The translations under genes and the position numbers were made by a program. 64,000 bases of DNA from Sphingomonas sp. GTDB lineage: Bacteria; Pseudomonadota; Alphaproteobacteria; Sphingomonadales; Sphingomonadaceae. The notes under the pieces are model-generated. The model did no database searches. It was not told where the DNA came from and saw only the letters and a program-made list of their open reading frames with translations. This document shows positions 1-64,000 of this stretch, piece after piece. The stretch is from assembly GCF_025353885.1 (NCBI RefSeq), contig NZ_JANXNX010000013.1, positions 1 to 64,000 of the forward strand, in the 5' to 3' direction. Each line of letters begins with the position of its first letter. Position 1 is the stretch's first letter.

Positions 1-1719
1 GGCGTCATCGGCAACCTCAACCGCCGCCTGATGCAGACCGAATCCGCGTGGATGCGCGAGGAACTGAACAAATACCAATCCTCCGCCCCGTGCGAAGTCT
101 GTCACGGCGCGCGCCTCAAGCCCGAGGCGCTGGCGGTGAAGATCGGCCTGCGCGACATCTCGTCCGTCACCCGCCTGTCGGTGGTCGATGCGCTGGCGTG
201 GTTCGAACAGGTTCCCGGCCAGCTCGGCGATCAGCAGAATGCCATCGCCGAACGCATCCTGAAGGAAATCCTCGAACGTATCGGCTTCCTCAACAATGTC
301 GGGCTGGATTACCTCAACCTCGACCGCACCAGCGGCACGCTGTCGGGCGGCGAGAGCCAGCGCATCCGCCTGGCCTCGCAGATCGGCTCCGGCCTGTCCG
401 GCGTGCTCTACGTGCTGGACGAACCAAGCATCGGCCTGCACCAGCGCGACAACGACATGTTGTTGAAGACGCTGCGCCGCCTGCGCGATCTCGGCAACAC
501 CGTGCTCGTCGTCGAGCATGACGAGGATGCGATCCGCACCGCCGATTACGTCATCGACATGGGGCCCGGGGCCGGCGTCCATGGCGGCGAGATCGTCGCC
601 AAGGGTACGTTGAAACAGGTGCTGAAGACCAAGGGCAGCATCACCGCCGATTACCTCAACGGCACCCGCAAGGTCGCCGTCCCGGAAACGCGCCGCAAGG
701 GCAACGGCAAGAAGATCACCGTCCACAACGCCACCGCCAACAACCTGCGCGGCGTCACGGCCAGCCTGCCGCTCGGCACGTTCACCTGCATCACCGGCGT
801 GTCCGGCTCGGGCAAGTCCAGCTTCACGATCGACACGCTGTACGCCGCCGCCGCGCGCGAGCTGAACGGCGCGCGCATCGTGCAGGGCAAGCACGACAAG
901 ATCACCGGTCTGCAATATCTCGACAAGGTGATCGACATCGATCAATCGCCGATCGGCCGCACCCCGCGCAGCAACCCCGCCACCTCTACCGGCGCGTTCA
1001 CCCAGATCCGCGACTGGTTCGCCGGCCTGCCGGAATCGCAGGCGCGCGGCTACAAGCCCGGCCGCTTCAGCTTCAACGTCAAGGGCGGCCGCTGCGAGGC
1101 GTGCCAGGGCGACGGCCTGCTCAAGATCGAGATGCACTTCCTCCCCGACGTCTACGTCACCTGCGACGTGTGCCACGGCGCGCGCTACAATCGCGAGACG
1201 CTCGAGGTGAAGTTCAAGGGCAAGAGCATCGCCGACATCCTCGACATGACGGTCGAGGATGCGGTCGAATTCTTCAAGGCGGTCCCCGGCATCCGCGACA
1301 AGATGGCGATGCTGCTCGAAGTCGGCCTCGGCTATGTAAAGGTCGGGCAACAGGCGACGACGCTGAGCGGCGGCGAAGCCCAGCGCGTCAAGCTCGCCAA
1401 GGAACTCAGCAGGCGCGCCACCGGCAGCACGCTGTACATCCTCGACGAACCGACCACCGGGTTGCATTTCGAGGACGTCCGCAAACTATTGGAAGTCCTC
1501 CACGCGCTGGTCGAACAGGGCAACACCGTCGTCGTCATCGAACATAATCTGGAAGTCATAAAGACCGCCGACTGGGTCATCGACCTGGGGCCGGAGGGCG
1601 GCACCAAGGGCGGCGAGATCGTCGCCGTCGGCACGCCCGAAAAGGTGGCGAAGGAGCCGCGGAGTTATACCGGGCATTATCTGGCGCCGCTGTTGGGGAT
1701 GGAGAGTTTGGCGGCGTAG
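1..1719 (+). CDS. uvrA: Excinuclease ABC subunit A, 3' part (5' end outside window)
   Basis: UvrA is the DNA-damage sensor of nucleotide excision repair; it loads UvrB in the cytoplasm. The frame is open from base 1, so the N-terminal ABC half is cut off. Visible are the end of the first zinc module (CEVCHGAR), the first ABC signature [14 protein letters not shown] with Walker [14 protein letters not shown], the second Walker [10 protein letters not shown] (about nt 796-822), the second zinc module CEACQGDG...CDVCHGAR, the second signature [16 protein letters not shown] and Walker [14 protein letters not shown]. The C-terminus is complete and ends with a TAG. This is an ordinary chromosomal gene marking the left border of the defence island that follows. 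Confidence 0.98.
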
Positions 1720-1757
1720 CCGCTCCTCTCCATTCCAACTAAGGCAAACAACCTAAA

Positions 1758-1922
1758 TTAGAAATTAGTGGGTTCACGAAATTCGTATCCACTCAGCTGC
1801 GCGCCATCCCAGTCGGTTTCGTTTCTCAAACTGTGCCGAGTGTCCTCGGATAGTGATCGAAAACTTTCAGCTGCCTCGTGAGCCTGACGCAGAATCTCGT
1901 CCATCGTAAGATGCTCGTTCAT
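1758..1922 (-). CDS. Small 54-residue protein coupled to the AvcD-like deaminase, function unknown
   Basis: I do not recognise this protein. It starts with an ATG that shares an ATGA overlap (1919-1922) with the stop of the upstream deaminase gene, so it is probably the last gene of the operon and translationally coupled. It begins MNEHLTMDEILRQAHEAAES and ends YEFREPTNF. It is rich in Glu, Asp and His, with no membrane segment or signal peptide, and the first half looks helical. It lies between the deaminase and the convergent uvrA end. By position it could be an inhibitor or accessory subunit of the deaminase; that is inference. A chance open frame cannot be excluded for 54 codons, although the exact 4-nt overlap argues against it. 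Confidence 0.55.
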   Translation of the reverse strand: MNEHLTMDEILRQAHEAAESFRSLSEDTRHSLRNETDWDGAQLSGYEFREPTNF

Positions 1923-3463
1923 TCCACCATCCCCTTTTTTGCCGTCTTAATGAGGGTGTGAATCTCGTCAAGCCGAGCGTTGTAAAATTTTTCGAGAAGA
2001 AAATTGCTTACGCCTTGAACGCCACCGACCGGCATCGCCCGCGTTCGGTTGAATTTCGCCACTGCTCCAAACTTTCCTTTTCGTGGACGCATCGAAAACA
2101 CTCGCTGATAGAGCGTCGGCGAAACGCCTTGGAATGGTCTGAACTGCACTGCTGAGGGCAAAGTTCCGATTTGGTCGTCTGTCGAAATTTCTCGGCAATA
2201 GAGCGTTTTCGTGAGACTCTTCGGATAGGGTTCGATGAACACGACCGACCTAATGCCAGCGGCGATGATATGCCTAGCGCAAACATGACAGGGGAATGTC
2301 GTGCAATAGAGTGTGGAATTGGCTACTGCCCTTCCAACCCGCGCAGCCTCGGAGATTGCGTGCATCTCGGCATGCACGACGCGCCCGAACTCGATGAGGT
2401 TTCGAACTCGAGCATCAATCGTTAACTCCCGCCACTGGCCATGAAGCAGTTGTTCAACAAGCTCGCTTAGCTCTTTCCCGCTTGCCTCGTCGGACAAAAT
2501 TCCAGCCTTTCTGAACGACTCTACAAGTTCATGAAAGATGTTAGAAATTTCTGCGGTATTGGGATCAAACTCGACAACGTGATCCCGGTTATCGGGACCG
2601 TTTCGCCCTTCGTGCCAAACGCCGCCCGCCGGGTAGGGGACATCGTTAAATCCTGTTGAAATCACCGTGCCGTCGTCGCCAATTATAGCCGCGCCGACCT
2701 GACGGGACAGATCTGCAGACCGCAACGAAACTGCTTTTGCGGTGAACATCGCATATTCGTCGACTGTCGGTGTGGTGAAGGGTTCCCCGAAAACAAGATC
2801 GACAAATCGCTTTATCTGGGTGTCTATTTGATCGTCATCCGCGACAAAAAAGTCAGCTTTGGGAAATGTGTTTTGAACGTCCTGAGACAAGTCTGTTGTA
2901 TCTCGTCGCTCGTCTTCTTTGATCGCAGCTTTTGCATTCTCGATATGCTCTTCACGGGTGTTCGTATGTTTCGACTCCGCAATCCTGTTTGCAAACTTTG
3001 CTATCCGATCACTCTCGCTTGCATACACAGACACAGTGTAGAAATTTCGTCCGTAAATTTTATCTAAGGTTTGAATTTCCTTGGGATTTTTGAGTGAGTC
3101 AATGACGAAAACATTCGCGCCGCCCAAACCCGTCTGGTCCGGATCACGTTTGGGCCGCAACGCGATAATTGCCGAAACGATCAAAGTTACGACACCGTCG
3201 CCGCCTTTATGCAGCTGACGAATTTGATCTCCTCCGTCCATTAAAGCTCGGACGCGCTCGTCTTCAGGCGTTCCTTCTGTCTTCAAGCCGATGAAACTCT
3301 GGATTAACCGGCTGACTTTGACCTCGTTGTACTGGTAATCATACGAGCAGAAATGGGCCTTGAGCTGGGTTTTTACTATCTCAAGATCGGTGCCTGCAGC
3401 ACCCACAAGCGCGATGTAGACGTCAGGACGGTCTTTAGCATCTATTGTTCCCCCCGCTAACAT
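1919..3463 (-). CDS. AvcD-like antiphage dCTP/dCMP deaminase with N-terminal P-loop-like domain
   Basis: This two-domain protein of 514 residues resembles the antiphage cytidine deaminases (AvcD/dCTP deaminase family), which deplete deoxycytidine nucleotides during phage infection. The N-terminal domain opens with a strand and a degenerate P-loop (ALVGAAGTDLE, about residues 18-28, lacking the usual GKS/T). The C-terminal domain (from about residue 235) has the dCMP-deaminase features SRQVGAAI, zinc ligand and catalytic Glu in HAEMHA (H364, E366), and PCHVC (C392, C395). The ATG at 3463 is chosen because it forms a TAATG overlap with the methyltransferase stop and has GGAG just upstream; a start 7 codons earlier is possible. 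The gene is visibly richer in A/T than its neighbours, suggesting transfer. Family membership is likely; substrate and trigger are inference. Confidence 0.82.
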   Translation of the reverse strand: MLAGGTIDAKDRPDVYIALVGAAGTDLEIVKTQLKAHFCSYDYQYNEVKVSRLIQSFIGLKTEGTPEDERVRALMDGGDQIRQLHKGGDGVVTLIVSAIIALRPKRDPDQTGLGGANVFVIDSLKNPKEIQTLDKIYGRNFYTVSVYASESDRIAKFANRIAESKHTNTREEHIENAKAAIKEDERRDTTDLSQDVQNTFPKADFFVADDDQIDTQIKRFVDLVFGEPFTTPTVDEYAMFTAKAVSLRSADLSRQVGAAIIGDDGTVISTGFNDVPYPAGGVWHEGRNGPDNRDHVVEFDPNTAEISNIFHELVESFRKAGILSDEASGKELSELVEQLLHGQWRELTIDARVRNLIEFGRVVHAEMHAISEAARVGRAVANSTLYCTTFPCHVCARHIIAAGIRSVVFIEPYPKSLTKTLYCREISTDDQIGTLPSAVQFRPFQGVSPTLYQRVFSMRPRKGKFGAVAKFNRTRAMPVGGVQGVSNFLLEKFYNARLDEIHTLIKTAKKGMVE

Positions 3464-4128
3464 TACTCCGCTGCCTCTGCCCAACCGGCCTCACCGCCCA
3501 CACGCGAATTATGCGCGTAAGTATCCCACCCGATCTCGTAGTCCTCGGCCTGGTCACCCCACACCGTCCACCCCTTTCGCGAGCCACGCCCGAAGATTTC
3601 GAGCCGTGTCGTGGGGCTGCATGCCTCGATCAGGTCGTACATTTCGTCGGGCTTCCGGCTGTGTTCGCGCTTGCGGGTGCCGAGCAGGTTGACCTGCCGC
3701 CGTCCCGCCGGGCCAGTGCGCGCGTTTTTGCCGCGAATGCCGAACAGGCAAAGTTCGGTGACGTTGCGGAAGTAGAAGCCGACGCCGCGACCGTCGGACC
3801 CGCCGTCCTTGCGGATTTTATGCCAGACGATGTTCGATTTATAATCGAAGCCCCATGCCTTCATGACGGCCAACCCCTCCGGCAGCAGCGCGTTCGGCAC
3901 CCACAGATACAGATGCGCGGGATCGGCGGCGCAATCGGCGACGGGCAGCGCCATGATGTCGAGCAGCTCCATGGTGTCGTAACGCGACAGCCGGCGATGT
4001 TCGGGGGCCATCTTGCCGGTGCGGTTCTGGAACCGCCACGGCGGATCGGCGAGGATCGTCGAGAAACGCTTACCCTTGGTCGCCAGGGCGAAATCTTCGG
4101 CGGCGGTGGTCGGTTCGTAATCAGCCAT
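3463..4128 (-). CDS. MT-A70 family adenine-N6 DNA methyltransferase (modification partner)
   Basis: A 221-residue SAM-dependent methyltransferase of the MT-A70 class. The catalytic motif ILADPPWRF has DPPW at residues 28-31, followed by the family pattern around SRYDTMELLDI and LYLWVPNALL, and later the loop WHKIRKDGGSDGRGVGFYFRNVTEL. In prokaryotes such enzymes are often m6A modification methylases, such as the M.MunI type. Its start (ATGGCTGA) overlaps the stop of the restriction gene by 8 nt, with AGGGG about 9 nt upstream; an ATG 8 codons earlier also exists. Its stop overlaps the deaminase start. The position between a BglII-type nuclease and the deaminase implies it protects host DNA from that nuclease. 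The recognition site cannot be read from the sequence. Confidence 0.85.
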   Translation of the reverse strand: MADYEPTTAAEDFALATKGKRFSTILADPPWRFQNRTGKMAPEHRRLSRYDTMELLDIMALPVADCAADPAHLYLWVPNALLPEGLAVMKAWGFDYKSNIVWHKIRKDGGSDGRGVGFYFRNVTELCLFGIRGKNARTGPAGRRQVNLLGTRKREHSRKPDEMYDLIEACSPTTRLEIFGRGSRKGWTVWGDQAEDYEIGWDTYAHNSRVGGEAGWAEAAE

Positions 4129-4756
4129 TGTCGTCGTCCCCTGAACCACCAACTACGATTGGTGCATCATCCTCGACATAGCAATGGCGCGTGATGCCGA
4201 ACGCCAGGATCGGACAGCCACCCCCGCCACCACCTTCGAGACGAGGTAACAGCTTGTCCATGTGCGTCGTTGACGCCCCGTATTTCGTCCCGATGCCCAG
4301 CCCCTTGAACAACGTCTGCAGATGGGTGGCGCGTGTCACGATGATGCCCACGTCGATCACCCGCAGGTCGAACAACAGCCGGAAATTATTCAAATCCCGG
4401 TCAAAGAACGGATCCTTGTTGTTCCATTCGATTTCGAGGCCAACTCGACCCTTGAAACAATCTACCTTGTGCGTCGGTGAGTCGCGCTCTTCATCATCGA
4501 CCTTGATCCGAGTGGCAAACTTCTTCTCAACCCAGCCTCGGTCGGTAAGAAACCCGTCGAACCTTCCGGCAATGCTCGACTTGGCCCCGCCCCCGCCGAG
4601 CACCTCACTACGCCGAAACTCGAATGCCCGAAGTGCGGCGATGACCTCGTGCCATTCGGCGAGATGCGCTGTTTCAAGAATGCCCGTCGCATTTCGCCAC
4701 TCATGCACCTCGAATCGCGCGGCGATATCGGACGGGATAAGGTGCGTGGTTACCAT
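4121..4756 (-). CDS. BglII/BstYI-family type II restriction endonuclease
   Basis: A 211-residue protein of the size of BstYI and BglII. The central block KVDCFKGRVGLEIEWNNK fits the BglII active-site spacing Asp-x8-Glu-x-Gln, here D99, E108 and E110, so the third position is Glu rather than Gln. The following segment (FFDRDLNNFRLLFDL) matches the family's conserved helix after the active site. The N-terminus FEVHEWRNATGILE is also family-like. I chose the ATG at 4756 because the 24 residues upstream look unlike the family and would crowd the divergent promoter; the longer form starts at 4828. It is the first gene of the island operon, so restriction and modification are expressed together. 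Cleavage of GATC-core sites is a family-based guess. Confidence 0.8.
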   Translation of the reverse strand: MVTTHLIPSDIAARFEVHEWRNATGILETAHLAEWHEVIAALRAFEFRRSEVLGGGGAKSSIAGRFDGFLTDRGWVEKKFATRIKVDDEERDSPTHKVDCFKGRVGLEIEWNNKDPFFDRDLNNFRLLFDLRVIDVGIIVTRATHLQTLFKGLGIGTKYGASTTHMDKLLPRLEGGGGGGCPILAFGITRHCYVEDDAPIVVGGSGDDDNG

Positions 4757-4847
4757 GCCGCCGACATGGAACGGATCGTGAATCGTGGCAAGTGCAGAAC
4801 GAAATCGCCATCTGGATTCCACCCCCACAAATCCCTAACTCCACCCC
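4757..4847. promoter_or_regulatory. Divergent promoter region between restriction operon and SRAP gene
   Basis: This 91-nt gap is the only upstream space for both the minus-strand restriction/deaminase operon and the plus-strand SRAP gene. I could not assign clear -35/-10 hexamers or a controller-protein box, and no C-protein gene is present in the operon. The assignment is by position only. Confidence 0.4.
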
Positions 4848-5489
4848 ATGTGCAACGAGGTCGCCCGCCGGATATCGCTCGATCTGCTGCGAAATGACTT
4901 CGATCAGCGCAAGATCCGCCTGTTTTACCCCGAAAACGCACCGAATATGGAGCCATTATCCTCGATAAGGATCACCGATTCCACGGTGATCGTGCGGGCG
5001 ACCGTGCGCGCGGGGCGCGGTTTGGGTGATGACGATAGTATGGCGGCAGAGCTTGTCACCCGGCGCTGGAGCTGGCCCGGCGCGCATGGCAAGCCTGTCT
5101 ATAACTTCCGCTCCGATGGCCGCGACTTGGCGTCGGGGCGGTGCCTGATCCCCGTCGATGCATTTTACGAATTCACGACGGCGGCGGACCCCGAGGCGAG
5201 GTCGCCCAAAAATAAACTAAAGGACAAATGGGCCTTCACCCACGCGCGCGACGACTGGTTCGCCATCGCGGGGCTATGGCGCAAGACTGCCGGCGTTAAT
5301 GGCGAAGTCGGAGAGGCGTTTACGATGCTGACGACTGAGCCCGGCCCCGACGTCGCGCCCTATCACGCGCGCCAGATGGTCGTGATTGAACGCGATGACT
5401 GGGCGCGCTGGCTCGACCCCGCTTGCCCCAGCGAAACACTGACCCGCCCCCTCCCGGCCGGCACGCTGTCGGTCACGCAGGTCCGCTGA
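4848..5489 (+). CDS. SRAP-domain protein (YedK/HMCES-like abasic-site DNA-protein crosslinker)
   Basis: SRAP proteins form a thiazolidine crosslink with abasic sites in single-stranded DNA. The start is fixed by chemistry: Cys2 (MCNE) must become the N-terminal residue after Met removal. Other family residues are the Asn-containing VYNFRSDGR block, the Glu in RCLIPVDAFYEF, and the His in YHARQMVV. Length (213 residues) is normal. No strong ribosome-binding site is seen before the ATG. It is divergent from the restriction/deaminase operon with a 91-nt shared upstream region. Its proximity to a cytidine deaminase is suggestive, because uracil excision yields abasic sites, but many bacteria carry SRAP as a plain housekeeping gene. 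Confidence 0.93.
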   Translation: MCNEVARRISLDLLRNDFDQRKIRLFYPENAPNMEPLSSIRITDSTVIVRATVRAGRGLGDDDSMAAELVTRRWSWPGAHGKPVYNFRSDGRDLASGRCLIPVDAFYEFTTAADPEARSPKNKLKDKWAFTHARDDWFAIAGLWRKTAGVNGEVGEAFTMLTTEPGPDVAPYHARQMVVIERDDWARWLDPACPSETLTRPLPAGTLSVTQVR

Positions 5490-5510
5490 ATTCGCTGTCC
5501 TACAGGGCGA

Positions 5511-5559
5511 CGCCTGCCCTATCTGCCTTGCCCGGCGGATTTCCGATGGGAGGCAGGCG
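5511..5559. terminator. Inverted repeat between convergent genes, possible terminator
   Basis: Perfect 8-bp arms CGCCTGCC (5511-5518) and GGCAGGCG (5552-5559) are separated by 33 nt. They lie between the SRAP stop and the convergent CoA-binding gene. There is no T-tract, so termination is only a possibility. Confidence 0.3.
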
Positions 5560-5598
5560 AGACCGATAATTTCCTACCCGCGCATCTTACTTGCCGAT

Positions 5599-6033
5599 TT
5601 ACTGCGCTTTCTGCGACTCTATCCCCAGCCGCGCCAGTTCGATCTTTGGGCAATGGTCCATGACGACCTTCAACCCAGCCGCTTCGGCGCGTGCTGCCGC
5701 CGCCTCGTTGATGACGCCCAACTGCATCCAGACCGCCTTTGCCCCCACCGCAATGGCCGCATCGACGACTTCCCCGGCGGCGTCCGAATTGCGAAAAATG
5801 TCGACCATGTCGATCGGCCCCGCGATGTCGGCCAGCGTGGCGACCACGGTCCGGCCGTGGATCGTCTTGCCCGCCAGCGCCGGGTTGACCGGGGTCACGT
5901 CATAGCCGTGGTCGATCAGCGCCTTCATCACGCCATGGCTCGCGCGGTCGGGGCGGTCGGAGGCACCGACCAACGCGATGGTGTGCGTTTCCTGCAGCAG
6001 CGCACGGAGTTCGTCGGGGGCGGTCAATGGCAT
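5599..6033 (-). CDS. CoA-binding (YccU-like) protein
   Basis: A 144-residue single-domain Rossmann protein of the CoA_binding/YccU family. The nucleotide loop is [17 protein letters not shown] near residue 20, followed by [19 protein letters not shown] and the terminal [10 protein letters not shown] block with the family's conserved Cys. Biochemical function is not established for the family; CoA binding is the usual annotation. The start lies one base downstream of the mrp stop on the same strand, so the two are probably cotranscribed. Nothing is unusual in composition or length. Confidence 0.9.
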
Positions 6034-6034
6034 T

Positions 6035-7003
6035 TCAGTGGTCCTTTACCCAGGCCGCGACCTTGGCCGCTATGGTAATGAATGCCGCACCCTGCGGTGT
6101 GTTCCCGGCGGCCGGGGGATCGCCCGCATCCGATGCCGTGCGGATCGCGATGTCCAGCGGGATGCGGCCCAGGAAGGCGATGTCCATTGTCCCCGCCGCC
6201 GCCTGCGCTCCGCCCTGGCCGAACGGATCGCTGACCTCTCCGCAGTGCGGGCATTCGTAACCCGACATGTTTTCGACCAGGCCGATGATCGGCACGCCCG
6301 ACTGGTTGAACAGGTCGATGGCACGCACCGCATCCATCAGCGCAAGGTCCTGAGGGGTCGAGACAATGACCGCGCCGACCGGCTTGTGCTTGGTCATCAT
6401 CGACAGCTGGACATCGCCGGTGCCGGGCGGCAGGTCGATGATGAGCAATTCGCAGTCGCCCCAGTCGGCGTCGATCAGCTGGCCTAGCGCATTGCCCGCC
6501 ATCGGTCCGCGCCACGCGATCGCCTGGCCCGGCTTTACCAGATGCCCCATCGACAGCATCGGCACGCCGAACCGCGTCGGCACCGGCTCAAGCTTTTGGT
6601 TGAGTGAGGTCGGGCGCATGCCCTCGGTCGCCATCAGGCGCGGCTGCGACGGGCCATAGATGTCGGCGTCGATCAGCCCGACCTTTGCGCCCCCCCGGGC
6701 CAGCGCGATGGCGAGGTTGGCGGCGAGCGTCGATTTGCCCACGCCGCCCTTGCCGCTGGCGACCGCGATCAGCTTGCGGCCCTTGCGCTCGGCGGTCAGG
6801 GCGATGCGGACGCTGGTGACGCCCGGCACGGCCAGCAGCGCGCGCTTCACATCGGCCTGCAGCAGGTCGCGATGAACCTCGTCCAGCCCGGTCACGTCGA
6901 GGATCAGGCTGGCGCGGCCATCGGCAAAACGGGGCGGCGCGGCGCGCCCCGCGGCTCCGGGAACGGTGGCAAGGGCGGTCGATAAGCTGGCGGGATCGGT
7001 CAT
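6035..7003 (-). CDS. mrp: Mrp/ApbC (NBP35-type) iron-sulfur cluster carrier ATPase
   Basis: A cytoplasmic P-loop ATPase that carries Fe-S clusters to apoproteins. The deviant Walker A is [11 protein letters not shown] (about residues 83-92), preceded by a MIP18/DUF59-like segment ([18 protein letters not shown]). Further motifs are [15 protein letters not shown] and the cluster-binding CxxC in YECPHCG. The ATG at 7003 follows AAGGGG at a good distance; a GTG two codons earlier (7009) is the alternative. It is divergent from hflK and probably cotranscribed with the CoA-binding gene. Confidence 0.95.
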
Positions 7004-7074
7004 GCCCACCCCTTACACAAGCTGCGCGCGATTTGGCCCCTGTAATTCCTTCGGCGGCCCCCTATAAAGATTAG

Positions 7075-8169
7075 ATGACAACGATGCGTGGATGGCCGGC
7101 GGCAGTCGCCGTATGGGTGAATGAGGGTGGCCCCTGGGGCGGACGCGGTTCTGGCGACGGGGGCGGCGCGGGCGGCAGTTCCGGCGGTGGCGGCCCACGC
7201 AATCCGTGGAACCAGCCCCCCGATGGCAAGCCTCGCGGTCCCCGCGGCCCGACCGCGCTCGACGAATTGCTGAAACGCGGACGTGCCGGGTTCGGCGGTG
7301 GCAGTGGCAAGCTGCCGGTATGGACCGGCGGACCGCTCTGGAAATATGCCGCAGTCGGTCTGCTGGTGATATGGATCGCGTTCAGTTGCGTTCACCGGAT
7401 CGACCCGCAGGAACGCGGCGTCGTCACCATGTTCGGCAAATATTCGCGGACGCTTGAGCCCGGCGTCAGCCTGACCTTTCCCGCCCCGATCGAGCGCGTC
7501 CAGACCATCGATGTCCAGAACATCCGCCTGATCGACATTCCCGATGGCGCTGGCGAAAAACTGGTGCTGACCCGCGACGAAAATATCATCGACCTCGACT
7601 ATTCGATCCGCTGGTCGATCAAGGACCCCGAGCTTTACCTGTTCCAGCTCGCCGACCCCGATGCGACGATCAAGGCGGTGGCTGAGAGCGCCATGCGCGC
7701 CGCCATCGCCAATATCTCGCTGAACGATGCGATCGGTTCGGGTCGCACGGGCATTGAGGCCGAAGTGACGCAGCGCATGCAGGCGTTGCTCGATGGTTAT
7801 CGATCGGGCGTGAAGATTCAGGGTGTCGCGGTCAAGAACGCTGGCCCGCCTGAGGCAGTGAACGACGCCTTCAAGGAAGTATCCGCCGCCCAGCAGGCCG
7901 CACAGACTTCGGTCAACCAGGCCAATGCCCAGGCGCAGCAGGTTATCGCGCGCGCCCAGGGTGAAGCCGCCGCGTTCGACCGCGTCTATACCCAGTACAA
8001 ACTGGCACCTGAAGTCACACGCCGCCGCATGTATTATGAAACCATGGAGGACGTGCTGTCGAGGGTGGACAAGACGATTGTCGAACCAGCGGGCGTCACC
8101 CCCTATCTGCCGCTGACGGGAGCCAAGAAAGTTCCAGCACCCGTTGCGCAGGCCGGAGCAGCACAATGA
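7075..8169 (+). CDS. hflK: HflK, FtsH-protease modulator (SPFH/band-7 protein)
   Basis: HflK with HflC forms the membrane cage that regulates the FtsH AAA protease. The N-terminus is Gly/Pro rich (to about residue 85), then one transmembrane helix (about 88-107), then the band-7/SPFH domain (RIDPQERGVVTMFGKY...). The C-terminal region has the Ala/Gln-rich coiled coil (AAQQAAQTSVNQANAQAQQVIARAQ split over about 260-300). The start is ATG at 7075 or ATG at 7084; neither has a strong ribosome-binding site. The stop overlaps hflC in an ATGA. It is divergent from mrp. Confidence 0.95.
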   Translation: MTTMRGWPAAVAVWVNEGGPWGGRGSGDGGGAGGSSGGGGPRNPWNQPPDGKPRGPRGPTALDELLKRGRAGFGGGSGKLPVWTGGPLWKYAAVGLLVIWIAFSCVHRIDPQERGVVTMFGKYSRTLEPGVSLTFPAPIERVQTIDVQNIRLIDIPDGAGEKLVLTRDENIIDLDYSIRWSIKDPELYLFQLADPDATIKAVAESAMRAAIANISLNDAIGSGRTGIEAEVTQRMQALLDGYRSGVKIQGVAVKNAGPPEAVNDAFKEVSAAQQAAQTSVNQANAQAQQVIARAQGEAAAFDRVYTQYKLAPEVTRRRMYYETMEDVLSRVDKTIVEPAGVTPYLPLTGAKKVPAPVAQAGAAQ

Positions 8170-9029
8170 ACAGCGTCCCATTCCTCCGCAATCCGATCGC
8201 GCTGGCGATCGTCGCGCTGCTGATCTTGTTCCTGGCGTCGAACACCTTGGCGATTGTCCCTGAGACACGGCAGGGCGTCGTCCTGCGTTTCGGTGAGCCC
8301 GTGCGGATCATCAATGGCTATCGGCGGGGCGAACAGTTCGGGCAGACCGGTGCGGGTCTGATTGCCCATATCCCTTTTGCGGAACAGATCATCTGGATCG
8401 ACAAGCGGGTGCGCGATGTCGAGATGGAGCGTCAGCAGGTGCTGTCGACCGACCAGCTGCGCCTGAACATCGACGCGTTTGCGCGCTATCGGATCGTCGA
8501 CCCGTTGCGGATGTTCAAGACCGCGGGGAAGGAAGCCAATGTTTCCGAAGCATTGCAGCCGATCCTTGGTTCAGCGCTTCGTAACGAGCTCGGCAAGCGG
8601 CAGTTTGCGCTGCTGCTGAGCCCCGAACGCGGTGCGGTCATGAACAATATCCGGATCGGGCTGAATCGGATCGCGGGGCAATACGGTGCCGAGATCATCG
8701 ACGTCCGCATCAAAAAGGCCGACCTGCCCGAGGGGACGCCGCTCGATTCGGCCTATGAGCGGATGCGGACCGCGCGTTCGCAGGAAGCGCTGACGATCCG
8801 AGCCAAGGGCTTGCGCGACGCCCAGATTATCCGCGCCGATGCCGATGCGCAGGCTGCCGGTGTCTATGCGACGGCGTTCAACAAGGATTCGCAATTCTAC
8901 GACTTTTACCGGGCCATGCAGTCCTATCGTCACACCTTCGGCGCCGATGGCAGCAGTCCCGCCGGACAGTCGTCGGTCATCCTGAGTCCAAGCAACGACT
9001 ATCTCCGCCAGTTCCGGGGTGATAAATAA
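8166..9029 (+). CDS. hflC: HflC, FtsH-protease modulator
   Basis: This is the partner of HflK. It has a single N-terminal membrane anchor (IALAIVALLILFLASNTLAIV), then the SPFH domain starting VPETRQGVVLRFGEPVR and the late coiled coil around AYERMRTARSQEALTIRAKG. It begins inside the hflK stop (ATGA), which ensures balanced synthesis. Length (287 residues) is normal. The pair followed by an HtrA protease is a common alphaproteobacterial envelope-quality-control locus. Confidence 0.96.
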   Translation: MNSVPFLRNPIALAIVALLILFLASNTLAIVPETRQGVVLRFGEPVRIINGYRRGEQFGQTGAGLIAHIPFAEQIIWIDKRVRDVEMERQQVLSTDQLRLNIDAFARYRIVDPLRMFKTAGKEANVSEALQPILGSALRNELGKRQFALLLSPERGAVMNNIRIGLNRIAGQYGAEIIDVRIKKADLPEGTPLDSAYERMRTARSQEALTIRAKGLRDAQIIRADADAQAAGVYATAFNKDSQFYDFYRAMQSYRHTFGADGSSPAGQSSVILSPSNDYLRQFRGDK

Positions 9030-9115
9030 CGTCGTATCCCTCCCGCCCATTCAAATCCTGTTAAGCCGCGCGACAGCATTCAGCCCGCGCGACCAAGTCG
9101 GAAGGACCACCAGAA

Positions 9116-10651
9116 GTGCGTTACGCCTATGCCATCACCACCGGCCTGCTGATTGCAGGAACCGCCGCGACCATGACCCTGCAGTCGCCATCTGGCGCGC
9201 AGGTTGCGCAGAATGAACCCGGCACGATCCGCGCGGCACCGGCAGCCCCGGGTGCGCCAATGAGCTTTGCCGATTTGGCAGCGCGTTTGCAGCCTGCGGT
9301 CGTCAACATCTCCACGACGTCGAAGGTTGAGGTCCAGAACAACAATCCCTTCGCGGGCACGCCATTCGGCGACCTGTTCGGACAGGGCCAGGGCGGCGGC
9401 GGCGCGCCGGTCACGCGCGAGGCCACATCGCTCGGTTCGGGGTTCATCATTTCCGAAGACGGTTATATCGTCACCAACAACCATGTGATTTCGGGCGGCA
9501 AGCCCGGCAATGGCGCGGTTGGGCAGATCACCGTGACCATGCCCGATCGCAAGGAATACTCAGCCAAAGTCATCGGTCGAGACAGTTCCTCTGATCTCGC
9601 GGTTTTGAAGATCGAGGGACGCGGCCTGCCGTTCGTCAAGTTCGGTGATTCGTCCAAATCGCGTGTCGGTGACTGGGTTGTTGCCATCGGCAATCCCTAT
9701 GGCTTGGGCGGCAGCGTGACCGCGGGCATCGTCTCCGCGCTTCATCGCAACATCGGTTCGGGACCGTTCGACCGTTATATTCAGACTGACGCCGCCATCA
9801 ACCAGGGCAATTCGGGAGGACCGATGTTCGACCTGAACGGCAACGTCATCGGTATCAATTCGGCAATTTACTCACCGACGGGCGGGAATGTTGGCATCGG
9901 TTTTGCCATCCCCGCCGAACTTGCCCGGCCCATCGTCGAAACACTGAAGGGCGGGGCCAAGGTCAAGCGCGGCTATCTCGGTATCCAGCTGAACCCGATG
10001 GACCCCGGCATCTTTGATTCGCTGGGATTGCCGAAAAACCGGGGCGAATTGGTCGCCAAGGTCGAGCCGGGCCAGCCAGCAGCACGCGCAGGGATTCAGC
10101 AGGGTGACGTCATCGTCAAGGTCAATGGCCGCGATGTGACTCCCGACGAAACCCTGTCGTTTATCGTGTCGAACCTGCCCATCGGGTCACGCGTGCCGAT
10201 CGAACTGATCCGCGGCGGCAATCGGCTGGCAGTGACGGCGGTGCTGGCCGAACGTCCGACCGACGAACAACTGGCCACGATCGTTGGGGGTGATGGCGAT
10301 GAGGCTGGCTTGCCGCCGACGGACGAAAAGTCGACACAAGCGGCAACTCAGGAATCGCTCGGTCTCGCTGTCCAGGCGCTGACCCCGGTTATCGCCCGTC
10401 AGTTGAACCTGCCTGTGGGCACCAAGGGCGTCGTGATTGGCGCGGTCGATCCGTCGAGCGATGCCGGAGCGAAGGGTTTCCAGCGCGGCGACGTGATACT
10501 CTCGGTCAATCAACGTCCGGTCACGACACCCGTCGAGGTTGCCGCTGTCGTCAAGGCTGCCAAGGCCGCAGGTCGTGCCAACGTGTTGCTTTCGGTGCAG
10601 CGCGGGACGGGCCCCGCCCGATATATCGCGGTCAAGTTCAACACAAAATAA
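9116..10651 (+). CDS. degP: Periplasmic serine protease, DegP/HtrA (Do) family
   Basis: A periplasmic protease/chaperone for misfolded envelope proteins. It has a signal peptide (about residues 1-29), a trypsin-like domain with catalytic triad H123 (TNNHVIS), D160 (SSSDLAVLK) and S233 (NQGNSGGP), then two PDZ domains (about 265-365 and 405-505). Translation starts at a GTG (9116) with GGAAGGA upstream. It lies 86 nt after hflC, which supports a joint role in membrane protein quality control. A palindrome follows its stop. Confidence 0.95.
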   Translation: MRYAYAITTGLLIAGTAATMTLQSPSGAQVAQNEPGTIRAAPAAPGAPMSFADLAARLQPAVVNISTTSKVEVQNNNPFAGTPFGDLFGQGQGGGGAPVTREATSLGSGFIISEDGYIVTNNHVISGGKPGNGAVGQITVTMPDRKEYSAKVIGRDSSSDLAVLKIEGRGLPFVKFGDSSKSRVGDWVVAIGNPYGLGGSVTAGIVSALHRNIGSGPFDRYIQTDAAINQGNSGGPMFDLNGNVIGINSAIYSPTGGNVGIGFAIPAELARPIVETLKGGAKVKRGYLGIQLNPMDPGIFDSLGLPKNRGELVAKVEPGQPAARAGIQQGDVIVKVNGRDVTPDETLSFIVSNLPIGSRVPIELIRGGNRLAVTAVLAERPTDEQLATIVGGDGDEAGLPPTDEKSTQAATQESLGLAVQALTPVIARQLNLPVGTKGVVIGAVDPSSDAGAKGFQRGDVILSVNQRPVTTPVEVAAVVKAAKAAGRANVLLSVQRGTGPARYIAVKFNTK

Positions 10652-10665
10652 TCGTTTTCACGCGC

Positions 10666-10696
10666 ACTGCCCCCTCTCTTTCAGGGAGGGGGCAGT
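10666..10696. terminator. GC-rich perfect hairpin after degP (terminator or REP-like palindrome)
   Basis: An 11-bp perfect stem ACTGCCCCCTC / GAGGGGGCAGT encloses a 9-nt loop. It lies 15 nt after the degP stop. No T-run follows, so it resembles the CCCTC/GAGGG palindromes seen elsewhere in the window as much as an intrinsic terminator. Confidence 0.5.
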
Positions 10697-10737
10697 TGCG
10701 CTAGACATTCGCTCCAGAGATTTTCGAAGGGGTGACT

Positions 10738-12348
10738 ATGGCCGACGATGGCATTTTTATCGGCACAGGGGGTGGCCTGCGTCAGGTCCTGAACCTGAAG
10801 CGCGCGAACCGCCACGGCTTGATCGCGGGTGCAACCGGCACCGGCAAGACGGTGACATTGCAGGGCATCGTCGAGGGTTTTTCTAACGATGGCGTGCCCT
10901 GCTTCGTCGCGGACGTGAAAGGTGATCTGTCAGGCCTCGCCATGGCTGGATCTCCAACATCGAAGACCCATGAGATATTCGCCGCGCGAGCCGCCGAGAT
11001 CGGCGATACCGATTGGGCGTACAAAGATACGCCGACGCAATTCTGGGATCTGTTCGGCGAACAGGGTCACCCGATTCGCGCGACGATCTCTGAAATGGGC
11101 CCCGTGCTGCTGGCCCGCCTGATGGATCTGAACGAGGTGCAGGAGGGCGTCCTGACCATCGCCTTCCACGTGGCGGACAAGGAGGGGCTGTTGCTCCTCG
11201 ACCTCGACGATCTGCAGTCGATGCTGGTCCATTGTGCCGAACGCGCCGACGAGTTGACGACGACCTATGGCAATGTCTCAAAACAGAGTGTGGGGACAAT
11301 TCAGCGTTCGCTGCTCCAGCTCCGCAGCCAGGGGGCCGAGCATTTCTTCGGCGAACCCGCACTCGACATGATGGACTTCATCGCGCTGGACGAGAACGGA
11401 CGCGGGGTCGTCAACATTCTGGCCGCCGACAAGTTGATGGCGAGCCCGAAGCTGTATTCGACGTTCCTGCTGTGGCTGCTGAGCGAGTTGTTCGAGACGC
11501 TTCCTGAAATCGGCGATCCCGACAAGCCGAAGCTGTGCTTCTTTTTCGATGAGGCGCACCTGTTGTTCGACAGCGCGCCAAAGGCCCTGCTCGACAAGAT
11601 CGAGCAGGTCGTGCGGCTGATCCGGTCGAAGGGCGTTGGCGTCTATTTCATCACGCAGAACCCGATCGATATTCCCGAAACGGTCGCAGGCCAACTCGGC
11701 AACCGCGTCCAGCACGCGCTGCGCGCCTTTACGCCCCGTGATCAGGCGGCGGTCCGGTCGGCGGCGGAAACATTCCGGGCCAACCCCGGCGTCGATGTCG
11801 CGACGGTGATTACCGAATTAAAGGTCGGAGAGGCGCTAGTGTCGCTGTTGCAGGCCGATGGTGCGCCAACACCGGTTGAACGCACGTTGATCAAGCCGCC
11901 CGCCTCGCGCGTCGGGCCGATCTCGGCCCAAGAACGCAGCGTGATGATCTCGACCGACGCGATCGGCAGCAAGTACGACACGCTGATCGACCGTGATTCA
12001 GCCGAGGAAATCCTGTTGGCCAAATCGACGGCCGCATCCGCCGCCGCCGCTGAAACCAGGGCGCAAGGCGATGCTGCCAAAGCCGCCGCCGCGCAGGCGA
12101 AGATCGACGCCACGACCGCGAAACTCAACGCCCAGACGCAAGCGATCGCCAATCGTGAAGCCGCGCGCGTCCAAGCCGCGGCCGACCGCCAGGCGGCCAT
12201 CGCCGCACGGGAGGCCGCCAAGCCGACGATGCTGGACGGTATAATGAAATCAGCCGCACGATCGGTGGCGAGTTCGGTGGGGCGACAGATCGGCGGCAGG
12301 GTCGGCGGGCAATTGCTACGCGGAATCTTGGGCGGGCTGTTCCGCTAG
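10738..12348 (+). CDS. HerA-like ATPase of the DUF853/YjgR family
   Basis: A cytoplasmic FtsK/HerA-superfamily ATPase of 536 residues. Walker A is GATGTGKTVT near residue 34; Walker B is LCFFFDEAHLLF in the middle, followed by the sensor GVYFITQNPIDIPE and the arginine-finger region QHALRAFTPRDQ. The last 110 residues are an Ala-rich coiled coil (KAAAAQAKIDATTAKLN...) and a Gly/Arg tail. The role of this family is poorly known. No NurA nuclease gene is adjacent. The ATG at 10738 sits 6-7 nt after AGGGG; the GTG at 10732 is the alternative. Confidence 0.9.
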   Translation: MADDGIFIGTGGGLRQVLNLKRANRHGLIAGATGTGKTVTLQGIVEGFSNDGVPCFVADVKGDLSGLAMAGSPTSKTHEIFAARAAEIGDTDWAYKDTPTQFWDLFGEQGHPIRATISEMGPVLLARLMDLNEVQEGVLTIAFHVADKEGLLLLDLDDLQSMLVHCAERADELTTTYGNVSKQSVGTIQRSLLQLRSQGAEHFFGEPALDMMDFIALDENGRGVVNILAADKLMASPKLYSTFLLWLLSELFETLPEIGDPDKPKLCFFFDEAHLLFDSAPKALLDKIEQVVRLIRSKGVGVYFITQNPIDIPETVAGQLGNRVQHALRAFTPRDQAAVRSAAETFRANPGVDVATVITELKVGEALVSLLQADGAPTPVERTLIKPPASRVGPISAQERSVMISTDAIGSKYDTLIDRDSAEEILLAKSTAASAAAAETRAQGDAAKAAAAQAKIDATTAKLNAQTQAIANREAARVQAAADRQAAIAAREAAKPTMLDGIMKSAARSVASSVGRQIGGRVGGQLLRGILGGLFR

Positions 12349-12363
12349 GCAGCAACAATAGTT

Positions 12364-12762
12364 TCAGCCCGCAAAAAAATGCGCGACGATGTCCTTGGCA
12401 AGGCGCGCTGGCCGCAGCGTCTTGGCATCGACGCAGCACCAGCTCGACTTGACTTCGGCCAACACGACCTCGCCACGCTTGATGAGTGTTTTATAAAAGG
12501 CGCGCGCACCTTCGACCTTTTCGAGGATAACCGTCGCGATCACGTCATCGTTCAGAAAAGCCGGTTTGCGATAGGTAATTTCGTGCTTGAGGGCGACCCA
12601 CAAATGCTCGGCGACGGCCTGCGGGGGAGCAAGCTTTTGCCAGTGCGCCACGACCGCGTCCTGAACCCAACTGAGGTAGCGCGCGTTGTTGACGTGCCCC
12701 ATGAAATCGATGTCGGCCGGAATGATGCCGATGATATGATGATAGATACGCGCAGTGGACAT
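12364..12762 (-). CDS. Acyl-CoA thioesterase, 4HBT hot-dog family
   Basis: A 132-residue single hot-dog domain. The motif PADIDFMGHVNNARYLSW near residue 15 contains the conserved Asp and the HVNN that are typical of YbgC/4-hydroxybenzoyl-CoA-type thioesterases. The later strand pattern (HEITYRKPAFLNDDV, VLAEVKSSWCCVD) also fits. It probably hydrolyses an acyl-CoA in the cytoplasm; the substrate cannot be told. It is convergent with the HerA-like gene (15-nt gap) and lies downstream of queF on the same strand. Confidence 0.9.
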   Translation of the reverse strand: MSTARIYHHIIGIIPADIDFMGHVNNARYLSWVQDAVVAHWQKLAPPQAVAEHLWVALKHEITYRKPAFLNDDVIATVILEKVEGARAFYKTLIKRGEVVLAEVKSSWCCVDAKTLRPARLAKDIVAHFFAG

Positions 12763-12794
12763 GACGACTGCTTACACCAATGTTACTTAAATCT

Positions 12795-13241
12795 CTATCC
12801 GCGACCGCGATAGCCCGGAACATCCTGAGAAGGCAGCCAAAGTCCAACCGGTGGTTCGCCCGACTGCCAGAACACATCGATCGGGATCCCGCCGCGGGGA
12901 TACCAATAGCCCCCGATTCGTAGCCAGTGTGGGACCATCTCGGCGAACAGGCGCTCACCGATGCCGACGGTGCAGTCCTCGTGGAAAGCGGCGTGATTAC
13001 GAAAACTGCCGAGGAACAGCTTCAACGATTTTGATTCGACGATCGTTTCGTATGGGGCGTAGTCGATCACCAGATGGGCGAAATCGGGCTGGGCGGTTAC
13101 CGGACAGAGCGATGTGAACTCGGGCGCTGTGAAGCGCACGAGATACGGACGCCCCGGACGCGGATTAGGAACATAGTCGAGCGCGGCTTCGCCAGGAGAC
13201 CCCGGGAGTGCGCTGTTCTGGCCGAGATGCTGTAGTGTCAT
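12795..13241 (-). CDS. queF: NADPH-dependent 7-cyano-7-deazaguanine (preQ0) reductase
   Basis: QueF reduces preQ0 to preQ1 in queuosine tRNA modification. This is the short single-domain type of 148 residues. The catalytic Cys is in [14 protein letters not shown], followed by the QueF motif region [21 protein letters not shown]. The ATG at 13241 ([14 protein letters not shown]) is chosen because this is the family N-terminus; an open frame extends 24 codons further but looks unrelated. It is divergent from sseA. No other queuosine genes are in the window and I did not recognise a preQ1 riboswitch upstream. Confidence 0.95.
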
Positions 13242-13340
13242 GTTAAGCCATTTAAGACGTCCAGGCCCCCATGACGACCCTCGACGGCACACAAGTCGAC
13301 GATTAGAGGACAATTCGGAACACTTTCATCGGAGACTGTA

Positions 13341-14177
13341 ATGGACGCGCTGGTATCAACCGAATGGCTTGCGACCGAACTGGGCGCATCGGACCTGCGC
13401 ATCGTCGATGCCAGCTGGCATCTCGACGAACGTGATCCTGCCGCAGAATATGAAGCGGGTCACATCCCGGGTGCCGTGTTCATGGACCTTGCCGCTGTCG
13501 CCGATACCAGCACCGAATTGCCGATGATGCTGCCCAAGGCGGAAAAGTTTGCCAGTCGCATGCAGTCTCTAGGATTAGGGGACGGCAGCCGGATCGTCAT
13601 TTATGACGACAGCGCGCTGCACACGTCGGCGCGCGCCTGGTGGATGCTGAACCTGTTCGGCGCGCACGATGTCGCGATCCTCGATGGTGGCTTGGCGAAG
13701 TGGAAGGCCGAAGGGCGCGATCTGGCGACAGGCAAGGAACAGCTCCGCCACCGCCATTTCACCGTCTGGAAGGACGAGGCCCACGTCCGCGACAAGTCCC
13801 AAATGGCGGCCTTGTCGGAGTCGAAGGCCGAGCAGATCGTCGATGCCCGATCGGCCGCCCGGTTCGAGGGGCGTGAGGCCGAACCGCGGCTGGGTGTCCA
13901 TCCGGGTCACATCCCGGGCAGCAGGAACCTGCCGATGGGGGAACTTTTCAACACCAACGGCACCTGGAAGGACGCGGGCGCGCTGAAGGCGGCATTCGAA
14001 GCGGCCGGCGTCGATCCCGCCGAGCCCATCGCCGCCACCTGTGGTTCGGGAATTACCGCGGCCACCGTCGCCTTTGCCGCGCACATCCTCGGCAACCGGT
14101 CGGTCGCGATCTATGACGGGTCGTGGAGCGAATGGGGTGCGGATGCCTCCACACAGAAGGCCATTGGAGCCGCATGA
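13341..14177 (+). CDS. sseA: 3-mercaptopyruvate sulfurtransferase (two-rhodanese protein)
   Basis: It transfers sulfur from 3-mercaptopyruvate to thiol acceptors or cyanide. It has two rhodanese domains: an inactive N-terminal one (IVDASWHLDERDP... RIVIYDDSALHTSAR) and a C-terminal one with the active-site loop CGSGITA (Cys234), where the GSG after Cys is typical of MST rather than thiosulfate sulfurtransferase. Upstream GGAGACTGTA ATG gives a fair ribosome site. Its stop overlaps the metC start in an ATGA, linking two cysteine/sulfur enzymes in one operon. Confidence 0.96.
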   Translation: MDALVSTEWLATELGASDLRIVDASWHLDERDPAAEYEAGHIPGAVFMDLAAVADTSTELPMMLPKAEKFASRMQSLGLGDGSRIVIYDDSALHTSARAWWMLNLFGAHDVAILDGGLAKWKAEGRDLATGKEQLRHRHFTVWKDEAHVRDKSQMAALSESKAEQIVDARSAARFEGREAEPRLGVHPGHIPGSRNLPMGELFNTNGTWKDAGALKAAFEAAGVDPAEPIAATCGSGITAATVAFAAHILGNRSVAIYDGSWSEWGADASTQKAIGAA

Positions 14178-15370
14178 AGCAAGACCCGGCGGACGACAGC
14201 GACCACCGGCGACCGGCGACCAAGCTGGTCCAGGGCGGACGTCGCAAGGATTGGACCGGCCTGGCAAGTGGCGGGGCAATCGTCAGTCCACCGGTTTGGC
14301 GCGCCTCGACGATCCTCTATGACGACACGGCGGCGCTAAAGGCCGGGTTGAAAACCAACGAGGACGGCAAGCTGTTCTACGGTCGCCGCGGCACACCGAC
14401 GCAATGGTCGCTGGCCGATGCGTTGACCGAACTCGAACCCGGCGCTGCCGGAACGATGCTGTTCCCTTCCGGCGCGGCGGCGGTCGCGGGCGCGCTGACC
14501 AGCGTGCTGAAAGCGGGCGATCATCTGCTGATGGTCGACACCGTCTATGATCCGACGCGCCGCCTGTGCGACGCCTATTTAACGCCGCGCGGGGTTACCA
14601 CGACGTATTACGACCCGCTGATCGGTGCCGGTATCGATTCGCTGGTGCAAGCGAACACGCGTGCCATCTTCATGGAAAGCCCAGGCAGCCTGACGTTCGA
14701 GGTGCAGGACGTGCCCGCCATCGTTGCGATGGCAAAAAGCCGGGGTCTGGTCACCCTTATCGACAACACCTGGGCGACACCGCTGTACCTGCCGGTCATC
14801 GCGATGGGCGTCGATTTGTCGATCATTGCCTGCACCAAATATATCGTGGGCCATTCGGATGCGATGATCGGATCGGTCACCAGCGCACCCGCGACATGGG
14901 GCGATCTTCGGCTGACGGCGCAGGTGCTGGGCCAGCATGTCGGCCCCGACGATGCCTGGCTGGCCATGCGCGGCATGCGGACGCTCGACGTCAGGCTGGC
15001 GCGCCATCGTGATTCGGCGCTCGAGATTGCCCATTGGCTATGCTCCCGACCGGAGGTGTCCTCGGTATTGCACCCCGCCATTCCGGAAAGCCCGGGCCAC
15101 GAGATATTCCTTCGTGATTTCCGTGGATCGAGTGGACTATTTTCATTCGCGTTGGCCCGGGGCAGCGCGGATCGCTTCGTCGATAGCCTGCACCATTTCG
15201 GAATTGGTTACAGCTGGGGCGGCTTTGAAAGCCTGGCACTTCCCGTTGACCCCTCCCGCTGCCGTAGCGTCAGTTCTTGGCAAGGCGGACCGTTGGTGCG
15301 GCTGCAAATCGGTCTGGAAGACGTGCGCGACCTCATCGAAGATCTTGGCCAAGCCTTGAGGACAATCTGA
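14174..15370 (+). CDS. metC: Cystathionine beta-lyase (Cys/Met metabolism PLP enzyme)
   Basis: A PLP enzyme of the aspartate aminotransferase fold that cleaves cystathionine to homocysteine. Key features are SGAAAVAGAL near the PLP phosphate site, TLIDNTWATP with the cofactor Asp, and the Schiff-base lysine in IACTKYIVGHSD (K222). The tail SLALPVDPSRCRSVSSW fits MetC of alphaproteobacteria. The ATG at 14174 overlaps the sseA stop; a frame upstream continues within sseA and is not used. Length is 398 residues. Confidence 0.93.
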   Translation: MKQDPADDSDHRRPATKLVQGGRRKDWTGLASGGAIVSPPVWRASTILYDDTAALKAGLKTNEDGKLFYGRRGTPTQWSLADALTELEPGAAGTMLFPSGAAAVAGALTSVLKAGDHLLMVDTVYDPTRRLCDAYLTPRGVTTTYYDPLIGAGIDSLVQANTRAIFMESPGSLTFEVQDVPAIVAMAKSRGLVTLIDNTWATPLYLPVIAMGVDLSIIACTKYIVGHSDAMIGSVTSAPATWGDLRLTAQVLGQHVGPDDAWLAMRGMRTLDVRLARHRDSALEIAHWLCSRPEVSSVLHPAIPESPGHEIFLRDFRGSSGLFSFALARGSADRFVDSLHHFGIGYSWGGFESLALPVDPSRCRSVSSWQGGPLVRLQIGLEDVRDLIEDLGQALRTI

Positions 15371-15557
15371 TTTCCCAGATTGTTGCGTTCGCGCAACACT
15401 ATGCCAGAAATATAAGGTTCTTCGTTCATTTCGTGTTGTGCGTTGCACCATATTTTGTCAGTTGGCTGGTGTCGAAGCAATCACGGCCCGCAGAGAGGCC
15501 CTGAGCTTTTACGCAGGTCGGAATGCGAAGCATATCCACTGAAAGGGATCATTTTTC

Positions 15558-16346
15558 ATGCGCACACTTATCGGCTGCACTGTCAGCCTGCTCGCTCTCG
15601 CCGTGGCATCGCCTGCACTGGCTCAGGACACCGCTCCACCAGAAGCAATCGTCATCAACGGTACTGCAACGGTCGTCACCGACTATCGATTCCGCGGCAT
15701 TTCACAGACGAACAAGAACTTTGCGGTTCAGGGTTCGCTGACTGCGACCCATGAATCGGGCTTCTATGTTTCAGCCTGGGGCAGCTCGATCGACGATTAT
15801 GTCGCCAACGGTTCGAACCAGGAAATCGACTTGATCGGTGGCTTTAAAAAGACCATTCAGGGAACGACTCTCGACGTTGGCGTTCTCTACTATTTCTACC
15901 CTGCTTCGCAGAAGGGTGGCGCGTCTTTCGCTGGAGAGAAGAAGTATAACTCCGATTTCGCCGAGCCTTATGTTTCGGTTGCCCACACATTCGGTCCCGT
16001 GACTGCAAAGGCAACCGCGAACTACGCTTTCAAGCAGAAGGCTCTCGGTCTGGTTGCCAACGCCAATGGCACGCAGCGCAGGGACGATAACCTGTACACC
16101 GCATTCGATCTGAGCGGCGGTATTGCACCAGGCGTAGGCCTGTCAGCACATATCGGTCACAACTGGACGAGCAGCGCGCTGTCGCTCGGCCTGAAAAAGT
16201 ATACGGACTGGGGTGCTGGCGTGAACTACACGTACAAGGCGATCACTTTCGGCGTCAGCTATGTTGGCACCGATATCCCGACCGCGCCGCTTGGCAAAGA
16301 TGTGGGCAAAGATGGCGTCGTCGGCTCGATTGGCGTAAGCTTCTAA
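15558..16346 (+). CDS. TorF-family putative outer-membrane porin
   Basis: A 262-residue outer-membrane beta-barrel protein. It has a clear signal peptide (cleavage after LAQ, about residue 23), followed by the family hallmark YRFRGISQTNKNFAVQGSLTATH and amphipathic strands ending in VVGSIGVSF with a terminal Phe, as barrel-assembly substrates have. TorF proteins are abundant in sphingomonads; the transported solute is unknown. The 187-nt upstream gap is A/T-rich and probably holds its promoter. Two hairpins follow the stop. Confidence 0.93.
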   Translation: MRTLIGCTVSLLALAVASPALAQDTAPPEAIVINGTATVVTDYRFRGISQTNKNFAVQGSLTATHESGFYVSAWGSSIDDYVANGSNQEIDLIGGFKKTIQGTTLDVGVLYYFYPASQKGGASFAGEKKYNSDFAEPYVSVAHTFGPVTAKATANYAFKQKALGLVANANGTQRRDDNLYTAFDLSGGIAPGVGLSAHIGHNWTSSALSLGLKKYTDWGAGVNYTYKAITFGVSYVGTDIPTAPLGKDVGKDGVVGSIGVSF

Positions 16347-16352
16347 TATATC

Positions 16353-16375
16353 ACGCCCTCCCACTGGGAGGGCGT
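16353..16375. terminator. Perfect 10-bp hairpin after the TorF porin
   Basis: ACGCCCTCCC / GGGAGGGCGT pair perfectly around a 3-nt loop, 6 nt after the porin stop. It is followed by CTTAAACG rather than a T-run. It probably acts with the next hairpin in termination. Confidence 0.6.
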
Positions 16376-16384
16376 CTTAAACGC

Positions 16385-16424
16385 AAAAAAGGGGCAGTCC
16401 GGTTTATCCGGAATGCCCCTTTTT
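16385..16424. terminator. Bidirectional intrinsic terminator between TorF porin and DUF3035 lipoprotein
   Basis: The outer stem AAAAGGGGCA / TGCCCCTTTT and inner stem TCCGG / CCGGA are joined with one mismatch pair. A T-run is present on the plus strand and an A-run supplies one for the minus strand. It separates two convergent genes, so it should stop transcription in both directions. Confidence 0.85.
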
Positions 16425-16473
16425 CATGCCTGGCGTCGAGTCCGAAGTCTTCACGACTTGGGGAACCGGCGAA

Positions 16474-16905
16474 TTACTGGTTCGGAGCAGTCGCTCGCGC
16501 GCCTTGGCCGTCGCCGACCGGGGCCGCAATGATATCGCGGGTTGTTGAACCCTTGTCGACGACCGTCGTGCCGGGATCGCCTGCTTCCGACCGGATGCCC
16601 GCCGCCGCACGCGCGCCGCCTGCTTGGTCGATCGCGCCGGTCTCGGCCGGGCTGCGCGGTGCCGGGCCACCGAACATCGCCTGCAAAGCCTGGGTGGACG
16701 CATCGACTTCCTGCGGACGCGCCGCGCCGGGCTTTGGCGTGGTCAGCGCGAAATCGGGTGGCACGACCAAAGGCTGCGCGCGCGATACGGCCATTTCATC
16801 GGGACGGGCGCGGTTGAAAACGCCGCCGCCCTTCGAACTGCCACAGCCCGCCAGAGTGGCTGCAACCGCCAGAACGGCTACGCTTGCTACGATTGTCTTA
16901 CGCAT
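16474..16905 (-). CDS. DUF3035-family lipoprotein
   Basis: A 143-residue predicted lipoprotein: signal sequence MRKTIVASVAVLAVAATLAGC with lipobox LAGC and lipidated Cys21. The mature part has the DUF3035 block RPDEMAVSRAQPLVVPPDFALTTPKPG, then a disordered Ala/Gly/Pro-rich tail. Function is unknown. Its start overlaps the end of lspA by 8 nt; thus a lipoprotein is encoded next to the peptidase that matures lipoproteins, as is common in alphaproteobacteria. Confidence 0.9.
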   Translation of the reverse strand: MRKTIVASVAVLAVAATLAGCGSSKGGGVFNRARPDEMAVSRAQPLVVPPDFALTTPKPGAARPQEVDASTQALQAMFGGPAPRSPAETGAIDQAGGARAAAGIRSEAGDPGTTVVDKGSTTRDIIAAPVGDGQGARATAPNQ

Positions 16906-17404
16906 CTTGTGCTACTTTCGTCTTGTCGCGCACGAGGAGCGCGCGGAACAGCAATATGAGAACGCCAACGGTAATAGCGGCATCGGCGACGTTGAACACC
17001 AGGAAAGGCCGAAATTCGCCAAAATGCAAATCGGCGAAGTCGACGACGTGCGAAAAGCGGACTCGATCGACGATATTGCCGATCGCGCCGCCAAGGACGA
17101 GGCCGAGGCCGAACGCATCCTGCGTGTTCTTTTCGCGCCACAGCCAGACCGTGACGCCGATGGAAATTAGCGCTGTCAGACCGACGAGCAGCCAACGCCC
17201 CATGTTGGTGTCGGCGGTCAGCATCCCGAGCGAGACGCCGTAGTTTTCCACCCACGTCAGGTTGAAGAACGAGGTGATGACGATCTGCCCGCGCCCCTTC
17301 AGGCCGAAGGGGACCGTGACCATATATTTGCTGAACTGGTCGGCCGCGAGGACGAGGATCGCGAGGATGAGGCCGAGGCGGCGGTTTGCGGGAGTGCCGG
17401 TCAT
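16898..17404 (-). CDS. lspA: Lipoprotein signal peptidase (signal peptidase II)
   Basis: An inner-membrane aspartyl protease that cleaves lipoprotein signal peptides. There are four transmembrane segments and the conserved blocks DQFSKY, LTWVENYGVSLGM, GAIGNIVDRVRFSHVVDFADLHF and FNVADAAITVG; the catalytic Asp residues lie in the last two. The ATG at 17404 overlaps the ileS stop in an ATGA, so the longer open frame that runs back into ileS is rejected. Length is 168 residues. The ileS-lspA arrangement is classical. Confidence 0.97.
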   Translation of the reverse strand: MTGTPANRRLGLILAILVLAADQFSKYMVTVPFGLKGRGQIVITSFFNLTWVENYGVSLGMLTADTNMGRWLLVGLTALISIGVTVWLWREKNTQDAFGLGLVLGGAIGNIVDRVRFSHVVDFADLHFGEFRPFLVFNVADAAITVGVLILLFRALLVRDKTKVAQDA

Positions 17405-20400
17405 GCAGGTTCGCCGACGACTTCGGTGCAACGGTTGCACAGGTCGCCGTCTTCCACGACTTCGGGGAGGTGACGCCAGCAGCGGCCGCATTTCTGGTGG
17501 GTGGTTATGGCGATATCAATCGCGCCATCGGTCTTGACCTTGAAATTTGAGACGATGCAAAGTTCCGCGAAATCCAAATCGACGATATTATCTAAAACGA
17601 ACTGATCTTTCAGCGGATAGCTCACGACCGCTTCCAAACTGGAACCCAGTCTCTTTTCACGGCGAATTGGCTCAATCGCCTCTGTCACTGAACGACGAAC
17701 TTGCCGAACGCTTTCCCAATACCACTGGTATCCGTCGCTGCCGGCCATATCAACGGATGGGTCCAAATCACCGATCCGCAGCTGAAACCAACCAGCATCA
17801 ACCTCCGGCCACTCCTGCAAATGCACCGACCCGGCTTCCGGATGCCGCGTCGTCCACACTTCCTCCGCCGTAAACACCAGCACCGGAGCAGCCCAGCGCA
17901 CCAATGCTTCGAACACAGTGTCCAGTACCGTCCGATAAGCCCGCCGTTTTAGCGTCCCCTCGCACAACGCTGGCCCGACGTCGCAATACAGCGAGTCCTT
18001 GCGGATATCGAAGAAGAATGCGCTGAGGTCGTTGTTGGCAAAGTCGCTCAGCAGGCGAACATAGGTGTTGAAATCATACTCATCGACCGCGATCCGCAGT
18101 TTTGCGTCCATGTCGGCCAGCAGATGCAGGACATAGCGTTCGAGTTCGGGCATGTCCGCAACCGGCACACGCTCGGCTTCGGAAAACCCTTCCAGTGCGC
18201 CGAGCAGATAGCGGAACGTGTTACGGAGCTTTCGATACTGGTCCGAAATGCCGCTGAGGATTTCCTTGCCGATGCGATTGTCTTCGGTGAAGTCGATGCT
18301 CAGCGCCCACAGACGCAGGATATCGGCACCGCTGTCCTTCATCAGCATCTGCGGGTCGATGGTGTTGCCGAGCGACTTGGACATTTTCATGCCTTTCGCA
18401 TCCATCGTGAAACCGTGGGTCAGGACCGCTTTATACGGCGCGCCCCCCCGCGTGCCGCAGCTTTCGAGGAGGGACGATTGGAACCAGCCACGATGCTGGT
18501 CGCTCCCCTCCAGATACAGGTCGGCGGGTGGGCCGGTATAGCCTTCGGACCGCAGCAGGTCGGGCCATTTGCCCGATTCCAGTACGAACGCGTGGGTGCA
18601 GCCGCTGTCGAACCATACGTCGAGGATGTCGGTCTGGCGCTCGTAATCGGCGGCGTCATACGTTTCCCCGAGGAACCCCTGCGCGGCCTCATCGGTCCAC
18701 GCATCCACGCCCTGTTCGCGCACGGCGGCTATGATCCGCGCGTTGACCGCCGGGTCGTTCAGATACGCGCCGGTCTTGCGATCGACGAACAGCGTGATCG
18801 GCACACCCCAGGCGCGCTGACGGCTGATGACCCAATCGGGACGACCCTCGACCATTGCGTTGATGCGGTTGCGGCCCTTTTCGGGGATCCAGCGGGTGTC
18901 GGTGATGGCCTGAAGCGCAGTTTCGCGGAGGGTCGTTTTACCCTGATCCATCGGGATGAACCACTGCGGGGTGCAGCGGAAGATGACCTTGGCCTTCGAG
19001 CGCCAGCTATGCGGATAGCTATGCTTATAGTCCGCCGACGCCGCGAGCAGACCGCCCGCGTCGCGCAAATCGTTGCAGATCGGCCCGTCGGGGGCGACGA
19101 ACTTGGCGTTGATCACCGACCCCTGTCCGCCGAGCCAAGCCCAGTCGGCGCGGTATTTGCCGTCGCCCTCGACCGCGAAAACGGGTTCGATGCCATTGGC
19201 CTTGCACAGCAGGAAATCGTCCTCGCCGTGGTCGGGGGCCATGTGGACGAGGCCGGTGCCGGTTTCCGTCGTGACGAAATCGCCCGCGAGGAGCGGACGT
19301 GGGCGTAGGAAAAATTCCGCCATTTTCGATTGCCCCTCCCCTAAAGGGGAGGGGTTGGGGTGGGAACTGTCTAGTTGCGCGTCGGGCGGACAGTCCCCAC
19401 CCCCGTCCCCCCCCCTGAAGGGGAGGGGTGAAGAGAAGACTTTAGCCATCGGGTGGCGGGCGATGGTTCCGGCGAGGTCGGAACCTTTGCCAACCCAAGC
19501 AACAACCCAACCGTCCCCCTCGGAAAGAAATGGAGATAAGCCGATGCGCTGTGCTGTATCGTTCCATAGGTTCAAGGCGATGAGCAGCGACTTATTGCCA
19601 GACCGCATCAAAACATACTCAATCTCCGGCCCATAAGCCAAAGCCTGATTGACCGGGATCGTCCACGGCGTCGTCGTCCAGATCACCGCGTACGCACCGA
19701 CCAGTTCCGGCACAGCGGATTCGACAATCTCAAACGCAACATCGATCTGCGTCGAGACGACGTCCTCATACTCAACCTCGGCCTCGGCCAAAGCCGTCTT
19801 CTCGACCGGCGACCACATCACAGGCTTGGCACCGCGATAAAGCTGGCCGCTATCGGCAAACTTAATCAATTCCGACACGATGGTCGCCTCGGCCTCGAAA
19901 TCCATCGTGAGATACGGGTGATCCCAGTCGGCGTTGATGCCCAACCGCTTCAGCTGCTCACGCTGGGTATCGACCCAGCCGCGCGCATAGGCACGACATT
20001 CAGCGCGGAACTCGGCGGCGGGAACCTCGTCCTTGTTCAGCTTTTTCTTGCGATACGCTTCCTCGACCTTCCACTCGATCGGCAGACCGTGGCAATCCCA
20101 GCCTGGCACATAGGGCGCGTCCTTGCCGAGCAGGGTCTGCGTGCGGACGACCATGTCCTTCAGGATATGGTTCAGCGCATGGCCGATGTGCATGTCGCCG
20201 TTGGCATAGGGGGGGCCATCGTGGAGGATGAACTTTTCCCGGCCCCGGCGCGCGTCGCGCAGCTTGTCGTACAGGCCGGCCGCCTGCCACCGCTCCAAAA
20301 TCACCGGCTCCTTGGCAGGAAGCCCGGCTTTCATGGGGAAATCGGTCTTCGGCAAGAAGACGGTGTCGCGATAGTCGCGCTTTTCGGTCGCTGGTGTGTC

Positions 20401-20406
20401 GGTCAT
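17401..20406 (-). CDS. ileS: Isoleucyl-tRNA synthetase carrying an in-frame palindromic insertion
   Basis: A class I aminoacyl-tRNA synthetase charging tRNA-Ile. HIGH signature: GDMHIGHALNHI; KMSKS motif: GMKMSKSLGN; editing-domain features: TTPWTIPVN and TGTGLVHMAPDHGEDDF; C-terminal zinc motifs CGRCWRH...CNRC. It has 1001 residues, longer than usual. The excess is explained by a Gly/Pro-rich segment at about residues 320-361 in the editing domain, encoded by a palindromic repeat (see the separate entry). Outside this segment the protein looks intact and the gene is essential, so it is presumably functional. The stop overlaps lspA. Confidence 0.97.
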   Translation of the reverse strand: MTDTPATEKRDYRDTVFLPKTDFPMKAGLPAKEPVILERWQAAGLYDKLRDARRGREKFILHDGPPYANGDMHIGHALNHILKDMVVRTQTLLGKDAPYVPGWDCHGLPIEWKVEEAYRKKKLNKDEVPAAEFRAECRAYARGWVDTQREQLKRLGINADWDHPYLTMDFEAEATIVSELIKFADSGQLYRGAKPVMWSPVEKTALAEAEVEYEDVVSTQIDVAFEIVESAVPELVGAYAVIWTTTPWTIPVNQALAYGPEIEYVLMRSGNKSLLIALNLWNDTAQRIGLSPFLSEGDGWVVAWVGKGSDLAGTIARHPMAKVFSSPLPFRGGDGGGDCPPDAQLDSSHPNPSPLGEGQSKMAEFFLRPRPLLAGDFVTTETGTGLVHMAPDHGEDDFLLCKANGIEPVFAVEGDGKYRADWAWLGGQGSVINAKFVAPDGPICNDLRDAGGLLAASADYKHSYPHSWRSKAKVIFRCTPQWFIPMDQGKTTLRETALQAITDTRWIPEKGRNRINAMVEGRPDWVISRQRAWGVPITLFVDRKTGAYLNDPAVNARIIAAVREQGVDAWTDEAAQGFLGETYDAADYERQTDILDVWFDSGCTHAFVLESGKWPDLLRSEGYTGPPADLYLEGSDQHRGWFQSSLLESCGTRGGAPYKAVLTHGFTMDAKGMKMSKSLGNTIDPQMLMKDSGADILRLWALSIDFTEDNRIGKEILSGISDQYRKLRNTFRYLLGALEGFSEAERVPVADMPELERYVLHLLADMDAKLRIAVDEYDFNTYVRLLSDFANNDLSAFFFDIRKDSLYCDVGPALCEGTLKRRAYRTVLDTVFEALVRWAAPVLVFTAEEVWTTRHPEAGSVHLQEWPEVDAGWFQLRIGDLDPSVDMAGSDGYQWYWESVRQVRRSVTEAIEPIRREKRLGSSLEAVVSYPLKDQFVLDNIVDLDFAELCIVSNFKVKTDGAIDIAITTHQKCGRCWRHLPEVVEDGDLCNRCTEVVGEPA
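19333..19428. repeat. Composite palindromic element inserted in frame within ileS
   Basis: The 96-bp core is a large inverted repeat. The left end is a perfect 9-bp hairpin CCCCTCCCC/GGGGAGGGG with loop TAAA (19333-19354). The right end is a similar hairpin with one mismatch and loop TGAA (19407-19428). Between them GGGGTGGGAACTGTC (19357-19371) pairs with GACAGTCCCCACCCC (19389-19403), with few mismatches. GCCAT occurs at 19319-19323 and 19445-19449; the copies are 126 bp apart, exactly 42 codons. On the coding strand the insert reads as SPLPFRGGDGGGD...PNPSPLGEG. It resembles the coding-region palindromic elements known from Rickettsia in behaviour, not in sequence. Confidence 0.85.
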
Positions 20407-20427
20407 ATCGGGCGCGGCTTAAAGACC

Positions 20428-21204
20428 CTAGCGCACCACCGCAACTGCGGCGCGTTCGGCCAGGCGTTCGACCGCAGCGGCATGGATACCAGGCGCGCAG
20501 CACAGCACGCCGAACATCTCACCCTTGGTCGAATTGAATCGCAGCGTCTGTCCGCGCGCATCGGTGACGGTTGCGCCCGCTTCCTGGGCGATCAGGGCGG
20601 CGGCCGCGATGTCCCATTCATGGCCCCAGCGCATCGCCGCCAGCAAGTCGGCGTCGCCGCGCGCGACCATCGCCATGCGCAGCGCAATCGAATTGGGACG
20701 AACGACCATCGTCAGGTGGGCATCGGCGCGGGGCAGGACGTCGGCAGGCACCCGCGCGCCGGGCAGTTGGGTGCGCGTGCTGGCGTGAAGCGGCACTCCG
20801 TTGAGCGTTGCCCCATTGCCCAGCGCCGCCGCCCAATGTTCCTCACGCGCCGGGGCATCGAGCACGCCGAGGATCGACCGCCCCCCCTCGACCAGTGCCA
20901 CCGACACCGCCCAGCCGGGCCGTCCGCGCACGAAATCGCGGGTGCCATCGATCGGATCGACGACCCAGACCCGGGTGCACATCAGGCGCTCTGCCGAATC
21001 GGCGGTTTCTTCGGAAAACCAGCCTGCCTCGGGATCGATCTTGCGCAAGGCCTGGCGCAGCATGTCGTTGGCGGCGAGGTCGATCTCGCAGACGATCTCG
21101 CCGGGCACCTTGTCCCAGCTTTCGAACTCACCACGCCAGCGGGAAAACGCCATTGCTCCGGCGGCGCGGGCGGCTTCGGAGACGGCTGACAACAGGCTAT
21201 TCAC
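20428..21204 (-). CDS. Inositol monophosphatase family protein (CysQ/histidinol-phosphatase-like)
   Basis: A metal-dependent phosphatase of the IMPase superfamily. Metal-binding motifs are present in order: EET (WFSEETAD), WVVDPIDGTRDFVRG, and the C-terminal WGHEWDIAAAALIAQEAGA. The exact substrate (3'-phosphoadenosine 5'-phosphate, inositol phosphate or histidinol phosphate) cannot be told from sequence. Starts: GTG at 21204 (GTGAATAG overlaps the pmbA stop by 8 nt) or TTG at 21210. It lies between pmbA and ileS on the same strand, likely one transcript. Confidence 0.9.
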   Translation of the reverse strand: MNSLLSAVSEAARAAGAMAFSRWRGEFESWDKVPGEIVCEIDLAANDMLRQALRKIDPEAGWFSEETADSAERLMCTRVWVVDPIDGTRDFVRGRPGWAVSVALVEGGRSILGVLDAPAREEHWAAALGNGATLNGVPLHASTRTQLPGARVPADVLPRADAHLTMVVRPNSIALRMAMVARGDADLLAAMRWGHEWDIAAAALIAQEAGATVTDARGQTLRFNSTKGEMFGVLCCAPGIHAAAVERLAERAAVAVVR

Positions 21205-22543
21205 CGGCAAGCGTCATCCCGTCCACGCGGATCGTCGGCACATTGACCGAATGGCGAAACTCGAGATCGTTGGCGGGAATGGCAACGCGAAACATATCCT
21301 TCAGATTTCCCGCGATGGTAACCTCCGAAACCGCGCCGGCAATCTCTCCATTAACGATGCGAAAGCCTGACGCGCCCCGGCTATAGTCTCCGGTCAGCCC
21401 GTTGACGCCCATCCCGATCAGCTCGGTCACATAAAACCCATCCCGAATGTCGGCAATCAGGGCCTCGGGCGTGACCGTTCCTGCCTCCATGTGCACATTG
21501 CTCGGCCCGGCGCCCGGCGCGCCCGATATGCCGCGGGCAGCATGGCCGGTGGGCGCGATGCCGATCTGGCGCGCCGAGGCGCTGTCGGCGATCCATGCGG
21601 TCAGGACGCCCTTGTCGATTAATCGGGAGGGCGTGGTTGCCAGCCCCTCGCCATCGAAGGCCCGACTGCGAAGTCCGCGAACGCGCCACGGATCGTCGAA
21701 AACCGTGATCCCCGAATCAAAGATCGCGGTGCCGAGCGCGTCGAGCAGGAAGCTGGTCTTGCGGGCGATGCCCGACCCGGTGATCGCGCCGATCAGGTGG
21801 CCGAGCAGCGATGCGCCGACGCGGGGATCGTACACGACCGTCATCGGGCCGCTTTTCAGGCGCACGGGGTTCATCCGGTCAATGGCGCGATTGCCGGCCT
21901 TCAACCCGACCAGCGCGGGGGCGTCCAGGTCGCTGCGATGGCGGACCGAATGCGACGCGTAATCGCGCTGCATGCTAGCCCCCTCGCCCGCCAGCACGCT
22001 GGCCGAGACGCCGTGACTCGATCCGCTCGAATAGCCGGCGAAACCGGCGCTTGTCGCCAGTGCCATCGTGCTGCGCCCGGCACTGGCGCCCGCGCCCTCG
22101 CTGTTGGTGATGCCCGGGACGGCGCGGGCCGCGTCCTCCGCTTCCAGCGCGGCAGCGCGCAGCAATTCAGGTCCGGCCTCCCCGCCATCGTCGATGTCGA
22201 AATCGCGGAACGGGCCGTGGGAGATCAGTTCATCGGGCGCGAGCCCTGCGAACCGGTCTTCGGGCGCAAGCCGTGCCATTGCCACGGTGCGTTCGACCAG
22301 TTGTGCCAGCGCGTCGTCGGACAGGTCGGAGGACGAAGCGGTCGCCGATCCCTTGCCGACGAATACGCGCAGTCCGATTTCCTGGCTTTCGGATCGCTCG
22401 ACTCCTTCAAGCGCGCCAAGCCGCATTTCCACCGAGGTCGCGGCGTTGGCGGCATAGACGGTGTCGGCGGCATCGGCTCCGCCCTTGACGGCGCGGGCAA
22501 CAAGATCGGTAGCGCGTGTGAGCGCCTGTTCACGGGTAAGCAT
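21197..22543 (-). CDS. pmbA: PmbA/TldE-family metallopeptidase subunit
   Basis: PmbA (TldE) is the non-catalytic partner of the TldD zinc protease, involved in peptide maturation and turnover. The 448-residue protein shows the family pattern: SESQEIGLRVFVGKGSATASSSDLS near residue 55, GITNSEGAGASAGRS, the long HxxxH-lacking core, and the terminal SGFRIVNGEIAGAVSEVTIAGNLKDMF block. No tldD gene is in the window. It is downstream of ubiA on the same strand and overlaps the IMPase-family gene. Confidence 0.93.
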   Translation of the reverse strand: MLTREQALTRATDLVARAVKGGADAADTVYAANAATSVEMRLGALEGVERSESQEIGLRVFVGKGSATASSSDLSDDALAQLVERTVAMARLAPEDRFAGLAPDELISHGPFRDFDIDDGGEAGPELLRAAALEAEDAARAVPGITNSEGAGASAGRSTMALATSAGFAGYSSGSSHGVSASVLAGEGASMQRDYASHSVRHRSDLDAPALVGLKAGNRAIDRMNPVRLKSGPMTVVYDPRVGASLLGHLIGAITGSGIARKTSFLLDALGTAIFDSGITVFDDPWRVRGLRSRAFDGEGLATTPSRLIDKGVLTAWIADSASARQIGIAPTGHAARGISGAPGAGPSNVHMEAGTVTPEALIADIRDGFYVTELIGMGVNGLTGDYSRGASGFRIVNGEIAGAVSEVTIAGNLKDMFRVAIPANDLEFRHSVNVPTIRVDGMTLAGE

Positions 22544-22573
22544 CGGTTTTCCTAGGCAGGGTGACGGCTCACG

Positions 22574-23491
22574 TCAAAGCCCTGCATTACCAACAACCGC
22601 ACAGGCAAGCGCCATCAGTAGGCCGGCAAAGCGATTCGACCGGAATTTCGCCAGCGCGTCGGTACCGGCCCCGACTTTCAGCGTCATGACCTGCCAGCCA
22701 AGATGCACCGCCATCGGCACCAGCGTCACCAGTGCCAGCACATCGGGTCGCGCGATCCAGAACGCACCTGCCCACAAGGCCAGCGCCAGTGCGTAGAATA
22801 ATGCAACTCCGCCGCGCACGTGGCTGCCCATCCTGCGCGCCGAAGATCGCACTCCGATCAGCGCATCGTCCTCCACGTCCTGCAGCGCATAAATCGTGTC
22901 ATAGCCGACTACCCATGCGATACTGCCGCCATAAAGCAGGAACATCGGCCCTTCGACTCGACCGGTGACTGCAGTCCAGCCGACCAGCAGCGCCCACGAA
23001 AAGACGATCCCCAGCCATGCCTGCGGCCACCATGTTATCCGTTTCATGAATGGATAGGCTGCAACCGGAGCCAGGCTGCCTAGCGCGATACTTGCTGCAA
23101 GCGGCGGCAGTTGCAGCAACACGACCAGCCCGACCAGGCAAAGTGCCCCCAGCCAGATCCACGCTGCCTTTACGCTGGCTGCGCCGCTAACGAGCGGCCG
23201 GTTGCGCGTCCGTTCAACCAGCGCATCCAGATCGCGATCGACGATATCGTTATAGACGCAGCCCGCGCCCCGCATCGCAATCGCGCCGAGCAAGAGCCAG
23301 AGCAGCAGCGGCCAGGCTTCGCGCAAGCCCCCCGCCAGCAATAGTCCCCATGCCCCCGGCCAGTACAGCAGCCACCAGCCAATCGGCCGGTCGAATCGCG
23401 CCAGCAATGCAAAGGGTCGCAACGTGCGCGGCAGATAGCGGACGAGTCCGCGCATTTCGCTGTCGGGCGTGGTGACGACGTCTCCGGTCAT
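22574..23491 (-). CDS. ubiA: 4-hydroxybenzoate polyprenyltransferase
   Basis: An inner-membrane prenyltransferase of ubiquinone synthesis. It has two Asp-rich motifs, NDIVDRDLDALVERTRNRPL (first) and YDTIYALQDVEDD (second), and eight or nine hydrophobic helices. The ATG at 23491 (MTGDVVTT) is chosen; the longer frame runs through the divergent rsmE start and is not credible. It is divergent from rsmE with about 13 nt between starts, so the promoters must overlap the coding ends. Confidence 0.95.
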   Translation of the reverse strand: MTGDVVTTPDSEMRGLVRYLPRTLRPFALLARFDRPIGWWLLYWPGAWGLLLAGGLREAWPLLLWLLLGAIAMRGAGCVYNDIVDRDLDALVERTRNRPLVSGAASVKAAWIWLGALCLVGLVVLLQLPPLAASIALGSLAPVAAYPFMKRITWWPQAWLGIVFSWALLVGWTAVTGRVEGPMFLLYGGSIAWVVGYDTIYALQDVEDDALIGVRSSARRMGSHVRGGVALFYALALALWAGAFWIARPDVLALVTLVPMAVHLGWQVMTLKVGAGTDALAKFRSNRFAGLLMALACAVVGNAGL

Positions 23492-23504
23492 GCTAGGGGG
23501 CCTT

Positions 23505-24245
23505 ATGCCCGCTACTCCCGCCTGGCCACCCGAAAGCAGCGTTCGGCTGTTCGTCGCGACGCGCTTGTCCGAAAACGCCCAGCTTCGCATCGAGGGCGCG
23601 CAGGCGCATTATTTGGTCTCTGTGATGCGGATCAAGCCGGGAGAACATGTCAGACTGTTCGACGATGTCAGCGGCGAATGGCTTGCCCAGGCGATCACGG
23701 TCAACCGCCGCGACATTACCCTGGACGTCATCGCAAATCTGAAACCGCGCGAAACCGTGCCCGACCTGTGGCTTGCCGCCGCCCCGATCCGTCGCGCCCG
23801 GTACGATTGGGTCGCCGAGAAGTCGTGTGAATTGGGGATTGCACGTTTCGTGCCGGTCCTGACGCGCCGCGCGGTCGTGGACAAGGTCAAGGACGACCGC
23901 TTGCGCGCGCACATGATCGAGGCGGCCGAACAATGCGGGCGCACCGCGCTGCCGGTCATTGCCGCGCAGACCAAACTGATTGACTGGCTGGCGACGCTGG
24001 CCGACCGTATATTATTTTTTGCCGACGAAGCCGGGGGCCAGCCGTTCGACGCTGCCATCGCCACGCATCCCGGGCCTGCCGCAATTCTGATCGGACCCGA
24101 GGGCGGCTTTGACGACGCCGAACGCGATGCCATTCGCGCAACCCCCGGTGCGGTCCCGATTACGCTCGGGCCACGCATCCTCCGCGCCGACACCGCTGCT
24201 ATCGCCGCGATTGCGGTTTGGATGGCGCTTTCCGACCGGAGCTGA
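23505..24245 (+). CDS. rsmE: 16S rRNA (uracil(1498)-N3)-methyltransferase
   Basis: A SPOUT-class methyltransferase acting on the 30S decoding region. Motifs: VRLFVATRL at the N-terminal PUA-like domain, HYLVSVMRIKPGEHVRLFD, KSCELGIARFVPVLTRR, and the trefoil knot with ILIGPEGGFDDAERDAI and ITLGPRILRADTAAIAAI. The ATG at 23505 (MPATPAW) is preferred; a GTG start 12 codons earlier would overlap ubiA. It is upstream of gshA on the same strand. Confidence 0.96.
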   Translation: MPATPAWPPESSVRLFVATRLSENAQLRIEGAQAHYLVSVMRIKPGEHVRLFDDVSGEWLAQAITVNRRDITLDVIANLKPRETVPDLWLAAAPIRRARYDWVAEKSCELGIARFVPVLTRRAVVDKVKDDRLRAHMIEAAEQCGRTALPVIAAQTKLIDWLATLADRILFFADEAGGQPFDAAIATHPGPAAILIGPEGGFDDAERDAIRATPGAVPITLGPRILRADTAAIAAIAVWMALSDRS

Positions 24246-24355
24246 TCGACCCAAGCGCCACAGACAACCGCCTGATGATCAATCCCTAACGATCGGTAGT
24301 GATTGATGCATAATCTTCGTTCCCATTCGCCACGCGTCGGATTAAGGGCGCGAAT

Positions 24356-25729
24356 ATGACGACACGTGCCACCCATGAAGAACTCGAACCGCCGATGGAA
24401 AGTCGTGTGGACATGATCGGATTGTTCTCGAAGGGTGAAAAGCCGAAGGACCACTGGCGGATCGGCACCGAACACGAAAAGTTCGTCTATTTCACCAAGG
24501 ACAAACGTGCGCCGTCTTACGAGGAAAAGGGCGGTATCCACGCCCTTATGATCGGCCTGACGCGCTACGGCTGGGAACCGATTTATGAGGCCGAGAATAT
24601 CATTGCATTGGGCGGTCCGGACGGCAACGTTAGCCTCGAGCCAGCGGGCCAGTTCGAGCTGTCGGGTGCGCCGCTCGACAATTTGCACGAAACTTGCGCA
24701 GAGACCGGCCGTCATCTGCAACAGGTCAAGGAAGTGGGTGATCGGCTAGGGCTGGGCTTCTTGGGGCTCGGACTGTGGCCTGACAAGACTCGTGCCGAAC
24801 TGCCGATTATGCCAAAGGGCCGTTACAAGATTATGCTCGACCATATGCCGCGCGTCGGTACGATGGGGCTGGACATGATGCTGCGGACTTGCACGATCCA
24901 GACAAATCTCGACTATTCGTCCGAGGCGGACATGGTCAAAAAGTTCCAGGTTTCGCTGGCGCTCCAGCCGCTCGCCACCGCGATGTTCGCCAATTCGCCA
25001 TTTCTTGAGGGCAAGCCCAACGGCTTTCTGTCCTATCGCAGCCACATCTGGACCGACACCGACAGCGCGCGCACCGGTATGCTGCCCTTCGTTTTCGAAG
25101 ATGGTTTCGGATATGAACGCTACGCCGACTTCATGCTCGACGTGCCGATGTATTTCGTCTTCCGCGACGGCAAATATGTCGACGCCGCCGGTCTCAGTTT
25201 TCGCGACTTCCTGAAAGGCGAACTTTCGGTCCTGCCGGGAGAAAAGCCGACGTTGCAGGACTGGACCGACCATCTGTCGACAGCCTTTCCCGAGGTCCGG
25301 CTGAAGAGCTTCCTTGAAATGCGCGGGGCTGATGGTGGGCCATGGAACAAGATTTGCGCACTGCCCGCATTCTGGGTCGGGCTGCTTTATGACCAGACCG
25401 CGCTCGATGCCGCCTGGGACGAAGTAAAGCACTGGACGATCGCGGATCATCAGCGCATCCGCGACGAGGTTCCGCGTCTTGCCCTCGATGCCCGGGGACC
25501 GCGCGGCCGGACGCTGCGCGAACTTGGGAAGGTCATTCTCGACATCGCCGACGCAGGCCTGAAAGCGCGCAACCGCATCAATTCGATCGGCGACACCGAA
25601 CAGGGGTTCCTTGACCCGCTGCGCGAGATCATTTCAAGCGGCAAGGTTCCGGCCCAGCGCCTGCTCGACCGCTATCATGGCGAATGGAATGGCAATATCT
25701 CGCGAATCTATGACGAGATGAGTTTCTAG
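24356..25729 (+). CDS. gshA: Glutamate-cysteine ligase (class III, plant/alphaproteobacterial type)
   Basis: It catalyses the first step of glutathione synthesis. The 457-residue protein matches the plant-type GshA: GTEHEKFVYF near residue 40, GGIHALMIGLTRYGWEP, ISLEPAGQFELSGAP-like block (VSLEPAGQFELSG), and RTCTIQTNLDYSSE in the middle. Alphaproteobacteria use this class rather than the E. coli one. The stop overlaps the convergent ICMT-like gene by 4 nt. gshB is not in the window. Confidence 0.96.
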   Translation: MTTRATHEELEPPMESRVDMIGLFSKGEKPKDHWRIGTEHEKFVYFTKDKRAPSYEEKGGIHALMIGLTRYGWEPIYEAENIIALGGPDGNVSLEPAGQFELSGAPLDNLHETCAETGRHLQQVKEVGDRLGLGFLGLGLWPDKTRAELPIMPKGRYKIMLDHMPRVGTMGLDMMLRTCTIQTNLDYSSEADMVKKFQVSLALQPLATAMFANSPFLEGKPNGFLSYRSHIWTDTDSARTGMLPFVFEDGFGYERYADFMLDVPMYFVFRDGKYVDAAGLSFRDFLKGELSVLPGEKPTLQDWTDHLSTAFPEVRLKSFLEMRGADGGPWNKICALPAFWVGLLYDQTALDAAWDEVKHWTIADHQRIRDEVPRLALDARGPRGRTLRELGKVILDIADAGLKARNRINSIGDTEQGFLDPLREIISSGKVPAQRLLDRYHGEWNGNISRIYDEMSF

Positions 25730-26964
25730 CGCACTCGCTTTGACCAGCGTTGGCGCATCCATCGGGAATAGTCACGATAGGCGGCGTCGTTCCCAAGGTG
25801 TTTTTCTTCGGTTTTGGCGCGCCAGTAATACACACCGCTGACAATGGCCATGATCGCGGTGTTGCGCGCTGCCTCGATCGTGCTGCCGCTCGTCACCAGG
25901 AACGGCAGGGTCGACAGCCACCAGAACGCATTTTTCGAAAGATAGGCTGGGTGCCTCACCCACGCATAGGGGCCGTGCGTCAGGATGCCGCGGTGCGTCA
26001 GGTTCGAAAAGCGTAATCCGAACGCGACCGTCGCCCACGCATAGATAGCGGTCAGCAGGACCAGCACGCCGCCCCAGATGCCAAGCAGAACCGACTGTCC
26101 GCCAAGCCAGTGGCTCCAGTCCATCGTCCCCTGATGATAGTCGAGCGGACCGTTGTTTCCCATCAGGATGAACGGCGGATAGCAAATCAATGCTGCGACC
26201 CACCCTTCGGCATAGGGGGTTGCCGAACGGATATGCGCGTCGAGTGGTTTCATCGTCAGCACATAGCCGACCGTCGCCATCGCCACGTCGATCACGAACA
26301 TGAAGGAGATCAGGTAGTTGGTGATTGCCACCGGCGAGGAAACGATTTCTGCCCACGGACGGGCCACGACTTCGCCAAAGCCTCCCGGCACGATCGACAG
26401 CATGAAGGCAAGGTAGAAACCCTTGACCGCCCAGCTTCGCAGATGGTCGGCAATCGCCGCGCGGTCGAACGGGCCACTGCCCATCAGCCACTGACCCAGC
26501 GCCCATGCCCCGTCGTGCGGGTGCTTCAAACGGGTATCGATCCACAGGATGTAGGGCACCGACAGGACAAACAGGACCGGCGCCGCGACGATCAGTAGTT
26601 TCATCGCGAACAGGTAGTTTCCCGTCCAATAAAACCGACTGATTGCATAAATGCACGCGATGAGCGCCCAGGTCGCCCACAGGCCCGCCAGCTTCGACAG
26701 GCTGGTGTCGAGCGATTGCGCCAGGGACCGGGCCGGACTGTCCCAATCGATTCCGGTCGATGGATTGCGATGGACCCGGTCGACCAGCAGCGACCACAGC
26801 ACCATCGGAATCCCGCACGCCGCCACATTGGTCAATGCGGCAAAGGGCCCGCTGAGGCCATACTGGCGCGCGATGGCAAACCACAGGAACAGTCCCGCCA
26901 ATCCAGAGAGACCGACCCCGGTGCTGACCGCGGATTTGGGTCGGGTCAGTCGTTCGCCGGACAT
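25726..26964 (-). CDS. Polytopic membrane protein with C-terminal ICMT/PEMT-like methyltransferase domain
   Basis: A 412-residue integral membrane protein with about ten hydrophobic segments. The C-terminal ~120 residues carry the isoprenylcysteine-carboxyl-methyltransferase/phospholipid-methyltransferase pattern GILTHGPYAWVRHPAYLSKNAFWW (interrupted in function terms by no gap) and the terminal EEKHLGNDAAYRDYSRWMR. The N-terminal ~270 residues are not recognisable to me. The substrate is unknown; bacteria lack prenylated CaaX proteins as a rule, so a lipid or small-molecule target is more likely. It is convergent with gshA. Confidence 0.75.
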   Translation of the reverse strand: MSGERLTRPKSAVSTGVGLSGLAGLFLWFAIARQYGLSGPFAALTNVAACGIPMVLWSLLVDRVHRNPSTGIDWDSPARSLAQSLDTSLSKLAGLWATWALIACIYAISRFYWTGNYLFAMKLLIVAAPVLFVLSVPYILWIDTRLKHPHDGAWALGQWLMGSGPFDRAAIADHLRSWAVKGFYLAFMLSIVPGGFGEVVARPWAEIVSSPVAITNYLISFMFVIDVAMATVGYVLTMKPLDAHIRSATPYAEGWVAALICYPPFILMGNNGPLDYHQGTMDWSHWLGGQSVLLGIWGGVLVLLTAIYAWATVAFGLRFSNLTHRGILTHGPYAWVRHPAYLSKNAFWWLSTLPFLVTSGSTIEAARNTAIMAIVSGVYYWRAKTEEKHLGNDAAYRDYSRWMRQRWSKRVR

Positions 26965-27012
26965 TATTTTACCGCCTCGGTTGGATCAGGCATCAACATT
27001 CGCAGTGCTAGA

Positions 27013-28680
27013 TCAGCGACCTTGGCTGCGCCACCGTTTGATCACCCGGCCCAGCATCTCGTCCTCGCCGCCAGATTCGGTCCACAGTTTTGAGAACAGC
27101 GGATCGCTCGAAGCCGGACGCTTGACCTCTTCGAGCGCGTCGAATGCCACGCGGATCGGGATCGTGACGCCTTCGCCGCAGACGATGCACTCGCGGTTGC
27201 GCAGCGCCGGGATCGTATCGAGGAATCCGCGCGCACCCTCGGGCATGGCCGACCGGACATAGGCCTGGTCGCGCTCGTTGTTCAGGCGCATCGCGATAAT
27301 GGTGCCGCACTGCGACAGCACCCCTTCGGCAAGATCGGATGGGCGCTGCGTGATCAGACCCAGCGAGACGCCGTATTTACGACCCTCCTTGGCGATGCGG
27401 CCAAGAATCTTGCCGACCGAGCTGACCTTGCCGTTCTGGTCCGACGGCACATAGCGATGCGCCTCTTCGCAGACGAGCAGGATGGGGCGCTGGGGCTCGT
27501 TGCGCGACCAGATCGCATAGTCGAACACCAGGCGCGCCAGTACCGCGACCACCACCGAAGTGATGTCCGACGGCACTCCCGAAACGTCGATGATTGAGAT
27601 CGGCTTGCCGTCCCCCGGCAGCCGGAACACGCGGCCCAGAAAGCCGGCCATCGTGTCCGCGACCAGCATCCCCGAAAACATGAAACTGTAGCGCGGGTCG
27701 GACTTGATCTCATCGATCTTGGTCTTCAGCCGCATGTAGGGGGCGCTGTCGCCTGCCTTGTCGAGGCGACCCATCTCCGACTGGATGTTCGCGGTCAGGT
27801 CGCTGAGCAGATAGGGGATTGGCGAATCGACGGTCAGCTTGGCAATCCCCTCGGCTGCGCGGCTTTTCGCCTTTGCGGCCAGCAGGCATTTGGCGAGGAT
27901 GTCGGCATCCATCTGATGCTCTTCCCTGCCGCCCGGAATGAACACTTCGCAATGTTCCTCGAAGTTCATCAGCCAGTACGGCATCGCGAGGTTGGAGACG
28001 TCGAACAGCGCGCCGTTGGTCTTGAACGCCGCCGAATATTCGCCGTGCGGATCGATCATGACGATGTGACCCTGCGGTGCCATTTCGCAAATCCGGTGCA
28101 GGATCAACGCGGCGCTGGTCGACTTTCCGGTGCCGGTCGAACCGAGCAGCGCGAAATGCTTGCCCAGCAGCGCATCGATGAACAATGCGCCGCGAATGTC
28201 GCGGGTCGGATAAACCGTGCCGATCTCGATGTGCGGGCGATCTTCTGCCGCATACATCTGCTTCATGTCCTGGCTCGTCACCGGATAAACGCCTGAACCC
28301 GGCATCGGGTAGCGCGTGACACCGCGACGGAAATTATAGATTTTGCCGGTCAACCGCTCCTCGTCGCCCTCGCCGAGGAAATCGATGAAGCCGATGATTG
28401 CGCCATCGCGGTCACCATCGGCCTTCAGCGTTCGGACGTTCGCCATCAGCCAGTTCGATCCGACCTTGACCTTGATGAGGCTGCCGACCTGTCCGCCCAT
28501 CGCCAGGCAGGGGTCGTCGGCGTCCGCCAGGCGCGCCATCGCCATCTGGTCCAGCCTGATCTGCGATGACGAACCCGATATGTCGACGACCGCACCGATG
28601 GGTTCGCGGGCAAACGAAACAGAAGGCGTAACCGCGTGTTCGGTCGCGCCTTCGAAAGTGCCGCTTCGGTGCATATCCAT
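27013..28680 (-). CDS. HerA-type ATPase/helicase with DUF87 domain
   Basis: A hexameric-type DNA translocase of the HerA family, 555 residues. The N-terminal ~130 residues form the beta-barrel (HAS-barrel) region. The ATPase core has Walker A LLGSTGTGKSTSA, the sequence MIDPHGEYSAAF, Walker B ILLVCEEAHRYVPS, and the late motif LITQRPSDLAEGVLSQCGTI. In archaea and some bacteria HerA works with NurA in end resection, and also in defence systems; no NurA, SIR2 or other partner is adjacent. It is distinct from the DUF853 protein at 10738-12348. Confidence 0.92.
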   Translation of the reverse strand: MDMHRSGTFEGATEHAVTPSVSFAREPIGAVVDISGSSSQIRLDQMAMARLADADDPCLAMGGQVGSLIKVKVGSNWLMANVRTLKADGDRDGAIIGFIDFLGEGDEERLTGKIYNFRRGVTRYPMPGSGVYPVTSQDMKQMYAAEDRPHIEIGTVYPTRDIRGALFIDALLGKHFALLGSTGTGKSTSAALILHRICEMAPQGHIVMIDPHGEYSAAFKTNGALFDVSNLAMPYWLMNFEEHCEVFIPGGREEHQMDADILAKCLLAAKAKSRAAEGIAKLTVDSPIPYLLSDLTANIQSEMGRLDKAGDSAPYMRLKTKIDEIKSDPRYSFMFSGMLVADTMAGFLGRVFRLPGDGKPISIIDVSGVPSDITSVVVAVLARLVFDYAIWSRNEPQRPILLVCEEAHRYVPSDQNGKVSSVGKILGRIAKEGRKYGVSLGLITQRPSDLAEGVLSQCGTIIAMRLNNERDQAYVRSAMPEGARGFLDTIPALRNRECIVCGEGVTIPIRVAFDALEEVKRPASSDPLFSKLWTESGGEDEMLGRVIKRWRSQGR

Positions 28681-28750
28681 AGTCTCAATCGTCCCGCTTC
28701 GAATTCAGAACAGATCATGTAGCGCGAATGCGTAAACAGAGCGGTAACGG

Positions 28751-29506
28751 TTAAATCCGGCGGAAAATGGCGCCTGCTGCCCAGCCGAACGCGAGCGACA
28801 ACAGGACTGCCACCATGCCGTAGGTGAACGGCCAGTGCGTCGCCGCGGTTGCGATAAACCGTTCGAACCCCGATTTCCGGATGTCGATGTCACGCGTGGC
28901 GGCGGCGATGACCTTGCCATCGCGAATCAGGAATGTCTCCGCCGTATAGCGCCCCACCGGGACCCGCGCCGGGATGGCGATGCGCGCGCGATAAAGGACC
29001 CCTTGCCTGATCGTAACGCTGGACGGGTGGCTGACATACAGGCCGCTGCGTCCGCGCAAATCGACGAACCCGGTTTCGAAGCGCCTTTGCTCGGCGGGCA
29101 GTGCACTGCTGGCAGGTGACAGATGGACGTTGCCGAGGCCAAGTTCGTAGATCGCCGCCGTCCGTTCGTCGATCAGCATTTGGAGCGGTCGCGACGATGC
29201 AATGGCGTAAAAGGTCGGCGCGGACCGGAACCGCGCGCTGTCGGCATTGGCCCAGATCAATCCACCGATCTTTTGCTTTTCACGCACCAGGATCGACTGG
29301 GGCGGCCCCTTTAGCACGACCGCGACATCGGTGTGGCCATCGGGAACGCGCCCACCTGGATAAACGATTGCACCGAACAGGAGCAATTCGGCCCCGGTAA
29401 AGCTGTAGATGATCTCCACTTCGTTCTGCGATACGTCGGGCACAAGGATTGGCTCGCGCGCGCCGACCAACAGCAGGAGCGGCAGCAGGGCAAACAGGCG
29501 CTTCAA
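28751..29506 (-). CDS. TIGR02186-type membrane-anchored protein, partner of the TauE-like permease
   Basis: A 251-residue exported protein: signal peptide (to about residue 17), a long extracytoplasmic domain, and one C-terminal helix (TYGMVAVLLSLAFGWAAGAIF). The pattern (EIIYSFTGAELLLFGAIVYPGG, DVAVVLKGPPQSILVREKQKIGGLIWANA) fits the alphaproteobacterial TIGR02186 family. Function is unknown, but it is regularly encoded beside a TauE/SafE permease, as here with a 4-nt overlap, so it probably works with it. Confidence 0.85.
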   Translation of the reverse strand: MKRLFALLPLLLLVGAREPILVPDVSQNEVEIIYSFTGAELLLFGAIVYPGGRVPDGHTDVAVVLKGPPQSILVREKQKIGGLIWANADSARFRSAPTFYAIASSRPLQMLIDERTAAIYELGLGNVHLSPASSALPAEQRRFETGFVDLRGRSGLYVSHPSSVTIRQGVLYRARIAIPARVPVGRYTAETFLIRDGKVIAAATRDIDIRKSGFERFIATAATHWPFTYGMVAVLLSLAFGWAAGAIFRRI

Positions 29507-30417
29507 AACTGCTGGACCGAGAAAATCTCGTCGGGCCTGAATCCAAGACCGACCGCCATCCTGATCGCCACCAGCAGGACGATCACCGCCAGCAACAGCC
29601 GCAGGTAATCGGGCCGAAACTTTTGCGCGAGCCGCGCGCCGACTTGCGCCCCAACGACGCTGCCCAGCAGCAGCAGGGCCGCCAACACGATGTCAACGGC
29701 GTGCGTGGTTAACGCATGAACCATCGTCGTCACGGCGGTAACGAACAATATCTGGAACAACGATGTGCCCACGACGACCCGCGTGGCCATGCCCAGCAAA
29801 TAGAGCATGGCCGGAACCATGATGAACCCGCCACCGACACCCAGCAGCACAGTCAGGATCCCCGTCGCAAAGCCGAGCAAGAGCGGCGCGAGCGGTGAGA
29901 TATATAGTCCTGAGGCATAGAATCGCCAGCGTAGCGGAAGCGCGGCAACCAGAGGATGATGACGCCGCTTGCCGGGTGGCAAGGCGATCCCCCGCCGTGC
30001 CGCGCTGATGCTCGTCCAGGCCTCCTTGGCCATCAACCCGCCGATCGAGCCGAGCAAGACGACATAAAGCACAGCAATGACGGTATCGATCTGTCCCCCT
30101 GCCTGAAGCAGCTTGAAGATTACGGACCCCGCGATCGCGCCGAAAATGCCCCCGACAACCAGCACCGCGCCCATGTGCAGGTCCACGCCCCCGCGCCGAT
30201 AATGGGCCAGCGCCCCCGATACGCTTGCCCCCGTCACCTGGGTTGCGGCCGAGGCCGCGGCGACGGTAGGGGGGATGCCATAGAAGATCAGCAGCGGCGT
30301 CGTCAGGAATCCGCCACCCACGCCAAACATGCCCGACAACAGGCCGACACCCGCGCCCAGAAGGACGATGACCAGCGCGTTTACCGACAGATTGGCGATG
30401 GGCAGATAGATGTCCAT
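29503..30417 (-). CDS. TauE/SafE-family sulfite/organosulfonate exporter-like permease
   Basis: An inner-membrane permease with about eight helices. The family's repeated motifs are GVGLLSGMFGVGGGFLTTPLLIF (N-terminal) and GFATGILTVLLGVGGGFIMVPAMLYL (C-terminal half). The start at 30417 (MDIYLPIANLSVNA) removes seven poorly supported residues of the longer frame. The stop overlaps the TIGR02186 gene (ATGA), indicating a two-gene operon. Substrate by family is sulfite or a sulfonated compound; this is not proven by sequence. Confidence 0.88.
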   Translation of the reverse strand: MDIYLPIANLSVNALVIVLLGAGVGLLSGMFGVGGGFLTTPLLIFYGIPPTVAAASAATQVTGASVSGALAHYRRGGVDLHMGAVLVVGGIFGAIAGSVIFKLLQAGGQIDTVIAVLYVVLLGSIGGLMAKEAWTSISAARRGIALPPGKRRHHPLVAALPLRWRFYASGLYISPLAPLLLGFATGILTVLLGVGGGFIMVPAMLYLLGMATRVVVGTSLFQILFVTAVTTMVHALTTHAVDIVLAALLLLGSVVGAQVGARLAQKFRPDYLRLLLAVIVLLVAIRMAVGLGFRPDEIFSVQQF

Positions 30418-30468
30418 TGACCGGAGGACTAGCGGCACGGGGCGGCATGCGAAAGCGGTTTGCGCCTA

Positions 30469-31500
30469 TTAAAATCCAATATCGACACTGAGCGCGGGCC
30501 CGGAGCCGGGTGCCGCGTTGCCTGCTATGCGCTGTCTCCAACCCGCCGTGATGCGCACGGGCCGTTGGTCCGCTGACACGATCCCGATCAGCTCGGGACC
30601 GACATCGACCCGCGTGACGCCAGGTTGCGCGCCCCCGGACAGCGCCGCGCCGACCGCAAGCCGCGTCGTGCCCGCGCCCGACAGCGGGTGCACGATCCGG
30701 ACGGCGCCATCGGCAAATGCATCACGGCGTCGCGCGCCGACGATGCCAATCTGACCATAGCCCTCGGCGCGCAAACCATGAGGCAGCACGACATCGTTGA
30801 ACCCGCCATAAGCCGTCACCGACATCGCATTGCGCGCGCCGTCATCGAGCGCGATCCGCCGTTCCAGTAGAATGCCGACCGCGCGCCCCCTGATGCCGAC
30901 GCCTGCCGATGCCTCGCGGCCGGAGCGCAGGGCCAGCGGTGCGCTGAGCCGCACCGTCAGCGCCAGCCCGCGCGGTCCCGGTTCGTAAAATGCCCGCACC
31001 CCGGCCTGCGCGCCGCCCAAAGTGCCGCCCGGCCCGAGGGTCGAACCGGCAGAGTCGGGGCGGAATAAAGCCCACGCCGAACCGGACAGGCGAGAGCGTG
31101 GCCCCGAAGATGACACCATGGGCACCAGTTGCGGTCTGTCAGACGCCAAATTCACGGGCGTGTTAAAATCTTCGAATAAGATCATCGGGGCGGGGCGGGC
31201 AGTTCGTGCGAGACGGGCGGACCGGGGGGTCATGGTTTCTCTTCGATCAATGATCGCCTGTCTTGCCAACAGCACGGCAAGGGATTTTCCTGGCACGGGC
31301 ACTTCAAGCCGCTCCGTCAAAGGGCGAACGATTGCTCTGACCTCGATCACGGGCACCGCGACAGCGATTGAAAGGTGACCGGGGACCGCGATCCCGACTG
31401 CTGCATGCCAGAGCATACCCGCCCGCGTTACGATCCAGGCGCTGAGGACGATAAAGACCGCTCGCAGTGGACGGCTGACCGACACACGCGCAATTGTCAT
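30469..31500 (-). CDS. Probable outer-membrane beta-barrel protein paired with NfrB-like glycosyltransferase
   Basis: A 343-residue protein with an N-terminal hydrophobic segment (AVFIVLSAWIVTRAG) and an amphipathic strand-rich C-terminal half ending SVDIGF with terminal Phe, as outer-membrane barrels do. The C-terminal part could match the NfrA C-terminal domain of phage N4 adsorption proteins. That is a guess from gene pairing: it overlaps the end of the upstream NfrB-like gene by 4 nt. It lacks the long TPR region of E. coli NfrA. Export role for a polysaccharide is inference. Confidence 0.55.
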   Translation of the reverse strand: MTIARVSVSRPLRAVFIVLSAWIVTRAGMLWHAAVGIAVPGHLSIAVAVPVIEVRAIVRPLTERLEVPVPGKSLAVLLARQAIIDRRETMTPRSARLARTARPAPMILFEDFNTPVNLASDRPQLVPMVSSSGPRSRLSGSAWALFRPDSAGSTLGPGGTLGGAQAGVRAFYEPGPRGLALTVRLSAPLALRSGREASAGVGIRGRAVGILLERRIALDDGARNAMSVTAYGGFNDVVLPHGLRAEGYGQIGIVGARRRDAFADGAVRIVHPLSGAGTTRLAVGAALSGGAQPGVTRVDVGPELIGIVSADQRPVRITAGWRQRIAGNAAPGSGPALSVDIGF

Positions 31501-32876
31501 TCAGCAGGAAGGATCAATGGAAAGGCGTGTGCGGTCTTATCCCATCGAACCACGCCGTCACGTCGTGTCCGCAAATATATCGCCACCGCGCGCCGCACGG
31601 CCATGACGTGGATTACGTTGCTGACGACCGCGCGTGGGATCGACCGCAGCCCCTCTCTCCAGCCATAGGTTGCGGTTACGAAACCGGCTCGCATCCCGAG
31701 CCGCCAAAGGAGGATCGCACCGCTTGCCAGCAACAATCCGTTCATAAGGGGCGAGACTGTGGGCAATGGGCGGCCGAACGCCCACCCCGCGGCTCGGGTG
31801 AGCATGGTCAACACCAGCCCGGCATAGGCCACCAGCAGCACGATTGCCCCCGCCAGCGCCCGCCGATCATGAAGCCGCATCCAGGTTTCAGCAGCCCCGC
31901 CGTGCCAGCCAAGCCGGTCCCAGCCCGATAAAGCTATCCCTGCGACCCAACGCGATTTCTGTCGCACGGCCTGTTCCAGCGATGCCGGAAAATGCGCACG
32001 GACTGCGACCAGGCCACCCCCGGCATGGGGCAAGCGTACAAAGATCCCACGCCCGCCCAATTCGGCAATACGCAAGCCCAGTTCGTAATCCTCGGTCAGG
32101 CTGTCCTGGTCGAATGGATTGCCGCCGCGCATTTGAGCGATGTCCCCGATCATTTCGCGCGAAAACGCGCAGCCCACTCCCGCCGCCGGAATCCCCGCGC
32201 CAATCGCTTCGCGCACGACGATGGTCTTGCCGTGAGCTTCAGCAAATTCATCGATATAATGCCCTCCCACCCAGCGGGAATGCCGATCGACCAATGGCAG
32301 GACCGGCAGCTGTACGAAGTCGAAACGCTCGATCAAGCGGTCGAACACGCGCAATTCGGCAGAATGAACAATATCTTCGGCGTCGTGCAGCACGATCGAC
32401 TTTGCGCGCCAGCCTTCGCGGCTTTCGTCGTGCACCAACGCCCGCCATATCGTGTTGAGACAGCCCGCCTTGGTCGTCGGTCCATCGACCGCCCCCATCA
32501 CGATCCGGATGTTGTCCGACCGAACCGATCGAATGCTGGCCAGCGTGGCGGGATCGTTGGGATAGCAGCCGACATAGATGCGATAATCTTGCGACCCGAA
32601 GGCGGAAATGCCATGCGCCAGCATCGATCCGATCACCGCTCCTTCGTCCCAGGCGGGCACGAAGACAACGGCGCGTCCGGGCGTGCGTGCCGCCATCAAT
32701 GTCGCGCTGGTGGTTGCCGGTTTGTTTCGATAGACGGTCAGTCGTCGGGCGATGCGTCTGCCCATCCAGATCAGATCGATCAACAAATCGTCCAGTCCCC
32801 CGATTATAAATCCGACGACCGAAAAGAGCGTCAACTCATGCGAAATGCCAACCGTGATTTCGAATACTGGCAGCAT
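31497..32876 (-). CDS. NfrB-like family 2 glycosyltransferase, membrane protein
   Basis: A GT2-type inner-membrane glycosyltransferase similar to bacteriophage N4 adsorption protein B. Visible are a first helix (LTLFSVVGFIIGGLDDLLIDLIW), the nucleotide-sugar region VVFVPAWDEGAVIGSML, the metal-binding HDAEDIVH, the acceptor/catalytic block FDQDSLTEDYELGLRI, QKSRWVAGIALSGWDRLGW (Q..RW-like), and two C-terminal helices. The ATG at 32876 is favoured by GGGGAG about 9 nt upstream; the ATG at 32948 has none. There is no N-terminal c-di-GMP module visible. It forms an operon with the barrel-like gene. Confidence 0.82.
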   Translation of the reverse strand: MLPVFEITVGISHELTLFSVVGFIIGGLDDLLIDLIWMGRRIARRLTVYRNKPATTSATLMAARTPGRAVVFVPAWDEGAVIGSMLAHGISAFGSQDYRIYVGCYPNDPATLASIRSVRSDNIRIVMGAVDGPTTKAGCLNTIWRALVHDESREGWRAKSIVLHDAEDIVHSAELRVFDRLIERFDFVQLPVLPLVDRHSRWVGGHYIDEFAEAHGKTIVVREAIGAGIPAAGVGCAFSREMIGDIAQMRGGNPFDQDSLTEDYELGLRIAELGGRGIFVRLPHAGGGLVAVRAHFPASLEQAVRQKSRWVAGIALSGWDRLGWHGGAAETWMRLHDRRALAGAIVLLVAYAGLVLTMLTRAAGWAFGRPLPTVSPLMNGLLLASGAILLWRLGMRAGFVTATYGWREGLRSIPRAVVSNVIHVMAVRRAVAIYLRTRRDGVVRWDKTAHAFPLILPAE

Positions 32877-32967
32877 AGTCGATTGCTCCCCAGCTAACCC
32901 ACGTTTGCCGAATAATTTCTTTTCTGCAAGATAATGTTGCGACCTCATAACGATTATTTACGAGAGG

Positions 32968-33005
32968 CTGCCGCTACAGACCGAAACCCATTCAGGAAGC
33001 GGCGG
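32968..33005 (+). promoter_or_regulatory. Hairpin leader directly upstream of nhaA
   Basis: An 8-bp stem with one G-T wobble (CTGCCGCT, 32968-32975, with AGCGGCGG, 32998-33005) closes a 22-nt loop containing GACCGAAACCC. The ribosome-binding site GGGAGG lies 10 nt downstream of the stem, and GGGGT before it could pair with ACCC in the loop. A cation-responsive leader is possible, since nhaA-associated RNA motifs are known, but I cannot match it to a defined family. Confidence 0.35.
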
Positions 33006-33024
33006 ATCTGGGGTAGGGAGGCCA

Positions 33025-34221
33025 ATGATTATGCGATACCGATCCGTCCTTCGTGATTTTCTGGCGACCGAAGCCGCAGGCGGGATCATTTTGATCGCGT
33101 CCGCGATCCTTGCGATGCTGATCGCCAACTCTGCGCTGGCCCCGGCTTATTTCGGTATGCTGCACCTGGCAGTCGGGCCGACCTTGTCCCCACAGATTGG
33201 GGCGATGACAGTGCATCTGTGGATTAACGATGCGCTTATGGCGGTGTTCTTCATGCTCGTCGGGCTCGAGATCAAGCGCGAGTTTGTCGATGGTCACCTG
33301 GCGACATGGACCGACCGGAGGCTGCCATTCATTGCCGCCGCCGCGGGGATGGTGATCCCCGCGCTCGTGTATCTCGCGATCACGCGAGGGGACGTCGACC
33401 TGTCGCGCGGATGGGCGATCCCGGCGGCGACCGACATTGCGTTTGCGCTGGGCCTACTGGCGTTACTCGGTAAACGAGCGCCGACCTCGCTAAAGCTGTT
33501 TCTGACGACCGTTGCGATCGTCGATGATGTCGGAGCGGTAGCGATTATCGCGCTATTTTATACAGCGGCGCTGAACTGGCTGGCGCTGGGCGCGGCGGTG
33601 GTGGTGTTTGGCGCGATGCTGGCGATGAACCGAATTGGTGTCGTCCGGGCGCGCTGGTATCTCATCGGTTTCGTAATGCTCTGGTACGCGATGCTGTTGT
33701 CGGGGGTTCATGCGACGGTCTCTGGCGTATTGGCGGCAGTCGCGGTGCCGGTGACACGGACGCCGGGTGCGCCTGACAATACCGAATCACCGTTGCACCG
33801 GCTGGAACACGGGCTGCAACCGTGGGTGGCCTTTGCGATCGTCCCGCTGTTCGGCTTCGCCAATGCGGGGGTTTCGCTTGGCGGGGCAGAGGCCGCGCTT
33901 GCGCCGCTGCCGTTGGCGATCGCGCTGGGTTTGTTCGTAGGCAAGCAGGCGGGCGTGTTCGGGGCGGTCTGGGGTGCAGTCCGGCTAGGCATCGCCGTAC
34001 GTCCAGCAGGAACTTCGTGGGCGCAAGTCTATGGGGTCGCGCTGCTCTGCGGGATCGGATTCACGATGAGCCTGTTCATCGGCGGACTGGCGTTCGCCGC
34101 GCCCGAGCAGGCCGATGCGGTGAAGATCGGCGTGCTGATGGGGTCGGTGGCGTCAGCTCTGGCAGGGTGCGGGGTACTGTATTTCAGCGGCGCACAGCGC
34201 GTGACCGGGTCGTCGGACTAG
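33025..34221 (+). CDS. nhaA: Na+/H+ antiporter NhaA
   Basis: An inner-membrane sodium/proton antiporter, 398 residues, about twelve helices. The N-terminal signature is FLATEAAGGIILI. Ion-binding residues are in AATDIAFALG and VAIVDDVGAVAIIALFY (the Asp-Asp pair), and FVGKQAGVFGA lies later. Strong ribosome site GGGAGG is 5 nt before the ATG. The upstream leader can fold into a hairpin. It is divergent from the glycosyltransferase operon and convergent with etfA. Confidence 0.97.
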   Translation: MIMRYRSVLRDFLATEAAGGIILIASAILAMLIANSALAPAYFGMLHLAVGPTLSPQIGAMTVHLWINDALMAVFFMLVGLEIKREFVDGHLATWTDRRLPFIAAAAGMVIPALVYLAITRGDVDLSRGWAIPAATDIAFALGLLALLGKRAPTSLKLFLTTVAIVDDVGAVAIIALFYTAALNWLALGAAVVVFGAMLAMNRIGVVRARWYLIGFVMLWYAMLLSGVHATVSGVLAAVAVPVTRTPGAPDNTESPLHRLEHGLQPWVAFAIVPLFGFANAGVSLGGAEAALAPLPLAIALGLFVGKQAGVFGAVWGAVRLGIAVRPAGTSWAQVYGVALLCGIGFTMSLFIGGLAFAAPEQADAVKIGVLMGSVASALAGCGVLYFSGAQRVTGSSD

Positions 34222-34243
34222 GCCCCGACCCGGCCGACGTGCT

Positions 34244-35173
34244 TTAGAGCTTGCTGGTCAGTTCCGGCACGATCTTGAACAGGTCACCCACCAGCCCGAT
34301 GTCGGCCACCTGGAAAATCGGGGCGTCGTCGTCTTTGTTGATCGCGACAATGATCTTCGAATCTTTCATGCCCGCAAGATGCTGGATCGCGCCCGAGATA
34401 CCAATCGCGATATAGACTTCGGGAGCAACGATCTTGCCGGTCTGGCCGACCTGATAGTCGTTGGGGACATAGCCGGCATCAACCGCCGCACGCGATGCGC
34501 CGACCCCTGCGCCAAGCTTGTCGGCAAGGGGTTCGATGATCGTATGAAAATTCTCGGCGTTCTGGAGTGCGCGGCCACCCGATACGATGATCTTTGCACT
34601 GGTCAGTTCGGGGCGTTCCGACTTCGCGATTTCGGCGCTGACAAACGTGGCAAGCCCAGCGTCGCCGGTCGAGGTCACGGCTTCGATCGTGCCGCTGCCG
34701 CCTTCACGTTCGGCCTTGGCAAAGGCGGTCCCGCGAACGGTGATGACCTTCTTGGCGTCCGACGTTTGGACAGTTGCAATCGCGTTGCCGGCATAGGTCG
34801 GGCGCGTGAATGTATCAGGACCGTCAACCGAAAGAATTTCGCTGATCTGCATGACGTCGAGCAGCGCCGCGACCCGCGGTGCGATGTTCTTGCCGATGGC
34901 AGTTGCTGGGGCCAGAAATGCATCGTGATGGCCCATCAACTGGACAATCAGCGGCGCCACGTTTTCAGCCAATGCGTGTTCGTAAGCGGCGTCGTCGGCG
35001 ACATGGACCTTGCCCGCCCCCGCGATCTTGGCCGCTTGGGCGGCGACGGCATCGACGCCCTTGCCTGCCACGATCAGATGGACTTCACCAAGCTGCGAGG
35101 CGGCGGTAACGACGGGAAGCGTCGCGTCCTTGACCGTGCTGCCGTCGTGTTCGACCCAGACCAGCGTCTTCAT
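34244..35173 (-). CDS. etfA: Electron transfer flavoprotein, alpha subunit
   Basis: EtfA binds the FAD of the ETF heterodimer, which moves electrons from acyl-CoA dehydrogenases to ETF-ubiquinone oxidoreductase. The FAD domain motif near the C-terminus is [24 protein letters not shown]; the N-terminal domain includes the typical [14 protein letters not shown] block. Its start overlaps the etfB stop in an ATGA, so subunits are coupled. Length is 309 residues. Confidence 0.97.
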
Positions 35174-35919
35174 GCTACCACTCCCAGTGTCTTCAGCTTG
35201 GCGACCAGTTCATCGACATCGGCGACTTTGACGCCCGCGGTGCGCTTCGAAGGCTCGACCACTTTCAGCGTGGTCAGGCGCCTGGCGACGTCGACGCCGT
35301 AATCGGCGGGCGTTTTTTGCGCCATCGGCTTGGACTTCGCCTTCATGATGTTGGGCAACGACGCATAGCGCGGCTCGTTCAGGCGAAGGTCAGTGGTGAC
35401 GACTGCAGGCATTTTCAATGAGACCGTTTCCGATCCACCATCGACCTCGCGCGTAACCTTCACCATATCGCCATCGACTTCGACCGCGCTGGCAAACGTG
35501 CCCTGCGGACGACCGAGCAAAGCGGCCAGCATCTGGCCGGTCTGGTTCGAATCATCGTCGATCGCCTGCTTGCCGAGGATGATAAGGCCGGGCTGTTCTT
35601 CCTCGACAATCTTGGCAAGCAGCTTGGCGACGCCGAGCGGTTCGACTTCAGTTTCGCTGACGATGAGGATGGCGCGGTCTGCGCCCATGGCGAGGCCGGT
35701 GCGCAGGGTTTCCTGCGATTTCTGCTCGCCGATCGAAACGACGATGACCTCGGTCGCTACGCCTTTTTCGCGCAGGCGGAGGGCTTCCTCAACGGCGATT
35801 TCGTCGAATGGGTTCATGCTCATCTTGACGTTGGCCAAGTCGACGCCCGACCCGTCCGCCTTGACGCGGGGCTTCACGTTATAGTCGATGACCCGCTTGA
35901 CGGGGACCAGTATCTTCAT
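35170..35919 (-). CDS. etfB: Electron transfer flavoprotein, beta subunit
   Basis: EtfB holds the AMP and completes the ETF dimer. It has 249 residues, N-terminus [19 protein letters not shown], the ETF-beta signature region [40 protein letters not shown] split over about residues 145-185, and the KPM block. The 23-nt gap to sucC on the same strand suggests an operon sucC-etfB-etfA, linking fatty-acid oxidation electrons and the TCA cycle. Confidence 0.97.
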
Positions 35920-35942
35920 CTGCTTCTCTCTTTCAGAGATTA

Positions 35943-37139
35943 TTAAGCCGCTCGCACTTCCGCGACGATTTTCTTGGCGGCGTCACCCAGATCGTTCGCG
36001 GCGACGATCTTCAGACCCGAGTTGGCGAGGATGGCCTTGCCTTCCGCGACATTCGTCCCCTCCAGCCGAACGACGAGCGGCACCGAAAGGTTCACTTCCT
36101 TCGCGGCTGCGACAATGCCGTCGGCAATGATGTCGCATTTCATGATGCCGCCAAAGATGTTGACGAGGATGCCCTTCACCGCCGGATCGGCAAGAATGAT
36201 CTTGAACGCCGCCGTCACCTTCTCGGTCGTCGCACCGCCGCCGACGTCAAGGAAGTTGGCGGGAAACTCGCCGTTCAGCTTGATGATGTCCATTGTCGCC
36301 ATGGCGAGCCCGGCACCGTTGACCATGCAGCCGATGTTGCCGTCGAGCTTGATATAGGCGAGGTCGTATTTCGAGGCCTCGACTTCGGCAGGATCTTCTT
36401 CGGTAAGGTCGCGCAGTTCCATCAAATCCTTGTGGCGAAACATGGCATTTCCGTCGAAAGCGACCTTGGCATCGAGGACGAGCAGTTTGCCGTCATCAGT
36501 CACCGCCAGCGGGTTGATCTCAATCTGCTCGGCATCGGTGCCAATGAAAGCGGCATAGAGTTTTTCGGTCACGTTGGCGGCCTGCTTGGCAAGGTCGCCG
36601 GTCAGGCCCAGTGCTGCTGCCACCGAGCGACCGTGATGCGGCATGATGCCAGTCGCGGGATCGACGGTGATCGACACGATTTTCTCAGGCGAATCGTGCG
36701 CGACATCCTCGATGTTCATGCCGCCTTCGGTCGAGGCGACGATGGCGATCTTGCCCGAGACGCGGTCGACCAGCAGCGCGAGGTAGAATTCCTTGGCGAT
36801 ATCGACACCGTCGGTGACGTAGAGGCGATTGACCTGCTTGCCGTGCTCGCCGGTCTGGATCGTGACGAGCGTGTTGCCGAGCATATCGGTCGCCGCGGCG
36901 CGGACCTCCTCCGCGGTCTTGGCAAGCCGGACACCGCCCTTGGCATCGGGGCCAAGTTCCTTGAACTTGCCCTTGCCGCGCCCGCCGGCATGGATCTGCG
37001 CCTTCACCACATACAGCGGTCCGGGAAGCTGGGCGGCGGCGGCCACGGCTTCCTCGACATTCATCGCGGCAATGCCCGCCGGAATCGGCACGCCGAATTT
37101 CGCGAGAAGTTCTTTGGCCTGATATTCATGGATGTTCAC
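35943..37139 (-). CDS. sucC: Succinyl-CoA synthetase beta subunit (ADP-forming)
   Basis: SucC, the ATP-grasp subunit of the TCA enzyme, makes ATP/GTP from succinyl-CoA. The N-terminus is [19 protein letters not shown] with a GTG start at 37139; a much longer open frame exists upstream but does not belong to the family. Further blocks: [42 protein letters not shown] and [16 protein letters not shown]. Length is 398 residues. The partner sucD, usually adjacent, is not present downstream; etfB follows instead. Confidence 0.96.
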
Positions 37140-37203
37140 GGCGGGTGCGCTCCTGAAAAAAGATATGCGGCCTAAAGCATGACTGGGGCGGCTTTGCCAA
37201 CCT

Positions 37204-37512
37204 CTAGCTTGCGATTGCGCACCGCAAAGCGGCGCCGGTGACGACGCTGACGATTTCCGGGTCATCGAGGGCGCGCACGCGGTGGAGGAATTGCGCTACG
37301 GTAAGAGCACCGATCCGCTCCTCGGGCAAAGTCACGATCGACTGCAAACGGCGAAGTTGCAAAATCGACAATCGGTCGACCGTGCGCGCTGCCATGCACG
37401 ACGCGACGGGCGCGGGCAGCCCGGCACCGATCAGCCCGGTGCGGACACGTGATTCGGGTGTAGCGCACGCTGAAAGTGCCAAAACGGCCGCAAAGGCGAT
37501 GATTTTCCGCAT
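37204..37512 (-). CDS. Small putative lipoprotein
   Basis: A 102-residue predicted lipoprotein with signal [16 protein letters not shown] and lipobox LSAC (Cys16). The mature part is short and mostly helical ([31 protein letters not shown]). I do not recognise a domain. The ATG at 37512 is chosen because it begins the signal peptide; the longer frame upstream is not used. It sits between sucC and the TonB receptor on the same strand with long gaps and may be monocistronic. Confidence 0.8.
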
Positions 37513-37717
37513 CGTAAAGATATATTCGCAGTCCGGTTCCAGGTCAAAAACGGTTGAGACTGCCGCTAGGATCACAGGAATCGCAGTAAATCGGACATTT
37601 AATGTCGCGGGTAGGAAATTATCGACCGCCTGATGACGATCGAGCGATTCGGCGATCGGAAACGAAGGCAGCAAGCATAAGGCCCGGCTCCGGTGTAGGA
37701 CAGTGGCAATCAACCTG

Positions 37718-39844
37718 TCAGTATTTATACCTGATCGTCCCAAGCACCGAGCGCGGTGGCCCAAAAAATCCCTGGTCGTAGTTCAGCGACCCAAGGTATT
37801 TCGCGTTCGTGACGTTCTTCAGGTTCGCACTGATCGTCAGATGATCGTCAATATCGTAGCTGGCGAGCAGATCGAGCAGCGCATAGCCCTTTTGCGTGAT
37901 CCGGATCGGGGCATTGGTCGTGGTCGATCGCGTACCCGGCTCGGTATAGATTCGGCTTTGATACTGGGCCGATGCGCCGATCTTCAGCGCACCGAGCGAA
38001 GGCGGCGAATAGGTGAAATTCAGTCGCGCGAGATTACGCGGGACGAAAGTGCGTACCGGCTTGTCGTCGTTGCCGCGGACGCGCATCAGGGTGTAGCCGC
38101 CAGTCGCCTGCAAACCTGACACGATCTGCCCGCCGAATTCGAACTCGATACCCTGAGATGTCGCATCGACGCCACGGTAAGTGGTTTGCCCGATGGTCTG
38201 ATCGAACCCGGCGGCCTCCGCCGTGTTTTTCTGCCTGGCCTGAAAGACGACCGCGCTGGCGTTCAGGCGGCCCGCATACCATTCGCCCTTGAACCCGGCC
38301 TCGATGTTGCTGCCCTCGATCGGCTTTAACAGGACGCGATTGACGTCGACCTGGATTTGCGGATTGAAGATCGCGGCATAGCCTGCATAGGCGCTGATGT
38401 TCGCGGTCAGGTCCAGCGTCACCCCGACGAAGGGCAGGAACCGCGTCCGGTCGTAGTTCGTCGGCGTGCCATAGGAATAGCCCGCGCTGGTGCTGTGCGT
38501 GACGTTACCGCCGAGCATCAGTTTTAACGGATCGGCCAGCGACAGACGCAGCAAGCCATACGCTGTCTCGCGCCGGGTGTGGGTATCGAGGCTCAAATCG
38601 TAGTTGGCGGGGAAATCGGGCTTGGGGAAACTGCCGTTAAACACCGTCGAGAGGGGCACCGGTACAAAGAGTGCCGACTGGTCGTAACTGGAATATTGCC
38701 GATACGTCTGACCGCTGCGCGTGATGCCGAACATCACGTCATGCGTACGTCCGAACAGCGCGACGGGGCCGCCGACATAGGCGTCGAGGGTCAGGTTGCG
38801 GGTCTGGCTGCGGAACGCGCCGGGATAGCTGAAAATACCATCGCCGGTGGCGCGATCGGGATTGCCGTACACATAGAAGAGTTCGTCATCCTCGCTGATC
38901 GCACGACGGGTTGCGCTTACCTTGGCGACCCAGCCGCCACCGAGCTGGTGGGTGATATCCCCGAAAATCTGACGATCGACGACGTTCCAGCCAGCCCATT
39001 TCGGTCCGGTGTTGGTCGAACGGCCGAAATCGATGCGACTGCCATTGGTATAATAGAGCGGCAGCGATCCCCATTGGGCACCGGTGCTCTGGTGATCCTG
39101 ATGCCCGTAGCCCGCGCTGACGACGGTGTTCGATCCGAGATCGGCCTCGACGATGCCGTATCCGGTCCAACGCCTGAGATGATAGCGGTCAAGATAGCTG
39201 TCGGCATCGTAATAGGCACCGACCGCGCGGGCGCGCACGCGGCCATTCTTTGTGATCGGCACGCTGACGTCGCCGTCAAGGCGGACGCTGTCGAACGAAC
39301 CATATTGCGCGCTGGCCGACGCCTGGAATGTCGTCGTTGGCCGCTTGCGAATGAAGTTGATGACAGCCGAAGGGTTACCCGTCGACGACAGCAGGCCCGG
39401 GGCACCGCGGACGATTTCGATACGATCGTAGATCGCGGTATCGATCGATCCGGTTTCGACCTCGAACGCGAACGGCAGTCCGATGCCATCGATCTGGAAT
39501 GTCTGGATGTCGAACCCGCGTGCCGAATAATAAATCCGGTCGGTTTCCGCCATCTGGACGCTGACACCGGGGACCGTGGTCAGCAGGGCGTTGATGTCGG
39601 TGAGCTGGAAATCCTCGATCTGGGCACGGGTGACGACACTGACCGACTGGGGGGTTTCGCGTTGACTGAGCGCGATGCGGGTGGCGGTGCTCTGCGCCTT
39701 GACCGCATAATCTTCGCTGCCCTCTGTGCGTTGTCCGTTCACGATGATGATCGCGCTGTCCGCAGCGGCATCCTCCGCAGCCAAGGCGGGTGTCGCTGTA
39801 AAAACAGTTCCGAGCAGCAAAATCCTATTCAAGTGCGTGGTCAT
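37718..39844 (-). CDS. TonB-dependent siderophore receptor (FhuA/FpvA-like)
   Basis: A 708-residue outer-membrane receptor. It has a signal peptide (to about residue 22, ALAAE), plug domain with QRETPQSVSVVTRAQIEDFQLTDINALL (about 64-90) and ARGFDIQTFQIDGIGLPF typical of siderophore receptors, and DRIEIVRGAPGLLSSTGNPSAVIN. The remaining part is the 22-strand barrel, ending GTIRYKY-type with aromatic residues. The ligand is not predictable. A Fur-like box is just upstream, as expected for iron uptake. No TonB or siderophore genes are close by. Confidence 0.93.
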   Translation of the reverse strand: MTTHLNRILLLGTVFTATPALAAEDAAADSAIIIVNGQRTEGSEDYAVKAQSTATRIALSQRETPQSVSVVTRAQIEDFQLTDINALLTTVPGVSVQMAETDRIYYSARGFDIQTFQIDGIGLPFAFEVETGSIDTAIYDRIEIVRGAPGLLSSTGNPSAVINFIRKRPTTTFQASASAQYGSFDSVRLDGDVSVPITKNGRVRARAVGAYYDADSYLDRYHLRRWTGYGIVEADLGSNTVVSAGYGHQDHQSTGAQWGSLPLYYTNGSRIDFGRSTNTGPKWAGWNVVDRQIFGDITHQLGGGWVAKVSATRRAISEDDELFYVYGNPDRATGDGIFSYPGAFRSQTRNLTLDAYVGGPVALFGRTHDVMFGITRSGQTYRQYSSYDQSALFVPVPLSTVFNGSFPKPDFPANYDLSLDTHTRRETAYGLLRLSLADPLKLMLGGNVTHSTSAGYSYGTPTNYDRTRFLPFVGVTLDLTANISAYAGYAAIFNPQIQVDVNRVLLKPIEGSNIEAGFKGEWYAGRLNASAVVFQARQKNTAEAAGFDQTIGQTTYRGVDATSQGIEFEFGGQIVSGLQATGGYTLMRVRGNDDKPVRTFVPRNLARLNFTYSPPSLGALKIGASAQYQSRIYTEPGTRSTTTNAPIRITQKGYALLDLLASYDIDDHLTISANLKNVTNAKYLGSLNYDQGFFGPPRSVLGTIRYKY

Positions 39845-39875
39845 GATTACCCCTTTTCGAGGTCGACGCTAATCT

Positions 39876-39895
39876 AATTGATATTCGTTCGCAAT
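39876..39895. promoter_or_regulatory. Putative Fur-like operator upstream of the TonB receptor
   Basis: The sequence AATTGATATTCGTTCGCAAT, 32 nt upstream of the receptor ATG, resembles Fur boxes of the type ATTGATAATCATTCGCAAT with about three mismatches. ATTG and CAAT form the outer ends of a weak palindrome. The assignment is tentative, based on match and on the iron-uptake target. Confidence 0.4.
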
Positions 39896-40013
39896 AGCAT
39901 GTTGCATCAGGTGGTCGATCGTTCTTGGCGATATTCGTCTGGACAGGTCCCAAGGCGGAAGAAAATCGTCTCGCCCTCTCCCCACTTCTCGACCGAACGC
40001 CTATGTTGTGTTC

Positions 40014-40511
40014 ATGACCCTGACCGGCCCCCTGATCCTTGTTACCACCGTCATCGGGATGGAAGGGTTCGCCTATGTCGCGCACCGTTGGGTCATGCAC
40101 GGTTTTGGCTGGGCGCTTCACAAGTCACACCATCGGGCGCGGCCGGGGACCTGGGAGCTGAACGACCTGTACGCAGTGATTTTTGCGGGACCGTCGATTG
40201 TCCTGCTGCTAGGCGGTGTGCAACTGGGCTGGGGTGAATGGGCGACATGGGTCGGTGCCGGAATTGCCGCCTATGGGGCGATCTATTTCGGGTTTCACGA
40301 CATCATCGTCCACAAGCGCATCGACGCGCACTATGTGCCGCGGTCGACCTATATGAAGCGGATCGTCCAGGCCCACCGATTGCACCACGTCGTCGAGACC
40401 AAACACGGTACGGTCAGTTTCGGATTCCTGTGGGCACCACGGCCCGAAGATTTGAAGGCGGAATTGAAACGGCGCGGCAATGCGGGTGTGCGGGAGTCGG
40501 TCGGGCGTTAG
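40014..40511 (+). CDS. crtZ: Beta-carotene hydroxylase (CrtZ-type, fatty acid hydroxylase superfamily)
   Basis: A di-iron membrane hydroxylase that makes zeaxanthin-type carotenoids, the yellow pigments of sphingomonads. Its His clusters are HRWVMH, HKSHH, HDIIVH and HRLHHVVETKHG, in the order and spacing of bacterial CrtZ. Length is 165 residues. ATG at 40014 is preferred over GTG at 40008; neither has a strong ribosome site. No other carotenoid gene is in the window. The TonB receptor is divergent; glnD is convergent with repeats between. Confidence 0.93.
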   Translation: MTLTGPLILVTTVIGMEGFAYVAHRWVMHGFGWALHKSHHRARPGTWELNDLYAVIFAGPSIVLLLGGVQLGWGEWATWVGAGIAAYGAIYFGFHDIIVHKRIDAHYVPRSTYMKRIVQAHRLHHVVETKHGTVSFGFLWAPRPEDLKAELKRRGNAGVRESVGR

Positions 40512-40527
40512 GCGATCGCGTCATCCG

Positions 40528-40603
40528 GGCGCAGGCGGGGGCCTATATGGGTTTCCGAATGGGTGCATCCGATCCGACAGCCGTATAGGCCCCGGCCTGC
40601 GCC
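40528..40603. repeat. REP-like inverted pair between crtZ and glnD
   Basis: Two 20-nt arms, 40528-40547 and 40584-40603, are reverse complements with one mismatch (core GGCGCAGGC.GGGGCCTATA). The right copy extends as CCGGGGTGAC to 40611 and recurs at 48275-48304. It lies between two convergent genes, where it may fold into a long stem and end transcription. Confidence 0.75.
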
Positions 40604-40640
40604 GGGGTGACGAGATAATAGTGATGGCTCCGACTGATTA

Positions 40641-43394
40641 TCACGCCGCCGCGCTCTCCTCGGTGACGGTCCCCGCTGCAGCCTCCAGCAACCGCTTTTC
40701 CAGCGTTTTCAATCGCGCGGCGCTTTCGATCTTGTCGCCAATCAGGTCGGTTACATAAAACGTATCCACCGCGCGTTCGCCATAGGTCGCGATGTGCGCC
40801 GAACTGATCGTGACGTGTGACTGAAACAGCGCATAGGCGAGTGCATTGAGGAGCGCGGGCCGGTCGCGGGCGTGGACTTCGAGTACGGTGTAACGGTTCG
40901 ACGCCTTGTTATCGATCAGCACGTTCGGCGCGATGGCGAAGGCGTCGGCGCGCGGGCGCGACAATGGGCGCGCGGCCAGCCGGTCATGCAGCCGGTTGCG
41001 ATTGGCGAGCGCATCGGCGATCCCCAGTTCGAGCCGTTTCAGCCGGTCCCGGTCGTCGAATGGCCGCCCGAACGGATCCTGCACCAGGAAATTGTCGAGC
41101 GCCATGCCGTCGCGCGTGGTGTGGATACGCGCGTCGATGATGGATGCGCCGGTCAGATGGATTGCCCCTGCTAGCCGAAAGAACAGCCCGGGATGATCGG
41201 CGGCATAAACCGAAATCAGCGTTGCACCGCGCGCCGGGTAAACCTGCGCCGCGACATACAGCCCGCCGTCGCCCGCCTGCTCGATCACGCGCGCGTTGCT
41301 GGCGATGATGTCGTCGGGCTCGGCGATCCAATAGCTTTCGGGCAGACGCTTGATATAGGTGGCGAAACGCTGCTGGTCCCAACCGAGCGTCGCTGCCAGC
41401 GTCTGCTGCTTCATGCTGATCCGCTCGACCCGCCCGGTCTGCTTGTGGCCCAGCCGCAGCACTTCTTCGGTCGACTGGTACAGGTCGCCCAGTAATTGCC
41501 GCTTCCAGCCGTTCCACACGCCGGGCCCGACCGCACGAATATCGACGATCGTCAGCGCGAGCAGGAGGCGGAGGCGTTCGGGCGACTGGACCTGTTCGGC
41601 AAAGTCGATGATCGTCTTGAAATCCGACAGGTCGCGCTTGAACGCAGTCGCCGACATGATGAGGTGCTTGGCCACCAGCCACGCCACGGTCTCGGTCTCG
41701 GCAACCGTCATGCCCAGCCGCGGGCAAAGCTGCATCGCGACCTCGGCCCCCAGTAGCGAGTGATCGCCGCCGCGACCCTTGGCGATGTCGTGAAGCAGGA
41801 CCGCCACATACAAGACCCGCCGCGAGACGATCTGCTGCATGATGGTGGTCGCGAGCGGATGGTCATCCTTCAGCGCGCCGTGTTCGATGCGCGAGAGCAG
41901 CCCGATGGCGCGGATCGAATGTTCGTCGACCGTATAATGATGATACATATCGAACTGCATCTGCGCGACGACGCGGCCGAAATCGGGCACGAAGCGGCCG
42001 AACACGGTGGCCTCGTTCATCCAACGCAAGACGGTCTCGGGATCGCGAGGCGAAGTCAGCACGTCCATGAACAGTGCATTTGCGCGAGGATCGTTGCGAA
42101 TTCTGGCGTTGATCAACCGCGCGTCGCGATTGGCGATCCGCATCGCCTGCGGGTGAATTTCAAGGCCGTGCAGATCGGCCAGCGCAAAGATTTCGATGAG
42201 CCGCACCGGGTCGTCCTGGAACCAGTTTTCGGCTGGCAGGGCGAGCCGTCCGCGATCGAGGACGAAGCCCGCCAGTTTGCGCGGGGGCCGCATGAAACTT
42301 GCCAGGCCGAACCGGCGACCCTTGGGCGCAAAACTGTCGTCGAGATGCGCCAGGAAGACGCCGGTCAGGTCGCCCACGGTCTTGGCGGTCAGGAAATAGT
42401 GCTGCATGAACCGTTCGACCGCCGAGCGTCCGGGCCGGTCATTATAGTGCATCCGCCGCGCAATCTCGGGCTGGACGTCGAAGGTCAGCCGATCCTCGGC
42501 GCGTCCCGCCACGATGTGGAGATGGCAACGGACTGCAAGCAGGAAATTTTCTGCTTTTTGAAAGCGGCGCAATTCTTCGCGGGTGAGCAATCCCTTGTCG
42601 ACCAGTTCCGCGACCGTGCCGACTCGGTGGACGTATTTGCCGATCCAGAACAGCGTGTGGAGGTCGCGCAGGCCGCCCTTGCCCTCCTTCACATTGGGTT
42701 CGACGACATAGCGGCTGTCGCCCATGCGTTTGTGCCGGGCGTCGCGTTCGGCCAGTTTTTCCGAGACGAAGACGCGGGCGTTGCCGGCCACGACTTCGGC
42801 ATCGAACCGCGCCGATGCCTCATCATACAGCGACTGGTCGCCCCAGACATAGCGCGCCTCCAGCAGGGCGGTGCGGATCGTCAGGTCGCTTTTCGCCATG
42901 CGCATCATCTCGTCGAGCGAGCGGCTGGAGTGGCCGACCTTCAGGCCCAGGTCCCACAGCAGGTAGAGCATCGATTCGATGACCTGTTCGGTCCAGCCGG
43001 TCTGCTTCCACGGCGTCAGAAAGGCGATGTCGACGTCGGAAAACGGGGCCATCTCGGCGCGGCCATAGCCACCGACGGCGACCAGGGTCAGCCGTTCGGA
43101 GGAGGTCGGGTTGTTGGTCGGGTACAGGCGCAGCGTCGTGAAGTCATAGGCCAGCCGCAGGATCTGGTCGATCAGGAACGCCTGCGCCTGCGCCGCCTCC
43201 CGCCCGCGCTGGGGATGTTCGGCGATGCGGCGCGCAATCTCGACCCGGCCCCCCTCGAGCGCGGGCTTCAGCAACGCCGCCGCCTGGACGCGCAGCGCGG
43301 CGGTATCGCCCGTCAAACCGGCAAGCGCGTCGGCCAGCGCACGCCGGTCGATGATGGCACGACGACTGGGGATGGTGTCGAAACGGTCGGACAT
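40641..43394 (-). CDS. glnD: Bifunctional PII uridylyltransferase/uridylyl-removing enzyme
   Basis: GlnD senses glutamine and modifies PII proteins to control nitrogen assimilation. The 917-residue protein has the nucleotidyltransferase motif GGYGRAEMAPFSDVDIAFL (about residues 108-126), a GlnD-specific helical region, the HD domain (RVLYVAVLLHDIAKGRGGDHS) for deuridylylation, and two C-terminal ACT domains (LISVYAADHPGLFFRLAGAI and VLEVHARDRPALLNALAYAL). It is standalone in its direction and divergent from the aldolase gene. Confidence 0.97.
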   Translation of the reverse strand: MSDRFDTIPSRRAIIDRRALADALAGLTGDTAALRVQAAALLKPALEGGRVEIARRIAEHPQRGREAAQAQAFLIDQILRLAYDFTTLRLYPTNNPTSSERLTLVAVGGYGRAEMAPFSDVDIAFLTPWKQTGWTEQVIESMLYLLWDLGLKVGHSSRSLDEMMRMAKSDLTIRTALLEARYVWGDQSLYDEASARFDAEVVAGNARVFVSEKLAERDARHKRMGDSRYVVEPNVKEGKGGLRDLHTLFWIGKYVHRVGTVAELVDKGLLTREELRRFQKAENFLLAVRCHLHIVAGRAEDRLTFDVQPEIARRMHYNDRPGRSAVERFMQHYFLTAKTVGDLTGVFLAHLDDSFAPKGRRFGLASFMRPPRKLAGFVLDRGRLALPAENWFQDDPVRLIEIFALADLHGLEIHPQAMRIANRDARLINARIRNDPRANALFMDVLTSPRDPETVLRWMNEATVFGRFVPDFGRVVAQMQFDMYHHYTVDEHSIRAIGLLSRIEHGALKDDHPLATTIMQQIVSRRVLYVAVLLHDIAKGRGGDHSLLGAEVAMQLCPRLGMTVAETETVAWLVAKHLIMSATAFKRDLSDFKTIIDFAEQVQSPERLRLLLALTIVDIRAVGPGVWNGWKRQLLGDLYQSTEEVLRLGHKQTGRVERISMKQQTLAATLGWDQQRFATYIKRLPESYWIAEPDDIIASNARVIEQAGDGGLYVAAQVYPARGATLISVYAADHPGLFFRLAGAIHLTGASIIDARIHTTRDGMALDNFLVQDPFGRPFDDRDRLKRLELGIADALANRNRLHDRLAARPLSRPRADAFAIAPNVLIDNKASNRYTVLEVHARDRPALLNALAYALFQSHVTISSAHIATYGERAVDTFYVTDLIGDKIESAARLKTLEKRLLEAAAGTVTEESAAA

Positions 43395-43480
43395 CGGCGC
43401 GCTTTACGCCAGGGAGGCGGTGGACGACAAATGCCAATTCATGGCATGATCGGCAAAACAACGGCTGAGGAGAGCTTGCG

Positions 43481-44242
43481 ATGGCGACGGCGCTGAAAAA
43501 CCGGGCGATGAGCGATGCCGAATGGGCGGCGCGACAGGAACTGGCCTCGTGTTACCGGGTGTTCGCAATGCTTGGCTGGGACGAGCTGATCTTCAACCAT
43601 ATCACCGTCAAGCTACCCGGGGACGGGGGCGAATTCCTGATCAATCCCTATGGCATGCACTTCAGCGAAGTGACCGCGACCAGCCTGGTAAAGATCGACA
43701 TCGACGGCAACAAGCTGGACGCCGACAATCCGTGGCACGTCAACCGGGCGGGCTTTGTCCAGCACGCGCTGTTCCATCGCCACCTGCCCCACGCCCATGC
43801 GATCATACACACGCACACCACCGCGACCATGGCGGTGTGTGCGCTGGAGGGCGGATTGCAGCCGACCAATTTCTATGCCTGCAATTTCATGGGGCAGATC
43901 GGCTATCATGATTTCGAAGGCGTGACGGTGCGCGACGAGGAGGGGGTCAACCTGATGCGCAACCTCGGCGACAAGACGATCTTGATGCTCCGCAATCACG
44001 GGCCGGTGGTGATGGGGCGGACGTTGCCGGAGGCGTTCCTGAAATACTGGGCGCTGCAGCGCGCCTGCGAAATCCAGGTCGCGACGCTGGCGATGGGGCA
44101 GCCGGTCCACGTGTCCGACGCGGTGGTCGCGGTCCACCAGCGCGACCTGCACCAGACCGCAATACCCGGCGGTACGGGCGTGGCGGAACTGGCGGCGATG
44201 GTGCGGCGGGTGGACAAGATCGACCGGGGCTGGCGCGACTAG
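43481..44242 (+). CDS. Class II aldolase/adducin family protein
   Basis: A 253-residue zinc-dependent class II aldolase-fold protein. The family pattern is FNHITVKLPG near residue 38, then the zinc ligands HTHTTATMAV (His pair about residue 108) and a later His in MLRNHGPVVMGRTLPEAF. The substrate is not predictable; several such proteins in alphaproteobacteria are annotated only as aldolase/adducin family. It is followed by the orphan [2Fe-2S] gene on the same strand after 54 nt. Confidence 0.9.
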   Translation: MATALKNRAMSDAEWAARQELASCYRVFAMLGWDELIFNHITVKLPGDGGEFLINPYGMHFSEVTATSLVKIDIDGNKLDADNPWHVNRAGFVQHALFHRHLPHAHAIIHTHTTATMAVCALEGGLQPTNFYACNFMGQIGYHDFEGVTVRDEEGVNLMRNLGDKTILMLRNHGPVVMGRTLPEAFLKYWALQRACEIQVATLAMGQPVHVSDAVVAVHQRDLHQTAIPGGTGVAELAAMVRRVDKIDRGWRD

Positions 44243-44296
44243 GCGATCACCAAACGATGCGTTCCCCCCTGCGCAGCGATGGTTTATAGCCACGTC

Positions 44297-44842
44297 ATGA
44301 CCGCGCTCACCGTCAATAACCAGCCGATCCGCTATGCGCTCGACCCCGCGACCCCCCTGTTGTGGGCGTTGCGCGACGCGTCGAACCTGACGGGCACGAA
44401 ATATGGCTGCGGGACCGGCGATTGCGGGGCCTGCACCGTCGACGTCGACGGGCGTGCGGTGCGGTCGTGCCAGGTCAGTATCGCGCAGGTCGAAGGCAGT
44501 TTCATCACGACGATTGAGGCGCTGTCCCGCGACCGCAGTCATCCCGTGCAACAAGCCTGGGTGGCGGAGGGCGTCGTCCAGTGCGGTTATTGCCAGCCCG
44601 GCATGATCATGGCGGTGTCCGTGCTGCTGAAAAGCAATCCGCGCCCGAGCGATGCCGATATCGATGCGGCAATCACCAACCTGTGCCGATGCGGAACCTA
44701 TAACCGCGTGCGCCGCGCGATCCATCGTGCCGCGGCCGCCATCCGTGGGGAAGGCACGATCGTTGCCGCCCCCCCTCCGGGCATCGAGCCCGCCGACGCC
44801 GCGCGTGCCGTTCCGGGACTGACACCAGTCACTGGGGGATAG
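44297..44842 (+). CDS. [2Fe-2S] subunit of a molybdenum hydroxylase (IorA-like), no catalytic subunit nearby
   Basis: A 181-residue protein of the xanthine-oxidase/isoquinoline-1-oxidoreductase alpha-subunit type. The plant-type ferredoxin cluster is KYGCGTGDCGACTVDVDG (about 40-57) and the second cluster is VQCGYCQPGMIM with CRCGTY. The last 30 residues are an extra Ala/Pro tail. The partner molybdopterin subunit (IorB-like), normally next in the operon, is absent. The ATG at 44297 (MTALTVNNQPIRYA) is preferred over the one at 44279. Confidence 0.9.
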   Translation: MTALTVNNQPIRYALDPATPLLWALRDASNLTGTKYGCGTGDCGACTVDVDGRAVRSCQVSIAQVEGSFITTIEALSRDRSHPVQQAWVAEGVVQCGYCQPGMIMAVSVLLKSNPRPSDADIDAAITNLCRCGTYNRVRRAIHRAAAAIRGEGTIVAAPPPGIEPADAARAVPGLTPVTGG

Positions 44843-44956
44843 ATTCCTTTCGATATGCTGACAGGATGATTAAGGATCGGCTCACCCGCGACGGCGTTAA
44901 GTGAGCACAAGGATGAAGCGACGATCAGGTGCGCGCATCCGCCTGGAGCGACGAAC

Positions 44957-46024
44957 ATGCGTAAGCAGATCATCATAGCAGCATTGCTGGCAGCCGTGGC
45001 GATATCGCCCGCGCTGGCCCAAGAGGACCTTGCCCACCGGGAGGGACGCGGACAAGGCAACGGTGGCGGCAGTCACGGCAGCGGTTACCGGTGGGGCGGC
45101 GGCGATCGCAGTCAGCCGGCCCAGCAGGAGCGTCCCGCAGCACAACCACAGGCGCAGCAGCCGCAGCAGCAGCAGCAGCAACAGGCAGCCCCGCAGCGAG
45201 CCCCACAAGCTGAATTCCAGCGTCCACAGGGCGGACAGTTCCAGCCCGGCCAGCGACCGCAGGGTCAATACGGCGGTGGTCGTGCGCCGCGCGGCCAATA
45301 TGAGGGCGGTCGCCCGCCACGGGGTCCAGATGACGGCGGTCGCCCGTCGCAGGGCCAGTGGAACAATGGTCGTCCTACGCAAGGACAAATGGTTGGCGGT
45401 CGCCCGCCGCGATCCCAGTGGAACAACGGCATCCCTGCACAAGGACAGGTTCAGCAGCAGCCGCAGCGGACCGATGGCGTTCGCACCTGGCAGGGCAACC
45501 GCAACGACCCCCGCTTGCAGGATCGTGACCGTAATCACGATAGTGTCCGGGACAGTGTTCGCGATGGCCGCGACAATGATCGCGGCCGGGACTGGCGCGG
45601 CAATAACAACCGCGGCAACGACTGGCGCGCCAACAATAACGGCGGTCGCGACTGGCGCAATCATAACGACGGTGGTCGCGACTGGCATGACAATGGGGGG
45701 CGCGGCCAATCGTGGAACCGCGACTGGCGGCGAGACCAGCGTTATAACTGGCAAAGCTATCGGTCGTTAAACCGCAGCTTCTATCGCCTGCCGCGTTACC
45801 AGTCGCCCTATGGCTATCGCTATGGGTACCAGCGCTTCGGCATCGGAGTCTATCTCAACAGCCTGTTGTTCAGCCAGGACTATTGGATCGACAACCCGTA
45901 CGAGTATCGTTTGCCAGAGGCTTATCCGCCGTATCAATGGGTACGATATTATAACGACGCGCTGCTGGTCGACGAGGAATCCGGCTATGTCGTCGATACG
46001 ATCTACGATGTCTTCGTCCAGTAA
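44957..46024 (+). CDS. RcnB-family protein with long Gln/Pro/Gly/Arg/Asn low-complexity region
   Basis: A 355-residue exported protein. The signal peptide ends at ALAQ (about residue 22). Residues about 45-280 are low complexity: a CAG/CCG-type codon run giving poly-Gln (nt about 45148-45190), then repeats of the form GGRPPRG/NNGRPTQG, then GRDWRNNNGG repeats. The C-terminal ~75 residues are the RcnB-like part (YRLPRYQSPYGYRYGYQRF ... VRYYNDALLVDEESG). RcnB proteins are periplasmic and tied to nickel/cobalt homeostasis in E. coli. The ribosome site is CTGGAG, 8 nt upstream. Confidence 0.82.
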   Translation: MRKQIIIAALLAAVAISPALAQEDLAHREGRGQGNGGGSHGSGYRWGGGDRSQPAQQERPAAQPQAQQPQQQQQQQAAPQRAPQAEFQRPQGGQFQPGQRPQGQYGGGRAPRGQYEGGRPPRGPDDGGRPSQGQWNNGRPTQGQMVGGRPPRSQWNNGIPAQGQVQQQPQRTDGVRTWQGNRNDPRLQDRDRNHDSVRDSVRDGRDNDRGRDWRGNNNRGNDWRANNNGGRDWRNHNDGGRDWHDNGGRGQSWNRDWRRDQRYNWQSYRSLNRSFYRLPRYQSPYGYRYGYQRFGIGVYLNSLLFSQDYWIDNPYEYRLPEAYPPYQWVRYYNDALLVDEESGYVVDTIYDVFVQ

Positions 46025-46096
46025 AGGCGTTCTCTCGCATCAACTTTCCGGTCCGGGGTCTTGGCGGTTCCGGGCCGGTTTGTTAGCGCACGTGGC

Positions 46097-46747
46097 ATGG
46101 CCACAGACCGACTTGCCGACATCGGCCGCAACACCGCCGCGCGCCTGAATCGTAACCCTGCCGTCCAGATGGTCGCGGGACAGGGCATTGAGCTGTACGT
46201 CCACGAAAATTTCCTGACGCTGGAGGAATGTGGGGGCCTGGTCGCGATGATCGATGCTGACCGCAAGCCATCTGCACTGTTGTCGCAAACCGACGATGCC
46301 GAATTCCGGACCAGCGAAAGCTGCGACCTTGACCGCTGGAACCCGTTCGTCGAGATGATCGACCGCCGCATCTGCGCGCTGATGGGGATGAAACCCAAAC
46401 AGGGAGAGACGATGCAAGGCCAGCGTTATGACGTCGGCCAGCAATTCAAGGCGCATCACGACTATTTCCACGTTGGCGAGGATTATTGGATCGACCAGAA
46501 AAAGCGCGGCGGGCAAAGGTCGTGGACAGCGATGATCTATCTCGACGAACCCGAAAGCGGTGGCGAAACCTGGTTCAGCGCCGCCGGGCTGCGCGTCAGC
46601 CCGCGCACCGGTATGCTGCTGGCGTGGAACAACACCGACCGCCAGGGCGCGGTGAACGCGCAGGCGCTGCACGAAAGCCTGCCGGTCATGGCGGGCCTGA
46701 AGAACGTCGTCACGAAATGGTTCCGCGAGCGATATTGGGTGACATGA
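46097..46747 (+). CDS. 2OG-Fe(II) oxygenase, prolyl 4-hydroxylase alpha-subunit-like
   Basis: A cytoplasmic 2-oxoglutarate/Fe(II) dioxygenase of the P4Hc type, 216 residues. The iron facial triad is HHDYF (His-x-Asp) and a distal His in NAQALHESLPVMAG, with the 2OG-binding Lys in KNVVTKWFRERY. The start ATG 46097 (MATDRLADIGRN) is preferred; the longer frame begins in the previous intergenic gap. Its substrate is unknown; it lies between two RcnB-like genes, all on one strand. Confidence 0.92.
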   Translation: MATDRLADIGRNTAARLNRNPAVQMVAGQGIELYVHENFLTLEECGGLVAMIDADRKPSALLSQTDDAEFRTSESCDLDRWNPFVEMIDRRICALMGMKPKQGETMQGQRYDVGQQFKAHHDYFHVGEDYWIDQKKRGGQRSWTAMIYLDEPESGGETWFSAAGLRVSPRTGMLLAWNNTDRQGAVNAQALHESLPVMAGLKNVVTKWFRERYWVT

Positions 46748-46841
46748 CACCTTTCATTTAGCTGTCAGCAGCGTTCGAAGTTCGTTCATAGCAACTTTCC
46801 TAATTCCGCGGTCGTCACGGAACGACAGAGGAGAGTTTTCC

Positions 46842-47354
46842 ATGAAAAAGTTTATTGTTACTGCATTGATGGCCGCCACAATCCTGCCGTCAGCGGCGAT
46901 GGCCCAGAACGGCGAATTGCGTCGCGATCGTCAGGATGTTCGCCAGGAACGGCGCGATGTCGAACAAGCGCGGGAGTCGGGTGACCCACGCGAAGTCCAC
47001 CAGCAACGCCGCGAATTGCAAGGCGCGCGTCAGGAATTGCGCGACGACCGGCACGACGTTCGTCAGGATCGCCGCGAATGGCGTCGTGACGACTGGCGTT
47101 CGTATCGCAACACCAACCGCGATCTATATTCGCGGGGAAGCTGGAATTCGCCCAACCGCTATCGCGCTTTCAGCCCCGGGATCCGCATCACCTCGGGCTA
47201 TTATGCGCCCCGTAATTACATCAACGATTACGGTCGGTATCGCCTGACCCGCCCCGCCTATAATCAGCGCTGGGTGCGGAACTATAACGACGTCCTGCTG
47301 GTCAATATCCGCACCGGCCGCGTCATCGAAGTGCTTCGCAATTTCTACCTGTAA
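46842..47354 (+). CDS. RcnB-family small periplasmic protein
   Basis: A 170-residue exported protein. The signal peptide ends at AMAQ (about 22), followed by a highly charged coil of Arg/Asp/Gln (RRDRQDVRQERRDVEQAR..) and the RcnB-like tail VRNYNDVLLVNIRTGRVIEV, which aligns with VRYYNDALLVDEESGYVVDT of the longer RcnB-like protein upstream. The ribosome site GAGGAGAG lies 8 nt before the ATG. A strong terminator follows. The role in metal homeostasis is family-based only. Confidence 0.88.
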   Translation: MKKFIVTALMAATILPSAAMAQNGELRRDRQDVRQERRDVEQARESGDPREVHQQRRELQGARQELRDDRHDVRQDRREWRRDDWRSYRNTNRDLYSRGSWNSPNRYRAFSPGIRITSGYYAPRNYINDYGRYRLTRPAYNQRWVRNYNDVLLVNIRTGRVIEVLRNFYL

Positions 47355-47383
47355 CAGACAGCGCAGGTAGAATGCTAAGAGAG

Positions 47384-47418
47384 CGGCCCCGGGGACTTCA
47401 TGTCTCCGGGGCCGTTTT
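47384..47418 (+). terminator. Intrinsic terminator after the small RcnB gene
   Basis: A 13-bp stem (CGGCCCCGGGGAC / GTCTCCGGGGCCG, one G-T) with loop TTCAT is followed by TTTT. It lies 30 nt after the stop codon and fits a rho-independent terminator. Confidence 0.88.
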
Positions 47419-47512
47419 CGTGTCTTTCTGGGTCGCATAATCTGGCTATGCGGGAAGTGAGTAGAGCGATACCCTTGGCAAAACGACCGGAAGGGTTGTG
47501 GGGGATGACGAC

Positions 47513-48214
47513 ATGGCACGGTTCGGCTTGGCGCTTGTCGCGGCCCTGTCCCTTTCGGCGTGCAGCTTGGCATCGTCGCCGTCCGCGTCGGACTTCACAG
47601 AGCAAGCGGCTCAGGGACAGGATGGCAGGGTCCGCGTCGCAATCATTGGCAACAGCATCACGCTGCATGCTCCCAAGTCCGCGATTGGTTGGGCGCGGGC
47701 AAATGGTATGGCCGCGTCGGACCTGAAGCATGACTATGCGCATCTGCTGCTGCAAAAGATCGGGGCGTCGCCTGCCGAGTCCTACGTCCGCAATTTCTAC
47801 CCGTTCGAGACTGACGCGCACGGGGCGGCGCTCAATATCGCTTCGATTGCGCCCATTATGGCAGGCAGGCCGGATGTGACAGTGGTCCAGCTTGGCGATA
47901 ATATCAGTGTGCTGAACCCAGCGCAGCTTTATCGTTTCCGAGGCACGTTCGCGACCTTGCTGGATATGGTTAAGCAAAGCGGATCGTTCTATTGTCTGTC
48001 CACTTTCTGGCACCACGTCGCCACCGATTACGTCATCAAGTCTGAATGCGAGAAAGCAGGCGGGAAATACGTTTATATCGGTGACATTTACCCCGATCAG
48101 GTCGCGTCGGACACTGGTTCGCACTATGCCGACAAGGGTGTGGAAAAGCACCCGCATGATGTCGCCATGCAGCGGATTGCCTTTAGGCTGTGGAAGGCCG
48201 GGGCACGGATTTAG
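47513..48214 (+). CDS. SGNH/GDSL-like hydrolase lipoprotein
   Basis: A 233-residue lipoprotein (signal MARFGLALVAALSLSAC, lipobox LSAC). The mature domain has the SGNH block I as VAIIGNSIT, a block III-like QLGDNIS, and a late HPHDVAM that could provide the block V His. Substrate is unknown; it could be an acyl esterase of surface glycans. It is convergent with mutS. The ATG at 47513 is chosen because the signal peptide begins there; the longer GTG frame at 47498 adds five residues. Confidence 0.75.
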   Translation: MARFGLALVAALSLSACSLASSPSASDFTEQAAQGQDGRVRVAIIGNSITLHAPKSAIGWARANGMAASDLKHDYAHLLLQKIGASPAESYVRNFYPFETDAHGAALNIASIAPIMAGRPDVTVVQLGDNISVLNPAQLYRFRGTFATLLDMVKQSGSFYCLSTFWHHVATDYVIKSECEKAGGKYVYIGDIYPDQVASDTGSHYADKGVEKHPHDVAMQRIAFRLWKAGARI

Positions 48215-48274
48215 GCCGCGGCGGTTTACTATGGAAAGCTGGTGAGAGTTTTGGCACCGTATCTTTCGGACGCC

Positions 48275-48304
48275 CGTACAGGCCCCGGCCTGCGCCGAGG
48301 TGAC
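48275..48304. repeat. REP-like repeat copy between the SGNH gene and mutS
   Basis: A 30-nt sequence identical to 40582-40611 except for two bases (core AGGCCCCGGCCTGCGCCG). It contains GGCCCCGGCC, nearly palindromic. It again lies between two convergent genes. Confidence 0.75.
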
Positions 48305-48322
48305 TGAATTGGACGGTCCGTT

Positions 48323-48346
48323 CCCTCGCCCCTTCAGGGGAAAGGG
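48323..48346. terminator. Imperfect hairpin before the mutS 3' end
   Basis: CCCTCGCCCC and GGGGAAAGGG fold around TTCA with central mismatches. There is no T-run. It belongs to the same CCCTC/GAGGG-type palindrome class seen at 10666, 16353 and 51054. Confidence 0.4.
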
Positions 48347-48354
48347 CAAAAAGG

Positions 48355-50943
48355 TCAGCTTCCGTCGATCGCCTTTAGCCGGTAAAGCGCTTCGAGCGCC
48401 TCCCTGGGGTTGAGCGTATCGGGATGAATCTCTGAGAGCGTCTCGCGCAACGGGTCGGTCGGCGTTTCCTCCACCAGCGCTGCAAACAACGGCAGGTCGT
48501 CGAGCCCGGCGGCCAGTCCACCGGTCGCCGCACGCCCCGCCTCCAGCTTGGCCAGCACCGACTTCGCGCGCGACAGGACGGCGGCCGGCATGCCTGCCAG
48601 TCGCGCCACCGCGATGCCATAGCTGCGGTCGGCGGGACCGCTGGCGACTTCGTGGAGCAGCACCAGGTCGCCCTTGTATTCGCGCGCGCGAACATTGTGG
48701 AGCGACAGGCTTCCCAGCTTTTCGGCAAGCCGTGTCAATTCGTGATAATGCGTTGCGAACAGGCAGCGCGATCGGTTGACCTCATGCACCGCCTCTACCA
48801 CCGCCCAAGCAATCGCCAGACCGTCGTAGGTCGATGTCCCGCGCCCGACCTCGTCTAGGATGACGAACGACCGGTCGGTGGCTTGCGCCAGAATCGCGGC
48901 CGTCTCGACCATCTCGACCATGAAAGTCGAACGGCCACGCGCCAGATTATCCGACGCGCCGACGCGACTGAACAGGCGGTCGACCAGCCCGAGGATGGCG
49001 GTCGTTGCGGGCACGAAGCATCCGGCCTGGGCCATCACGGCGATCAGTGCATTCTGCCGCAGGAAGGTCGATTTGCCGCCCATATTGGGACCGGTGACGA
49101 GCCACAGCCGATCGCTGGCCGACAGGGCGCAATCGTTGGCGACAAAGCGCCCACCCGATCTGGCAACTGCGGCTTCGACGACCGGATGCCGGCCGCCGGT
49201 GATTTCGAAACAGGGATGCGCAACCAGCGTCGGACGACACCAATTCAGTTCCACGGCACATTCGGCATTGGCGGCGGCCACGTCCAGCCGGGCGAGCGCA
49301 TCGGCGGTGGCACTGATCGCCACGGCCGACGCCAGCGCGCGTGCGGTCAGCTCCTCGAAATGCGCAGCCTCGGCGGCAAGCGCATGGGCACCGGCCTGCG
49401 TGACTTTCAGGGCAATTTCATGTAATTCGGGCGCGTTGAACCGCACCACTCCGGCGAGCGTCTGGCGATGGGTAAAGCCCGAACCCACGACCATCAACGG
49501 ATCGGCGGAGCGGGCAGGCACTTCGATGTGATAGCCCAGCACGCCGTTGTGCCTGATCCTCAGCGTGGCAATGCCGGTGGCGCGCCTGAACCGCGCCTCC
49601 AGCGTGGCAATTTCGCGCCGTCCCATGCCGCCTGCATCGCGCAGTTCGTCCAGCCCGGCGTCATAGCCGGGTGCGATGTAATTGCCTTGGGCAGCATCGA
49701 TCGAGGGATTTTCGACGATCGCGCGCGTCAGTTCGTCGATCAGCGCACTATGTCCGGAAAGGCGCGGCAGCAGGTTGGCGAGCAGCGCCGGGGGCTGGTC
49801 GATCCGACACAGGCGTTCGCTCAACTCCCAGGCCTTTGCCAAGCCGTCGCGCAAATGGGCGAGGTCACGGGGACTGCCGCGCGCCGCCGACAGGCGGGCA
49901 AGGGGGCGCGCAAGGTCGGGCAGGCCGCGGAGTGTGGTCCGTAAACCCTCGCGCGCGCGCGCGTCGGCGGCCCAGTGCGAAACCAGATTCAGCCGGTCGT
50001 CGATGGCCGCGCGGTCCATCAACGGTGCGGACAGGTCGCTGCCGAGCAGCCGCGCCCCCGCCCCCGTCACCGTGCGGTCGATACAATCGAGCAAACTGCC
50101 CGCCCGGCCCGATGGTGTGGCTGTGAGTTCGAGGCTTTCGCGCGTGGCGGCGTCGATGGCGAGATGGTCGCCCGCCCCCCGCCGGACCGGGACAGCAAGG
50201 AACGGCAATGTCCCCTTTCCCGCATGATCGAGATAGGACAGCAGCCCGCCCGCTGCAGCCAGTTCGGCGCGCGAGAAATTGCCATAGCCGTCGAGCGTGG
50301 CGACACCGTGCAACTGTTTCAGCGCGGCTTCGCCTTTGGCACTGTCGAACGACGCGCGGGGGCGGGCGATGCCGACCAGCCCCGCGCCCTCCGGCACGAC
50401 TATCTCGGCTGCCCCCAGCCGCGCCAGTTCGGCGTCCAGCGCATCCGGGCTCACTTCCGACAGTTCCATGCGACCGGTCGAGATGTCGGCCGCGGCAATG
50501 GCGAGAATGCCGCCGACCTGCGCCACCGCGACCAGCCAGTTCGAGGATTTGGCGTCCAGCAAACTGTCTTCGGTCAGCGTGCCCGCCGTGACGACGCGAA
50601 CGATGGCGCGCGCGACCAGCGTCTTGCCGCCCCGCGCCTTTGCTGCCGCGGGAGATTCGACTTGTTCGGCGATAGCGACGCGGTGGCCGCCCCGGATCAG
50701 CCGCGCCAGATAGGCGTCGGCGGCATGGACGGGCACGCCGCACATCGGGATCTTGACGCCCTCATGTTCCCCGCGTGAGGTCAGCGCGATGTCCAGGCAG
50801 GCAGCGGCGGCGCGCGCATCGTCGAAAAACAGTTCGAAAAAGTCGCCCATCCGGTAAAACAGCAGGCAATCGGCTGCTTCGGCTTTCAGGCCCAGATATT
50901 GCGCCATCATCGGGGTGGGTTGTGATGCGGGTACGGTCGCCAT
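48355..50943 (-). CDS. mutS: DNA mismatch repair protein MutS
   Basis: MutS recognises mismatches and recruits MutL. The 862-residue protein starts MATVPASQPTPMMAQYLGLK, with the mismatch-binding Phe/Glu motif FYRMGDFFELFFDDA near residue 30, Walker A TGPNMGGKST, Walker B FVILDEVGRGTSTYDG, and the C-terminal HTH. The start at 50943 is chosen; the longer open frame crosses the divergent maeB promoter and is rejected. It is divergent from maeB and convergent with the SGNH gene. Confidence 0.97.
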   Translation of the reverse strand: MATVPASQPTPMMAQYLGLKAEAADCLLFYRMGDFFELFFDDARAAAACLDIALTSRGEHEGVKIPMCGVPVHAADAYLARLIRGGHRVAIAEQVESPAAAKARGGKTLVARAIVRVVTAGTLTEDSLLDAKSSNWLVAVAQVGGILAIAAADISTGRMELSEVSPDALDAELARLGAAEIVVPEGAGLVGIARPRASFDSAKGEAALKQLHGVATLDGYGNFSRAELAAAGGLLSYLDHAGKGTLPFLAVPVRRGAGDHLAIDAATRESLELTATPSGRAGSLLDCIDRTVTGAGARLLGSDLSAPLMDRAAIDDRLNLVSHWAADARAREGLRTTLRGLPDLARPLARLSAARGSPRDLAHLRDGLAKAWELSERLCRIDQPPALLANLLPRLSGHSALIDELTRAIVENPSIDAAQGNYIAPGYDAGLDELRDAGGMGRREIATLEARFRRATGIATLRIRHNGVLGYHIEVPARSADPLMVVGSGFTHRQTLAGVVRFNAPELHEIALKVTQAGAHALAAEAAHFEELTARALASAVAISATADALARLDVAAANAECAVELNWCRPTLVAHPCFEITGGRHPVVEAAVARSGGRFVANDCALSASDRLWLVTGPNMGGKSTFLRQNALIAVMAQAGCFVPATTAILGLVDRLFSRVGASDNLARGRSTFMVEMVETAAILAQATDRSFVILDEVGRGTSTYDGLAIAWAVVEAVHEVNRSRCLFATHYHELTRLAEKLGSLSLHNVRAREYKGDLVLLHEVASGPADRSYGIAVARLAGMPAAVLSRAKSVLAKLEAGRAATGGLAAGLDDLPLFAALVEETPTDPLRETLSEIHPDTLNPREALEALYRLKAIDGS

Positions 50944-51053
50944 TGTCCGCGCATCGATACACAGAGATTTCCGAACCGCGAAGGATGTTTCTTGGCAGCC
51001 CGTTCTCCGTGGTCGGGATGACCGGGCCCCAGCGAAACGGTTGGCTTGGCGGT

Positions 51054-51074
51054 CGCCCTCCCCTAGAGAGGGCG
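51054..51074. repeat. Small palindrome in the mutS-maeB gap
   Basis: CGCCCTC / GAGGGCG form a perfect 7-bp stem with loop CCCTAGA, 41 nt before the maeB ATG. It matches the class of CCCTC/GAGGG palindromes. It may affect maeB leader folding. Confidence 0.45.
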
Positions 51075-51115
51075 AAATCGTCGGTCGCATCCGAATCACA
51101 TTATTGGGGGAAGAT

Positions 51116-53380
51116 ATGTCCGAGGAATCCAACGTCCAGTTTTCGGACCGCGAAGCCCTGTTGTTCCATTCGGAAGGGCGGCCCGGCAAAATCGAGATCG
51201 TCGCGACCAAGCCGATGGCAACGCAGCGCGACCTGTCGCTGGCTTATTCCCCGGGCGTCGCGGTTCCGGTGCGCGCCATCGCCGCCGACCCGGCAACGGC
51301 ATACGACTATACCGCGAAGGGCAATCTGGTCGCCGTGATTTCCAACGGCACCGCAATCCTCGGCCTCGGCAACCTTGGCGCGCTGGCCTCCAAACCGGTC
51401 ATGGAGGGCAAGGCGGTCCTGTTCAAACGCTTTGCCGACGTCGATTCGATCGACATCGAACTTGATACCGAGGATCCGGAAGCGTTCATCAATGCGGTCG
51501 CGCTGATGGAGCCGACCTTCGGCGGGATCAACCTTGAAGATATCAAGGCACCCGAATGCTTCATCATCGAGCAGGCGCTGAAGGAGCGGATGAAGATTCC
51601 GGTCATGCACGACGACCAGCATGGCACCGCGATCATCAGCGCGGCCGGGCTGATCAACGCCGTGTTCCTGACCGGTCGTGAACTGAAGGACGTCAAGGTC
51701 GTCGTCAACGGTGCAGGCGCGGCGGCCATTGCCTGCACCGCGCTGATGAAGGCGATGGGCGTGCGGCCCGACAACGTCATCATGTGCGACCGCAGCGGCG
51801 TTATCTACCAGGGTCGTGAAAAGTCCATGGACCAGTGGAAGTCGGCACATGCGGCAAAGACCGACTGCCGGACGCTGGAGGAAGCGCTTGACGGCGCGGA
51901 CATTTTCCTGGGACTGTCGGCAGCGGGGGCGCTGACCCCGGCCTTCCTGAAGAAAATGGCCAAGAACCCGATCATCTTTGCGATGGCCAATCCCGACCCC
52001 GAAATAACGCCCCCCGATGCCAAGGCGGTGCGCCCCGACTGCATCATCGCGACCGGGCGTTCGGATTATCCGAACCAGGTCAATAACGTGCTGGGCTTTC
52101 CGTTCATCTTTCGCGGCGCGCTCGACGTGCGGGCGACTGCCATCAACGAGGAAATGAAGATCGCGGCGGCCTATGCCATCGCCGAACTGGCGCGCCAGCA
52201 GGTGCCCGAGGAAGTGGCGGCGGCCTATGGCGGGCGGACCTCCGCCTTTGGGCGCGACTATATCATCCCTGCCCCGTTCGATCCGCGTCTTATGGAAATC
52301 GTGTCGGCGGCGGTCGCGCAGGCGGCAATGGATTCCGGCGTCGCGACCCGGCCGATCCTCGACATGGATGAATATCGCCATTCGCTGCGCAGCCGATTGA
52401 ACCCGACCACATCGGTCCTCGGCCTCGCCTATGAGGGTGCGCGCGCGCACCCCAAGCGGGTGGTGTTTGCCGAAGGCGAAGAAGAAGTTGTTCTCCGCGC
52501 GGCAATCGCCTTTCGTGACGGCGGCTATGGCATTCCCGTGCTGGTCGGGCGCGACGACGTCCATGAGCGCCTGAGTGCGCTGGGCGTCGACAAGCCCGAG
52601 ACGTTCGAGGTTCATAACAGCCGCAACTCGCCACTCGTACCCGCGATGGTCGACAAGCTTTACGAGCGGTTGCAGCGGCGGGGCTATTTGCGGCGCGAGT
52701 GCGAGCGGCTGGTCAATCAGGATCGCAACATATTCGCCTCATTGTTATTGAAGATGGGTGAAGCCGATGCGCTGATCACCGGCGTCACGCGAACATATGC
52801 GCAGTCGATCCGCGACGTTCGCCGCGTGCTGGATCCAGCAGCGGGTCGCACACCCTTCGGTGTTCATGTCCTGGTTGGGCAAAGCCATACGGTGTTCATG
52901 GCGGATACGACGGTCAACGAACGGCCGACGTCGGAAGAACTCGCCGACATTGCAGAGGGCACAGCGGCGGTCGCGCGGGCGATGGGCCATGAACCCCGCG
53001 TCGCATTCTTGAGCTATTCGACGTTCGGCAATCCCCCGGGCAACTGGCTGGAACCATTGCGCGAGGCGGTCGCGATTCTGGAACGGCGCGGGGTCGGCTT
53101 CGAGTTCGAGGGGGAGATGTCACCCGACGTGGCGCTCAATCCCAAGGTGATGGCCAACTATCCGTTTAGCCGCCTGTCGGGTCCGGCGAACGTGTTGATC
53201 ATGCCAGGGCTGCAATCGGCCAATATCAGCGCAAAACTGTTGAGGGAACTGGGCGGCGACGCGGTCATCGGGCCGATGCTGATCGGGATGGAAAAGCCCG
53301 TCCAGATCGCGACGATGTCGTCGACGGCGAGCGAACTTGTAACGCTGGCGGTGCTGGCAGCCGGCGGGATCGCCCGTTAG
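51116..53380 (+). CDS. maeB: NADP-dependent malic enzyme fused to phosphotransacetylase-like domain
   Basis: A cytosolic 754-residue enzyme decarboxylating malate to pyruvate with NADP. The N-terminal malic-enzyme domain has LAYSPGVAVPV, the catalytic-region MHDDQHGTAIISAAGLINA and the Rossmann VVVNGAGAAAIACTAL. The C-terminal ~320 residues are the PTA-like regulatory domain (LILLKMGEADALITGVT-like region and ANISAKLLRELGGDAVIGPML), typical of MaeB. The ATG at 51116 follows GGGGGA; the longer frame upstream overlaps mutS. The stop abuts the convergent surf1 gene. Confidence 0.96.
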   Translation: MSEESNVQFSDREALLFHSEGRPGKIEIVATKPMATQRDLSLAYSPGVAVPVRAIAADPATAYDYTAKGNLVAVISNGTAILGLGNLGALASKPVMEGKAVLFKRFADVDSIDIELDTEDPEAFINAVALMEPTFGGINLEDIKAPECFIIEQALKERMKIPVMHDDQHGTAIISAAGLINAVFLTGRELKDVKVVVNGAGAAAIACTALMKAMGVRPDNVIMCDRSGVIYQGREKSMDQWKSAHAAKTDCRTLEEALDGADIFLGLSAAGALTPAFLKKMAKNPIIFAMANPDPEITPPDAKAVRPDCIIATGRSDYPNQVNNVLGFPFIFRGALDVRATAINEEMKIAAAYAIAELARQQVPEEVAAAYGGRTSAFGRDYIIPAPFDPRLMEIVSAAVAQAAMDSGVATRPILDMDEYRHSLRSRLNPTTSVLGLAYEGARAHPKRVVFAEGEEEVVLRAAIAFRDGGYGIPVLVGRDDVHERLSALGVDKPETFEVHNSRNSPLVPAMVDKLYERLQRRGYLRRECERLVNQDRNIFASLLLKMGEADALITGVTRTYAQSIRDVRRVLDPAAGRTPFGVHVLVGQSHTVFMADTTVNERPTSEELADIAEGTAAVARAMGHEPRVAFLSYSTFGNPPGNWLEPLREAVAILERRGVGFEFEGEMSPDVALNPKVMANYPFSRLSGPANVLIMPGLQSANISAKLLRELGGDAVIGPMLIGMEKPVQIATMSSTASELVTLAVLAAGGIAR

Positions 53381-54022
53381 TCAGGGTGAGGGCGGCGTGA
53401 CTGGAGGCGTCATCCTGCGCCGCAGGGCAATCCCATAAATCACCGCCGCAACGCCTGCGAACAGGAACCACTGCACCGCATAAGCAATGTGATTATTTGA
53501 AATTTCGTCGGTGCTGGGCGGCGCGCTGGCGGCAAGGCCGGGCGCGGGGCGGTCGGCGACCAACATCGGGCGCGGCGGGACGGGGTGGCCGAACAGCTTG
53601 CCGATCAGGCTGACATGTTGCGGCTCGGTCGTGATGATGCCGTCGACCAGGCCCCCCTGCCACGACGGTTTGAACTGCGGGTCCGCAGCGACCCCGGCAT
53701 CGACCAGTGCGCCCGGCCCCTCCGCCCCGGTCGAACAGGCGGCAATATGGCGGTAACCGGCCTGTCCGGATGGGGTGACCCCACCCTCGGTGCTCCAGCC
53801 GACGACGCGCAGGCAATTGACTTGCGACTTGCGAAACATGGCATCGTCGGGCACGGGCGCCAGTCGCGGAAAGGCCATTGGTGGCAGGCTGCGGTTGGCC
53901 GCATAGCGCGCGATCAGCGCTTCCTTCCACGTCGCTCGATGAAGCTGCCAGACGCCGAGCCCGATCATCGCTGCGACACAAAGAGCAACCAAGACCGTCG
54001 CAACGATGGGAATACGTTTCAT
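53381..54022 (-). CDS. SURF1-family cytochrome oxidase assembly protein
   Basis: An inner-membrane assembly factor for heme a3 insertion into cytochrome oxidase. There are two transmembrane helices, near the N-terminus (IVATVLVALCVAAMIGLGVWQLHR, with the family GxWQ block) and at the C-terminus (NNHIAYAVQWFLFAGVAAVIYG). Length is 213 residues. Start ATG 54022 overlaps the DUF983 stop (ATGA). Last gene of the cox operon. Confidence 0.93.
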   Translation of the reverse strand: MKRIPIVATVLVALCVAAMIGLGVWQLHRATWKEALIARYAANRSLPPMAFPRLAPVPDDAMFRKSQVNCLRVVGWSTEGGVTPSGQAGYRHIAACSTGAEGPGALVDAGVAADPQFKPSWQGGLVDGIITTEPQHVSLIGKLFGHPVPPRPMLVADRPAPGLAASAPPSTDEISNNHIAYAVQWFLFAGVAAVIYGIALRRRMTPPVTPPSP

Positions 54023-54363
54023 TTCTGAATGCGCCCCTCGCGCGCGGCGTTGCAATATTCGGCATACAGCAATGCCGCGTTAGCGACGCGAAGAAAGACC
54101 AGCACACCGAGCGTCGCAACCGGGAGCCAGATCGAAAGCTGCAGCCAGAGCGGCGGATCGTACAGGACTTGCATCGTCACCCCGCCGATCACAATCAGGC
54201 CGCCGACGATCATGGTCCCGAACACGGTCGCGCCGTCACCGACATTGAAGGTCGTCAGGTCAAGTCCGCAGGCGCGGCACGCAGGGGCCATCTTTAGCAG
54301 GCCGACATATAAGGTTCGGGCGCCGCAACGGGGACATAATCCCCGAAGCGCCGCCCGACTCAT
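54019..54363 (-). CDS. DUF983 small membrane protein of the cox cluster
   Basis: A 114-residue protein: zinc-ribbon-like CPRCGARTLYVG ... MAPACRACGLD at the N-terminus, then two transmembrane helices (FGTMIVGGLIVIGGVTMQVLY, LSIWLPVATLGVLVFLRVANAALLY). DUF983 genes are usually found in alphaproteobacterial cox operons between coxC and surf1, as here. Function is unknown. The ATG at 54363 (MSRAALRGLCPRCGA) is chosen; a longer frame overlaps coxC and is rejected. Confidence 0.9.
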   Translation of the reverse strand: MSRAALRGLCPRCGARTLYVGLLKMAPACRACGLDLTTFNVGDGATVFGTMIVGGLIVIGGVTMQVLYDPPLWLQLSIWLPVATLGVLVFLRVANAALLYAEYCNAAREGRIQK

Positions 54364-54385
54364 CGAAGGTGCGATGTCGGCGATC

Positions 54386-55207
54386 TTAACCGCCGTGAAT
54401 CGGTGCCCCCCATCCGCCCCAGACATAGATGGCGACGAACAGGAACAGCCATACGACATCGACGAAATGCCAGTACCAGGCCGCAGCCTCGAACCCGAAA
54501 TGCTGGCGTGGCGTGAAATCGCCATTGTAGGTGCGTTTCAGGCAGACGGCGAGGAAGATGGTCCCGACCAGCACGTGAAACCCGTGAAAGCCGGTTGCCA
54601 TGAAGAATGCCGCGCCATAGTTCAGCCCCTTGAACGCGAAAGGGGCGTGGAAATATTCATAGGCCTGAATGCTGGAGAACAGCATGCCGAGCAGGATCGT
54701 TGCCCACAACCCCTTTTTCAGGCCGTTGCGGTCACCGTGGATCAATGCATGATGCGCCCATGTCACGGTCGTGCCCGAGCACAGCAGGATCAGCGTGTTG
54801 AGCAGCGGGAAGCCGAACGGATCGACGACTTCGACGCCCTTTGGCGGCCACTGGCCACCGACCGCCTCGATGGTCGAGGGGAACAGCGCAAAGTCGAACC
54901 ACGCCCAGAACCAGCCGACGAAGAACATGACCTCGGACGCGATGAACAGGATCATGCCATAGCGCAGGTGGAGCGACACGACGGGGGTGTGGTCACCAGC
55001 CTTCGCTTCCCGAATGACGTCAGCCCACCAGCTGTAGAAGACATAGGCAACGCCCGCGACGCCCAGAAAGAACACCGGCCCGCCAAACGGTTGAGTGTGC
55101 ATCCACATAATGCCGCCCGCAGCCATGATAAACGCGGAAAAAGCACCGATCAGCGGCCAGATGCTTGGCGGCAGGATATGATATTCGTGGTTCTTGGCAC
55201 CAGCCAT
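54386..55207 (-). CDS. coxC: Cytochrome c oxidase subunit III
   Basis: The seven-helix subunit III of aa3-type oxidase, 273 residues. N-terminus KNHEYHILPPSIWPL, the Glu-containing helix FIASEVMFFVGWFWAWFD, the HHALIHG loop, GFHGFHVLVGTIFL and C-terminal AAAWYWHFVDVVWLFLF are all diagnostic. It is between ctaG and the DUF983 gene. Confidence 0.97.
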   Translation of the reverse strand: MAGAKNHEYHILPPSIWPLIGAFSAFIMAAGGIMWMHTQPFGGPVFFLGVAGVAYVFYSWWADVIREAKAGDHTPVVSLHLRYGMILFIASEVMFFVGWFWAWFDFALFPSTIEAVGGQWPPKGVEVVDPFGFPLLNTLILLCSGTTVTWAHHALIHGDRNGLKKGLWATILLGMLFSSIQAYEYFHAPFAFKGLNYGAAFFMATGFHGFHVLVGTIFLAVCLKRTYNGDFTPRQHFGFEAAAWYWHFVDVVWLFLFVAIYVWGGWGAPIHGG

Positions 55208-55252
55208 GACGTCTAAATCCCTGTTCGTCGGGGTGATCTTCGAATGCGGCGA

Positions 55253-55810
55253 TTAACCCGCCTTCTTCGTCTCGTCCACCGGGTAGAATGTGTAACTAAG
55301 CGTAATTTCGGCGATATCATTCGTTTCCGGGTCTTTCAGGATCTTTGGATCGACGTAGAATATGACCGGCATGCGTACTGTTTCGCCGGGCTGCAACGTC
55401 TGCTGGGTAAAACAGAAGCACTGGATCTTCGTGAAATACAGACCGGCGCTGACCGGCGTGACGTTATAGGTCGCGGTCCCGGTGATCGCGCGCGTTGAGT
55501 TGTTGGTCGCGGTAAAAAAGGCCATGTTGCGCGCGCCGATGGTCACGGTCTGCAATGCGATTTCGGGTTTGAAGGCCCAGGGCAGATAGGGCGAATGGTT
55601 TGCATCGAACCGTATCTGGACAGTTTTGCCTTCCAACGCCCCCGGTGTCTCGCCGTTGGCCGAGCGCTGCGTCGTGCCGTTCAGACCGGTCGCCACGCAG
55701 AACAATCGGTAAAGTGGGACCGCGGCATAGCCCAGCCCCAGCATCGCCAGTCCGACAAAGGCCGCGAAAAACGCCGTGCGACGGCGCGGGTCGAGTGCCA
55801 ATACGCTCAA
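55253..55810 (-). CDS. ctaG: Cytochrome c oxidase assembly protein CtaG/Cox11
   Basis: A periplasm-facing copper chaperone that loads CuB of subunit I. One N-terminal helix (FFAAFVGLAMLGLGYAAVPLY), then the beta domain with the copper motif IQCFCFTQQTLQPGE and the conserved FYVDP. The start overlaps the upstream small gene by ATGA. Length is 185 residues. Confidence 0.97.
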   Translation of the reverse strand: MSVLALDPRRRTAFFAAFVGLAMLGLGYAAVPLYRLFCVATGLNGTTQRSANGETPGALEGKTVQIRFDANHSPYLPWAFKPEIALQTVTIGARNMAFFTATNNSTRAITGTATYNVTPVSAGLYFTKIQCFCFTQQTLQPGETVRMPVIFYVDPKILKDPETNDIAEITLSYTFYPVDETKKAG

Positions 55811-55956
55811 CTGCCGATCCGGGCGATCGTGATCAGGTAAAACAGGACGACGACACCGCCCAGGATCAGGCCCGTGACGATCGACCGTGACTTGCGCCGC
55901 CGGTCGAATTCAACGCGGTTGGCTTCGGGATCGGATGCGCCAACGGGGTCGGTCAT
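55807..55956 (-). CDS. Small single-helix protein in the cox operon (49 residues)
   Basis: A 49-residue protein beginning [20 protein letters not shown] with one transmembrane helix ([22 protein letters not shown]). It overlaps ctaB upstream and ctaG downstream, both by ATGA, so it is translationally embedded in the operon. Comparable short reading frames occur between ctaB and ctaG in other alphaproteobacteria and are annotated as cytochrome oxidase assembly or CoxF-like proteins. The longer frame starting at 56163 lies inside ctaB and is not used. Confidence 0.8.
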
Positions 55957-56879
55957 ACAAGTTTGTCCACCAATAACACGCCGAACAGCGCGAATAGATA
56001 CAGGATCGAATATTTGAAAAGCTGGCGTTCGGGCTTCATCGCCGCATCGCTGCGCCGCCTTGCCACACGCAAAGCCATCGCCGCAAAAATCGCCGTCAGA
56101 ACGATTGCTGACATACCATAGACCAAACCCGTCATGCCGAGCGCCCACGGGGCAACGGCGCACACCGCCATCGGCACGGTGTAGAGCACGATCTGGCGGC
56201 GCGTCGCGCGTTCGCCCGCGACGTTGGGCATCATCGGCACCCCCGCCGCGCCGTAATCAGCCTCCATGAACAGCGCCAGCGACCAAAAATGCGGCGGTGT
56301 CCAGAAGAAAACGAGCGCAAACATCAGGATGGGGAGCAGCGAGATTTGCCCGGTCGCAGCGGCCCATCCAATCAGCGGCGGAAAGGCACCCGCCGCACCA
56401 CCGAGGACGATGTTTTGTGGCGTCCGGCGCTTCAGCCAGACGGTATAGATGATGACGTAGAACAGGATCGACCCGAGCAGGATGCCCGCTGCCAACCAGT
56501 TGAGCGCAAAGCCCATCGTCAGGACGGCGAAACCCGCCAACCCGACCCCGAAATGCAGTGCCGACTGCGCGTCCATGCGACCATCGGGCAGCGGACGCTT
56601 CATCGTCCGCTTCATCAGCGCGTCGATGTCGGCCTCGTACCACTGATTGAGCGCGCCCGAGGCGCCTGCCGCGAGCGCAATGCAAAGGATCGCGGTGAAA
56701 CTCAGCACGGTCGGAAGTGTGACCGGTGCCATCAGCATGCCGATGATACCGGTATAGACGACCAGCACCATCACGCGCGGTTTGGTCAGCGCCAGAAAGT
56801 CATGCCATTCAGCCGGAAGCGCCGGAGACTGGCTCAGAGATTGGGCGGGGGTCGCGAGCTTGATCGAGATAGGGGTCAT
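55953..56879 (-). CDS. ctaB: Protoheme IX farnesyltransferase (heme O synthase)
   Basis: An integral membrane UbiA-superfamily enzyme attaching farnesyl to heme b for heme a synthesis. Motifs: [15 protein letters not shown] near residue 32, [21 protein letters not shown], and [26 protein letters not shown]. About nine helices, 308 residues. Lies between coxA and the 49-residue gene. ctaA (heme A synthase) is not in the window. Confidence 0.97.
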
Positions 56880-56938
56880 TGGGCTGCTTCAAAGCCCCCT
56901 TTCGTGCGAGGACGAAAGGGGGTCGAGGGTTAAGCGCG

Positions 56939-58609
56939 TTACCCGATCCGGGGCAGCGTTTCGAACTGGTGATACGGCGGCGGGCTTGGCAACGTCCATT
57001 CGAGCGTTGTCGCGCCTTCGCCCCACGGACTGTCGCCTGCTTTCTTGCCCGCGAACATCGACCAGAACAGGTTGATAAAGAACACCACCATCGACAGCGC
57101 CATGATCGCATAGCCAACCGAAGCGATGTAGTTCCAGTACGACAGCGCGTCGGTATAGTCCGGAATGCGGCGCTGCATGCCGTCCAGCCCAAGAAAATGC
57201 ATCGGGAAGAACAGGATGTTCACGCCGATGAAGAAACCCCAGAAATGGATGTGGCCGAGTGGTTCATTGAGCATCTTTCCGCTCATTTTCGGGAACCAGT
57301 AATAGAAACCGGCGAAGAGCGAAAACACCGCGCCTAGTGACAACACATAATGAAAATGCGCGACCACATAGTAGGTGTTGTGCATGTAGGTATCGATCCC
57401 CGCGTTGGCGAGAACGACGCCGGTCACGCCGCCGACGGTGAACATGAAGATGAAGCCCAGCGACCACATCATCGGCACCTTGAAGCTGATCGAACCGCCC
57501 CACATCGTCGCGATCCACGAAAAGATTTTAATGCCGGTCGGAACCGCAATGACCATCGTCGCCGCCGTGAAATAGAGCTTCACATTGCCCGACAGGCCGC
57601 TGGTGAACATATGGTGTGCCCAAACGATAAATCCGACCGCGCCGATCGCGACCATCGCATAGACCATGCCGAGATAGCCGAAGATGGGCTTTTTCGAAAA
57701 GGTCGAGATGATCTGGCTCACCATGCCGAAGCCGGGCAGGATCATGATGTAGACCTCGGGATGGCCGAAAAACCAGAACAAATGCTGGTACAGCAACGGA
57801 TCACCGCCACCGGCCGGATCGAAGAAGGTCGTGCCGAAGTTACGGTCAGTCAGCAGCATCGTGATCGCCGCTGCCAGCACGGGAAGTGCGAGCAAAAGCA
57901 GGAATGCGGTGACGAGAATCGACCAGACGAACAGCGGCATCTTGTGCAGGGTCATGCCCGGCGCACGCATGTTGAAGATCGTCGTGATGAAGTTGATGGC
58001 ACCGAGGATCGACGACGCACCTGCCAGATGCATCGACAGGATCGCCATGTCCATCGCAGGCCCTGCCGAACCCGTGGTCGACAAGGGCGGATACAGGATC
58101 CAGCCGACGCCAGCGCCCATTCCCGTACCCCCCGACACGAAGGTCGAGCCGAGCAGCAGCATGAACGACGGCACCAGCAGCCAGAACGAAACATTATTCA
58201 TGCGCGGGAACGCCATGTCGGGGGCGCCGATCATGATCGGCACGAACCAGTTGCCGAAACCGCCGATCATCGCGGGCATGACCATAAAGAAGATCATGAT
58301 CAGGCCATGGGCAGTTATCAGAACGTTCCACAGGTGATAGGCCTCGTCGAGGCTCTTGCCGGTGCCGACCCAGCCCGTCAAATACTGGATACCGGGGTGC
58401 GCAAGTTCGAGCCGCATCATGCCCGAGATCGTGCCGCCGATGATCCCAGCGAAAATCGCGAAGATCAGGTACAGCGTGCCGATGTCCTTGTGGTTGGTCG
58501 ACATGAACCAACGGGCAAAAAAGGCCGGCTTGTGATCGGCATCGTGGTGATGGTCGTCCGCATGCGCCTGAAAAGCGTGGGCATTCGGAGTGAGGGCGAT
58601 ATCAGTCAT
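56939..58609 (-). CDS. coxA: Cytochrome c oxidase subunit I (aa3 type)
   Basis: The catalytic heme a/a3-CuB subunit, 556 residues, twelve helices. Diagnostic blocks: [13 protein letters not shown], the heme a ligand region [24 protein letters not shown], the CuB ligands in [17 protein letters not shown] and [11 protein letters not shown], and the second heme ligand region [13 protein letters not shown]. Immediately downstream of coxB (4-nt gap). The operon order coxB-coxA-ctaB is standard for alphaproteobacteria. Confidence 0.98.
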
Positions 58610-58613
58610 TGGC

Positions 58614-59627
58614 TTAACCCTTGGTCACGGGTGCGGCGGCAGGCGCCGGAATTGGAGTTGCAGCAGCGGTCGCCGGTGCAGTGACGGGAGCGGCAGGCTT
58701 GGCACCCTTTGGCGTACCACCGCGCGCCGCGACCCATTGCGCGAAATCAGCAGGGCTGACCGCCTGGACCGCGATTGGCATAAAGCCGTGTCGCGCGCCG
58801 CAGATGTTGTTGCACTGGCCATAATAGACGCCGGGTCGCTCGACGGTAAACGAGGCTTCATTCACGCGGCCCGGGACCGCATCCATCTGTGTCCAGAACG
58901 CGGGGACATACCAGGCGTGGATCACGTCGTTCGAAGTAACCAGCAGGCGGATCGGCGTACCGACCGGCACGACGACGCGGTTGTCGACGGCCAGCAGGCG
59001 GGGTTCGCCATTGGCCTTCGCCTGCGCGTCGGGCAGCATGTTCGAGACCAGTTCGAAACCGCCGTTGTCGGGATATTCGTAAGTCCAATACCACTGATTG
59101 CCGATTGCCTTGATCGTCAGCGCATCCTTGCCGACAGGTTTATACTGGGCCGCAAGCAGGCTGATCGACGGAAAGACGATGATCAACAGAATCAACACCG
59201 GAACCACCGTCCAGATCACCTCGATCAGGGTGTTGTGCGACACCTTCGAAGGGATCGGATTTGCCTTCTGGCGGTAGCGATACGACGCCCAGAACAGCAG
59301 CACGAGGACAAACAGGCTGATGACCGTAATGATCGGAATCAGCAGCGCATTGTGCATCCAGACGGCGCGCTTGCCGATCGGCGTCACTTGCTGCTGAATT
59401 TCATAACCCATCGGAACAGGCTGTCCGATCGTGGCATCAGGAGCGGTGCGCGCGATGTCGGGTGCCTTGGCAACCGGGGCCGCCGCTGGCGCGGCCGACG
59501 CAGACGTCGCCGATTCGGGCGTAGCGACAGGCACCGAAGCCGGTGGCGCGATGACCGGAGATTGCGCGATTGCCGCAGGGGCCAATGCGAGGCCAAGGGC
59601 GAAAATTACTGTCTTGATGGCATTCAT
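58614..59627 (-). CDS. coxB: Cytochrome c oxidase subunit II
   Basis: It accepts electrons from cytochrome c. It has a signal peptide (to about AQ22), Ala/Pro-rich linker, two transmembrane helices, then the cupredoxin domain with CuA ligands in [13 protein letters not shown], and [12 protein letters not shown] (C-x3-C, His, Met). It ends in an Ala/Pro-rich tail. The ATG at 59627 starts the signal peptide; the longer frame up to 59768 is rejected. First gene of the cox operon. Confidence 0.97.
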
Positions 59628-59819
59628 CGCAGCTGCGAAATCCCTGAACTGTGAGGCGATGCTGCGGAATAGCGCGGCCCCGATGCGCTGCGCTATACGC
59701 CCGGTTTCCGCCAGTCTCAAGAGAGAGATACCGCGTTTTTCGCGAACCAGCGACAGCGGCGTTGTCACGCTCGACCGGCAGACGTATCAGCGACATCGAC
59801 ATCAGAGGACCCCACTGCC
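59628..59819. promoter_or_regulatory. Divergent promoter region between coxB and pyrE
   Basis: A 192-nt gap between divergent start codons must hold promoters for the cox operon and the pyrE operon. I cannot assign hexamers with confidence. No repeat or hairpin stands out. Confidence 0.4.
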
Positions 59820-60395
59820 GTGACCGACGACGAAATACTCGACGAATTCCGCGCCGCCGAAGCGTTGCTGGAGGGGCATTTCATCCTGTCGTCGGGGCTG
59901 CACAGCGGGCGTTACCTGCAATGTGCGCGCGTGCTGGCCGATCCCAGGCGTGGCGCGCGAATGGCCGAGGCGCTGGTTGCTAAACTACCCCATGACCTGA
60001 AGATCGATATCGTCGTGTCGCCCGCCATGGGGGGCATCATTGCCGGGCATGAGATGGCGCGCGCGCTAGGTGTCGAGGCGCTGTTCCTGGAACGGCCGGA
60101 GGGCGTGTTCGAATTGCGGCGTGGGTTCCGGCTAAAGTCCGGCCAGCGCGTGCTGATGATGGAAGATGTCGTCACCACCGGCCTATCCTCACGCGAAGCG
60201 ATTGCCGCCATCGGTCGTGCTGGTGGGGTCGTGGTTGCCGCAGCGGCGCTGGTCGACCGGTCGGACGGGACCGCCGACCTTGGCGTGCCATTCTTTCCGC
60301 TGATCCGGCTGTCGGTACCGACCTACCCCACCGACGCCCTGCCGCCCGAACTCGCCGCCGTTCCAGCCGTAAAGCCGGGGAGCAGGGCGGCATGA
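59820..60395 (+). CDS. pyrE: Orotate phosphoribosyltransferase
   Basis: Pyrimidine synthesis enzyme of 191 residues. It has [19 protein letters not shown] near the N-terminus, the PRPP-binding loop [18 protein letters not shown], and [18 protein letters not shown]. It begins with GTG (59820). Its stop overlaps pdxJ (ATGA), so the two are coupled. Confidence 0.96.
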
Positions 60396-61129
60396 CGCGC
60401 GTGGCCATGAAACTCCGGCTGGGTGTCAACATCGATCATGTCGCGACCATTCGTAACGCGCGCGGGGGGGATCATCCCGACCCCGTCCTGGCGGCGCGCA
60501 TCGCGGCGGAGGCGGGGGCCGACGGCATCACCGCACACCTGCGCGAGGACCGGCGGCACATCCGCGACGAGGATATTGCGCGGTTGATGGGCGAAATTGA
60601 CCTGCCGCTCAACCTGGAAATGGCGGCGACCGACGAGATGCTGGCCATCGCACTGAAGCACCGTCCCCATGCCGCGTGCATCGTGCCCGAACGACGCGAG
60701 GAGCGCACGACCGAAGGCGGGCTGGACGCGGCGGGACAGGATAACCACCTGTTGCCTTTTATCGACCGGTTGCTGTCTGCCAACATCCGGGTCAGCCTGT
60801 TCATCGAACCTGATCCACGCCAGATCGAGGCGGCAATTCGCCTGAAGGCCCCCGTCGTCGAATTCCACACCGGTCGTTACGCCCATTTGACCGAACAATC
60901 GCGCGCGCCAGAACTGGGGCGCATTGCCGATGCCACGGCGCTGGCGGTCAAGAACGGCATCGAGCCGCACGCGGGACATGGCCTGACCTTCGACAATGTT
61001 GCGCCGATCGCGGCGATCCCGCAGCTCGCCGAGCTGAATATCGGTCATTTCCTGATCGGTGAGGCGATCTTTGGCGGGCTGGCGGGCAGTGTTGCCCACA
61101 TGCGCGCGCTCATGGACGCTGCGCGATGA
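60392..61129 (+). CDS. pdxJ: Pyridoxine 5'-phosphate synthase
   Basis: A TIM-barrel enzyme of vitamin B6 synthesis, 245 residues. It shows [19 protein letters not shown] near the N-terminus, [17 protein letters not shown], and the terminal [18 protein letters not shown]. Start ATG at 60392 overlaps pyrE; a second ATG five codons on is possible. Followed by acpS after 28 nt. Confidence 0.97.
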
Positions 61130-61157
61130 CGGGCCGAGTAATAATGAGCGCCAGGCG

Positions 61158-61559
61158 ATGATCATCGGCCTCGGTTCTGATCTGTGCAATATTGAACGCA
61201 TCCAGGCGTCGCTCGACCGGTTCGGGGCGCGGTTTGAAAACCGGGTGTTCACCGTTGTCGAGCGTAGCAAGGCCGAGCGTCGGCCGTTCACCCGCGCAGG
61301 GACCTATGCCAAGCGGTTCGCTGCCAAAGAGGCATTTTCAAAGGCGGTCGGAACCGGCTTCAAGCGCGGCGTGTTCATGAAGGACATCGGCGTCGTCAAT
61401 GCGCCTTCGGGTGCGCCGACGTTGGCGCTGACCGGCGGGGCAAAGGAGCGCCTCGACGCCCTGATTCCTGCAGGGTATGTAGGCCATATTCACGTGACGC
61501 TGACCGATGATCACCCATGGGCACAGGCCTTTGTCATCATCGAGGCGTTGCCAGTATGA
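61158..61559 (+). CDS. acpS: Holo-[acyl-carrier-protein] synthase
   Basis: It transfers 4'-phosphopantetheine to ACP. The 133-residue protein has [14 protein letters not shown] with metal-binding Asp, and [15 protein letters not shown] with the second metal-binding Glu. The ATG at 61158 matches the family N-terminus; the longer frame into pdxJ is rejected. Its stop lies in a 14-nt tandem duplication leading into lepB. Confidence 0.96.
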
Positions 61560-61588
61560 AGTTGCCTGTATGAAAGTGCCCGCGTGAC
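61547..61588 (+). repeat. 14-nt tandem repeat spanning the acpS stop and lepB start
   Basis: GTTGCCAGTATGAA (61547-61560) is followed directly by GTTGCCTGTATGAA (61561-61574), one base different, then by a more diverged AGTGCCCGCGTGAC. The first unit contains the acpS stop and the third the lepB GTG start. The middle copy offers an ATG that runs into a stop after four codons. Confidence 0.7.
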
Positions 61589-62456
61589 TCCCATCCCCAC
61601 GACAGACCTGACATCCGGTGACGAAATCGTGCCGGTGAAAGCCAGAACCGACTGGCTGGGCGAGATGCGCGGTATATTCTGGCTGGTCCTGGCCGTGTTG
61701 GGGTTCCACAGTTTTGTCGCCAAGCCCTTCTACATTCCCAGCGAATCGATGGTGCCCGGATTACTGGTCGGCGACCGGCTGGTGGTGACCAAATTTCCCT
61801 ATGGCTGGTCCTATGTCTCGGCGACGTTCCACCTTCTGCCGTTTATGAAGGGCCGCATTCTGGGAAGCCTTCCCGAACGCGGCGACGTTGTGATCATCAC
61901 GCCGCCAGGAAGCCAGGAAGACTATATCAAGCGCGTCATCGGCCTGCCTGGCGACACTCTGGAAGTGCGCGGCGGCACGGTTATCCTGAACGGCAAGCCG
62001 GTGAAGCGGGTCGAGATGGGCGAGCGGCGCGTCCCGGTGGACGCCAACCAGCCCTGCAGCGACTCCGATTATCCGGGTCGCAAAATACGGGGCGGTGATG
62101 GATTGGAATATTGTCAGTTGCCCATCGTGCGTGAGACTCTGCCCAACGGGCGCAGTTTCGATACCGTGGACCTCGGTTACGACTGGCGCGTCGATGACTA
62201 TGCCGCGATCAAAATTCCCGCCGACCGCGTGTTCGTGATGGGCGACAACCGCGACCGATCCGCTGACAGCCGCGTATCGATCGAAAATCGGGGTCTTGGC
62301 GGCCCGGTGCCCTGGGAGAATATCGGCGGACGGGCCGAATTCCTCACCTTCTCGCTCGACGGGTCGAGCCAGTGGTGGAACCCGGTCAGTTGGCTAACGG
62401 CACTGCGGGGCTCGCGCGCCGGGAATTCCCTGCACCCACAAAGGACCGCCGGATGA
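61584..62456 (+). CDS. lepB: Signal peptidase I
   Basis: The inner-membrane Ser/Lys peptidase that cleaves Sec/Tat signal peptides, 290 residues. One N-terminal anchor helix (IFWLVLAVLGFHSFV), catalytic Ser in IPSESMVPGLLVGD, catalytic Lys in YIKRVIGLPGD, and the box MGDNRDRSADSR. The start is GTG at 61584; no better ATG exists in frame. The stop overlaps the permease gene (ATGA). Confidence 0.96.
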   Translation: MTPIPTTDLTSGDEIVPVKARTDWLGEMRGIFWLVLAVLGFHSFVAKPFYIPSESMVPGLLVGDRLVVTKFPYGWSYVSATFHLLPFMKGRILGSLPERGDVVIITPPGSQEDYIKRVIGLPGDTLEVRGGTVILNGKPVKRVEMGERRVPVDANQPCSDSDYPGRKIRGGDGLEYCQLPIVRETLPNGRSFDTVDLGYDWRVDDYAAIKIPADRVFVMGDNRDRSADSRVSIENRGLGGPVPWENIGGRAEFLTFSLDGSSQWWNPVSWLTALRGSRAGNSLHPQRTAG

Positions 62457-63541
62457 GCGAAACCGTTATCGCCCCCGAAAAGCGCGCCGAAGCGCCCGGT
62501 CCCAACGAATTGCGCGATCCGTTCGTGCGGCAGGAACTGAAACGGGCGGGCGTGTGGATTGGCATGGCGGTGGCCGTCGGGCTGGTCGCATTACTGTCGC
62601 AGCCGCTGCTGATCATCTTCGGCGGCGTCGTTTTTGCAGCGATGCTCGACGGCGGCACCCGGCTGCTGGGCCGCGTGCTGAAAATCGGGCGGGGCTGGCG
62701 ATTGCTGATTGTTGTGCTCGGCGTTGTCGCATTCCTGGTCTGGGTGGTCATGCTGGCAGGAAGCGAACTGACCGCGCAGGCCGAAACGCTGACCAGTGTC
62801 GTAACGACACAAATCAACAAGCTGCTCGCCTGGGCGCGGGTGTATCACCTGCTCGAAAGTGCCGGCGGCGCTGGCGAGATCGGCAAGCAGATCATGGGGT
62901 CGATCGGGCGCGTGACGTCGGCCTTGGGCACGGCGGCCGGTGCGTTGACCAGCGGCGTGATGATCGCCGTGATTGGTATCTTTCTCGCCGTCGAGCCGAG
63001 GCTATACGAACGTGGTGTTGCATGGATGTTCCCGGTCCGCAGTCGTGCCAGTTTCTACGAAACGATGTCGGCAATGGGCCACACCCTGCGCCGTCTGATG
63101 GCGGGTCGGCTGGTCGGCATGTCGGTCGAAGGCGTTGGTGTCTGGCTGCTGTTGTGGGCGGGCGGAATCCCGATGGCCGCGCTGCTGGGCGTGTTGACCG
63201 GACTGTTGGCGTTCCTGCCCAATATCGGCGCGATCGTATCGGGCGTGCTGATTACGGTGGTCGGTTTTTCGGGCGGCTGGAACGCGGGCGTCTACGCATT
63301 TTGCGTCTATGCCGTGGTGCAGACTGTCGACGGTTACCTGGTCGTGCCGACGGTCGCCAAAAAGTCGGTCGATCTGGCCCCCGCACTGGTGCTGGGGGCG
63401 CAGTTGCTGCTGGGCGCGCTGTTCGGATTACTGGGCCTGATGTTCGCGGACCCGATCGTGGCAATGGTCAAGGTCGGGCTGGAACGCGGGTCGAAGAAGG
63501 CAGCGGAAAACGCCGGTGAGATAGAGCCGCCCGCGGCGTAG
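62453..63541 (+). CDS. AI-2E family (PerM/TqsA-like) permease
   Basis: A 362-residue inner-membrane protein with seven or eight helices. The early pair of helices (WIGMAVAVGLVALLSQPLLIIFGG) and the late block GIPMAALLGVLTGLLAFLPNIGAIVSG followed by YLVVPTVAKKSVDLAPALVLGAQLLLGALFG (interrupted in two helices) are characteristic of the AI-2E/UPF0118 family. The transported substrate is uncertain. It occupies the position after lepB where many alphaproteobacteria have rnc. Confidence 0.93.
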   Translation: MSETVIAPEKRAEAPGPNELRDPFVRQELKRAGVWIGMAVAVGLVALLSQPLLIIFGGVVFAAMLDGGTRLLGRVLKIGRGWRLLIVVLGVVAFLVWVVMLAGSELTAQAETLTSVVTTQINKLLAWARVYHLLESAGGAGEIGKQIMGSIGRVTSALGTAAGALTSGVMIAVIGIFLAVEPRLYERGVAWMFPVRSRASFYETMSAMGHTLRRLMAGRLVGMSVEGVGVWLLLWAGGIPMAALLGVLTGLLAFLPNIGAIVSGVLITVVGFSGGWNAGVYAFCVYAVVQTVDGYLVVPTVAKKSVDLAPALVLGAQLLLGALFGLLGLMFADPIVAMVKVGLERGSKKAAENAGEIEPPAA

Positions 63542-63598
63542 CAACGCGGGATACCTGGAGGTAGTCAGGTCGAACGATCCCGCCGTAAACCCCGCCGA

Positions 63599-64000
63599 TT
63601 AATGTCCCGAAGGAGGACCGCCTGCCAAACCACCCGCCATTCCAGGAACCGGGCCGCCGGGAGCCTGTTGCCCCTGAGACTGTTGAGCCCGCGCCTGCTG
63701 CGCCTGCATCTGCTGCATTTGCGCCTGCACTTCGGCGGCATTCTTGAAATCGATCAGCTCAACGTCGAATACCAGTACCGAATGCGCAGGCAATTTCGGG
63801 TCAGGCGAAGTCTCGCCATAGCCAAGCGCTGGCGGAATCCAGAAACGGTATTTCGCGCCCTTGTTCATCAGCTTCAGCGCTTCGGAAAAACCGGGCACGA
63901 CACCGGTTACCGGGAACGGCGCGCGCTCCGCCTGATCGAAGATCGATCCATCACGCAGCGATCCTTTGTAGTTCACCAGCACGACGTCGGCGTCGGTCGG
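63599..64000 (-). CDS. FKBP-type peptidyl-prolyl isomerase, C-terminal part (5' end outside window)
   Basis: The frame is open to the right edge, so the N-terminus is missing. The FKBP fold is recognisable from VLVNYKGSLRDGSIFDQ, VVPGFSEALKLMNKGAKYRFWIPPALGYGE (over two strands) and HSVLVFDVELIDF. After the domain comes a Gln-rich segment (QAQMQQMQAQQARAQQSQ) and a Gly/Pro tail. It is probably a periplasmic folding helper; the signal peptide would be outside the window. Confidence 0.93.
   Translation of the reverse strand, partial: PTDADVVLVNYKGSLRDGSIFDQAERAPFPVTGVVPGFSEALKLMNKGAKYRFWIPPALGYGETSPDPKLPAHSVLVFDVELIDFKNAAEVQAQMQQMQAQQARAQQSQGQQAPGGPVPGMAGGLAGGPPSGH

Follow-up and report, generated by a model that had tools for sequence, protein, structure and literature searches.

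A cluster of four overlapping genes in a Sphingomonas genome is best read as two defence modules placed at the 3' end of uvrA, in the second of which a small protein, S, would be the regulator, most likely the inhibitor, of an anti-phage deaminase, D. We give this reading a probability of about 55%. The cluster lies in a stretch of 64,000 nucleotides, analysed as a whole and called the window below. Judged from sequence comparisons, the first module is a type II restriction-modification pair of the ordinary kind (R and M), and the second a two-gene anti-phage deaminase system (D and S). The features are:

4121-4756, minus strand: R, restriction endonuclease of the BglII/BstYI family, 211 aa (PF09195 BglII, E 4.7e-47)
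3463-4128, minus strand: M, MT-A70 family DNA methylase, 221 aa (PF05063, E 8.4e-30; PADLOC MTase_II, E 1.4e-85)
1919-3463, minus strand: D, AvcD/DcdV-type anti-phage dCTP/dCMP deaminase, 514 aa (NF041025, PADLOC dCTPase, AF2 model, fold search)
2366-2374, minus strand: HAE zinc/catalytic motif of D, residues 364-366, invariant in 31 homologues
2279-2293, minus strand: PCHVC zinc motif of D, residues 391-395, with P391, C392, H393 and C395 invariant in 31 homologues
1758-1922, minus strand: S, small protein of 54 aa (position, 4-nt overlap, composition, profile score against shuffles, model)
1720-1757, no strand: short gap separating S from the 3' end of the convergent uvrA, at the border of the insertion site (D is at the uvrA 3' end also in loci L133, L080 and L155)

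The open reading frames and the sequence bear out the first claim of the earlier note, that four minus-strand genes, in the order R-M-D-S, overlap end to start. The overlap is 8 nt long between R and M (4121-4128), a single base within TAATG between M and D (3465-3461), and 4 nt within ATGA between D and S (1922-1919). R starts at the ATG at 4756, and its reading frame stays open up to a GTG at 4828. The overlaps suggest that the four genes are coupled in translation, making co-translation likely; since D-S starts exactly at the stop codon of M, it is probably translated from the same messenger as R-M. The families first assigned to R, M and D were also right, as shown by profile matches in Pfam, PADLOC and NCBIfam. 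No match to S was found in these three collections, so its description as a small unknown protein stood, but its recurrence as a partner gene of D had been overlooked.

Both R and M match the families of BglII/BstYI-type type II restriction-modification systems with an MT-A70 methylase, in which nuclease and methylase genes are neighbours, as in the window. A search of 301 genomes of the order found R in 19 further genomes, and in 17 of these 19 loci M adjoins R. The adjacent pair is also present on a Roseomonas plasmid. Gene order and orientation vary among the other loci; in the window, D-S comes after the pair. Genome G035 has such an R-M pair next to uvrA too, there at the 5' side of the gene (L126:4345-5666). 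Site avoidance was considered as evidence for the specificity of R (AGATCT or RGATCY) and proved uninformative, as the observed over expected ratio of RGATCY, 0.51 in the genome itself, is also low in two congeners without R (0.40 and 0.66).

According to the earlier note, degradation of phage DNA and starvation of phage replication were genetically joined, with the deaminase possibly acting as a backup when restriction fails. The perfect gene overlaps, which make co-expression likely, and the plausible complementarity of the two modes of action speak for such a single selected system. However, neither R nor M was found near D in any of the 80 best D homologue loci (about 85,000 species genomes, up to 6 kb on each side), and D was found near R in none of the 19 further R loci of the order. 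Among 97 neighbour genes of D elsewhere, restriction genes are present only singly. The two halves also differ in composition: GC and GC3 are 0.575 and 0.675 for R and 0.638 and 0.793 for M, versus 0.506 and 0.534 for D and 0.497 and 0.509 for S (uvrA: 0.649 and 0.892). Such a split indicates that R-M and D-S are of different origin. The four-gene order, which the earlier note had proposed to seek in other genomes, thus recurs nowhere among the 80 D loci and 19 R loci; as neither half recurs with the other, we reject a conserved four-gene system, and one jointly selected system at this locus is very unlikely. The outcome goes against the joint system by the earlier note's own refuting condition, a deaminase never near the restriction pair in homologous loci. 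The lack of recurrence and the split composition lead us to replace this reading by that of two modules that met here. The C-terminus of M (...AAE) was examined as a possible insertion scar, and this was rejected, as it is intact and native when compared with the C-termini of M relatives.

The R-M-D-S cluster is flanked by the uvrA 3' end on one side and by a YedK-like gene on the other. Genome G030 (L133), Sphingomonas montanisoli (L080) and genome G154 (L155) likewise have D convergent with the 3' end of uvrA, and in L155 this end is repeated. In the congener G006, uvrA and a YedK remnant flank a gene for a NERD/SEC-C protein. This makes the uvrA 3' end a recurrent insertion site in the order, and the presence of D in four genomes and of other cargo in a congener points to a hot spot with changing cargo. 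The loci at this site are:

window, 1720-4847
L133, L080 and L155
L189, 4789-6957

Close relatives of D in sphingomonads occupy another position, preceded by nrdB (the ribonucleotide reductase small-chain gene, by Pfam). In one of them, L035, a short open reading frame ahead of D looks like a repeated nrdB 3' end. These loci are:

L034, 4929-5984
L035, 4597-5649
L036, 4107-5159

D scores 412.6 bits against the NCBIfam model of anti-phage dCTP deaminases (NF041025, cut-off 400) over residues 16-459, and E 5.9e-140 against PADLOC dCTPase. The zinc/catalytic residues H364, E366, C392 and C395 are unchanged across 31 homologues. An AF2 model of D (pLDDT 88) shows two domains, the first adenylate-kinase-like and the second a dCMP deaminase, and a fold search with it retrieved the dCMP deaminases of human and T4 along with proteins related to adenylate kinase. 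With its profile score over the cut-off and both the domains and the HAE and PCxxC motifs present, D is a predicted member of the anti-phage dCTP deaminases. The same deaminase family includes that of AvcID (alias DcdV/DifV), a type III toxin-antitoxin made of AvcD and the AvcI RNA, whose deaminase has the same kinase-like P-loop-fold domain, dCMP-deaminase domain and HAE and PCxxC motifs. AvcD deaminates dCTP and dCMP; it is held by AvcI, which is lost once the phage halts host transcription (PMC10511110). In AvcID the RNA is encoded upstream; in the window the stop codon of M overlaps the start of D, and D is instead followed by a coupled gene for a small protein. The remark that there is no room for AvcI upstream of D was thus correct.

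Open reading frames of 50-70 aa are common in homologous loci, either tight downstream of D or divergent just upstream of it. Their shared core, first seen as A..V..WP.WK, is of the form WL...WPxWK. A first profile was built from 13 open reading frames downstream of D, leaving out that of the window; among 22,445 stop-to-stop open reading frames, all its matches at E<0.05 were adjacent to D. Iteration drew in opposite-strand open reading frames just upstream of D, that is, the divergent arrangement. The enlarged profile gave 44 matches at E<0.02 among 7,237 small open reading frames, 33 just downstream of D and 11 divergent just upstream, and 29 of the 44 were not profile seeds. D-adjacent positions make up 5.7% of the 7,237; no match at E<0.02 was found away from D, though 94% of these open reading frames lie there. 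For S away from D in whole genomes, the search was too insensitive, and S may also occur in other contexts.

Several observations suggest that these reading frames are translated and inherited with D. A sequence resembling a ribosome-binding site precedes 46 of 52 S starts, and dN was below dS in all five closely related S pairs that allowed an estimate of both; three pairs of greater divergence were saturated. Distances between S proteins followed those between the D proteins, with a Mantel r of 0.66 reached in none of 5,000 permutations, and of 0.57 when near copies were removed. S is thus probably a family of small proteins that has been inherited together with D, in records carrying many phylum labels. 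It is absent from Pfam, NCBIfam and PADLOC, and apparently so far unnamed; PHROG 38465, of function unknown, has weak matches to three S proteins (E 1e-4 to 9e-3).

The family is also found in loci held out of the model. An Escherichia coli P4-like satellite carries, in order, psu, D, S, an integrase gene and tRNA-Sec. Its S, which begins MSIENGFIKHVVATKKIINEWPEWKK... and is annotated only as a hypothetical protein, was found in 12 of 5,426 complete genomes. In three held-out contigs of a viral collection (L240, L242, L243), S directly follows D. The satellite pair is:

L239, 1391-3086: deaminase gene and S, flanked by psu and the integrase gene

The pairing is patchy. At E<0.02, an S was recognised next to D in about half of the 80 loci. 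Of 399 genomes drawn independently from the phylum, 20 had D; apart from the window, S was found at one of these 20 loci, as a weak divergent S-like match, while two had an open reading frame at the AvcI position instead. Either S accompanies only part of the D family, so that the D-S pairing appears common rather than universal, or it diverges too fast for the profile. On a Pseudosulfitobacter plasmid, the deaminase gene is overlapped by a different downstream gene of 172 aa (L010:5625-6143), possibly another class of partner.

A tree of 100 D proteins was made by a quick method, with SH-aLRT support only and without placing the Vibrio cholerae AvcD. All 15 loci with a divergent S fall within one group of 30 rows (support 99). 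Downstream S is scattered over the rest of the tree, under labels of Acidobacteriota, Chloroflexota, Nitrospirota, Cyanobacteriota and Myxococcota; many of these records are metagenome-assembled genomes, so single phylum labels may be wrong. The window D groups with L034, L035 and L155, from three sphingomonads (support 100). AvcID-like loci (E. coli, Klebsiella, Photobacterium and Vibrio plasmids) are set apart in a group of their own, and the six loci with an open reading frame at the AvcI position all belong to one group of seven rows (support 99).

In this AvcID-like clade, the small open reading frames at the AvcI position share, with small variations, the C-terminus (A/S)xK(I/L)xW followed by the stop codon. 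The AvcI region, published as a non-coding RNA, may therefore also encode a conserved peptide. These open reading frames were considered as relatives of S, and no profile support was obtained. They were not found in S-type loci, and none ending in W was found upstream of the window D. Their positions are:

L136, 2209-2394
L137, 1716-1898
L138, 2169-2339
L139, L144 and L146, upstream open reading frames

Since the enzyme family already has an RNA regulator in AvcI (PMC10511110), the regulator of D could instead be an RNA, lying within the 3' end of M or in the S region. To this we give very little credence: the conservation of the S family is at the peptide level, with dN below dS and ribosome-binding sites, the 3' end of M is ordinary coding sequence conserved with its relatives, and an Rfam scan gave no match at the locus (Rfam may be without an AvcI model).

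Whether the S of the window belongs to this family had to be weighed separately. It lies right downstream of an AvcD-type deaminase gene and falls within the 50-70 aa range of the family, with 54 aa, like the open reading frames at the same position in L034 and L035. Its AF2 model is a two-helix hairpin (residues 7-22 and 26-42), confident for residues 11-30. It lacks both tryptophans of the core, and reached only E 1.4-2.4 in open scans with a profile built without it; the E value of 1.3e-6 obtained in the whole-genome search is not independent, as that model contained it. Nor did it score significantly against a model made from the proteins at the S position in L034-L036. The weak profile score and the missing clear match to these three proteins would fit a chance or decayed open reading frame, in which case the window D would act alone or under another control. 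We consider this unlikely, since the reading frame overlaps D by 4 nt, is preceded at its start by a purine-rich GGGG/GGTGG stretch, is of the right length and has the same composition as D. Moreover, with models built without it, it outscored 3,000 of 3,000 shuffles in one test and 4,994 of 5,000 in a second. Position, composition and the weak profile score together make the window S a probable, divergent member of the S family.

As to its role, we propose that S binds D and keeps it inactive, so that a protein would do here what AvcI does as an RNA. Synthesis of S would be tied to that of D on the same messenger through the 4-nt overlap, and infection, by lowering S, would set D free. The window S would act in the way proposed for the family. 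Relatives of D are toxic unless AvcI restrains them (PMC10511110, PMC9455884); a D without an upstream RNA would therefore need some restraint. This toxicity is what argues against the main rival to an inhibitor, namely that D and S do form a module but that S is an activator, a phage sensor or a subunit required for D assembly. Position and co-inheritance would fit any obligate partner, S comes after D in the downstream arrangement, which is the reverse of the usual antitoxin-first order, and about half of the D homologues are without a detected S, which is easier to understand if D is harmless even without S. A role of this kind is possible, if somewhat unlikely.

A protein inhibitor would bring D-S close to type II toxin-antitoxins, where two overlapping genes likewise encode a resource-depleting enzyme and a small helical protein. 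A co-inherited adjacent small gene is found here at the level of the S family, and for the window S by position and composition. However, the usual toxins are far smaller than D, S has no recognisable DNA-binding domain, and neutralisation by S is only proposed. Clover likewise combines a nucleotide-pool-depleting effector, the dGTPase CloA, with a dedicated regulator gene, cloB (PMC12265719). Its proteins are unrelated to D and S; CloB produces a nucleotide signal that inhibits (PMC12265719), whereas no enzyme-like domain is present in S. With the short satellite-encoded D-S pair, the role of S could be tested directly in laboratory E. coli.

Only in few cases is it known how defence enzymes that deplete nucleotides are restrained until infection. 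For the AvcD-type deaminase family, the published control is by RNA (PMC10511110). A widespread S partner would be a second mode of control for these deaminases, and annotations of the deaminase system as a single gene would miss a component. We suggest, tentatively and at somewhat under even odds, that a large part of the AvcD/DcdV deaminases, in several phyla and in the P4-like satellites of E. coli, are under the control of an S protein and not of an RNA. If so, the AvcID group, with its control by RNA, would be a single clade among systems under protein control.
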